Origin: a bacterium
GTDB lineage: Bacteria > Fidelibacterota > UBA2242
Direction of reading: 5' to 3'
NCBI GenBank assembly: GCA_018824205.1
Contig: JAHJGX010000185.1
Coordinates: forward strand, 1 to 34,658
Length of the DNA: 34,658 nt
The notes under the pieces are model-generated. The model had not been told where the DNA came from. It saw nothing but the letters and a program-made list of their open reading frames with translations, and ran no database searches. Shown one piece after another: positions 1-34,658 of this stretch. How positions within the stretch are numbered: the first letter of the stretch is position 1; each line of letters opens with the position of its first letter. Position numbers and translations under genes: made by a program.

Positions 1-60
1 ATTGTCCTGAACATAGGTGCTATTCCCTTTGCTTCCGCTGCCCAGATTGCAGAAGATCAT
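1..60 (-). CDS. MBL-fold metallo-hydrolase, YycJ/WalJ-like (5' end only)
   Basis: The first 20 codons of a gene running off the window edge. The translation begins MIFCNLGSGSKGNSTYV, which matches the characteristic start of YycJ/WalJ-type metallo-beta-lactamase-fold hydrolases (consensus M-x-F-x-x-LGSGSKGNST-Y/F). The catalytic HxHxDH region lies outside the window, so the enzyme itself cannot be checked. The ATG at 60-58 overlaps the TGA stop of pyrE (ATGA), which suggests translational coupling and one operon with pyrF-pyrE. The family is predicted to act on nucleic acid or a phosphodiester; the role here is inferred from the N-terminus alone. Confidence 0.7.
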   Translation of the reverse strand, partial: MIFCNLGSGSKGNSTYVQDN

Positions 61-632
61 TTTTTACCTGTACGACCCCGGGAAGTCAGTGGAATACTAT
101 TCGCACATTGCGGACATTTATCGGATTCATAAGAAGGTATATCAAGCGAGACCAGCGAATAATGGGGAAATCCGAAATCAATTTTTCCGGCGCTGCGGTC
201 AATCAGGGTACCAATTCCCATAATTACCCCACCGGTATTGACCACCAGGTCAATCATCTCAAATATCGAACCACCGGTCGTGACAACATCGTCAACGATC
301 AGTACTCTTTCACCTTTTTCGATTGAGAATCCACGGCGAAACACCAGCTCCTTGTCAACACGTTCGGCAAAGATACTGCGGGTTGTTAAAAACCGGCCCA
401 CACCGTGGCTGATAATAATTCCGCCAGTCGCAGCGCCTACGACAACATGGGGTTTTGAATCTTCGAAATTTTCAGCAATCGCCCTGCAGAGTTTATCCGT
501 TAATAACGGGTACTGAAGCAACTTGAATTTTTCAACATATGTGTCACTGTGGCGACCGGAGGTCAGTAAAAAATGTCCCCGCAGGATTGCACCACATTCT
601 TTCAAGATTTCAATATTTGATTTCTGATTCAT
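57..632 (-). CDS. pyrE: orotate phosphoribosyltransferase
   Basis: Transfers phosphoribose from PRPP to orotate to give OMP, the fifth step of de novo UMP synthesis; cytoplasmic. The type I PRTase signature LIVDDVVTTGGS is at residues 111-122 of 191. The N-terminal GHFLLTSGRHSDTYVEK segment is typical of OPRTases. A CPQC pair near residue 172 resembles the short Cys motif of the longer bacterial/archaeal subgroup. The start is set at ATG 632, not the TTG three bases upstream, because the ATG shares a base with the pyrF stop (TGATG) and an AAGGA Shine-Dalgarno lies 7 nt upstream. Length is normal. It sits between pyrF and the MBL gene in one minus-strand operon. Confidence 0.95.
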   Translation of the reverse strand: MNQKSNIEILKECGAILRGHFLLTSGRHSDTYVEKFKLLQYPLLTDKLCRAIAENFEDSKPHVVVGAATGGIIISHGVGRFLTTRSIFAERVDKELVFRRGFSIEKGERVLIVDDVVTTGGSIFEMIDLVVNTGGVIMGIGTLIDRSAGKIDFGFPHYSLVSLDIPSYESDKCPQCANSIPLTSRGRTGKK

Positions 633-1429
633 CAATTATCCTTATTGCTAAACAGATGATTATAATTTTCAGTGAGTTTCCGGACATTATCCGGAAATGT
701 TCCTTCCGATGGATACAAAATCCCTCGTGAAACATTGATCAATCCAAAACCGTTTTCCCGGCAAACTGCCAAAGCGGTATCCGCTCCGCCACCCTGGCTG
801 CCCACGCCGGGAATCAGAAAAGGCAATTCGGGAAACTGTTTGCGGATATCCAGCAATTGCTCCGGTTTGGTAGCGCCCATGACCAGCCCAAGATTTTTTT
901 TGCCGTTTAGCTCCTGTACGATTTCAGCTGTTTTGACATACAACGGTTTTTCACCACCATGCTCCTGAAGTTCGCGGCCCGATGCATTGGATGTCACACA
1001 GAGCACAAACGCCCCTTTGTTTTCATCTTCAATGAAGGGCCGAATGCTGTCTGAACCCAGGTACGGGCTGACTGTGGCTGCGTGAAAGGGCAGTTCCTCA
1101 AGCAGCGCTCTTGCGTAAAATTTTGAGCTGTTTCCAATATCACCGCGTTTGGCATCGGCCAGCAGTAAAATATTTTTGGGAACTTCAGACAGTAGTTTTT
1201 CCAGAATTCGCAGCCCTTTCCAGCCCCACAATTCAAAAAACGCGAGGTTGAATTTATAGGCCGGCGTAAGATCAGCGGTTATCTGAATGATTTCATGGAC
1301 GAATTCATAAATCCCCTGAACATCCCTGGAAAAACCATCCGGCAACCTTTCGGGATCGGGATCGATTCCCGTGCAGAGAAACGATGATTTTGTCTCGATG
1401 CAGTGTTTGAAATAGTGCTCATATTTCAT
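632..1429 (-). CDS. pyrF: orotidine 5'-phosphate decarboxylase (type 2)
   Basis: Decarboxylates OMP to UMP, the step directly after PyrE. The catalytic Asp/Lys cluster DAKRGDIGNSS is at about residues 92-102 (D92, K94, D97). The GIDPDPERLP segment near residue 21 and the 265-residue length fit the longer type 2 (mycobacterial-like) OMP decarboxylases rather than the roughly 230-residue type 1 enzymes. The phosphate-binding PGVGSQGGG motif is near the C-terminus. The gene starts with ATG and its TGA overlaps the pyrE start by one base. It is divergent from the HAD gene across about 200 bp; no strong Shine-Dalgarno is seen. Confidence 0.95.
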   Translation of the reverse strand: MKYEHYFKHCIETKSSFLCTGIDPDPERLPDGFSRDVQGIYEFVHEIIQITADLTPAYKFNLAFFELWGWKGLRILEKLLSEVPKNILLLADAKRGDIGNSSKFYARALLEELPFHAATVSPYLGSDSIRPFIEDENKGAFVLCVTSNASGRELQEHGGEKPLYVKTAEIVQELNGKKNLGLVMGATKPEQLLDIRKQFPELPFLIPGVGSQGGGADTALAVCRENGFGLINVSRGILYPSEGTFPDNVRKLTENYNHLFSNKDN

Positions 1430-1631
1430 AGCACGGGAAGATACAGGTTTTTTTCGATTTATTCAATAAAGAATCCACATAAACATAATCCCCGGAAAGG
1501 CTGGAAAAGCATACTGTTTTACACCAGTATTGCCCAGCCAAATACCAATTTTACCATTCTTTTATTTGCATCCAAGGATTATCCTGATAACTTAGCGGCG
1601 TTGACAAAAACCCAACGAATTCGGATGATAT

Positions 1632-2306
1632 ATGAAACGAGAATTTGATCTGATTATTTTTGACCTGGATGGTACATTATACCAGGTCAACAACGAAATG
1701 GACCGGGTTTATCCCCGGGCAACAATTCATCTGTTGGCCCGGAAAACGGGTCGAGATAGTCGGGAAATCGAGCCGGAATTTTTAAGAAAGAAGGATGAGT
1801 TACAGGTAATCCTGAACGGACAACCAACCAGTACTTTGACACTACTTTACTTTTATGACGTTGGTTTTGAAGAATTTGAAGACACTATTGATTCAATGAT
1901 CGAAGTCGATAAATACATTAAACCCGACGCTAAAACCATCGACACAATCAGAAAAATCAGGGAACATTACCCGCTATTTCTCTATACGACCAATAACAGC
2001 AAAGTCAGTGACCGGATTTTAAACCATTTGGGTTTGTCTGAATTATTTCCACCTGAAAAGCGGTTTACATTATCCGATGCCGGCAAGCTGGAATTGCCGC
2101 GAAAAGAAAAACTCCAATTTGTAAAACCCGGCCTCCGGGGGTTTGCTCATATTTTACAGATGCACAGTGTCAACCCGGACAGGGTCCTGATGGTCGGTGA
2201 TTCCGAAACTTCTGACATTACACCCGCTCAGCGATCAGGGATCCACACCTATCACATAACTAACCGGATCTCGTTTTATCGATTGCCGGAATGGCTGGGT
2301 GTTTAA
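1632..2306 (+). CDS. HAD-superfamily hydrolase, pyrimidine 5'-nucleotidase-like
   Basis: A 224-residue cytoplasmic HAD phosphatase. All four HAD motifs are visible: DLDGTLY at 11-17 (nucleophile D11, acid D13), TTNNS at 119-123, Lys165 in VKPG, and GDSETSD at 189-195. The helical cap lies between motifs I and II. The FDLDGTLY form and cap layout resemble the SDT1/PYN-type pyrimidine 5'-nucleotidases. Divergent placement next to pyrF-pyrE fits nucleotide metabolism, but the substrate is an inference. It is followed 67 bp downstream by the GNAT gene on the same strand. Confidence 0.85.
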   Translation: MKREFDLIIFDLDGTLYQVNNEMDRVYPRATIHLLARKTGRDSREIEPEFLRKKDELQVILNGQPTSTLTLLYFYDVGFEEFEDTIDSMIEVDKYIKPDAKTIDTIRKIREHYPLFLYTTNNSKVSDRILNHLGLSELFPPEKRFTLSDAGKLELPRKEKLQFVKPGLRGFAHILQMHSVNPDRVLMVGDSETSDITPAQRSGIHTYHITNRISFYRLPEWLGV

Positions 2307-2373
2307 TCAATTTAGAAGTATGCTAAAAACTTTTCCCTGAAAATGCGAAATTATTCATATATTACTGTTTGAT

Positions 2374-2949
2374 ATGGACAAACATACACGTGACCTTTTC
2401 GAAGTAACTCTTTCCGAAACCCAGCGCCGGGTTCTGGCGTCCACTCCCGACGGAATTTCCATTGAACTGGTGGAGCACCTCGGGGAATCGGAATTTGGAA
2501 CCATCGTAAAAATATCCGAAACCCTTGTTGATAATTTCGGGCACAATGCCCGGTTTAACCGGAACTCCATAAAAAAATACTTCAACTATCCCAAAACCTT
2601 CCCTTTTATCATTCGATATAAGGGTGACATCGAAGGATTTATCGTTGGCGCTCCGATTGAAAACTTCGCTAAAGAGCCCTGGGTGCAATTTGAAGATAAT
2701 CTCGGCAAAGGTAACACGATCTACACCTATGCTTATATTGTCAAAAAGGACCGGCGCAATCTCGGCCTCGCCAAGATGCTGAAGCGCGTCTACCAGAATA
2801 CGTTACGCCGGAAAGGTTACCTGTATATGACCGGACATGTCATGGAAGGTGTCAGTCTGAGCTTTACCAAAAAGAGCCACATCGTCCGCAAGTTTGATAA
2901 CTGGAACAATACAGGTTACTCATTCGAATATTATCGCTGTCCTTTATAG
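2374..2949 (+). CDS. GNAT-family N-acetyltransferase
   Basis: A 191-residue cytoplasmic protein with one GNAT fold. The acetyl-CoA pyrophosphate loop (motif A) is seen as YIVKKDRRNLGLAKML, where R128-x-x-G131-x-A133 is the R/Q-x-x-G-x-G/A signature. The preceding strand is IYTYAYIVK, and a C-terminal basic/aromatic segment follows. The first 40 residues are not part of the core fold. The acceptor is unknown; neighbouring genes give no strong hint. It converges on the GH9 gene across a palindromic element. Weak similarity to ribosomal-protein or small-molecule acetyltransferases cannot be separated by eye. Confidence 0.75.
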   Translation: MDKHTRDLFEVTLSETQRRVLASTPDGISIELVEHLGESEFGTIVKISETLVDNFGHNARFNRNSIKKYFNYPKTFPFIIRYKGDIEGFIVGAPIENFAKEPWVQFEDNLGKGNTIYTYAYIVKKDRRNLGLAKMLKRVYQNTLRRKGYLYMTGHVMEGVSLSFTKKSHIVRKFDNWNNTGYSFEYYRCPL

Positions 2950-2951
2950 GT

Positions 2952-3082
2952 AACCACAAAGACACCAAGATTCTTATATACTAAGCTTTCCAAGATTCGA
3001 TATATATCGAATCTTGTTTAAGAAATCTTTCTATTAAAAATTATCCTAAATCTGACTTTGTGCCTTTGAGCCTTAGTGGTTT
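2952..3082. repeat. composite palindromic repeat (MITE/REP-like) between convergent genes
   Basis: The outer ends are imperfect inverted repeats: AACCACAAAGACACC from 2952, against the complement of GACTTTGTGCCTTTG...AGTGGTT ending at 3082 (reads AACCACTAAGGC...GGCACAAAGTC on the minus strand). They enclose a perfect inner palindrome at 2991-3016. Short AACCAC-x-AAGGCAC-like modules flanking intergenic hairpins are a dispersed repeat type seen in many environmental bacterial genomes. The right end overlaps the GH9 reading frame, so the last Asn-His codons and TAA of that gene are repeat sequence. Copy number elsewhere cannot be judged here. Confidence 0.6.
2991..3016. terminator. 26-bp perfect palindrome, possible bidirectional terminator
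   Basis: CAAGATTCGATAT is followed directly by its exact reverse complement, giving a 13-bp stem with no designed loop. It lies between the convergent GNAT and GH9 genes and is AT-rich, so it could extrude as a hairpin in RNA from either strand. No long T-run follows on either side, so a terminator role is plausible rather than shown. It is the core of the larger repeat element. Confidence 0.4.
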
Positions 3083-4899
3083 AAATTAGCAAATAGACTG
3101 AAAAAATAAATTGCCTCGGCTGTTCCATCCAGAGTCGGTTCGTTTGTGCTGTAATCCCCCAGATCATCATGAAATACAACATAGTCGGATTGGAACCGGA
3201 CATACTCATCCTCTTCATAAAGTCGAATTCCTTTCAGGCTGTTGTAAATCGATGTATAAACCGGTCCGTCGTTCAGCCCACCAATTGGTAAACGGTTCAG
3301 ATGCGGGATCATTGGAGTATGCGGATGAAGTGGTGTGACGCCATCTTTTGGAATGCCAACAAACTGACTGACGCCCCAGGGATTATTACCCAGCAGCCAG
3401 TCGCGATGGGCCACCATCAGCTCATGGTAGCGGGGATCGCCAGTCATTTTTTCATACAAAAGACACTGAGTGACGAAAGCGGCGGCCAGATTATTTGAAC
3501 ACCAGATAAAGGGAATGCCAATATTAAACAGATTTTGGTCGGCCCTGACTTTTACCCCTTCAATCTGGGCTTTATAATAGCCGATTAGGGTATCCTGAAA
3601 AGCTTTATCTGCTACTTCAAATAGTGCATAATGTCCCATATTCATAAACGGGTAGCATTCATAATGACTGGCTGTGTCCCGGCCCATCCAGGAGTTTGTG
3701 TTTATCAATTTGGCAAAATTTTTCGCCTCCCCAAGATACCTGGATTCTTTGGTAACTTTATACAGCTCCGCCGCACCCCATTCCATATCATCCGCCCAGG
3801 TATTCTCAGAGTAGCGATATGGCGCCCGGCATGGGGTTCCTTCCTGACAGCCCGGTTGCCTGAGTCCCATTTCGTACACTTCCTGCCCGGCTTTCAGGCA
3901 GCGGTTGGCAAAATCTTCATCACCAAGATCCTCTTTCCAGACCCGATAACCCATGGCCATCGCTGCTGCATAACGCCCGGCAAGATTGGCAACTCCGGTC
4001 GATGTATTCTGGTATTTAAACAGTCCCTGTGGTTTTCCGTTGGCATAATAGACGACCCGGTAGCTGCCCGGCCCCCAGCCGTAATCGGCGGTATCCAGAT
4101 GCGGCAGTTTAAAACCCACATGATCCCGGTCGTCAGCCACCTGATGAAACAGCCGGTCCGCCGCCGGATGCATTTTCAGCATCCATTCAAGTCCCCATTT
4201 GATTTCATCAAGGATATCGGCAATACCGTTAGCGCCCGGTTGACCAAGATCGTTAAAATTATCGACAAAGATGGCTTTGTTTTCCAGGTACGCAAACAAC
4301 ATTCGACAGATGGTATTCCCTGACGTCAGCATATAACGCAGATGATCACCGGCATCGTGCCAGCCGCCGCTTGCATCGACATACGTACTGTCCGGCATCG
4401 GTCCGTACATGGTCCGGCCGTCTTTTTTATGACACACTTCATCGGTAAACGGATTATACCCGCAGCGTTGCTGACGGATATACTTCAACAGGTATTCGGA
4501 ATAGCCATTATAGACAGCGTCGGATATCTTAAATTCCCGTGATAATGTTTTAGGTTTATTGATTTTAATCCGGTATGTACCGGTTCTGTCTATCCCGGAA
4601 AAATCAATACGATAGCCATAACTGAATTCACCCCATGAACCCTCGACCTTATTAAATTCAGAGGTAAAAATGACTGCATCTGATTCGGCATCAACCAGTT
4701 CAAAACTTCGGCCTTCCAACTGTTTCTCCGATAGTACTACTGCTATTTTGGGTTCCTGAGGCAAATAGCCGATTTGATTCACACGAATTACGACTGACTC
4801 TTTAGCAAAGGCGCTAATCATTATAATCATGATAATGAATATACCATAAACTGATTGTCGGAAAGATTTGTCCAGGTAAAATATTCTATCTCTATTCAA
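3073..4899 (-). CDS. secreted glycoside hydrolase family 9 (cellulase or exo-glucosaminidase type)
   Basis: 608 residues. A signal peptide (hydrophobic 19-31, then AFA-KE) is followed by an Ig-like CelD N-terminal domain (about 36-126, starting VIRVNQIGYLP) and the GH9 (alpha/alpha)6 domain to the C-terminus. The catalytic base motif GGWHDAGDH carries D182 and D185; the general-acid motif NEP is at N586-E587 near the end, as usual. The start is TTG with an AGGTG Shine-Dalgarno 5 nt upstream; the next in-frame Met (24) would destroy the signal peptide. It lies 30 bp behind nagA in an operon with a CE4-like deacetylase. Some GH9 enzymes with this architecture in Vibrionaceae chitin operons are exo-beta-D-glucosaminidases, so an amino-sugar substrate is more likely here than cellulose. 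The last residues are encoded in the downstream repeat. Confidence 0.9.
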   Translation of the reverse strand: MNRDRIFYLDKSFRQSVYGIFIIMIIMISAFAKESVVIRVNQIGYLPQEPKIAVVLSEKQLEGRSFELVDAESDAVIFTSEFNKVEGSWGEFSYGYRIDFSGIDRTGTYRIKINKPKTLSREFKISDAVYNGYSEYLLKYIRQQRCGYNPFTDEVCHKKDGRTMYGPMPDSTYVDASGGWHDAGDHLRYMLTSGNTICRMLFAYLENKAIFVDNFNDLGQPGANGIADILDEIKWGLEWMLKMHPAADRLFHQVADDRDHVGFKLPHLDTADYGWGPGSYRVVYYANGKPQGLFKYQNTSTGVANLAGRYAAAMAMGYRVWKEDLGDEDFANRCLKAGQEVYEMGLRQPGCQEGTPCRAPYRYSENTWADDMEWGAAELYKVTKESRYLGEAKNFAKLINTNSWMGRDTASHYECYPFMNMGHYALFEVADKAFQDTLIGYYKAQIEGVKVRADQNLFNIGIPFIWCSNNLAAAFVTQCLLYEKMTGDPRYHELMVAHRDWLLGNNPWGVSQFVGIPKDGVTPLHPHTPMIPHLNRLPIGGLNDGPVYTSIYNSLKGIRLYEEDEYVRFQSDYVVFHDDLGDYSTNEPTLDGTAEAIYFFSLFANLNH

Positions 4900-4929
4900 T
4901 CTGACACCTGATATTTATTTAATTCTGCC

Positions 4930-6090
4930 TCAGTTCTTTCTATAGACAACATTTCCGCCGACCATTGTCAGGTCGATACTAAAATCGGGATCCATTACCA
5001 CCAGATCGGCATCTCTCCCTGTTTCAAGGCGCCCTTTACAGTCGTCTAATCCTAACAATCGGGCCGGATTGAGGCTGATACTGTTTACTGCTTCCTCTAA
5101 ACTACAGGAAGTGAATTTCTGAAAACGGGCTCCGATTTCATTTAATGCCAGAGCTGTCCCAATCAATGTACCGTCTTCATATCTGGCTACACCATCTTTG
5201 GAAATGTAATCCCGATTGTTGTACCTATATTTTCCTTCGGGGAGTCCAATTGCCTGGATACCATCTGTGATACATATACAGCGATCAATGTCAATTGTAT
5301 TATACAAATATTGAACAATTCCCGGATGAAGATGAACGCCATCGCTGATTATCTGCACCGAAACTTCATTGGACTCCAGAATCGCCAGTAGCGGTCCCGG
5401 TTCCCGGTGATGCAGCGGCAGCATGGCATTGAATATATGAGTCACATGTCGGATTCCATTTGCAAAGGCCTCTTTTGCCTGTTGGTAGTTTGCTTTGGAA
5501 TGTCCAAAGGATGGAATGCGGCCGTGCTGAATCAGTTGATCAATGACAAGCTGATTCCCTTCCATTTCCGGGGCAATTGTCATCATTTTCAGACTATTAC
5601 CGGTAAGATCAAAAATCTCCTTCAACCGCACCTTAGTTGGCGGGTAAATGGCCGATCGGGCTATGCCGCCTCTTTTTCCAGGATTGATAAAGGGTCCTTC
5701 CAGATGCAGTCCCAGAATCCGGGCGCCTCCCAAATCGTCCTTCCAGTGTTTTGCCAGAATTTTAAGATGCTTATTATCCTGATCCGGATTCATAACCGTT
5801 GTCGCCAGAAAACCGGTAACACCAAACCGCGCCAGGGTTTGTGACATTGTTTGCAGTGAATCCACCGATGCATCAAGAATATCACAACCGCCTGCGCCCT
5901 GGATATGAATATCAATAAAACCCGGAGCTACGATTTTTCCGACGGCATCGATAAGTTCCGAAGAATCGTCCCCATTTAATGTTCCAACGGTAATAATCTG
6001 TCCGTTTTCAATTAAAATATCAGTCAGCGGCCCGGGTTGCTGATTGTATAATTGACAATTTTTTAAAATTAGTCTGCGTGATGTAGGCAT
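4930..6090 (-). CDS. nagA: N-acetylglucosamine-6-phosphate deacetylase
   Basis: Hydrolyses GlcNAc-6-P to GlcN-6-P and acetate, the entry step from imported or recycled GlcNAc to central metabolism; cytoplasmic amidohydrolase, 386 residues. Visible motifs are PGFIDIHIQGAGGCD (56-70), the metal ligand Glu131 in HLEGPFINP, His197 in SFGHSKANY, His218 in THIFNAM, and the catalytic Asp276 in ITDGIQAIG. The C-terminal GRLETGRDADLVV closes the small beta-sandwich as in other amidohydrolases. The ATG is 2 nt after the TAA of the upstream deacetylase gene, and the GH9 gene follows after 30 bp, so the three are very likely co-transcribed. Confidence 0.93.
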   Translation of the reverse strand: MPTSRRLILKNCQLYNQQPGPLTDILIENGQIITVGTLNGDDSSELIDAVGKIVAPGFIDIHIQGAGGCDILDASVDSLQTMSQTLARFGVTGFLATTVMNPDQDNKHLKILAKHWKDDLGGARILGLHLEGPFINPGKRGGIARSAIYPPTKVRLKEIFDLTGNSLKMMTIAPEMEGNQLVIDQLIQHGRIPSFGHSKANYQQAKEAFANGIRHVTHIFNAMLPLHHREPGPLLAILESNEVSVQIISDGVHLHPGIVQYLYNTIDIDRCICITDGIQAIGLPEGKYRYNNRDYISKDGVARYEDGTLIGTALALNEIGARFQKFTSCSLEEAVNSISLNPARLLGLDDCKGRLETGRDADLVVMDPDFSIDLTMVGGNVVYRKN

Positions 6091-6092
6091 AA

Positions 6093-6899
6093 TTAATTCT
6101 GTTCCCCGATTAACTGATCAATTCGTTTAAACTGATAGCCCCTGGTTTTTAGTTCACCAATCAGAGGTGCCAGCATCCGGTAAAATTTATCAACACGGTC
6201 AGGATGACTGCCGATATGTACCAGCAGGATAAACCCGTTCAGTCCGGTATTGTGTGTTTTTTCATAATCCAAAATGCTGCGATAAATCTTTTCGGAATCG
6301 CGATAATTCACCATATCCGGTGTTGTATAATCGGCATGCGACAGCGTACCGGGAGTCATATTAAACAAAACCAGGTTCATCTCTTCCGCCCACTGAACGA
6401 TGGCTTCATTGTACCATTCATAAGGCGGGATGAAAAATAGTGCATCCTTCCGGGTCACTCCAAATCGTTCCATCTCAGCATAATTCGCCAGCATATCCTC
6501 GGCAAACTCCGCCTTTGTTATTAATAAGGAATCGCGATTCTCCCAGCTGCAATAGAGTAAATGCCGATCGGAGTGCGGCCCCAGGTAATGACCGTCCCGG
6601 ACCAACTGTTCGATTAATTGCTGATTTGCTTCATTCCGATAGAAATCTCCGGTAAAGAAAAACCCGGCGGATACATTCTCCTGATCCAAGACGCGTTGAA
6701 TATGCCGGCCGCCATCACTGAAATCACCACCCGTAAACACCAGTGCAATCTCTTTCCGCGTCGAGTCACCCCGGATAACTGCATCCCGGTGAATCGTATG
6801 ATGCTGCTCGGTATCCCGGCTGAACATTAAAAAAATGAAAAAAAACAGACCAAGAAAACCAAACAGAGACAGAAAGATTTTCTTTTTCCCACGAATCAC
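6093..6899 (-). CDS. membrane-anchored polysaccharide deacetylase (CE4-like)
   Basis: 268 residues. A basic start, then a hydrophobic anchor at about 8-26, then a NodB-like catalytic domain outside the inner membrane. CE4 motif 1 is altered: where TFDD is usual this protein has TGGD (T56-D59, ...FSDGG). Motif 2 is intact as HSDRH (H109, H113), which would bind the metal with D59. Motif 3 is degenerate (PPYEWYN) and the motif 5 His is likely in LLVHIGSH. It is predicted to remove N-acetyl groups from GlcNAc-containing glycans or oligosaccharides. The start is GTG with an AGGGGA Shine-Dalgarno 9 nt upstream. First gene of the operon with nagA and GH9. Confidence 0.8.
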   Translation of the reverse strand: MIRGKKKIFLSLFGFLGLFFFIFLMFSRDTEQHHTIHRDAVIRGDSTRKEIALVFTGGDFSDGGRHIQRVLDQENVSAGFFFTGDFYRNEANQQLIEQLVRDGHYLGPHSDRHLLYCSWENRDSLLITKAEFAEDMLANYAEMERFGVTRKDALFFIPPYEWYNEAIVQWAEEMNLVLFNMTPGTLSHADYTTPDMVNYRDSEKIYRSILDYEKTHNTGLNGFILLVHIGSHPDRVDKFYRMLAPLIGELKTRGYQFKRIDQLIGEQN

Positions 6900-7051
6900 T
6901 GCTCACAGTCCCCTTTTTTTACTGCTTTAAAATAACAGGTTTTCTATTCATATGCCATAATCCTGAACAGATCGTGACAACTATTTTTAATTGGACCTAT
7001 CAAAACACCTGTTAATTGCATGGCGCACCCACACACCTACATAGATCCTCC

Positions 7052-7075
7052 GGGGTTGCTTGAAAAAGCAACCCC
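7052..7075 (+). terminator. strong hairpin with GAAA loop in the divergent intergenic region
   Basis: GGGGTTGCTT and AAGCAACCCC form a perfect 10-bp stem around a GAAA tetraloop; a pyrimidine-rich tract ending in five T follows within 13 nt on the plus strand. It sits 118 bp upstream of the manA start, with no gene upstream on this strand, because the neighbour at 6899 reads away. It may end a short unannotated transcript, attenuate manA, or be a dispersed hairpin. The remaining intergenic sequence (6900-7192) shows nothing else I can support firmly. Confidence 0.5.
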
Positions 7076-7192
7076 TTCCTTCATTTTTAAAACTTGGGGA
7101 ATTTTTTAAAATAAATGCGTATATTTGGATAATTAAAGCACTGTTTATCGCTTTTTTAGATTTGACGTTATATACCTATGAGGATCATCTCG

Positions 7193-8428
7193 ATGCATGA
7201 TATCCTGAAAAAACCATTTCGTTTATATAACACAATCCAACATTACAAGTGGGGATCTACTTTGCCTGACGCATTTATTCCCCAGCTCTTAGGCATTGAT
7301 GGAGAAAAAAACACCAACTATGCAGAACTGTGGATTGGATCTCACCCCAATGCTCCTTCTAAAATCAAAATCGAAGATGATCTTGTGTCATTAAACGATT
7401 TGATCCACCGGTTTCCGGATTTAATCCTGGGAAAATATGTGGCCGACCGATTTAACAACAAGCTGCCGTTTTTATTCAAAGTCTTATCAGCAGCGGAAGC
7501 CCTGTCCATTCAGGCCCATCCAAGCAAAGGACAGGCGGAGTTGCTGCATAAGACCGATCCCCAGCATTATCCGGACACAAATCACAAACCGGAAATTGCC
7601 ATTGCCCTCGATTCACTGACGGCACTGGCCGGATTTGCCACCTATTACCAGTGTCATAAAACCGTTTTACGTTATCCGGAAATTACAGGTTTTTTAGGAC
7701 GGGACGCTCTTTCCGATCTGTTTCCGCTTCGTAAACTGTCCCGTAAGCAACAATCGGAAAAGTTGCGCCAAATGTACCAGACATTCATCCATCTGACCCA
7801 GACCAAACCCGGACTTTACCAAAGAAGTGTAAATGCCCTGGCTAAACGTCTCCGGTCACAGCAGATACGCCGTTCCAGCCGGGAGAACTTGTTTCTGGAC
7901 ACACTGAAAAAATACGGGAGTTCCGATGTCGGCCTCTTTTCACTTTTCTTATTACGGATGATCCGGCTGAAAGCCGGAGAAGCGATCGCCATAACTCCCG
8001 GGATTCCTCACGCATATGTACAGGGCAACATTATCGAGTGTATGGCCAATTCCGACAATGTCGTCCGGGCCGGCTTGACTAAAAAGTTCCAGGATACCCG
8101 CACTCTGATGACAATTCTGGATTATACACCCAACCCTGTTCAAATTATTAAACCAATTCAGTCAGAGAATGAATACAATTACCCGGTATTTACTTCTGAA
8201 TTTAAAATCAGCCGGTTGGAACTAGCCAGCGGCTCACAAATTTTAAATACTACTAATCAACTTGAGATATTTCTGATAATAAATGGCTTCGGTATTCTTT
8301 CCTGGGATTATAATGAAAACAAGGAAAAAATTTCAAAAGGTCAATCCTATATAGTCCCGGGAATTTTAGATAATTATACTATTACATCACGATCACCAAT
8401 GACCATATTCAGGGTTCAAATTCCCTAA
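7193..8428 (+). CDS. manA: mannose-6-phosphate isomerase, type I
   Basis: Interconverts fructose-6-P and mannose-6-P, supplying GDP-mannose for glycans; zinc-dependent cupin, cytoplasmic, 411 residues. The zinc ligands are all visible: Q107 and H109 in LSIQAHP, E134 in NHKPEIAIAL, H273 in PGIPHAYVQGN. The type I signature YAELWIGSHPNAPS is at 43-56 and the helical insertion at about 175-245. An upstream in-frame ATG (7178) exists, but the ATG at 7193 has GAGGA 8 nt before it, so it is the likelier start. No partner gene in the window explains its placement; fructose-6-P from the adjacent amino-sugar operon is one possible source. Confidence 0.93.
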   Translation: MHDILKKPFRLYNTIQHYKWGSTLPDAFIPQLLGIDGEKNTNYAELWIGSHPNAPSKIKIEDDLVSLNDLIHRFPDLILGKYVADRFNNKLPFLFKVLSAAEALSIQAHPSKGQAELLHKTDPQHYPDTNHKPEIAIALDSLTALAGFATYYQCHKTVLRYPEITGFLGRDALSDLFPLRKLSRKQQSEKLRQMYQTFIHLTQTKPGLYQRSVNALAKRLRSQQIRRSSRENLFLDTLKKYGSSDVGLFSLFLLRMIRLKAGEAIAITPGIPHAYVQGNIIECMANSDNVVRAGLTKKFQDTRTLMTILDYTPNPVQIIKPIQSENEYNYPVFTSEFKISRLELASGSQILNTTNQLEIFLIINGFGILSWDYNENKEKISKGQSYIVPGILDNYTITSRSPMTIFRVQIP

Positions 8429-8641
8429 TTCTGTAATAATATGAGCTTCATCGACATCCTCATCCTCAAATGACCGGTTCCATCCATGCGTCCGGTGAAA
8501 TGCAAAAGGATACCGACAAAATTGTTGAATCCGTATGGCGGCATTTTATTTTTGACCGGCTGCAGCCTTATGCTGAAAAAATTACAATGCAAAACAGCCG
8601 CTCTGCAATGAACATAATGAGTCGCAACAATAGATCACAAT
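8429..8641 (+). other. interval with possible decayed gene (CvpA-like start)
   Basis: Between manA and the PAP2 gene. A 10-codon ORF at 8441-8473 reads MSFIDILILK, like the start of CvpA-family membrane proteins. Overlapping its stop, a 65-codon ORF at 8470-8667 in another frame contains VWRHFIFDRLQPYAEKI, vaguely like the end of such a protein. This could be a gene that lost its middle and frame, or chance. I do not call a functional gene here. Confidence 0.2.
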
Positions 8642-9436
8642 ATGAAAATTACCAGACCGGTTCTTAGTTTACTTTTTTCACTCAATATTTGTCTCTCTGG
8701 AAACATCAAATTCATAAAAGATGATTTCAGACACGGATTTCACAATGGAATCGGGTTGATAACAGCACCATTGTATTTTGATCGGCAGGACTGGCGGAAT
8801 ACTGGTCTTGCACTGGCTGGCTCTGCCCTGCTTTTTGCCATTGACAGACCCGTCCAAAAACTGGCACTAAACAATCATAATTCTATCAATGATGTTATTT
8901 TCAATGTCGATAAAATCCATGGCAATAATTACAGCCTTTATCTTGCAGGAGGTGTATACACTCTTGGTGTAATCACTCAGAACATGACTATCAGAACGAC
9001 TGGTTTGAATGCTGCTGAAGCGTACCTGTTTTCCGGTGCCATTACAGGGATTGGAAAGGTTCTTTTCGGGCGAAAGCGTCCCTATGTCAGCGATTCACCA
9101 CTGTTTTTCTCGCCGTTTCACTTGATCGAAAACAGGTATCATTCGCTTCCCAGCGGGCATACGACCGTTAGTTTTGCGGTATCCACTGTCATGGCAAAAT
9201 CCTGGGACAATATCCCCTGGAAGATTTTCTGGTACGGCAATGCAAGTCTGGTAGCAGCATCCCGAATTTATCATAATCAGCACTGGCTTTCCGATACATT
9301 TCTGGGAGCAGTTGTTGGCTATTCAGTAGCAAATTATATCGTAAAATCCTCCCTTGAAGAAAACACACAAAGAAAATTCCGGGTCATACCTCAGGTGACT
9401 TTAAATAGTATCGGGCTTGATATTTGCTTATATTAA
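8642..9436 (+). CDS. PAP2-family (type 2 phosphatidic acid) phosphatase
   Basis: 264 residues with an N-terminal signal or anchor segment (5-20) and several further hydrophobic stretches. The three PAP2 motifs are complete: K139-x6-R146-P147, PSGH at 170-173, and S207-R208-x5-H214-x3-D218, so the catalytic histidines are present. The family dephosphorylates phosphatidate, undecaprenyl pyrophosphate or lipid A phosphates at the periplasmic face; the substrate here is not decided by sequence. It is followed after 7 nt by the histidine kinase gene and may be co-transcribed with it. Confidence 0.88.
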   Translation: MKITRPVLSLLFSLNICLSGNIKFIKDDFRHGFHNGIGLITAPLYFDRQDWRNTGLALAGSALLFAIDRPVQKLALNNHNSINDVIFNVDKIHGNNYSLYLAGGVYTLGVITQNMTIRTTGLNAAEAYLFSGAITGIGKVLFGRKRPYVSDSPLFFSPFHLIENRYHSLPSGHTTVSFAVSTVMAKSWDNIPWKIFWYGNASLVAASRIYHNQHWLSDTFLGAVVGYSVANYIVKSSLEENTQRKFRVIPQVTLNSIGLDICLY

Positions 9437-9443
9437 TTTCAGT

Positions 9444-11309
9444 ATGCAGCGTAACTATACGAAAAGTCTACAACGTCAAATCAGCCTCTATTTTATAATC
9501 CTGACCATCATTATCGTCAACACCATTGGCTGGCTATTTTATTTACGTTCAGAATTCTATTTCGATGAAGAATTAGGCCAAAAGCTGGTTGGTATTGCAA
9601 AATCGGCGGCTGCATCTACCGATACGGATTTATTGCAATTCATTCAGCCGGGCGTCGAAACAGGACAGTTTTACGCCAGTTTGCAATCTCGCTTACAGTC
9701 GTTGGTAGTGAGTTTTAATGTCGAACGGGTCTATATTGTCGATCGTTCGTTTCATCTATTAGTTGATTCTGATTCATCTACACTGATCGGTTCACCGATT
9801 CCCCAATTGCAGAGTAATTTGCTGGAATTGTCCAGCGCGGCTGCCGGCAAAACGGCCTACTCAACACTCTATCGGGGCTACGACGGTAATCTGTATAAAT
9901 CCGGCTTTGCTCCAATAATTGATAAAAATTTAACTGTCACGGCGATCAGCTGCGCAGACGCCAGCCCGGCATTTTTAAGTGTCATTGATAACATTCGGAA
10001 TTCGCTGTTAATCATTAATCTTATAAGTTTTATCATTGTCCTTATTATGAGCTACTTTCTGTCGCGAACCATAACCAGTCCAATTAATAAACTGGTCAGT
10101 GCCGCCCGGCGCATCAGTGCTGGTGATTACACGATGCCGCTTCAGATTCAGGCAACGAATGAAATTGGCTTCCTGGGTGATGTCTTTAATACAATGCAGG
10201 ATAGCATCCGAATTAATAATCTGAATCTAAAAGCATTGCAACAGCAGGCAGAAAATGAAGCCAACCGGATCAAATCCTATAATGAACTGATCCTGGAAAA
10301 TATTGCCACCGGCATTATGACTCTTGATCTGGAAGGAACAATAACGGTTCTGAACGCTGAGGCAGCGCGCTTACTGCGAATTAACCGCAGGGAAAATATC
10401 GGCAAATCCAGCAGCATTGTTTTTGACCAACATCATCCTTTTAGTAAGCCGCTGTCAAAGCTTTATAAAAATCCGCCATTCGCAGACTACTCTGAAACTG
10501 AACTTGATTTCGATAATGAAATTATTCCCGTTTCGATTCGGATTTCTTCACTGCACGATGCCGACAGAGTTATTATCGGCAGTAACTGGTTACTTACTGA
10601 CCTATCGGAGCTTCGGAATCTTCAAACCCGCATCAAGGAAACCGAATGGCTGGCATATCTCGGTGAACTTTCGGCAGCAATTGCGCATGAAATCCGCAAT
10701 CCCTTGAATTCCATCAACCTGTTTTTGGGACTGTTGCGAAGGCGGGTAGAACAACAACCACAATCACTGGAATCTGTTGATAAAATCCAGCAGGAAATTG
10801 AGTCGCTGAATACCATTATCACAGATTTCCTGTATTTCGCACGACCATCTGAACTTCAAATGGAATTAATAACTATTCAGGATTTATTTCAAAATGTTCT
10901 GTTTTTAGCCAACCAGGAAATTGAACAAAAAGAGATCAGCATTGATATAAAGACGACCCCGGAGATACTGACCTGTGTCGGTGATGCTAACCAATTGAAG
11001 CAGGCCCTCTTGAACATTGTCCTGAATGCAGTCCAAGCCATGGAAAAAGAGGGCAAGCTGATCCTGTCTGCACAAGAACTCTCCCCGGATAAAATTCAAT
11101 TATCCATCAGCGATAGCGGGCGCGGTATCGATCCCGACAACATCGATAAAATTTTCAAACCGTTTTTTTCCACACGCAACCAGGGAACCGGACTTGGATT
11201 GTCGATTGTAAACAATATCATCGGTGCGCACAATGGCACAATTGTTGTAAATAGTGAACCCGGGACCGGTACCCGGTTTATTATTGAATTGCCGAAAAAG
11301 GAAATGTAA
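9444..11309 (+). CDS. membrane sensor histidine kinase (HAMP-PAS-HisKA-HATPase)
   Basis: 621 residues. TM1 at about 13-34, a periplasmic sensor domain of about 150 residues, TM2 at about 187-206, HAMP (207-260, LSRTITSPINKL), PAS (280-390), HisKA with phospho-acceptor H415 in AHEIRNPLNS, and HATPase with N box (NIVLNAVQAM), G1 box DSGRGI, F box FKPFFST and G2 box GTGLGLS. The arrangement matches AtoS/ZraS/NtrB-type kinases, which partner sigma-54 activators. The ATG at 9444 is chosen; the upstream TTG (9417) would overlap PAP2. The response regulator starts 3 nt after the stop, so the pair is an operon. The ligand is unknown; the periplasmic domain is not a recognised family by eye. Confidence 0.93.
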   Translation: MQRNYTKSLQRQISLYFIILTIIIVNTIGWLFYLRSEFYFDEELGQKLVGIAKSAAASTDTDLLQFIQPGVETGQFYASLQSRLQSLVVSFNVERVYIVDRSFHLLVDSDSSTLIGSPIPQLQSNLLELSSAAAGKTAYSTLYRGYDGNLYKSGFAPIIDKNLTVTAISCADASPAFLSVIDNIRNSLLIINLISFIIVLIMSYFLSRTITSPINKLVSAARRISAGDYTMPLQIQATNEIGFLGDVFNTMQDSIRINNLNLKALQQQAENEANRIKSYNELILENIATGIMTLDLEGTITVLNAEAARLLRINRRENIGKSSSIVFDQHHPFSKPLSKLYKNPPFADYSETELDFDNEIIPVSIRISSLHDADRVIIGSNWLLTDLSELRNLQTRIKETEWLAYLGELSAAIAHEIRNPLNSINLFLGLLRRRVEQQPQSLESVDKIQQEIESLNTIITDFLYFARPSELQMELITIQDLFQNVLFLANQEIEQKEISIDIKTTPEILTCVGDANQLKQALLNIVLNAVQAMEKEGKLILSAQELSPDKIQLSISDSGRGIDPDNIDKIFKPFFSTRNQGTGLGLSIVNNIIGAHNGTIVVNSEPGTGTRFIIELPKKEM

Positions 11310-11312
11310 TCG

Positions 11313-12716
11313 ATGGAAAAAATCTTAATTATTGACGATAATAAAAGCACAATTGATGCGCTATCCCAAATCATTTCAGAAAAGGGCTACACCCCAATAA
11401 GCGCTTACAGCGCGGAAGACGGCTACAAAATTTACAAGTCCTCCGCGCCAGATATGATCATTACCGACATGAAACTACCGGGAATGAGCGGACTCGATCT
11501 GCTTAAAAAAATTCGAACGGAAGATGAAGCAATACCAATGATTATTATAACAGCTTTTGGCACCGTGAAAAGCGCAGTTCAGGCGGTCAAACTGGGCGCA
11601 TATGATTTTATCACCAAGCCCTTCTCCGTGGATGAAATCGAAATAAAAATCGACAAGGCCCTGAACACCCGGCGACTAGCCCTAAAGAACCGGGAATTAA
11701 GTCTTGAAAATGCTTATTTACGGGAAGAGATAGGCCATGAATTTTCCGAAATAATCGGGCAAAGCGCTGCGATGCAAACAGTTTTTTCACATATTAAAAA
11801 AGTCGCTCTTGCAAATTCTCCGGTCCTAATACTCGGAGATAGCGGCACCGGCAAAGAACTGGTCGCCCGGGCAATTCACTTTCACAGCAATCGCAAGGAT
11901 AATCCGTTCATAAAAGTGAATTGTGCTGCACTGGCTCAGGGAGTTCTGGAAAGCGAACTCTTCGGGCATGAAAAAGGCTCGTTCACCGGTGCCATCCGGC
12001 GAAAACCAGGACGTTTCGAAATCGCAGCGCAGGGCAGTATTTTTCTGGATGAAATCGGGGAAATTCCCGCCGATGTGCAGGTGAAATTACTGCGCGTCCT
12101 GCAGGAAAAAGAGTTCGAGCGTGTCGGTGGCACCGAAACTCTGAAAATGAACGCCCGGATCATTGCCGCTACAAATCAGGATCTGGCGGTATTAATCAAA
12201 TCCGGAAAATTCAGAGAAGACCTTTACTACCGGCTGAATGTTGTCCCGATTACACTACCGTCTCTCAAAAACCGCAAAGAGGATATCCCCTTGCTTGTAG
12301 ATCATTTCATTGGAAAATATAATGTCGAAACCGGCCGACAGGTACGGGAGATTCTCCCGGAAGCGCTCTCTGCCTTGAAAAATTATGAGTGGCCCGGCAA
12401 TATCCGGGAACTGGAAAATGTGATTGAGCGGGCAATTGTGATGAGTACAAACCCGCAGATTCGTCTTGAAGATTTGCCGGACAAACTGGTCTCTGATGAT
12501 ATTCGTCCATCCGAATCCACTCAGGGCCCGATAAATACGCCAGGCAGCCTGGTTGAGATTGTGAATGATTTTGAGCGGAAGCTGATTCTGGATGTCCTCG
12601 ATGAAAATGATGGTAATATTGCCAAAGCCGCACGGAAGCTGCAAATCAAACGGACAACACTCCGGTATAAAATTGAAAAATACAAGTTGCTGGGATACAA
12701 TGGCGAGAGCGACTAA
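11313..12716 (+). CDS. sigma-54-dependent response regulator, NtrC family
   Basis: 467 residues in three domains. The receiver (1-120) has its phospho-acceptor at D52 in ITDMKLPGMSG and K102 in TKPF. The AAA+ ATPase (about 143-375) has Walker A GDSGTGKE (175-182), the sigma-54-contacting loop GSFTGA (222-227, Ser in place of the first Ala of GAFTGA, a common variant) and Walker B IFLDEIGE. A Fis-type helix-turn-helix ends the protein (GNIAKAARKLQIKRTTLRYKIEKY). It should bind enhancer sites and activate RNA polymerase-sigma-54 when phosphorylated by the upstream kinase. A candidate target promoter lies 2.2 kb downstream at 14920-14936. Confidence 0.96.
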   Translation: MEKILIIDDNKSTIDALSQIISEKGYTPISAYSAEDGYKIYKSSAPDMIITDMKLPGMSGLDLLKKIRTEDEAIPMIIITAFGTVKSAVQAVKLGAYDFITKPFSVDEIEIKIDKALNTRRLALKNRELSLENAYLREEIGHEFSEIIGQSAAMQTVFSHIKKVALANSPVLILGDSGTGKELVARAIHFHSNRKDNPFIKVNCAALAQGVLESELFGHEKGSFTGAIRRKPGRFEIAAQGSIFLDEIGEIPADVQVKLLRVLQEKEFERVGGTETLKMNARIIAATNQDLAVLIKSGKFREDLYYRLNVVPITLPSLKNRKEDIPLLVDHFIGKYNVETGRQVREILPEALSALKNYEWPGNIRELENVIERAIVMSTNPQIRLEDLPDKLVSDDIRPSESTQGPINTPGSLVEIVNDFERKLILDVLDENDGNIAKAARKLQIKRTTLRYKIEKYKLLGYNGESD

Positions 12717-13641
12717 TAATCAAATAAATTTTTTCCTTCATTATATGTTATTCATAGCTCTGGCAATGGGTTTACCGGCAGGAATTACTGCGCAGGAATT
12801 ATCTATCAATTCCCTCCAGCAAATCATCACCGCGGATGAGGATTCCCTCGCCGAATTAATCCGTAAATCCGCTTCCCTGTCACAATCACTGGATCAACTT
12901 AATGAAACTATCTTTCGGCAGAAACAAAATTTTAAAGGCTCATCAAACCCTATAAAAAGATACAATTTGAACCGGAATCTGAAAGAAGCCCAACAAATCG
13001 CGGCCGAACTGGAAGCCGCAGGGGTCCGAACCCGCACAATCCGGCATCGATTACAGGAAAATTATCATCGCATTATCAATCAGTATGAAGCGACACTTCA
13101 GGAAACGATGCGAACCACGGAGAAAAATGATCGGAATAGATCAACGGCATCTGTCCTCAGTCTACTCGATACCCTCGAAACGAATAAAAAGAAATATCAG
13201 CAGAAGCTCGCTAATCAACCATTTCAAAAATCGGAACAGCCATCCCTTGAAATTGAACCTGAAGATAAGCTCGAACGATTACAATTGAAGAATACTCTCC
13301 TGCAGGACCGGATTGCCCGGCTTCGTCAGGAAGAACAACAATTAAAGTACCGTTTAGAGGACTTTCAATCCAATCTATCCGTTTACGAAGAGTTGATTAT
13401 TTTTACTGATAATCTGCAGCAGATCATTGATCCTGAACAGGAATATTTCGATCAGGAGCGCATGGACCAGCTGAAAGAAGAAGTACATGCTCTCAAGGCC
13501 AATATTTCACGCAGTCTTGAGCGATTGCAGCAAATCAAGACCGAAAAAAAATCTCTTGAAGCTAAACAGGCCATGTTCCAAAAAACCATTCAAAACAAAC
13601 TGAAAAAACCTAAAGACGGCAGGTCAACAGACTATGAATAA
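12700..13641 (+). CDS. exported coiled-coil protein of unknown function
   Basis: 313 residues. From ATG 12700 the N-terminus is MARATNNQINFF..., giving a signal peptide with an Arg, a hydrophobic core (LFIALAMGLPAGI) and a likely cut after TAQ. This start overlaps the regulator gene by 17 nt; ATG 12745 is an alternative that loses the charged n-region. The mature part is almost entirely helical, rich in Gln, Glu, Lys and Leu, with long heptad-like stretches (about residues 40-130 and 185-300), so a periplasmic coiled coil is expected. It overlaps the beta-barrel gene by 8 nt (ATGAATAA), suggesting the two products work together. No family recognised. Confidence 0.75.
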   Translation: MARATNNQINFFLHYMLFIALAMGLPAGITAQELSINSLQQIITADEDSLAELIRKSASLSQSLDQLNETIFRQKQNFKGSSNPIKRYNLNRNLKEAQQIAAELEAAGVRTRTIRHRLQENYHRIINQYEATLQETMRTTEKNDRNRSTASVLSLLDTLETNKKKYQQKLANQPFQKSEQPSLEIEPEDKLERLQLKNTLLQDRIARLRQEEQQLKYRLEDFQSNLSVYEELIIFTDNLQQIIDPEQEYFDQERMDQLKEEVHALKANISRSLERLQQIKTEKKSLEAKQAMFQKTIQNKLKKPKDGRSTDYE

Positions 13642-14758
13642 ATTTCAATTTTCCCGAATTCAATTGGGACTGGTATTAGTGTTCGGCAGCTCTACTTTAT
13701 TTGGGCAGAGCAAAAATCCCTTTTACATGAATTTGAGCGCTATCCAGGAGTATCGCAGCAATATTTATCGTGTCGAGGATTCCCTTAAAACCGCAGATTC
13801 CCGGATCAACACCTCCCTCAGGATTGGCTATCAAAAATCCGCTACGGCTTCAAAACAATATCTGAACATTTACTATGAAAATCAACTGAAGCAGTATTAC
13901 AGCTACCAGATATACAGTCGGATGGAACATGTGCTCTTTGGTAATTTTCATGTATCGCCCTGGAAAAACAGCCAGATAAATATTACCGACCGGTTTCAGT
14001 TCAGGGATTATTCAAACAGCGAACCACTCAATTATTATCGCAATATTCTCACTGCCTACCTTCGTCAGACGCTGTTCAACGATTGGCAGGTCAGTACCGG
14101 TTATCGCCACTGGCTGAAGCAGTACCCCAACAGCATAACCATCAAAGATTACTCAAGTAACCGCCTGTTCCTGACAGCTACCTACGAACTTGACACGAAG
14201 ACCCGAATCGGTTTAAAGAATGAATTCAGCTGGCACCGCGGCAATCTCTATCCTTTCAATGTTTCCAATGATGAAACACTGAATCCGATTGGCACCCGCT
14301 ATTCTGTCGAGTTATTCGGGCGATCGATCATCCAGAAAAAATATTTTATTGATTTACGATATACCTTTGAAACAGACCGCCCCGAAGATTTCGAGAACGA
14401 TGAAGAAGGCGAGCATTCCGGTGATGAAGATACCGAGGACATTCTGGCTGAAGACTCGGATTTTGATTATACCAAACACCAGGTCTCAAGCTCCGTTTTA
14501 TTTAAAGCAAGCAACCGGCTTTCCCTGTTTGGTTTCGGCGTCATCCAATCCAAGCATTTTCGACACTGGTTGCTAGTGGAAGGTGAAAATGAACATCGCC
14601 GTGACCTGTTGTTCTATCTTTCGTTGAATGCTAAATTCAACTTTCTGAAAAATCTATCCCTAGATTTTAATTATAACCTTGAAAATAATCAATCCAACCT
14701 GTCTTCTTTTCAATACTCAACGTCCGTTGTCGGCATTGGATTGCGGTACAGATTCTAA
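13634..14758 (+). CDS. outer-membrane beta-barrel protein with acidic loop
   Basis: 374 residues with a signal peptide (GLVLVFGSSTLFGQ, cut near 24) and alternating-strand composition rich in Tyr, Phe, Ser and Asn. It ends in RYRF, the terminal aromatic residue used for barrel assembly. About residues 248-282 form an extremely acidic loop (repeated D/E with no compensating base), probably surface-exposed and possibly cation-binding. It is the last gene of the kinase/regulator/coiled-coil unit. No enzyme motif is visible. The acidic loop parallels the acidic block of the next gene's lipoprotein, which suggests a shared ligand such as a divalent metal; that link is an inference. Confidence 0.75.
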   Translation: MNKFQFSRIQLGLVLVFGSSTLFGQSKNPFYMNLSAIQEYRSNIYRVEDSLKTADSRINTSLRIGYQKSATASKQYLNIYYENQLKQYYSYQIYSRMEHVLFGNFHVSPWKNSQINITDRFQFRDYSNSEPLNYYRNILTAYLRQTLFNDWQVSTGYRHWLKQYPNSITIKDYSSNRLFLTATYELDTKTRIGLKNEFSWHRGNLYPFNVSNDETLNPIGTRYSVELFGRSIIQKKYFIDLRYTFETDRPEDFENDEEGEHSGDEDTEDILAEDSDFDYTKHQVSSSVLFKASNRLSLFGFGVIQSKHFRHWLLVEGENEHRRDLLFYLSLNAKFNFLKNLSLDFNYNLENNQSNLSSFQYSTSVVGIGLRYRF

Positions 14759-14771
14759 TTGCGCAAACCGG

Positions 14772-14836
14772 CAATTATTTGACACGTGCCGTGAAAATAT
14801 TGACGCTTTTGCGTTTTTACGTGAATAATTTGACAC
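14772..14836 (+). promoter_or_regulatory. phased direct repeats, candidate enhancer (UAS) for the NtrC-type regulator
   Basis: Three copies of an AATAATTTGACAC-like motif: AATTATTTGACAC (from 14773), AAAATATTGACGC (from 14794) and GAATAATTTGACAC (from 14823). Their TTGAC cores begin at 14780, 14800 and 14830, spaced 20 and 30 bp apart, close to whole helical turns. They lie about 110-165 bp upstream of the predicted start from the sigma-54-like promoter, the usual distance for enhancer sites of NtrC-type activators. A fourth, partial copy (CAATAATTGACC) overlaps the promoter itself. Confidence 0.45.
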
Positions 14837-14919
14837 TATGATTTTAAATCAACGTAAGCAATTTTTATGTTTCCGACGAAAAATGAGAAATGAATACATT
14901 TATTTTCATAACTTTCCAA

Positions 14920-14936
14920 TTGGCACAATAATTGAC
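14920..14936 (+). promoter_or_regulatory. sigma-54-like (-24/-12) promoter
   Basis: TTGGCAC at 14920-14926 and TTGAC at 14932-14936 place GG and G exactly as in the -24/-12 consensus (TTGGCAC-N5-TTGC), with A in place of the final C of the -12 GC. The lipoprotein ATG is at 14990 with a CAGGAG Shine-Dalgarno. A sigma-54 activator is encoded two genes upstream, which supports the call. Confidence 0.5.
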
Positions 14937-14989
14937 CTATTAATTCCCGAATTCGACGATTTTTAAAAATACAAAACACAGGAGTTAAC

Positions 14990-15880
14990 ATGACACGCTC
15001 AAAATCAATTTTCATAATTCTCGGGTTAGTAATTCTGCTGATCTGGAGTTTTGGCTGTAATAACGGCACACCGACCAATTCACAGAAATCCCAGTTACTT
15101 TATACCAGTAAAGCACTGATGAAAGCAGCAACATCAACCTCAACTTCTTCTGGTCTGACCGACATTCCGGTTGTGGGTGGTACGGTAAATATTCAGACTG
15201 CTCTGATTAATATTGCTGATTTGGTCATTGAAGAAAATTCCGGTGAGAACGATGAACAAATTGACGAGGAAGATGATCAGGATGATAATGAACAAGACGG
15301 CGATTTTCAGGATGGCGACCAGGACGAAGATCAGGATGATGGTGATAATGAAGACATCGATAATGAAGATGATCAGGACGGCGATTTTGAATATGGGGAG
15401 CAGGATAGCACCGATGATGAAGATGAGTCGGATATCGACGATATCATTGCAGCAGGTCCTTTCGCTTTGAATATCAGCAGTGGTCAGGCATTAATTGGTA
15501 CATTCGATGTTTACGCCGGCACATTTAAGCAGATTAACTTCACCTATAAAACTATTGATGGTAAAAGTGTTGCCATGAGTGGTGAATTTACAGCCGATGT
15601 AGGCTCACCGGTGGCATTCAGCCTGGAATCTGCGTTTGCCGAACAAGTTCAGATGCTGCTAAGCAATGGCGGAATCACTGTTGCCAGCGACACAACAGTG
15701 GAACTTACCGTTGTTTTTGACCTGGCAACGTGGTTAGCAGATGTTGATTTTAGCGGCGCCCAATTGACTAATGGCCAGATTCTGATCAACGGTAATAGCA
15801 ATCCGGGATTGCTGACGGCTTTTAACGCCAAACTGGCTCAGTACGTGGAAGTTGAAGATGGAGAAGAAGACGACGAATAG
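14990..15880 (+). CDS. lipoprotein with long Asp/Glu-rich block (DUF4382-like)
   Basis: 296 residues. The signal peptide ends in lipobox WSFG-C23, so the mature protein is lipid-anchored. Residues 63-80 (GTVNIQTALINIADLVIEE) and the part after 155 (GPFALNISSGQALIGTFDVYAGTFKQINFTYK) look like the two halves of a DUF4382-type beta-sandwich. Between them, residues 81-151 are almost only Asp, Glu, Gln, Asn and Gly, as a low-complexity insertion. Such acidic blocks often bind Ca2+ or other cations, but no exact DxDxDG loop array is present. The C-terminus is again acidic (DGEEDDE). It has its own sigma-54-like promoter and a strong terminator, so it is transcribed alone, probably under the upstream two-component system. 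Confidence 0.75.
   Translation: MTRSKSIFIILGLVILLIWSFGCNNGTPTNSQKSQLLYTSKALMKAATSTSTSSGLTDIPVVGGTVNIQTALINIADLVIEENSGENDEQIDEEDDQDDNEQDGDFQDGDQDEDQDDGDNEDIDNEDDQDGDFEYGEQDSTDDEDESDIDDIIAAGPFALNISSGQALIGTFDVYAGTFKQINFTYKTIDGKSVAMSGEFTADVGSPVAFSLESAFAEQVQMLLSNGGITVASDTTVELTVVFDLATWLADVDFSGAQLTNGQILINGNSNPGLLTAFNAKLAQYVEVEDGEEDDE
15230..15442 (+). repeat. imperfect in-frame tandem repeats encoding the acidic block
   Basis: Low-complexity GAT/GAA-rich DNA. The unit GACGGCGATTTT recurs at 15296 and 15377, 81 bp (27 codons) apart, each preceded by a GATGATCAGGA-type segment. The period is a multiple of three, so length changes by slippage would keep the reading frame and alter only the number of acidic residues. 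Confidence 0.65.
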
Positions 15881-15911
15881 ATGATTTTCAGGAATACTAC
15901 CTATTGCATTA

Positions 15912-15945
15912 AGCACGGAGCAGGTCTTCGGACCTGTTTTGTGTT
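15912..15945 (+). terminator. rho-independent terminator of the acidic lipoprotein gene
   Basis: CAGGTC-TTCG-GACCTG (15921-15936) is a perfect 6-bp stem on a UUCG tetraloop, followed by TTTTGTGTT. Including G-U pairs, the stem can extend outward to 15912 and 15945. It lies about 40 bp after the lipoprotein stop and separates it from the TonB-receptor cluster. Confidence 0.85.
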
Positions 15946-16104
15946 ATACATTTCAGAAAAATGTTGATCAAAAAAACCAATTAATGCTTTAATTTGATTC
16001 TTAGGTAAAAGCAGCGAGTAGCTTGTTTTATAGAACAATATATTTTATTCTTTGTTAGGATCTTTATTATAAAAAGTATCATCTCAGTACCAGGGAGAGA
16101 CAAA

Positions 16105-18486
16105 ATGAAATTTATAAATATATTCATAGCGCTCTGTTTAATCAGTTCTAACCTTCTGCAAGCGGTTGACAAAATCAGTAATGGTTCAATAAATGGTATT
16201 GTCATTGATAAATCCTCACAGAAACCATTGACCGGCGTGAATATAATCATCCAAAGAACTGAACGAGGAACAGTGACCGCCAAAAACGGCCATTTTCATA
16301 TCGAACAGCTACCGCGTGGCCAATATTCTCTGACATTTTCTTCCATCGGCTATGCCGAAAAACAGGTGCAAAACATCACGGTTGAAATAGACAAAGAGAT
16401 AGATATTGGCGTGATCGAATTATCGGAAGAACCTATTAAACTTAGTGACGTCGTCGTCACGCCGGGACAGTTTTCAATCATGGGGACGATGCCATTATCC
16501 CAACAAACTCTCGCCAGCAAAGACATCAAAAATATGTCTTTTGCGGAGGATATCACCCGCGCTGTTTCCCGGTTGCCGGGTGTGTCTTCAAATGATTTTT
16601 CCTCAAAATTTACCGTCCGGGGCGGTGAAGCCGACGAAGTCCTGATGCTGCTCGACGGCATGGAACTGTACGAACCCTTTCATCAACGGGATTTCTCCGG
16701 CGGGCTTTTCAGCATTGTGGATATTGAAGCTATCGAAGGCGTTGATCTGTTGACCGGCGGATTTTCCGCTGATTATGGAAATCGCCAGAGCGCCGTCTTC
16801 AACATGAAAACCAAACAAATGACGGCGGGAGAAAGACACACATCCATTGGTTTAAGCATCATGAATGCCAGGATTTACACCGAAGGCGCTTTTTCCAACG
16901 ATAAGGGGAATTACCTGTTTACCGCCCGGAAAGGGTTGCTGGATCAGACTTTCAAACTTATTGGTGAAACCGAAAACATGCCATCCTTTTATGATATGAT
17001 GGGAAAAATCGAATTCCGTTTGAATCCAAAACACAGCCTGTCTTTCCACGCCCTGCATGCCGGTGATAAAACCGCTGTCCGGGACATTGCTCCGGAAGCC
17101 CACGACATCCACGATACTCAATATACAAACAGCTATGGCTGGCTGACCATGAAATCAGTTTATAATCCAAAATTGTTTTCCCGGACTCTGTTATACAGCG
17201 GATTTGTTCATCACAACCGCCGTGGCAATACCGCCAAAGATGAATATTCCGATAAATTGAACTTTCAGCTGAGTGACAAACGAAGCTACAACTTTATTGG
17301 ATTCAAACAGGACTGGAACTGGAGCCTGTCGGATAAAGTCTATTTAAAAAGCGGCTATGATATCCGGCAACTGAATGCTGACTATGATTATTCACTGGAT
17401 CTGAATGACATCCGGATCAATGAAAATGACAGTCTCATTCAATACAATGAATTGGTCAATATTCATAAAAAACCAGCCGGACAACAGGCAGCCGCTTATG
17501 TTTCCAGTCGTTTTCTCGTTTTACCAAAACTGTTTCTGGAAACCGGCTTGAGATATGACTACGCCTCCTATACCAATGATAAATTGCTCAGTCCGCGCAT
17601 CAGTCTGGCCTATACGATCAAAAAAAATACTGTTATTCGCGGCGCCTGGGGGTATTATTATCAGACCCAGTTTATTAATAATCTGGATGTGAACCATAAT
17701 ACCAAGACCTTCAATCCGGCAGAACTTTCAACGCATTATGTGCTGAGCCTGGAACATTTATTTAAAAATGGTATCAATTTAAGGATTGAAGGATACTACA
17801 AAGACATATCAAATATCAGTGCAAATTTCCAGAATCTCCGTGATCCCTGGGAAGTCTATCCAGAGTCACGCAATGATGTCGTCAAACTGGACATTGATGG
17901 CGCCTTTGCCCAGGGAATCGAAATTTTTATGAAGTACGATACCGGCGATAAAATTTCCTGGTGGTTCAGTTATGCCCTGGCAAAAGCCGATGAAAATATC
18001 ACGAAACTCGAATTTGACGGCCTGCTGATAGAACGAACCGGAACATTGCCGCGCATCAACAACCAGCGCCATACGATTTACTGCGATGTCAATTACCGTC
18101 CAAATCCAAAATGGCTTATCAACCTTTCCTGGCAGTATTACATAGGCTGGCCTTTGACTCTGTATGAGTATCATTTCCAGACGCTGCCCGATGGACGATT
18201 GCATTTTTACCCGCTCCATACTGAATTCAGAGCCGATGAATATCCACCGTATCACCGAATGGATCTCCGCATCAACCGGCACTTCGATTTAAAACACGGC
18301 AAACTGTCCGCTTACATCCATATTATTAACCTTTATAACCGTGAAAATCTGCGGAAGTTCGATTTGGACGTCACCGGTGACAACGGGCAGACCATTCCCG
18401 ACGAACAGGGCGGCTATATCTATCCTCGTGACGATAAAAATTGGTTTGGTATCACTCCGGTAATCGGATTCAGCTGGGAATTTTAA
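16105..18486 (+). CDS. TonB-dependent outer-membrane receptor (receptor 1)
   Basis: 793 residues. Signal peptide (1-20), a carboxypeptidase-regulatory-like domain (about 27-105, GSINGIVIDKSSQKPLTGVN), a plug domain (about 125-235, with FTVRGGEADEVLMLLDG and GGFSADYGNRQSAV), then a beta-barrel to a C-terminal SWEF with the terminal Phe. It imports a ligand that cannot be named from sequence. The Shine-Dalgarno GGGAGA lies before the ATG. It overlaps nothing and is followed after 4 nt by receptor 2. Its 5' leader and both ends recur at 28430-28630 as a collapsed copy, so this is the intact member of a duplicated pair. Confidence 0.92.
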   Translation: MKFINIFIALCLISSNLLQAVDKISNGSINGIVIDKSSQKPLTGVNIIIQRTERGTVTAKNGHFHIEQLPRGQYSLTFSSIGYAEKQVQNITVEIDKEIDIGVIELSEEPIKLSDVVVTPGQFSIMGTMPLSQQTLASKDIKNMSFAEDITRAVSRLPGVSSNDFSSKFTVRGGEADEVLMLLDGMELYEPFHQRDFSGGLFSIVDIEAIEGVDLLTGGFSADYGNRQSAVFNMKTKQMTAGERHTSIGLSIMNARIYTEGAFSNDKGNYLFTARKGLLDQTFKLIGETENMPSFYDMMGKIEFRLNPKHSLSFHALHAGDKTAVRDIAPEAHDIHDTQYTNSYGWLTMKSVYNPKLFSRTLLYSGFVHHNRRGNTAKDEYSDKLNFQLSDKRSYNFIGFKQDWNWSLSDKVYLKSGYDIRQLNADYDYSLDLNDIRINENDSLIQYNELVNIHKKPAGQQAAAYVSSRFLVLPKLFLETGLRYDYASYTNDKLLSPRISLAYTIKKNTVIRGAWGYYYQTQFINNLDVNHNTKTFNPAELSTHYVLSLEHLFKNGINLRIEGYYKDISNISANFQNLRDPWEVYPESRNDVVKLDIDGAFAQGIEIFMKYDTGDKISWWFSYALAKADENITKLEFDGLLIERTGTLPRINNQRHTIYCDVNYRPNPKWLINLSWQYYIGWPLTLYEYHFQTLPDGRLHFYPLHTEFRADEYPPYHRMDLRINRHFDLKHGKLSAYIHIINLYNRENLRKFDLDVTGDNGQTIPDEQGGYIYPRDDKNWFGITPVIGFSWEF

Positions 18487-18490
18487 ACCT

Positions 18491-20914
18491 ATGACTAAAT
18501 GTAACTCTAGCCGATTCATCGTAATCGGCCTACTGATTTCTACGATCAACGTTTCTTCGGTACAGGCTGCGAACAACTCCCTCACCGGAAAAGTAGTTGA
18601 AAAATCCACATCGGAACCGCTGGAATTTGCCAATGTCGTTGTATTTATATCCAGCGACAGTTCCCAGGTTGCCGGCGCAACAACGGATGAATTCGGCATT
18701 TTCAAATTTTCCGGTCTTTCCGACGGTAATTATTATGCGCAAATCGGTTTTATCGGATTTTCAACACTGACCACACCCGCCTTTTCACTGAAAAACAGCG
18801 CTCTTGATCTGGGCGTCCTCAAAATCGAAATCAGCCCGATTGCACTGGGAAATGTCGAAGTAAACGCCGAAAAAGCAACTTTCAACAACTCAATCGATCG
18901 TAAAATCTACAATGTCGAACGAGATATTCTCAGTCAGACGAGTTCCGCCAGCGATCTCTTGCAAAATATTCCGTCCGTGTCTGTAGATGTGGATGGAAAC
19001 ATCAGTCTGAGAGGCGCAGAAAATGTGACGATTTTTATCAACGGTAAACCCTCCTTACTGATGCGCAAAAACAGCGCGGTGGTCCTGCAGCAGATGCCGG
19101 CAAATTCCATTGAGCGCATCGAGGTGATTACCAACCCTTCGGCAAAATACAAACCCGACGGCGTCAGCGGCATTATTAACATTGTTCTCAAAAAAGAATC
19201 CCGGCCGGGATTAAATGGAACGGTCAGCGCCAGTGCAGGCAACCAGAATCGCTATAATGCCAACACCAATTTGAACTATAAGCTGGAACGATTAAATCTG
19301 TATGGAGGCTATGCATTACGCCACCGCAACAGCCCCCGGGTTTCGACCAGTTCGAGAATCACCCGGGATTCGTCGCGCCAGGCTATCAGTTATTACGACG
19401 ACAACAGTTCATCCGGCAGCGGAGCGTTGGCACATGTCCTTAATGGTGGTTTAGACTATACGCTCAATGAAAAAAACCAGTTCGACGTTTCCGGTAATTA
19501 TTTTTACCAGGACTCCTATCGCGATCAGACATCGCATACAATTTTCCGCGACGTCATGCGGCAAATCACGACTGATTTCAATACTGACCGAACCAATAAC
19601 GAGTATGAAAAAGAATGGGAGCTCACTTCCACGTTTGAGCACAATTTTAATAAAGAAGATCATCTGCTTAATTTTGAACTCAATCACTCCGGCTACAATG
19701 AAGAGGAAGACAACCTATATGACGAGACATACACCGTTCCGGATAATTCCAATGCATTGCACCATATCCAGATTCGAAAAGGCGGGACTCTGACGGAATT
19801 GTATGCTGAATATACATATCCGATCAATGAAGAAACTGAAATTGAGGCAGGTTATGTCGGGGAATATTTGAGAGATGACATCCGATACCTGGGTGAAGAT
19901 TTCAATCAGCAGCAGAACAATTGGATTACCGACGCCAATAAAACGAACCGTTTTCTGTTTCACCAGGACATCCACGCTCTTTATGGCACATTCGGACATT
20001 CCTTTGAAGATTTTAGTTTCCTGGCAGGACTACGGGCAGAGCAGGCGTTGATTACTTCGAACCTCGTCAGTTCGGATTCAACAATTGACAATGACTATTT
20101 CAAACTGTATCCCACTCTGCATCTGACGTATCAATTCAGCGATCGTCAGGAAATCCAGCTGAATTACAGCCACCGTGTAAACCGGGCAGACAGTGACGAG
20201 CACAATCCCTTTGCCGAATACTCCGACCCCCGAAATATGGAAGCCGGGAACCCGAAAATCAAACCGGAACAAATCCATTCCGTTGAGCTTGGCTATCATT
20301 TAAAAACAGAACATTTCTCCGTTTTGCCGACTGTTTATTACCGCTATAAATATGATGCGTTTACCGAAATACGGCAGTATGTCAACGACACCACCATGCT
20401 TCGAACCCATACAAACCTCGCCAGCGATCGATCAGCCGGAGCGGAGCTCGTTGTTTCCGCCAATATCAAAAATATCCTGAACCTGAATTGGAGCGCCGAC
20501 GCCTTTTATCAGGTCATCGATGCCACTAACCTGGGTTATTCTGAGAATAAATCAACCATTTCGTGGAATACCAAATTGGCAGCGAATCTTCATTTGACCA
20601 AATCCAATCTGATCCAACTGAATGCCTATCACCGTTCCGCCCGGCTGACACCGTAAGGCAAAACTTTTCCATTGTTTCTGTTAAATTTGGGCGTCCGCCA
20701 GGATTTCTTGAATCAAAAGGCTTCCCTGATAATCTCTGTATCCGATGTATTGAATTCCCTGAAATGGACCCGCGAAATTGACACACCAATTCTGTACGAA
20801 AAATCAATGAGCAAACGAAATTCACAAATTCTCTCGATTGGATTCAGTTATCGGTTTGGTAAATCCGGCAAAAAAGAGGAAGCGGAGTTCAAATTTGAAG
20901 ATTCGATTCCGTAG
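18491..20914 (+). pseudogene. TonB-dependent receptor / outer-membrane beta-barrel (receptor 2), interrupted by TAA
   Basis: 807 codons if read through. Signal peptide, carboxypeptidase-regulatory-like domain (about 31-115), plug (about 140-235, LQNIPSVSVDVDGNISLRG) and an OMP_b-brl_3-type barrel. Codon 722 (20654-20656) is TAA inside ...ARLTP-stop-GKTFP. The frame stays open for 85 more codons and finishes the family-typical end (SDVLNSLKW, FSYRFGKSGKKEEAEFKFED). A Gln (CAA) is expected there, so one C-to-T change explains it. The 721-residue product would lack the last strands and probably not assemble. Everything else is intact, so the mutation is recent or a sequence error. It starts 4 nt after receptor 1. 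Downstream, CCGT/ACGG before TTTATTTT (about 20908-20930) is a weak terminator candidate. Confidence 0.85.
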
Positions 20915-21062
20915 GTGACGGTTTATTTTCGTATATCGACTGTTCAGCAGATTAAAATCATTCCCTAATTATCTAAGTCCAAATAAATTTTCGTCCATCA
21001 CCCGCTCATAAGATTAATCTTGTCAAGTGAGTTCAATTATAAATTAGAGGAACCACATCTCA

Positions 21063-21395
21063 GATGATGTCAGTTATTTGCCGATTATCGTCAATATATT
21101 GGCACATTGAGTAAAATGCCAAATGCCTTCAGGATCAGAAAATATCGTAATATTATCCATTGTCAAAGAATAATTCTCGACGACAAATATATATTTTATC
21201 AAAAAACATATTTTGGGGCATGGTATTTGTCAGAATGGATTACTGAGATTTGAATTGTGAAAGGAAAAATATGCGAACCAAAATTGGATTAATCCTGCTC
21301 TTTGTGATGCTTACGGCATTCGGAAAAACAGTCACCATCAGTGGATTTATGAGAGATGCTTCCAATGGTGCAACGCTGATCGGGGCTAATATCTA
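21063..21395 (+). repeat. duplicated receptor-3 leader and 5' coding end (copy A)
   Basis: Matches 28808-29141 across the intergenic leader and the first 41-42 codons of receptor 3. The 90 bp around the start (21216-21305) differ at only a few positions, while the distal leader is more diverged. Both copies contain a TTGCCGAT...ATTGGC inverted repeat (21079-21105) able to form a hairpin. Homology stops abruptly after AATATCTA. The preceding 20915-21062 shows no gene. Confidence 0.85.
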
Positions 21396-21495
21396 TGATA
21401 TAACGATAACAAAGCAGCAATTGAACAAGATTTTGCAAACAGTCACAATAGACAATCTGTTTCATGATCCAATTGACACATTATGGATAAAGTAA
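21271..21495 (+). pseudogene. truncated receptor-3 copy fused to the tail of an unknown gene
   Basis: 74 codons. Residues 1-41 (MRTKIGLILLFVMLTAFGK..., ISGFMRDASNGATLIGANIY) copy the signal peptide and start of the carboxypeptidase-regulatory-like domain of receptor 3 (29017-31302). From 21396 the sequence is unrelated: ITKQQLNKILQTVTIDNLFH and on to LWIK, then TAA. That tail is coupled to the next gene by TAATG, as a natural upstream gene would be, so it is probably the 3' end of a lost island gene joined in frame by recombination. A Shine-Dalgarno (AAAGGA) precedes ATG 21271. The product is unlikely to function. Confidence 0.8.
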
Positions 21496-22568
21496 TGAAA
21501 TTGAAAAGAGAAAAAGATCCCATTTTAATTTTTGATAATTCGACTAAATGGACTTGGTCGGCAAGAAAATTACAAAGGGAAAAATGTAATATTAGCAGTA
21601 TCACAGACAATTATACTCCAAAACCCGGAGATGTTGTTGTTGTGCAAGTATTGAAAGTCGCAAACCATACCAGAATTTACTCTTTCGACAATAAATTTGT
21701 ACGATTATACCAGGGTGATATCATTGCTGGCACATTGGGCTTCAGATATGCATCCGACGCTTTTCATGCCGATACAATTAATCTTTCAAATCTCCATCTA
21801 TTGACAAATTCAGGGTTGATTGGTACCGTTAAAAACAGGCATTTAAAGATCGGTGAACCAACCAGAGTAAAATTAATTGGAACCATTGCAGATAGGCAAA
21901 ATGGTAAAAATGTTAATTTGAAAGAAACGTTCTTTCATCCCGGCAATTTCAATTTGATTTATCCACCGGTGATTTTTGTCATTGGCTCAGGTATGAACAG
22001 TGGTAAAACCACAAGTGCAGCACGAATTGGGCGGTTATTAATTGAACGCGGTCTGTCTGTATCATTATTGAAAGTGACCGGGAGTGTTGCTTATCGCGAT
22101 CTTTTCGAATATGAAGCGACAGGGGCACAATATACGGCTGATTTCAGTGATTATGGGTTCCCATCAACTTACCTGTGTTCACAGAAAGAACTGGTTGCGT
22201 TATATTCCCGCATGCTTGAGGATACGCTTTCAATAAAACCCGATGTGGTGATTGTGGAAATTGCGGATGGCATATTACAACGTGAAACACAACTATTATT
22301 AAAATCAAACATTGCAAGATTCACCAGCATCGGGGTCATCCTGACAGCGCCTTGTGCATGCTCTGCATTGACACTGGTTGAAAAAGTAAAACAGCTGGAC
22401 TATTCACCCATTGCCGTTACAGGTTTAATTACCAATTCGCCATTATTTGTTGCCGAGTTTGCATCATACGACAATACTCCGGTGTGGGATACAAATGCGA
22501 ATCCGGATCAATGGGTTGACCGGGTAATTGGACGTTTAAAAGGCACTTCGAAATATATTATGGTCTAA
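21495..22568 (+). CDS. P-loop NTPase with unrecognised N-terminal domain
   Basis: 357 residues, no signal peptide or TM segment. The C-terminal half is a SIMIBI/dethiobiotin-synthetase/MobB-like P-loop domain: Walker A GSGMNSGKTTSA at about 164-175, Walker-B-like VVIVEIADG at about 250, and GLITNSP near the end. It recalls DUF1611-type proteins, but I cannot confirm that. The first 150 residues (GDVVVVQVLKVANHTRIY..., GLIGTVKNRH) look all-beta and are unfamiliar. ATG 21495 overlaps the preceding stop (TAATG); ATG 21483 is an alternative start. The ABC exporter starts directly after its stop, so the two form an operon. A role in making or activating something the exporter handles is an inference. 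Confidence 0.7.
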   Translation: MKLKREKDPILIFDNSTKWTWSARKLQREKCNISSITDNYTPKPGDVVVVQVLKVANHTRIYSFDNKFVRLYQGDIIAGTLGFRYASDAFHADTINLSNLHLLTNSGLIGTVKNRHLKIGEPTRVKLIGTIADRQNGKNVNLKETFFHPGNFNLIYPPVIFVIGSGMNSGKTTSAARIGRLLIERGLSVSLLKVTGSVAYRDLFEYEATGAQYTADFSDYGFPSTYLCSQKELVALYSRMLEDTLSIKPDVVIVEIADGILQRETQLLLKSNIARFTSIGVILTAPCACSALTLVEKVKQLDYSPIAVTGLITNSPLFVAEFASYDNTPVWDTNANPDQWVDRVIGRLKGTSKYIMV

Positions 22569-24377
22569 ATGCCTGAAAACAAAGCAAACAAGAATACATC
22601 CTGGCTTGCCATATTAAAGCCCTATTTAAAACCATTTTATGGAACAATAGCATTAGCAATTGTTTTTATGACCGTCGATTCTTTGCTCACGGCTTTGCGC
22701 CCCTGGCCCTTGAAAGTTATTATCGACACGGTTCTTAGCGGTCAGAATATTAAAATACCTTTTATAGCCGGATGGATTAATGATCCCGCATTAAGTAGTA
22801 CATCTGTTTTATATGCAGCCTGCATCGCAATGTTAATGATCGCGATAGGAACAGGAGCATTCTCGTACCTGTTTACCCTGCTTGTGGGAAATTTTTCACA
22901 GCGGTTTATTTTTAATTTAAAAATTACAACATTCCATCATTTACAGCGGCTTTCATTACAGTTTCATACAAACAAAAGGCTCGGGGACATAATGACCCGT
23001 TTGACCTCCGATATTAATTCTATCCAGTTGCTGACCTCCCGGGGAGCCATGTTGTTTTTAACGAATTTCTTCCTGATTGCAACACGGCTGGTCATAATGT
23101 TCTGGCTGAACTGGAAATATTCGCTTATTGCCTGTTCGGTGCTACCGTTATTATTTCTATCCATCTGGTGGCATACCGCTAAAATAAAGACAGCCTCGAG
23201 GGTCGCGCGTGCCAGCGATGGCGAAATGGCATCCATTGCGCAGGAAACCCTGGGTTCAATCCGGATTGTTAAAGGCTTAGCGCAGGAAAAAAGACAGGAT
23301 CAACTTTATGTTGATCAGGGTAAAAAGAGCCTGGCAGAATATATGGGACGTGTAGCACATCAGGCGCGTATGTCGCCCATTATTGATTTCCTGGCTGCCG
23401 TTGGACTTACGCTTGTCATGTTTTATGGAGCAAAAGGAGTAATGGCAGGGAGTTTAACAATCGGGGATATGATTGTATTCTTTTTTTATGTTTCCGGTTT
23501 TTACAGTCCCGTACGAGCCATGTCAAGACAATTTGCTAATTTTTCAAATGGAATAGCAGGCGCTGAACGGGTGGCAGAGGTATTGGCAAAAGATATATTT
23601 ATTAAAAAAGATAAAAATGTAATAAGCGCACCCTGTTTTAAAGGTATGATTGAATTTAAAAATGTTTCATTTGAATATGAACCGGGGCAAAATGTATTAA
23701 AAGATATTTCATTAACTATCCAGCCCGGTGAGCATATCGCAATTATTGGAGCCACCGGCGCCGGTAAAAGTACCATCGCCAGCTTACTCTTACGGTTTTA
23801 TGATCCCGTGAAGGGAGCTGTACTGATCGATGGAAATGATATCCGGCATTATTTGCTTGAATCTCTGCGCAAACAAATAGGACTTATTTTACAGGATTCC
23901 TACTTATTAGCCGGAACAATTCGGGAGAATATTACTTTCGGCTGCGCCGATATTCCTGATGAAGAACAAATAATCAGAGCGGCAAAAGCAGCCCGCGCGC
24001 ACGAGTTTATTTGCAAATTGCCACGTGGATATGATGATCATGTTTCTGAAGGTGGCGCGAACCTTTCCGGCGGGCAGCGTCAAAGGATAGCCATTGCCCG
24101 GGCTATTATCCGGGATGTCCCGATACTCTTGCTTGATGAACCTACGAGCAACCTGGACAATATGTTCGAAGCAGCGGTTCTCGATACGTTAAAAAATATA
24201 TCCTACAAGCCTACTATTATTATAATAACTCATTCATTGCAAGCCGCAAATATGTCCGATACCATTGTAGTTGTTGAGAATGGTGAAATAATCGAATATG
24301 GTTCGCCGGATGAACTGGGTAATAATGGAGACAGGTTTAAAAAATACATTGAAGCAGGGCTACTGAAAAAGAGATAA
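22569..24377 (+). CDS. ABC exporter half-transporter (MsbA/lipid-exporter type)
   Basis: 602 residues. An N-terminal type IV exporter membrane domain with six helices (about 20-320) is followed by an ATPase domain with Walker A GATGAGKS (about 394-401), Q-loop LILQDSY, signature LSGGQ (about 498), Walker B ILLLDEPTSNLD and switch His in ITHS. It should work as a homodimer exporting a lipid, peptide or polymer intermediate across the inner membrane. There is no N-terminal peptidase C39 domain, so a bacteriocin-type processing exporter is unlikely. The ATG follows the P-loop gene's TAA with no gap. Its place with an outer-membrane protein and a CapA fusion suggests envelope polymer or peptide export. 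Confidence 0.92.
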   Translation: MPENKANKNTSWLAILKPYLKPFYGTIALAIVFMTVDSLLTALRPWPLKVIIDTVLSGQNIKIPFIAGWINDPALSSTSVLYAACIAMLMIAIGTGAFSYLFTLLVGNFSQRFIFNLKITTFHHLQRLSLQFHTNKRLGDIMTRLTSDINSIQLLTSRGAMLFLTNFFLIATRLVIMFWLNWKYSLIACSVLPLLFLSIWWHTAKIKTASRVARASDGEMASIAQETLGSIRIVKGLAQEKRQDQLYVDQGKKSLAEYMGRVAHQARMSPIIDFLAAVGLTLVMFYGAKGVMAGSLTIGDMIVFFFYVSGFYSPVRAMSRQFANFSNGIAGAERVAEVLAKDIFIKKDKNVISAPCFKGMIEFKNVSFEYEPGQNVLKDISLTIQPGEHIAIIGATGAGKSTIASLLLRFYDPVKGAVLIDGNDIRHYLLESLRKQIGLILQDSYLLAGTIRENITFGCADIPDEEQIIRAAKAARAHEFICKLPRGYDDHVSEGGANLSGGQRQRIAIARAIIRDVPILLLDEPTSNLDNMFEAAVLDTLKNISYKPTIIIITHSLQAANMSDTIVVVENGEIIEYGSPDELGNNGDRFKKYIEAGLLKKR

Positions 24378-24413
24378 AAAATAATTATAAAAACAAAAAC
24401 AGGATTAACTAAA

Positions 24414-25193
24414 ATGATATACAAACCCAGATTAAATCACATGGTTGACAAGCAAATGAAAACAGATTTTACAGGACCGTTGATAGCATTATCGTTATCA
24501 ATTTGTTTTTGGATTTTAGTTCTGTCAAGCCCCGCCTTTTCACAGAATGATGGACAAGACAATAATACAGGTACACCTTCAGTAACATCCGGTACGGCAT
24601 TGATTTTACAACCGGGTGTCGGTTTGCGGTATAATCTAAATAAAAAGATCGGGTTGTATCAGGATTTTAGAACCTACTTTAACAAAAGTAATCCGGTAAA
24701 AAACTTTGAGGAACTGAGTTTTGGCGCCAGATATAATCTCGGAAAAATTAAGAAATTCCATTTTTCTACAACGATAGGTTACTTGCTTTCGCTCGATAAT
24801 AATTATAAAATTCATGAATACCGGCCCAAAATTTATTTTACAACCGGTTATCACCTGAAAAAAGTCGGATTTGAATTCCGAAACCGGTTTGAATACCGTA
24901 TTAAAACAGGAGAGAATTCAGGCAGCTCATTGCGGTACCGGCCAAGGTTCAAGGTGGGATTAAGGTATAATTTTCATCAATTTCAACTTTCACCCTACAT
25001 TTATAATGAGTTATTTTTCGGGGAAAATGGATTTAGTCAGCATCGGATCAAGCTGGCATTATCGGTTAAATATCATGATTTTCGTTTTACCGCAGGTAAT
25101 TTGTTCAAAATAAAACCGGGCCAGGGATTGGTTGAAAACAGGGTGTCTTTGGATGTTAGTTATACCATCCCATCCTCAAAAAAGAATAAATAG
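24414..25193 (+). CDS. small outer-membrane beta-barrel protein (DUF2490-like)
   Basis: 259 residues. A long signal peptide (hydrophobic 22-43, cut after AFSQ) is followed by a short low-complexity linker and repeated amphipathic strands (GVGLRYNLNKKIGLYQDFRTYF, FRNRFEYRIKTG, LRYRPRFKVGLRYNF), resembling DUF2490-type barrels. The start ATG 24414 has AGGA 9 nt upstream. It lies 36 bp after the ABC exporter and is likely in its operon, so it may be the outer-membrane exit or an envelope partner of the exporter. It ends 18 bp before the left end of the IS element. Confidence 0.75.
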   Translation: MIYKPRLNHMVDKQMKTDFTGPLIALSLSICFWILVLSSPAFSQNDGQDNNTGTPSVTSGTALILQPGVGLRYNLNKKIGLYQDFRTYFNKSNPVKNFEELSFGARYNLGKIKKFHFSTTIGYLLSLDNNYKIHEYRPKIYFTTGYHLKKVGFEFRNRFEYRIKTGENSGSSLRYRPRFKVGLRYNFHQFQLSPYIYNELFFGENGFSQHRIKLALSVKYHDFRFTAGNLFKIKPGQGLVENRVSLDVSYTIPSSKKNK

Positions 25194-25211
25194 AACTATG
25201 CGATGAAAAAC

Positions 25212-25971
25212 GTTAACTCCGGATCCTTTATTTTTATCTTGGGTCATGACTATTTTAGCATAGAAAAAGAGATGCTAACTTATTGTCATGAAACAAATTA
25301 ACAGGTACAAAAAACGATCACGCATTTCTGAGTACAAATTCAGGTAAATTATCAGGCACTTTTCTCTGGATCTGACTGCCTCCCAAATCGCTAAATTGAC
25401 GAATATAAATCGAAATACGATCAATACATATTTGATACAGATAAGAAAAAAGATTGCTGAATACTGTGAACAACAATCACCATTTGCTGCTGAAATCGAA
25501 GTTGATGAAAGCTATTTCGGTGCCAGGAGAGTTAAAGGTGTCAGAGGTCGTGGAGCTAGAGGAAAAACCATTGTGTTTGGTATTTTTCAACGTAACAGAA
25601 AGGTCTACACTGAGATCGTTCCAGACTGCAAAAGCAAAACACTTCGAGCAATTATTCGAGGGAAAGTTAGTGTGGAAAGCATCATTCATACGGATACTTG
25701 GCGCGGATATTCCGGGCTGGTAGATATTGGTTACCAAAAACATTATCGCGTCAAACATGGAATCAACGAATTTGTAAATGGAAAATCTCACATCAACGGT
25801 ATAGAAAGCTTTTGGGCGTTTGCAAAAACCAGACTTAGTAAATTCAGAGGCCTGAACAAAAATACTTTTTACCTGCATTTGAAAGAAACGGAGTTTAGAT
25901 TTAACCATAGAAATGATCGGAATATTTTGAACAAACTTATTCTCAAAATCATCAAAGAAAATCCGCTTAAC
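25212..25971 (+). mobile_element. IS1595-family insertion sequence
   Basis: The boundaries are set by a short imperfect inverted repeat: GTTAACTCCGGAT at 25212 and the complement of AATCCGCTTAAC ending at 25971 (GTTAAGCGGATT). No convincing 8-bp target duplication is seen, so one end may be wrong or lost. It carries one transposase gene with a nonsense codon. It separates the outer-membrane protein gene from the peptidase-CapA gene. Confidence 0.6.
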
Positions 25972-25974
25972 TAG
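25288..25974 (+). pseudogene. IS1595-family transposase (ISXO2-like), nonsense codon near the start
   Basis: 228 codons. It starts MKQINRYKKRSRISEYKFR, then TAA at 25345-25347, then IIRHFSLDLTASQIAKL in the same frame: an intact helix-turn-helix region with one stop in place of a sense codon, probably Glu (GAA). The ISXO2-like DDE domain follows, with EVDESYFGARRVKG, HTDTWRGYSG, HGINEFVNGKSHINGIESFW and the family-typical end FYLHLKETEFRFNHRN. A start at the TTG at 25396 would make a 192-residue protein lacking the DNA-binding region. The element is therefore probably immobile unless helped. Confidence 0.85.
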
Positions 25975-26032
25975 TCTATACCCTTTATCTTTGAGATAAA
26001 CGTATCTTTTTATAGAAAACAATGTTCATTGC

Positions 26033-28471
26033 ATGATAGCCATCAGTTCTGATAAAAAACAAAAACAAGTTTTAGGGCAGGTTTACCTTTGGACCCCTGA
26101 TGCGTCTTTACCTTTGGGTGGTTCTATCCAGAAATCAATTGTATCTCTTTCATGGCTTAATGGCTCTTTTAATTTAGAAAATCATTTGTCAAGCCCGTAT
26201 GCAGTCATTAAAAATGCCGGAACCATCAACCTGCCGGATGAACATTCAGGATCCATAATTCCAACTCCACTTGGTGATGCCCAACCTGATTCAGAGGGCA
26301 ATTTCATTTTCGAGCCTTTTAATGGCGGCGGAAGAATGGATAAAGAAGCCTTGGTAGATGAATTTAGAAGGTATAAAAATATTCAGGCAGCGCGGTTCGG
26401 AGAAGTGAATACTTTTTACCACATCAATAAAATCGCATCATATATTGATGAACTTCTGAACGAACTGGGAGAACGTCCGTTACCACGCCTGAAAGTGGTT
26501 GTGAATGCGCATCCTGCGATTTACACACAGAACGGTAAAAGGGATGGCTGCCGGGGACTAAAAAGTGGGAAATGCTTGCCATTCCAGGGCGGGCATTACC
26601 GGTCGTCTTCCAGAAATCTGCCGGATACGCCAGAATTTCATCCAATTTCACCCGATGGAGAGATTCATCTTGGTCCGGGCTGGCGGCTGACCGAATTTGG
26701 GGCATTGCCGGAATTCGCCAAATGTAAATATCGCTGCAATGCATCTCATAATGCAGGAATTATTTACCACGAATACGGGCATCACGTAACAAGACATACA
26801 GCCGATTTTATGGCTAACCGTTTTCGGGCTCCTCACAGGCAAAGCAACCAGAAATCGGATCTGGATGAAGCCATAAGTGATTATTGGGCGGCTACAATGC
26901 TGGATTGTCCCCACATTTGGACATGGCACCGGAAACACACCAGGAATGAAATTCATCCCCGAAGTCTGGCTTCCATAAAGACCATGACTGCTTTTGATTC
27001 AGGGAGCAATGCCGATCCGCATTTGAACGGGACAATCTATGGCGCGGCTCTTTGGGATATGCGCAATGAATTTTGTGAAATGTACTCTGATGGATCCCGA
27101 AAAATGGATTTGATCGTTTTGAAATCCCTCATTTTAATGGGACAATTACAGGATTCAGAATTCAACCCGACGACAACCGGCGCCCGTAAATGCCGCTCTG
27201 GATTTGGTACCGGCAGAGCTTCTTTGGCAGAGGCTGATAAAATCTGTTATGATGGCAGGCACTCCGAAATTATTACAAAATGTTTTTCACAAAGAGGAAT
27301 AGATAGTAAAAATCTGAAAAGGTCTATTCCTTGCAGAGATTTAAATGCGGGACACATTCCAACCATTAACGTGCCGGACCGGAACATAGAAAAATCGGTC
27401 ATACATATTTTAAAACGAGACGAGCATGCTATTATTCCTAAAACGAATGAAATATTATCGCGTCAGGAACTTGAAACGAAATTAGGAACAAATAAAACCG
27501 GTCCTTTTTCATTAACGGTGGTTGGCGATATTATGCTCGGTTCAAGGATGAATAAACTCCTTCATAAATTCGGCCCTGAATATCCGTTTTATTCTGTTTA
27601 TCCTATTTTAAGAAGGTCGAGCATTGTTTTAGGCAATCTGGAAGGCCCTTTAGCAAAGATAACTAAGAAACAAGAACGTAATTATAGTTACAGAGTAAAT
27701 CCTAAAAATGCCCGAATACTTCGGCGCGCTGGATTTAATGTAGTGACTATGGCCAACAATCATATATTGGATTGCGGCCGTCAGGGGGTTCTTGAAACGT
27801 TCTCCGCCCTCAAAAAACATGGGATCAGGTACATTGGCGCCGGAGAAAATGAGGAAAACGCGCACGTTCCGGCAATTTTGCAGGCAGGTAAATATAAGAT
27901 TGGCTTATTGGGATATTATTGGAATCGCCGGACATCGGCCCGGGGCTCAAAACCGGGTAGTGCCATAGATACTCAGGAACATGTCGCCAACGATATCCAT
28001 GACTTACGTCCCTATGTCGATAGGGTGGTTGTAACTGTGCATTGGGGTGTTCCTTACGAACGATATCCATCAGAAGAGGACCGAGAGAAAGCTCATTTTG
28101 CCGTCGACTGTGGTGCGGATATCGTCATTGGCCATCACCCGCACGTTGTTCAGCCTTTTGAGATGTATAAAAACCGACCCATATTTTACAGCATCGGGAA
28201 CTTTGCATTCGGCTCGGGAAACAGTAAAGCTGAATCAATAATGCTGGCGATTATTTTTCAGGAAACCTATACTGAACTTACAATTTTTCCAGCCTATATA
28301 AAAAATCGTGACCATCGTATCAACTATCAACCCCGAATAATAACTGGCAATGCCGCCTTTGAGAGTATTAACCGATTGAAAAAAATATCCGGAACATCAG
28401 CAGATTTTATTTATTTTGAGAATGATACAGGGAAAATAATATCGTCTCAATGCCAGGGGGAGGTAAAATGA
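26033..28471 (+). CDS. zinc-metallopeptidase-like domain fused to CapA (PGA capsule) domain
   Basis: 812 residues in two parts. The N-terminal part (about 1-430) carries a gluzincin-like site: H246-E-Y-G-H250 with a likely third ligand E279 in LDEAISDYWA, then GTIYGAALWDMRNE, as in M4/M36-type peptidases. The C-terminal part (about 492-790) is a CapA/PgsA-like metallophosphatase-fold domain: GDIMLG (499-504), NLEGP (535-539), ANNH (574-577), HWG (670-672), GHHPH (700-704), SIGNF. CapA proteins take part in poly-gamma-glutamate synthesis or anchoring and normally carry an N-terminal membrane anchor. None is visible here, and the ORF opens only 60 bp after the IS, so the N-terminus may have been lost. 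No good Shine-Dalgarno precedes ATG 26033. Its last codons overlap a copied receptor-1 leader. Confidence 0.8.
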   Translation: MIAISSDKKQKQVLGQVYLWTPDASLPLGGSIQKSIVSLSWLNGSFNLENHLSSPYAVIKNAGTINLPDEHSGSIIPTPLGDAQPDSEGNFIFEPFNGGGRMDKEALVDEFRRYKNIQAARFGEVNTFYHINKIASYIDELLNELGERPLPRLKVVVNAHPAIYTQNGKRDGCRGLKSGKCLPFQGGHYRSSSRNLPDTPEFHPISPDGEIHLGPGWRLTEFGALPEFAKCKYRCNASHNAGIIYHEYGHHVTRHTADFMANRFRAPHRQSNQKSDLDEAISDYWAATMLDCPHIWTWHRKHTRNEIHPRSLASIKTMTAFDSGSNADPHLNGTIYGAALWDMRNEFCEMYSDGSRKMDLIVLKSLILMGQLQDSEFNPTTTGARKCRSGFGTGRASLAEADKICYDGRHSEIITKCFSQRGIDSKNLKRSIPCRDLNAGHIPTINVPDRNIEKSVIHILKRDEHAIIPKTNEILSRQELETKLGTNKTGPFSLTVVGDIMLGSRMNKLLHKFGPEYPFYSVYPILRRSSIVLGNLEGPLAKITKKQERNYSYRVNPKNARILRRAGFNVVTMANNHILDCGRQGVLETFSALKKHGIRYIGAGENEENAHVPAILQAGKYKIGLLGYYWNRRTSARGSKPGSAIDTQEHVANDIHDLRPYVDRVVVTVHWGVPYERYPSEEDREKAHFAVDCGADIVIGHHPHVVQPFEMYKNRPIFYSIGNFAFGSGNSKAESIMLAIIFQETYTELTIFPAYIKNRDHRINYQPRIITGNAAFESINRLKKISGTSADFIYFENDTGKIISSQCQGEVK

Positions 28472-28620
28472 AATTATTCAACCTGTTTTTAGTGCTTAGA
28501 GTAATCAGTTTCAGCAATCTGCAAACGATTCCTGATGGGCAGGGTGGCTATATTTATCCTCATGATGATAGGAACTGGTTTAGTATAGTACCGATTATCG
28601 GATGTAGCTGGGAATTTTAG
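28468..28620 (+). pseudogene. receptor-1 copy collapsed to 50 codons by internal deletion
   Basis: It reads MKLFNLFLVLRVISFSNLQ joined to TIPDGQGGYIYPHDDRNWF... and ...SWEF then TAG. The first 19 residues match residues 1-19 of receptor 1 (16105-18486) and the last 31 match its residues 763-793; about 2.2 kb between is missing. The break falls at short similarity (GCAAGC / GCAGAC in receptor 1), and the frame is kept. The receptor-1 Shine-Dalgarno region is also copied (CCAGGGGGAGGTAAAATG), so it would be translated, overlapping the CapA stop by 4 nt. A 50-residue product with a signal-like start and a barrel-end tail has no evident function. Confidence 0.85.
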
Positions 28621-28807
28621 CCCTATAGATACAGGTATCATTTATAATTAGTTTCTAAATTCATCTATTTATATTTGGATATCTGGTTTACAGAAGACCA
28701 AAATTCTTCACGTAATGTCGATATCCCGATAAATCCACACTCAATATCTGCTTATAAGATAGATATTCATAGAATAGGTCTCCTCACTATTCAAAAGATC
28801 CCATCGC

Positions 28808-29141
28808 GGATCGTGTTAAATATTTGCCGATAATCGTCAGCTTATTGGCGCATTGAGTAACGCACCGGATACTGAGAGGATTGGCAAATACGGTATTATT
28901 ATTCTTTGGAAAAGAATACTTCCCGACGACAAATGAATAATTCACCCGAAATATATTTTTAGGGCATGGTATTTGTCAGAATGGATTACTGAGATTTGAA
29001 TCGTGAAAGGAAAATTATGCGAACCAAAATTGGATTAATCCTGCTCTTTGTAACGCTTACGGCATTCGGAAAAACAGTAACTATCAGTGGATTTATGAGA
29101 GACGCATCCAGCGGTGAAGCACTGATCGGAGCAAATATCTA
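28808..29141 (+). repeat. duplicated receptor-3 leader and 5' coding end (copy B)
   Basis: Counterpart of 21063-21395, here in front of the intact receptor 3. It includes the TTGCCGATAA...TTATTGGC inverted repeat (28824-28851) and the near-identical block from 28962 to the start codon. The interval 28621-28807 before it holds only a short tail of receptor-1 homology and no gene that I can see. Confidence 0.85.
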
Positions 29142-31302
29142 CATAAGTAAGATAAAAACCGGGACGACTACTAATTCTTACGGCTTTTATTCCCTGTCCG
29201 TACCATACAGTGACAGTATTGGAGTAATCTATTCGTATATCGGATTCGAACCTCAAATTAAAAAGCTGTATATCAAAGATAACCTGAAACTTGATGTTAC
29301 CCTTACTCCAGGCGCCATTGCCCTTAATGAAATCGTCGTCTCCGGGCATAGACAAAACGAGAACATTGAAACCAAACAAATGAGTATCGTCGACATTCCG
29401 GTCAGGACGATGAACAAGCTCCCGGCAATTCTCGGAGAAACCGATATATTAAAAGTTGTTCAATTACTGCCGGGCGTGCAATCCGGTTCGGAAGGCACTA
29501 CGGGCTACTTTGTCAGAGGTGGCAATGCCGACCAGAATCTGGTTTTACTTGACGAAGCCACTGTGTATAATCCGAATCATCTGTTTGGGCTTTTAAGCGC
29601 CTTCAATTCCCGGGCAATCAATAATGTCACATTAATTAAAGGTGGTTTCCCAGCCCAATACGGCGGACGCTTGTCGTCCAGTATGGATATTACGATGAAA
29701 GAAGGTAACGACAAAGCCTATCATCTGGATCTTGGCCTGGGCCTGATCAATTCTAAACTGACGATTGAAGGTCCCATTGTGAAAAACAGGGCTTCTTTTA
29801 TCATCTCCGCCCGCCGAACCTATATGGATCTTTTACTGAAACCCTTCCCCAAAATATTGAGCACCAACTATTCTTTTTATGATATAAATGCCAAAGTCAA
29901 TTTCAAATTATCCGATAAAGACAGAATGTTTTTCAGTTATTTCAACGGACAAGACCGGGCAGCTTACGTGGCTGCAAACAGTCTTAATTATGACTTTATG
30001 TTCGGTAACAAAACCGCAACTTTTCGCTGGAACCACATTCTTAATGAAAAATTATTTGTCAATACGTCGTTGATCTATAATGGTTATCTGATGGATCTCA
30101 AAACAATCCAGAGCAGCTTCTTCGCTGAGTTCTATTCAAAAATCGAAGACTATAACGGAAAAGTCGATTTTGAATATTTCCAGAATCCAAAGAATACTGT
30201 GAAATTTGGATTCAACTATACACATCATACTTTCACCCCTACCGGCACTTCCGGCAAAGCGCCGAAAGATTCCACCTTAAAAGTAATTAATCCCGGTATT
30301 ATTCAGACAAAAATTGCCTCCGAAGCTGCACTTTATATCAATGACGAGGTTAATTTGACGGACCGTTTGGGTATCAATATTGGTTTGCGACGGCCCGGAT
30401 TCCAAACCGGGAACACCTCCTACTATTGTGTTGAACCGCGGTCAACAATCAAGTACACGCTTACTGAAAATTCATCCGTCAAAGCCGCTTATACTGTCAT
30501 GAACCAGTTTGTGCATCTGGTTCCGAGCGCGACCGCCTCGATCCCCACTGACATCTGGCTTCCGTCGAGTGATATTGTAAAACCGCAACGGTCAAAACAG
30601 ATCGCCCTGGGATACTTTTTAAATCTGAAGGATAATTCCTACGAAGCCAGCGTGGAAACGTATTACAAAACCATGGACAGGCAGGTCGCATTTAAAGAGG
30701 GAACGCGGCTTATCGAGCAGACTAATATTGACAGCCAACTTGTCTTCGGTAAAGGCTGGTCTTACGGAGTCGAATTTTTCCTCAAGAAGAAAGCCGGACG
30801 ATTCAGCGGCTGGCTTTCCTATACCCTTTCCTGGACGAATCAGCAATTTCCTGATCTGAATTTTGGCAAGGTTTTCCCATTTAAATATGACCGACGCCAC
30901 AATCTTGCACTCGTTGGGGTCTATGAATTAAATAAAAACTGGATTCTGTCCTCAAATTTTATTTTTACTTCCGGCAATGCCATGACCTTACCGGGCGGCA
31001 GGGTGAGCGTGTATGAAGGCGGCGATCTTTATAACGGTGTTTTTGATGTTTATACCGGTAAGAATAACTATCGCCTGAACCCCTACCATCGGCTGGACGT
31101 CGCCGCCACCTATAAGCATAAAGGGCATTTATTTCACCAAAGTTATGACGGCGAGCTGGTCATCAGCATCTACAATGCATACAGCCGCATGAATCCGTAC
31201 TTTGTGTATGTCGATGTCGAACCAGCGTCGAAAAAAGCGTTCGCTAAACAGGTTTCTCTGCTACCAATAATTCCAGGTATCAGTTATAACTTCAATTTTT
31301 AG
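29017..31302 (+). CDS. TonB-dependent outer-membrane receptor (receptor 3, DUF4249 partner)
   Basis: 761 residues. Signal peptide (1-18), carboxypeptidase-regulatory-like domain (about 22-105, TISGFMRDASSGEALIGAN), plug domain (about 120-235: LPAILGETDILKVVQLLPGV, GYFVRGGNADQNLVLLDEA, GGFPAQYGGRLSS), then a barrel ending in Phe (YNFNF). The ATG at 29017 has AAAGGA 6 nt upstream; the in-frame TTG at 28996 is less likely. A DUF4249 lipoprotein gene follows after 11 bp, a pairing common in Bacteroidota-like genomes. The ligand is unknown. A truncated copy of its start lies at 21271. Confidence 0.93.
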   Translation: MRTKIGLILLFVTLTAFGKTVTISGFMRDASSGEALIGANIYISKIKTGTTTNSYGFYSLSVPYSDSIGVIYSYIGFEPQIKKLYIKDNLKLDVTLTPGAIALNEIVVSGHRQNENIETKQMSIVDIPVRTMNKLPAILGETDILKVVQLLPGVQSGSEGTTGYFVRGGNADQNLVLLDEATVYNPNHLFGLLSAFNSRAINNVTLIKGGFPAQYGGRLSSSMDITMKEGNDKAYHLDLGLGLINSKLTIEGPIVKNRASFIISARRTYMDLLLKPFPKILSTNYSFYDINAKVNFKLSDKDRMFFSYFNGQDRAAYVAANSLNYDFMFGNKTATFRWNHILNEKLFVNTSLIYNGYLMDLKTIQSSFFAEFYSKIEDYNGKVDFEYFQNPKNTVKFGFNYTHHTFTPTGTSGKAPKDSTLKVINPGIIQTKIASEAALYINDEVNLTDRLGINIGLRRPGFQTGNTSYYCVEPRSTIKYTLTENSSVKAAYTVMNQFVHLVPSATASIPTDIWLPSSDIVKPQRSKQIALGYFLNLKDNSYEASVETYYKTMDRQVAFKEGTRLIEQTNIDSQLVFGKGWSYGVEFFLKKKAGRFSGWLSYTLSWTNQQFPDLNFGKVFPFKYDRRHNLALVGVYELNKNWILSSNFIFTSGNAMTLPGGRVSVYEGGDLYNGVFDVYTGKNNYRLNPYHRLDVAATYKHKGHLFHQSYDGELVISIYNAYSRMNPYFVYVDVEPASKKAFAKQVSLLPIIPGISYNFNF

Positions 31303-31313
31303 GGTCGAAAATC

Positions 31314-32189
31314 ATGAAAAAAACACAGTTGATTTACCTGATTATTCTCACCGGGCTTTTGCTCGGCGGTTGTGAAAAGACCATTACTATCAAGCGCTTG
31401 CCTTTTGAAAGCCAGCTGTCGGTAGAGTGTATTCTGGAACCCAGTCAAATTCCCAAACTGTATCTGGGAAACACGGTGGCGTATTTTGATACAATATCGA
31501 CAAATCTTGAATATTTTGTGGATAACGCAACAGTCACTCTGAGCAATTCACTGGGCGTGGATACACTCAAAATTGCGACTGGGTACAACTATTATAACTG
31601 TCAGAATGAATATTTCTATCGCGGTAATATTCCCATTATCCAGGGACAGAGCTACCACCTCAAAATCCAGCACGAGGGCAACGCTTACGAGGCGGATACG
31701 GATGTCAACCTTTCGTCGGTAAAGATCGATTCAGTTTCATTCGTGTCATCTTTCAAGGACATCTTTGGCGACCATGAGGGCGTCGTGGTCTCTTTTAAAG
31801 ATTTACCCGGTGAAAAAAATTATTATCGCTACCGCATGAGCCGGATTCTGGACACTTCCAATCCTAATATTCCGGATTGTGCGACCGGTCCTTTTCCGGC
31901 GACAGAACTGGGGCGTTCCATGTTTTTTGATACAAATATTGACGGCGCGCCGCTGAAGATTGTCATTGAGCCGGCTTTTAAACATGAGCAGGGTGACACC
32001 GCCTCGGTTTATATCCAGACACTTGATAAAGCCAGCGCCCGTTTCTTTGACGACCTGGATAAGCAGAAGAATGCAAAAATTAATCCTTTTATTGAACCGG
32101 TATTTATCAGTTCTAACATTCCGGGAGCCTTTGGCATATTCGGCGCCTGTAATTATTCTGAACCGGTTCAGTTCATTTATCCTGAATAA
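31314..32189 (+). CDS. DUF4249 lipoprotein, receptor partner
   Basis: 291 residues. The signal peptide ends in lipobox LLLGG-C20. The mature part is beta-rich with the family features SQLSVECILEPSQIPKLYLG near the start and AFGIFGACNYSEP near the end. DUF4249 proteins are usually encoded directly after a TonB-dependent receptor of this type and are thought to sit on the outer membrane and assist ligand capture; direct functional proof for this one is lacking. It starts 11 nt after receptor 3 and is likely co-transcribed with it. Confidence 0.85.
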   Translation: MKKTQLIYLIILTGLLLGGCEKTITIKRLPFESQLSVECILEPSQIPKLYLGNTVAYFDTISTNLEYFVDNATVTLSNSLGVDTLKIATGYNYYNCQNEYFYRGNIPIIQGQSYHLKIQHEGNAYEADTDVNLSSVKIDSVSFVSSFKDIFGDHEGVVVSFKDLPGEKNYYRYRMSRILDTSNPNIPDCATGPFPATELGRSMFFDTNIDGAPLKIVIEPAFKHEQGDTASVYIQTLDKASARFFDDLDKQKNAKINPFIEPVFISSNIPGAFGIFGACNYSEPVQFIYPE

Positions 32190-32340
32190 TATCAATACCG
32201 AAACACAGAAGAAAAAACGATATGATAATAGAAATGCACGGCAGAAGCACTTGGTCGGGAAAAGACATACACTGCATGAAACAGATAGACGCCGGAATGT
32301 TGAGCCTGCCCGCAGCCGCCTTGCAGAAGGAAGATTCGCG

Positions 32341-33399
32341 ATGACACTGAGTTATTATTTAATCAAATATCCATATACCCTGACCTGGCGAATCGTTAAT
32401 TTATTCCGAAGGACCGATAAAACAGTTCTCTATTGTGAAGATGTTCTTGATGTAGAGCTGTTTTCGAATATCCAGAAACATCTCAAAAAAGTGCAAATTG
32501 TGGCTAAAAATTCAACTGTGCAGCGCAGCCTGTTAAGAGCCGGATATTATTCAAAACGCTGGCCGGCATTTCCAAATACCGTCATCATGTTCCGAAACTC
32601 TGCATGGCGATTTCCCTCTCCCAAAATCAAAAAAATCGGACTCGAACATGGCGCCTACAACTTTAAAAGATTTTCTAAGGCAAAATACTACAACATGTTC
32701 GATGTTTTTCTCATGACGTCAGAAATCGATGTTGAAAGAGTGAAAAAGAGAGGCGTCAGAACCGCCAAATCGATCGGATACCCCAAAATCGACAGTGTGT
32801 ACAATGGGTCCATTACAAAAGAAGAACTTTATACATTAGCCGCCAGGATCGGTCTGAATAAAAGTAAAAAGACCGTTTTATTCTCGTCAACATGGGATGG
32901 GAGTGGAATGTCGGCTATCGAAAAATGGTATGATAAAATCGGTCAAATTTCCGATCGATATAATTTATTAGCCACCGTCCATAATTGGATGAGCGAGAAA
33001 TATAAAATCGCTTTAAAAAATAATCCGAAAATTATCTTTATTAATGATAATGTCATTTTGAAATATATCCTCTTATCCGATGTTTGTGTGGGAGACACAA
33101 ATTCCCTGATTGCCGAATTTTGTATGCTTGACAAACCGGTCATTACTTTCCGGATTCCGCAAACTCCCCGGACTTTGCCTGATGTTATTGAAATAATCGA
33201 AAAAGTATCTATCAGAATAGATGCTTTTAGTGAAATTGAGAATGCAATTGAACGAGCGCTCAACAATCCCGGCGAATTTGCAGAAGCCCGAAAAGAATTG
33301 ACAGACCTGATGCTCGACAACCGTGATGGAAATGCAGGACATCGGGCGGCTGCGGAAATACTGAAATTTTCACCCAATTTAAAAATTACTGATCATTAA
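32341..33399 (+). CDS. CDP-glycerol glycerophosphotransferase-like / GT-B transferase
   Basis: 352 residues, cytoplasmic or membrane-associated. GT-B-like layout with HGAYNFKRF (about 103), GYPKIDSVY (about 146), TVLFSSTWDGSG (about 180) and the nucleotide-binding-like DVCVGDTNSLIAEFCMLDKPVI (about 245-266), as in TagF-type CDP-glycerol transferases and related UDP-GlcNAc 2-epimerase-fold enzymes. It likely adds polyol-phosphate or sugar to a surface polymer. The start at ATG 32341 has AGGAA 8 nt upstream; an open frame continues to 31960 but overlaps DUF4249. The 151 bp between shows nothing else. It could belong with the CapA/exporter island functionally, though receptor 3 lies between. Confidence 0.75.
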   Translation: MTLSYYLIKYPYTLTWRIVNLFRRTDKTVLYCEDVLDVELFSNIQKHLKKVQIVAKNSTVQRSLLRAGYYSKRWPAFPNTVIMFRNSAWRFPSPKIKKIGLEHGAYNFKRFSKAKYYNMFDVFLMTSEIDVERVKKRGVRTAKSIGYPKIDSVYNGSITKEELYTLAARIGLNKSKKTVLFSSTWDGSGMSAIEKWYDKIGQISDRYNLLATVHNWMSEKYKIALKNNPKIIFINDNVILKYILLSDVCVGDTNSLIAEFCMLDKPVITFRIPQTPRTLPDVIEIIEKVSIRIDAFSEIENAIERALNNPGEFAEARKELTDLMLDNRDGNAGHRAAAEILKFSPNLKITDH

Positions 33400-33620
33400 T
33401 GATCATCATTGTCAGCGACTCGAAGATACAATTATGAACGACGATAAAAAAATATCTTGCCGAAAATCCACGAACCGGTTAACAATTTTCCGGCTTCCGG
33501 ATGCCATGTCCGATTGTCCAGAAATACCGCCGGGCTTGTCGACCACGACCACACCCGTTGCTTGAGAAAAGGCAAATTAACAAAGACGAAAACCTTGCCA
33601 ATTAAAGCAATGAAGCAAAA

Positions 33621-34478
33621 ATGAATTTATTGAAATACTTAAGACATCTGAGTTTCCTGTTATTTTATTTTGCTATAATGGCAGGAATATTCGGATGTCA
33701 GAATTCGAGCGCGCCTTACTACAATGATGGGGACTGGTCATTTGTGGCATTTGGCGATCTGCGTCAGGGATTTGGAATATATAAAAAATTAGCCATCAGT
33801 ATGGGTTCTGAAAAACCAGCTCCGTTGCTGGCGGTTTGCCTGGGCGACATTATGCTGGAACCCGGGAATGAAGCCGAGTGGCTGAAATTCTGGAAATATT
33901 CCGACCCAATTACAGAGAAAATGCCACTTTTAATCGTGCGCGGCAATCATGAGGGCAACGACGCTGCTTCGGAATGGCTCTACCGTGTACAAACTGGTAT
34001 TCCCGAAGGACAGCCCTTCTATTTTTCCAAGCAGGTCAAGGACCAGCTCATGATTATTCTCGACACTGAAATCCCGGGCGAGGAAAATTCAATTTCAAAC
34101 ATGCAGCTGGACTGGCTGAAAGCACAATTGGACTCCGCTTCAATTTCAGATGATATTTCGGGAATATTCATTTTTATGCATCGTCCTTTATATCGACAGG
34201 GAATTCATAAGGGCGAAACGCTTGACAATGCCCGGGAAATGCATGAATTATTTAAGCAGAACAAAAAAATCAGGGCTGTGGTCGCCGGACACGATCACAT
34301 GTATCATTACATGAAAAAAGATGGAATAAACTATATTATCAGTGGCGGAGCCGGAGCGCCCCTTATTCATGGTTACGGAGGCGACTATTACCATTACCTC
34401 CTGTTTACTTTTAATGATAAAATAAATATGAAAGCAATAGGTGTTTTTAATGAGATTAATGAGAATAGAAATTTATAA
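33621..34478 (+). CDS. lipoprotein metallophosphoesterase (calcineurin-like)
   Basis: 285 residues. Signal peptide with lipobox GIFG-C26, so anchored outside the cytoplasm. The metallophosphoesterase metal-site motifs are in order: GDLRQG (D46, with Arg in place of the usual His of DxH), GDIM (D76), GNHE (109-111), MHRP (His about 187) and GHDHMYH (about 223-229). It resembles purple-acid-phosphatase-like and 3',5'-phosphodiesterase-like enzymes; the substrate is unknown. The preceding 33400-33620 contains a 43-codon ORF (33434-33565) with no features, which I do not call a gene. It overlaps the next gene by 29 nt. Confidence 0.85.
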   Translation: MNLLKYLRHLSFLLFYFAIMAGIFGCQNSSAPYYNDGDWSFVAFGDLRQGFGIYKKLAISMGSEKPAPLLAVCLGDIMLEPGNEAEWLKFWKYSDPITEKMPLLIVRGNHEGNDAASEWLYRVQTGIPEGQPFYFSKQVKDQLMIILDTEIPGEENSISNMQLDWLKAQLDSASISDDISGIFIFMHRPLYRQGIHKGETLDNAREMHELFKQNKKIRAVVAGHDHMYHYMKKDGINYIISGGAGAPLIHGYGGDYYHYLLFTFNDKINMKAIGVFNEINENRNL

Positions 34479-34658
34479 AAAAGTATTTTTTCTGTTTCTA
34501 CTTTTAGTCTTTAAAACAAATGCGTCAACCGTCTGGATCAGCTCCGGTATTTATGATTTTACAGACGATGTATCCAAGGAATTTTATAAATATGGTTGGG
34601 GTTTTCGCGTATCCTGTGATTTTTGGCAAATCTCCGCACTGAGACTGTCTGCCACGAC
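34450..34658 (+). CDS. exported protein, probable outer-membrane barrel (3' part outside window)
   Basis: Open from ATG 34450 to the window end (69 codons). It begins MRLMRIEIYKKVFFLFLLLV, a signal peptide with a likely cut after TNA, then STVWISSGIYDFTDDV and aromatic-rich alternating sequence (YKYGWGFRVSCDFW) suited to a beta-barrel. ATG 34459 is an equally possible start. It overlaps the metallophosphoesterase stop, so translational coupling is likely. The family cannot be named from this fragment. Confidence 0.6.
   Translation, partial: MRLMRIEIYKKVFFLFLLLVFKTNASTVWISSGIYDFTDDVSKEFYKYGWGFRVSCDFWQISALRLSAT

Follow-up and report, generated by a model that had tools for sequence, protein, structure and literature searches.

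A conserved cassette pairing an ABC exporter with a BioD-like NTPase, between broken receptor genes of a Fidelibacterota genome

Several described systems share parts with the genes considered here. Those of poly-gamma-glutamate (CapBCA or PgsBCA) carry the CapA/PGA_cap domain (PF09587). Dethiobiotin synthetase (BioD), MobB, and the DgcN-type proteins of DUF1611 have in common a SIMIBI P-loop domain with a Walker A motif, a K-x-TG motif, and a following Asp. A family of cyanophycin-associated ABC transporters (NF052233) resembles the exporter, and Type I exporters, consisting of an ABC protein, an adaptor, and TolC, likewise include such a protein. Finally, RiPP clusters like that of the lasso-peptide epimerase MslH combine a CapA-family domain with a protease and an ABC exporter, MslH itself being a CapA-family protein that epimerizes peptides (PMC9266682).

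The island and its borders

The window, i.e., the whole stretch analyzed here, comprises 34,658 nucleotides from a bacterium of the Fidelibacterota (UBA2242; contig JAHJGX010000185.1 of assembly GCA_018824205.1). The original prediction had placed between 21396 and 28440 an island carrying a P-loop NTPase, a gapless ABC exporter, a small outer-membrane protein, an IS1595 element, and a peptidase-CapA fusion, flanked by broken copies of receptor genes. All the named genes are present, each on the forward strand, the flanks are as described, and the bounds are accurate, since both edges could be mapped as matches to receptor genes and the final codons of the fusion gene turned out to be replaced by upstream sequence of receptor 1.

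Two TonB-type receptor genes, receptor 1 (16105-18486) and receptor 2 (18491-20656), lie to the left of the island, and to its right is receptor 3 (28996..31302, forward strand), an intact TonB-dependent receptor with a CarboxypepD_reg domain recognized by Pfam. The left border is a truncated copy of receptor 3 (21056..21412, forward strand), made up of its upstream region and first 42 codons (41 had been predicted) and 81% identical to 28802-29158; the match ends where the island begins, and the remnant may provide a promoter or leader for the genes that follow. The right border is a collapsed copy of receptor 1 (28434..28626, forward strand) that retains its first ~20 and last ~33 codons: 28434-28530 matches at 71% the start of receptor 1 plus its 34 upstream nucleotides, and 28521-28626 matches its last codons at 79%. 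In the simplest history, the three receptor genes would have been duplicated in tandem and the island would have entered between the two sets, after which most of receptor 3 was deleted from the first copy and most of receptors 1 and 2 from the second. No uninterrupted counterpart of the site was found; receptor 3 has relatives elsewhere of only about 30% identity, and receptor 1 has hardly any. Receptor 2 stops at 20656, yet a receptor-like C-terminal frame resumes at 20672-20914, so the gene looks frameshifted or broken. Upstream of receptor 1, 14990-15880 encodes a lipoprotein-like protein with a long acidic run of Asp and Glu and no Pfam match.

The first gene of the island (21483..22568) encodes an NTPase of 361 amino acids, identified from an AlphaFold2 model (mean pLDDT 94) and PDB matches as a SIMIBI/BioD-like P-loop protein. 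By structure comparison, its C-terminal domain matches BioD, SRP GTPases, HypB, and CTP synthase, with Foldseek alignments about as long as the P-loop domain alone, and profile alignment to 3fgn and 6cve reveals a BioD-like Walker A and K-x-TG...D motif. The extra domain at the N-terminus carries a conserved RYA-x-D motif, and no convincing match to a solved chain was found for it by sequence. No existing family covers the protein: CbiA, MobB, and DUF1611 score best, all of them below the cut-offs of Pfam and NCBIfam. PF07755 (DUF1611/DgcN) scores 13 bits against a cut-off of 25 and matches 30 of 44 relatives weakly; TIGR00347 (BioD) gives weak matches to 7 of the 44 and none to the window protein.

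With a gap of 0 nt, the NTPase gene is followed by that of the ABC exporter (22569..24377; 602 amino acids), which has its membrane and ATPase domains (PF00664 and PF00005) in a single chain and intact Walker A and B, LSGGQ, and H-loop motifs. Membership in the cyanophycin-associated family NF052233 was ruled out on score (382 bits against a cut-off of 880). The small outer-membrane protein (24414..25193; 259 amino acids) has a hydrophobic N-terminal segment and belongs to the DUF2490 beta barrels (PF10677, E 3e-13); its predicted model is a barrel of low confidence (pLDDT 59). The 839 nt that separate it from the fusion gene contain an IS1595-family transposase gene (NF033547; 25288..25974), which is decayed: codon 20 of its full frame is an in-frame stop, and the transposase remnant lies at 25396-25974.

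The last gene (26033..28471; 812 amino acids) fuses an M36-type zinc protease (PF02128) to a domain of the CapA/PGA_cap metallophosphatase fold (PF09587, E 1.6e-72). The catalytic motifs HEYGH, DEAISD, GDIM, NNH, and GHHPH are all present. Judged from sequence and hydropathy, the window protein has neither a signal peptide nor a membrane helix, and the same is true of four relatives, save for one internal hydropathy window just above 1.6 in one of them (L135). Full-length homologues of 49-72% identity occur in four other genomes.

The cassette in other genomes

If the genes form a unit, one might expect to meet the same order elsewhere without the IS. This is the case in a Porphyromonadaceae MAG (locus L039), where NTPase, ABC exporter, outer-membrane protein, and fusion are 71, 78, 58, and 72% identical to those of the window and separated by 8, 47, and 11 nt. 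It is also the case in a second genome (G852), drawn from the same phylum and found with the M36-CapA profile alone, with identities of 62, 70, 55, and 59% and gaps of about 10, 34, and 10 nt. The IS1595 element is missing from both.

Other lineages vary the arrangement. The fusion gene stands between NTPase and exporter in a Planctomycetaceae MAG and in Bradyrhizobium embrapense, and in Chlorogloeopsis fritschii PCC 6912 the parts are separate genes, in the order NTPase, ABC exporter, small secreted protein, CapA, OprB porin, and M36. Here the M36 protein has a hydrophobic N-terminus, so that in one lineage at least its site of action can lie outside the cytosol. NTPase is followed by CapA in a further genome found with the M36-CapA profile (G829), and it adjoins M36 in Pseudonocardia. 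Elsewhere the third gene encodes an M14/AstE-like hydrolase (Planctomycetes, Acidobacteria, archaea) or an alpha/beta hydrolase, often accompanied by porin O/P, and most of these third proteins lack an obvious signal peptide, again judged from sequence and hydropathy. M14/AstE-like hydrolases occur near the NTPase in 13 loci and isoaspartyl-peptidase-like proteins in 4, the latter seen by eye in a Planctomycete, Flavobacteriaceae, and Alphaproteobacteria.

The fusion itself is rare. In the phylum of the Porphyromonadaceae MAG, for which 396 genomes were covered, full-length matches are confined to that MAG and G852; the Bradyrhizobium genome has 149 other relatives, none of them with the fusion; and at the cut-off used, the cyanobacterial M36 had no match among 148 other relatives. 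On plasmids, a search at the sensitivity used yielded nothing related to the M36 half or to the outer-membrane protein.

The NTPase and the exporter are another matter. On plasmids of Sulfitobacter and Paracoccus, relatives of the NTPase are directly followed by an ABC gene, and an ABC-like reading frame follows the relative on a Tritonibacter plasmid. A scan of genome contigs with the single NTPase sequence found no relatives, and an alignment of the plasmid relatives was needed; with it, at least 572 were found in GTDB genomes. The best 80 loci, which were kept, span many bacterial phyla as well as Thaumarchaeota and Thermoplasmata, and carriers of the gene pair include Nitrosopumilus, Nostoc, Ruegeria, Planctomycetes, and Porphyromonadaceae MAGs; no relatives were found in viral contigs. 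An ABC exporter lies no more than 300 nt downstream in 64 of 81 loci (these 80 plus the window), several of the remainder stopping at a contig edge or holding the fusion gene in between. By a stricter count, an ABC exporter follows 49 of 65 NTPase ORFs and 8 of 781 other ORFs. Since the NTPase served to collect the loci, the association with ABC is the quantity tested; neighborhoods came from mechanical ORF calls, many of the loci are MAG contigs, and taxa are named after the titles of their records. Tree distances of the two proteins are correlated (Mantel r 0.76, 0 of 2000 permutations), a figure to which shared organismal history contributes.

Further neighbors were noted. In Acidobacteria and Pirellulales, four loci of the NTPase-ABC-M14 type encode, judged by eye, a conserved small membrane protein and an HTTM-like membrane protein as well. 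Genes with VTC and DUF4956 domains lie near the pair in several Rhodobacteraceae (four loci); these were weighed as a hint of polyphosphate, but they are present in only a subset of loci.

The original prediction had offered the joining of the genes into one pathway as conjecture. Because the order recurs without the IS, the parts co-occur, and the NTPase-ABC pair is widespread, that idea is now well supported, and the cassette very probably represents one conserved functional unit.

It had also proposed a comparison of base composition between island and flanks. GC at third codon positions is 0.345-0.398 in the island genes, whereas neighboring genes range from 0.444 to 0.517, and the NTPase was not found in 148 other related genomes searched. 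The block was therefore acquired. Horizontal transfer would also fit the contrast between PyrE of the window, 85-88% identical to that of congeners and 45% to that of G852, and the exporter, which shares 70% identity with its counterpart in G852 and 78% with the one in the Porphyromonadaceae MAG.

Possible functions

Horizontally acquired, the island is probably one copy of a conserved, unnamed operon for biosynthesis or processing and export, its core being the BioD-like NTPase and the ABC exporter, usually side by side. The NTPase, in the cytosol, would spend ATP in activating or modifying a compound derived from a carboxylate or an amino acid; the M36-CapA fusion, also cytosolic, would cut an amide bond in the compound, epimerize it, or both; the exporter would move the product across the inner membrane; and the DUF2490 barrel would release it. 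In other lineages, M14/AstE-like or alpha/beta hydrolases might fill the slot of the fusion, and OprB or porin O/P that of the barrel. The gene identities, their conserved order, the correlated trees, the catalytic motifs, the acquisition, and the IS insertion can be read from the sequences; we infer the ATP-dependent ligation or activation, the cytosolic location, the order of these steps, and the chemical class of the product. The absence of obvious signal peptides in the fusion and in most third proteins favors processing before export over anchoring at the surface, and the fusion looks more like a peptide-processing enzyme than an anchor. Motif conservation makes an epimerase role of the MslH type a candidate for the CapA domain, which matches the MslH model weakly (76 bits against a cut-off of 700).

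The lack of signal peptides, the epimerization of peptides by MslH, and the recurrence of amide-type hydrolases together favor a small product of amide or peptide type, a class of exported product that may be put forward at somewhat less than even confidence. More tentative still is the proposal of an undescribed and ancient export system common to bacterial and archaeal lineages. A BioD-like ligase whose N-terminal domain is unique would assemble or tag a small molecule that is itself conserved; one of several exchangeable hydrolases of the cytosol (M36-CapA, M14/AstE-like, or alpha/beta) would complete it, and its secretion would fall to a dedicated ABC exporter. Several considerations count against the processing-and-export reading: the N-terminal domain of the NTPase has no solved match, so ligase chemistry stays putative; the M36 protein of Chlorogloeopsis begins with a hydrophobic segment; the cassettes have no conserved small ORF for a precursor; and the IS-bearing gap may lower expression of the fusion gene.

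Perhaps, instead, the NTPase is no enzyme of synthesis at all, and serves the exporter as an energy-coupling or regulatory ATPase, as ArsA does ArsB, the operon being a stress or efflux pump with accessory hydrolases, induced by neighboring two-component or sigma systems. The SIMIBI fold is common to SRP-type NTPases, genes for histidine kinases and response regulators or for sigma and anti-sigma factors adjoin many NTPase-ABC pairs, and RND-efflux-like and PepSY genes flank the cassette of G852. The exporter, however, has an intact ATPase domain of its own, the NTPase retains the K-x-TG...D motif of BioD along with its conserved extra domain, and a homologue in Priestia megaterium does without an ABC protein, within a cluster of PEP-mutase and ATP-grasp genes, so this alternative seems unlikely. 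The Priestia cluster (L037, a plasmid locus, 4718-13418) resembles those for phosphonate peptides and holds two ATP-grasp genes, an ornithine carbamoyltransferase-like gene, TPP enzymes, and a PEP mutase-family gene.

Less likely again is the surface-polymer pathway originally predicted, in which units activated by the NTPase end up in a poly-amino-acid that leaves by way of the ABC protein and then the barrel, to be anchored or trimmed by CapA at the surface. The name of CapA does derive from the capsule systems of poly-gamma-glutamate, and a Microvirga homologue of the NTPase lies near an ORF that resembles, by eye, a CphA-like ATP-grasp protein and is annotated in PLSDB as CapA family. Yet annotation of the cassettes revealed no CapB- or CapC-like polymerase, the fusion of the window shows neither signal peptide nor membrane helix and its relatives look much the same, third proteins elsewhere mostly look cytosolic, and archaeal versions have no outer membrane to cross. 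Neither the polymer nor the anchoring part of the prediction is supported. That the island is merely fortuitous, a set of passengers around a duplicated receptor locus, as absence from the 148 relatives, repeats at both edges, and an IS inside might suggest, is scarcely credible given the exact order kept in two other genomes and a pair kept across many phyla.

The processing-and-export operon remains, then, the preferred reading. With its correlated trees and interchangeable hydrolases, the pair in all likelihood produces, or else exports, a single conserved class of molecule that is apparently unnamed. No description of the pair or its function was found in the literature searched, which lay mostly outside subscription journals. 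Carriers that can be cultured include Chlorogloeopsis PCC 6912, Nostoc, Ruegeria, and Bradyrhizobium embrapense.

Comparison with known systems

As had been predicted, the island is not a standard poly-gamma-glutamate system: Pfam scans of its genes and annotated neighbors detected no Mur-ligase domain such as that of CapB/PgsB, and no integral membrane partner like CapC occurs among its annotated genes. Unlike the CapA of those systems, that of the island is fused to an M36 protease and lacks any signal or membrane segment that would make it a membrane-anchored extracytoplasmic protein, and an ABC exporter is present. The cassettes differ from RiPP clusters of the MslH type in lacking a precursor peptide, no small ORF being conserved across three of them, and the score of the window's CapA domain is far below the MslH cut-off. 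Systems with the cyanophycin-associated ABC transporter are set apart by cyanophycin synthetase, absent here, and Type I exporters by an HlyD-like adaptor, also absent, and by a TolC-like barrel, in whose place the cassette has one of DUF2490. The NTPase, finally, is distinguished from BioD, MobB, and DUF1611, below all of whose cut-offs it falls, by an added all-beta N-terminal domain of about 130 amino acids with an invariant RYA and by its genetic tie to an ABC exporter.

Follow-up and report, generated by a model that had tools for sequence, protein, structure and literature searches.

Gene organization of the locus

The window, by which we mean the whole stretch of 34,658 nucleotides that was analyzed, contains at positions 26033–28471 a single open frame on the plus strand that starts with ATG and encodes a protein of 812 aa, in which an M36-like peptidase and a CapA (PGA_cap) domain are fused. 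The genes and features of the locus are as follows.

21056–21355, plus strand: left copy of a 300-nt direct repeat, which contains the 5′ end of a TonB-dependent receptor gene
21483–22568, plus strand: P-loop enzyme, 361 aa, core gene of the cassette
22569–24377, plus strand: MsbA-like ABC exporter with the transmembrane domain and the ATPase in one chain, 602 aa, core gene of the cassette
24414–25193, plus strand: DUF2490 outer-membrane beta-barrel protein with a hydrophobic N-terminal segment
25241–25983, plus strand: IS1595-family insertion sequence (IS) between the barrel gene and the fusion gene, absent from the cassettes of relatives
26033–28471, plus strand: M36-like peptidase–CapA fusion, 812 aa (peptidase-like part, about residues 1–425; linker, about residues 425–455; CapA N-terminal extension and domain, about residues 455–805)
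26768–26782, plus strand: HEYGH codons (H246–H250), predicted zinc-binding and catalytic motif, invariant in 15 of 15 homologues
26867–26869, plus strand: codon of E279, predicted third zinc ligand, invariant
27512–28213, plus strand: Pfam match of the PGA_cap (CapA) domain
28802–29101, plus strand: right copy of the 300-nt direct repeat

The P-loop enzyme, the ABC exporter, the DUF2490 barrel protein and the fusion are encoded in this order on the plus strand, with gaps of 0–49 nt apart from the IS. The IS is bounded by an 8-bp target duplication, TTTATCTT, at 25233–25240 and 25984–25991 and has imperfect terminal repeats (GGGTCATGACT and GGGTATAGACT), and a stop codon upstream of 25396 apparently breaks its transposase frame. 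That this element had truncated the fusion gene was ruled out, as the homologues share the start position and the IS is intergenic. It lies about 50 bp ahead of the start codon of the fusion and may affect its expression.

The two 300-nt direct repeats, which are 82% identical and hold the 5′ ends of TonB-dependent receptor genes, flank the cassette, and remnants of such genes were found on both of its sides, at 20657–21495 and 28471–29101. The flanks thus look as if the cassette had been inserted into, or duplicated with, a receptor array. The G+C content is lower at the left end of the cassette region, and the GC skew shifts. A search with PADLOC for defence systems gave no match for the P-loop enzyme or the fusion, and only generic ATPase matches for the ABC protein.

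Fused and split homologues

By one scan of about 85,000 genomes, we obtained 14 homologues spanning both domains and, hence, 15 loci with that of the window. The taxonomic assignments given below are public-record labels, most of the genomes being metagenome-assembled ones (MAGs).

Window: fused, own phylum
L004: fused, Bacteroidota, 72% identity to the window
L012: fused, Ignavibacteriota
L005: fused, Chloroflexota MAG
L006: fused, Planctomycetota
L008, L010, L011 and L016: fused, Alphaproteobacteria (Pseudomonadota)
L007, L009, L013 and L014: two adjacent genes, Acidobacteria gp2
L015: two adjacent genes, Proteobacteria MAG
L017: three genes (peptidase, ABC, CapA), Actinomycetota

The single-frame combination of a gluzincin-type peptidase with CapA, which the earlier note had read from the sequence, was borne out by a Pfam search, in which both Peptidase_M36 and PGA_cap exceeded their cut-offs, and by its conservation, eight further fused loci having been found beside that of the window. 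The note had also considered that the halves might prove to be separate genes in relatives. This was the case in six loci, where they are co-directional and, in L017, separated by the ABC gene; it was not so in the nine fused loci, and the HEYGH motif is invariant throughout. Fusion is, therefore, a stable state of a co-operating pair. A sequencing or frame artefact at the junction was ruled out by the presence of the fusion in nine loci. The junction is genuine in that an N-terminal extension of the CapA domain, with the pattern IP...D.L....L, is conserved across the fused forms and the split forms (L007–L015). Comparison of the fusion genes of the window and L004 gave a dN of 0.19 and a dS of about 1.6, which is near saturation, resulting in a dN/dS of about 0.12; the fused gene is, as judged from these substitution rates, under purifying selection.

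Of 245 genomes of the window's phylum that were searched, one contained the full-length peptidase, and another gave a partial and weak match (E 2e-10). Searches of three other groups, comprising 297, 294 and 299 genomes, yielded it at full length in one genome each, so that the overall frequency is about one genome per 300 searched. In each of these four group searches, the sole full-length positive was a genome already known. We also looked for the peptidase on plasmids and in viruses and found none in either. Its rare and patchy occurrence across several phyla indicates horizontal transfer and points to the spread of the cassette by this route.

The conserved cassette consists of the P-loop enzyme, which is dethiobiotin-synthetase-like, the ABC exporter and the fusion. 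The ABC gene was present in all 15 loci and the P-loop gene in 14, the exception being L017, the contig of which begins within the peptidase gene. The gene order of the window, with no IS, is shared by L004 and L012, and these three are the only loci with a DUF2490 gene in the cassette. In most of the others, the P-loop gene is followed by the fusion gene, or its halves, and then the ABC gene, with frequent overlaps of 1–4 nt; L005 has an additional gene ahead of the ABC gene, and L007 has an intact ABC gene also downstream. Trees built for the P-loop enzyme and for the fusion agree in their supported groups. In the papers searched, which covered few subscription journals, neither the M36–CapA architecture nor the whole cassette was found to be described.

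Directly upstream of the cassette, a gene for a CobW-family GTPase was observed in L008 and L016 (about 7.8–8.9 kb; two Bradyrhizobium strains). It is possible that this protein serves as a metal chaperone for the metalloenzyme.

The peptidase half

The Pfam Peptidase_M36 profile matched residues 234–423 of the fusion with 27–29 bits against a cut-off of 23.3 bits (E 3e-6), and it matched all 15 homologues, with a best E of 9e-11. In a search of PDB sequences, a profile of the peptidase domain retrieved fungal M36 proteases (E 2e-5). The AlphaFold model of the fusion, which had a mean pLDDT of 77, matched the M36 protease 7qfy (E 7e-9) and also MslH, an epimerase with the CapA fold; its pTM was 0.53, so the relative placement of the domains is unsure. 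The zinc site proposed earlier, consisting of HEYGH and a downstream Glu, was supported by the alignment, in which the family motifs HEYGH, DE-DY and DPHLNGT correspond to HEYTH, GEGWGDF and VHSIGT of M36, and H246, E247, H250, E279, D283 and H330 are invariant in all 15 homologues. The suspicion that HEYGH might not be conserved was thus dispelled.

The peptidase half, accordingly, resembles M36 fungalysin (PF02128; PDB 7qfy, 7z6t and 4k90) in the fold and in the active-site pattern of HExxH with Glu and His. It differs in having neither the secretion signal nor the inhibitory propeptide that are the norm in that family, the homologues all beginning at the same position, and also in being predicted to be cytosolic, in being joined to CapA and in carrying an extra conserved motif, HEYGHH.xRHTADF.

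The CapA half and its relation to MslH

The PGA_cap profile (PF09587) matched residues 494–727 with 244 bits, far above the cut-off of 27 (E 1.6e-72). All the motifs that had led to the proposal of a complete CapA domain (GDIMLG, NLEGP, ANNH, HWG and GHHPH) were found, and D499, E537, N576, H577, D580, H670 and G672 are invariant. It is conceivable that one half is non-catalytic, the peptidase being a degenerate binding domain with CapA alone catalytic, or vice versa, since the similarity to M36 is low beyond the active site and the propeptide and signal are absent. We consider this very unlikely, however, because HEYGH, E279, D283 and H330 have stayed invariant in 15 of 15 homologues over several phyla and the above residues of CapA are invariant too.

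The nearest solved structure to the CapA half is that of MslH (PDB 8gq9), which was also retrieved with this half by the profile search of PDB sequences (E 2e-27). MslH is the epimerase of the C-terminal Trp of a lasso peptide (NF038314), and its metal ligands are E44, N87, H259 and H261 (PMC10406935). In the alignment, its N87, H88, D91, H259 and H295 have counterparts in the CapA half, and for D11 and E44 the motifs agree, whereas H261 is replaced by the invariant Gly672, as in the CapA motif HWG. From this replacement of a metal ligand, ordinary phosphoesterase-like chemistry would be at least as likely as epimerization for this domain.

The likeness to MslH raises the question of whether the cassette matures a ribosomally synthesized and post-translationally modified peptide (RiPP), in which case the peptidase would remove a leader or trim the core, the CapA domain would epimerize as MslH does, the P-loop enzyme would activate a carboxylate and the ABC protein would export the product of a precursor encoded remotely. 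A cytosolic peptidase together with an ABC exporter is a common layout in RiPP systems and is what the cassette has, and two of the P-loop homologues weakly matched TIGR04066, an NCBIfam family of peptide maturation (best E 7e-4). However, no conserved small open reading frame that could be a precursor-peptide gene was found across clades in the cassettes or within 2.5 kb of them, and the cassette genes abut or overlap. Furthermore, no RRE or leader-binding domain was detected with Pfam, no genes for lasso peptides or other RiPPs were recognized near the fusion or elsewhere in the window, and the score of the fusion for NF038314 was only 76 bits against a cut-off of 700. Together with the substitution of H261, these results make RiPP maturation unlikely, though worth keeping in mind.

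The P-loop enzyme and its relatives

The 361-aa P-loop protein was modelled with a pLDDT of 87 as a beta-rich N-terminal domain followed by a dethiobiotin-synthetase-like P-loop domain, the latter with structural matches to dethiobiotin synthetase, HypB, SRP GTPases and CTP synthase (Foldseek of the protein: 3of5, E 5e-7). Profile matches, to CbiA, MobB and DUF1611, were weak, and the window's protein was under every curated cut-off. It thus shares the P-loop fold with dethiobiotin synthetase, MobB and DUF1611 enzymes but has the extra N-terminal beta domain and forms a distinct subfamily. DUF1611 presumably includes the D-glutamate N-acetyltransferase DgcN, and dgcN has been linked to D-acidic amino acids.

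Relatives of the P-loop enzyme are also encoded outside the cassette near an ABC exporter gene, often together with an alpha/beta hydrolase gene, as on Rhodobacterales plasmids and in Hyphomicrobiales, and in one genome of the Bacteroidota group, the gene after the relative encodes an isoaspartyl-peptidase/asparaginase. Since the P-loop enzyme and ABC exporter recur in the company of various amide or ester hydrolases, the hydrolase may serve to tailor the product or the substrate of the P-loop enzyme.

Another relative, on a plasmid of Microvirga ossetica, is 39% identical to the Bradyrhizobium form. At that locus (L030:1144–4158), CapA is fused to a cyanophycin-synthetase-like N-domain and an ATP-grasp domain, near an ABC/HlyD pair and the P-loop relative. 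The arrangement is like ours in that CapA is joined to a peptide-bond enzyme and that the locus also has an ABC exporter gene and a P-loop relative; it differs in that the partner makes amide bonds, there is no M36 domain, and the strand is opposite to that of the P-loop gene. A further relative lies on a Priestia megaterium plasmid (L029:6718–15418) in an apparent phosphonopeptide cluster with PEP mutase, a split ThDP enzyme, two ATP-grasp ligases, an M20 peptidase and an LLM flavoenzyme, and with IS6 elements on both sides. At three Bradyrhizobium loci (L051, L053 and L054; about 9–15 kb), a conserved basic open reading frame of 71–75 aa lies just upstream of the P-loop relative, and there are also genes for a methyltransferase and for a protein that is about 1115 aa long and has Cys pairs at its N-terminus.

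The cassette could serve detoxification or self-resistance instead of biosynthesis, the P-loop enzyme and the hydrolases modifying a toxic peptide-like or amino-acid-mimic compound for export by the ABC protein. This would be in line with a small, patchy and horizontally moving cassette that lacks scaffold-building genes, with the change of hydrolases beside the same P-loop/ABC pair and with the position of one P-loop relative within a phosphonate cluster. Such a role is nevertheless rather improbable, because three or four enzymes kept together over many phyla exceed the need of most resistance genes, no resistance family scored above its cut-off, and an NCBIfam scan of the exporter gave two tetracycline-efflux models, both far below their cut-offs.

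In Bacteroidota and Planctomycetota, a distant P-loop subfamily is common; it is encoded between argG and argC in 16 of the 22 loci examined and next to argG alone in two more (L108–L117, L121, L122 and L124–L129; about 6 kb from each start), and after it the operon continues with argC and then argD, argF and argB. In Bacteroides, the starting point of arginine synthesis is an N-acylglutamate that a different enzyme makes (PMC7311316), and a guess of glutamate N-acylation fits the slot that the subfamily occupies. Its members are thus candidates for an enzyme of the arginine pathway, perhaps, at a guess, an N-acylglutamate synthase. As they are distant, at about 25–34% identity, a role involving glutamate transfers weakly to the cassette enzyme.

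Localization and the question of a capsule

Neither the fusion nor the split CapA genes encode a signal peptide or membrane segment, as judged by hydropathy, the maximum for a 19-residue stretch over the first 60 aa of the fusion being 0.82. CapC (PF14102) is absent from the genome of the window, which is 94% complete, with Bacillus subtilis as a positive control, and the fusion is the sole PGA_cap match in that genome. There is no CapB/PgsB ligase among the annotated genes of the window, and no ligase/CapC pair was recognized adjoining the homologous loci.

These results bear on the idea of the earlier note that the protein cuts and handles a peptide-like polymer, for example by releasing or anchoring chains, which was taken here as a poly-gamma-glutamate capsule enzyme at the membrane, with CapA in the classical role and a peptidase attached. 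The PGA_cap domain is complete with all its motifs, the same five as in classical CapA/PgsA (PF09587), and the relatives of the P-loop enzyme in arginine operons hint at glutamate-type chemistry. In contrast to classical CapA/PgsA, however, the fusion lacks a membrane anchor, has a peptidase attached or encoded alongside, occurs in a genome without CapC and has as partners a P-loop enzyme and, in all loci, an exporter of another kind. With no signal or anchor, no CapC and no precursor-peptide gene found, a capsule role is very unlikely. The simplest reading, given the lack of a signal, of CapC and of a second PGA_cap protein, is that the fusion would be cytosolic and would take part in processing that is coupled to ABC-mediated export.

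Proposed function of the cassette

Taken together, we propose that the mobile cassette makes or modifies, and exports, a small metabolite of the amino-acid or peptide type, the fusion being a cytosolic metalloenzyme with two active sites, one in a zinc-dependent M36-like amidase/peptidase and the other in the calcineurin-like CapA domain. We give this reading a probability of about one half. We infer the substrate, the order of the steps, the chemistry and the role in export to be as follows. The P-loop enzyme would activate or acylate an amino acid, perhaps a glutamate-like one, and the fused peptidase and CapA domains would act successively on the resulting amide-linked compound, one by hydrolysis and the other by a further reaction that depends on a metal, for example the cleavage of a phosphoester or a proton transfer. 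The product would then leave the cell through the ABC exporter, and the DUF2490 barrel may pass it across the outer membrane in Bacteroidota-type Gram-negatives. Since no scaffold-building enzyme is encoded in the cassette, pure biosynthesis would have to start from a common metabolite.

A bolder version, which we put forward tentatively and hold to be less probable, is that the cassette represents an undescribed, horizontally transferred pathway for an exported metabolite derived from an amino acid or glutamate, with a new ligase or acyltransferase subfamily of P-loop enzymes and with M36–CapA, in which CapA would carry out a new hydrolysis-coupled reaction. The parts are of known kinds, and the cassette is conserved, uncharacterized and mobile, with an unusual bifunctional metalloenzyme.

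The usual reading of a CapA protein is that of a capsule gene product. MslH, which has the CapA fold, is an epimerase, however, and the present family of peptidase–CapA proteins, predicted to be cytosolic and encoded alongside an exporter, is also unlike that reading. The P-loop partner, in turn, draws attention to an uncharacterized protein of Bacteroidota and Planctomycetota that is encoded in their arginine operons. If the proposed role in a new metabolite is true, CapA annotations in many genomes would need to be re-examined.
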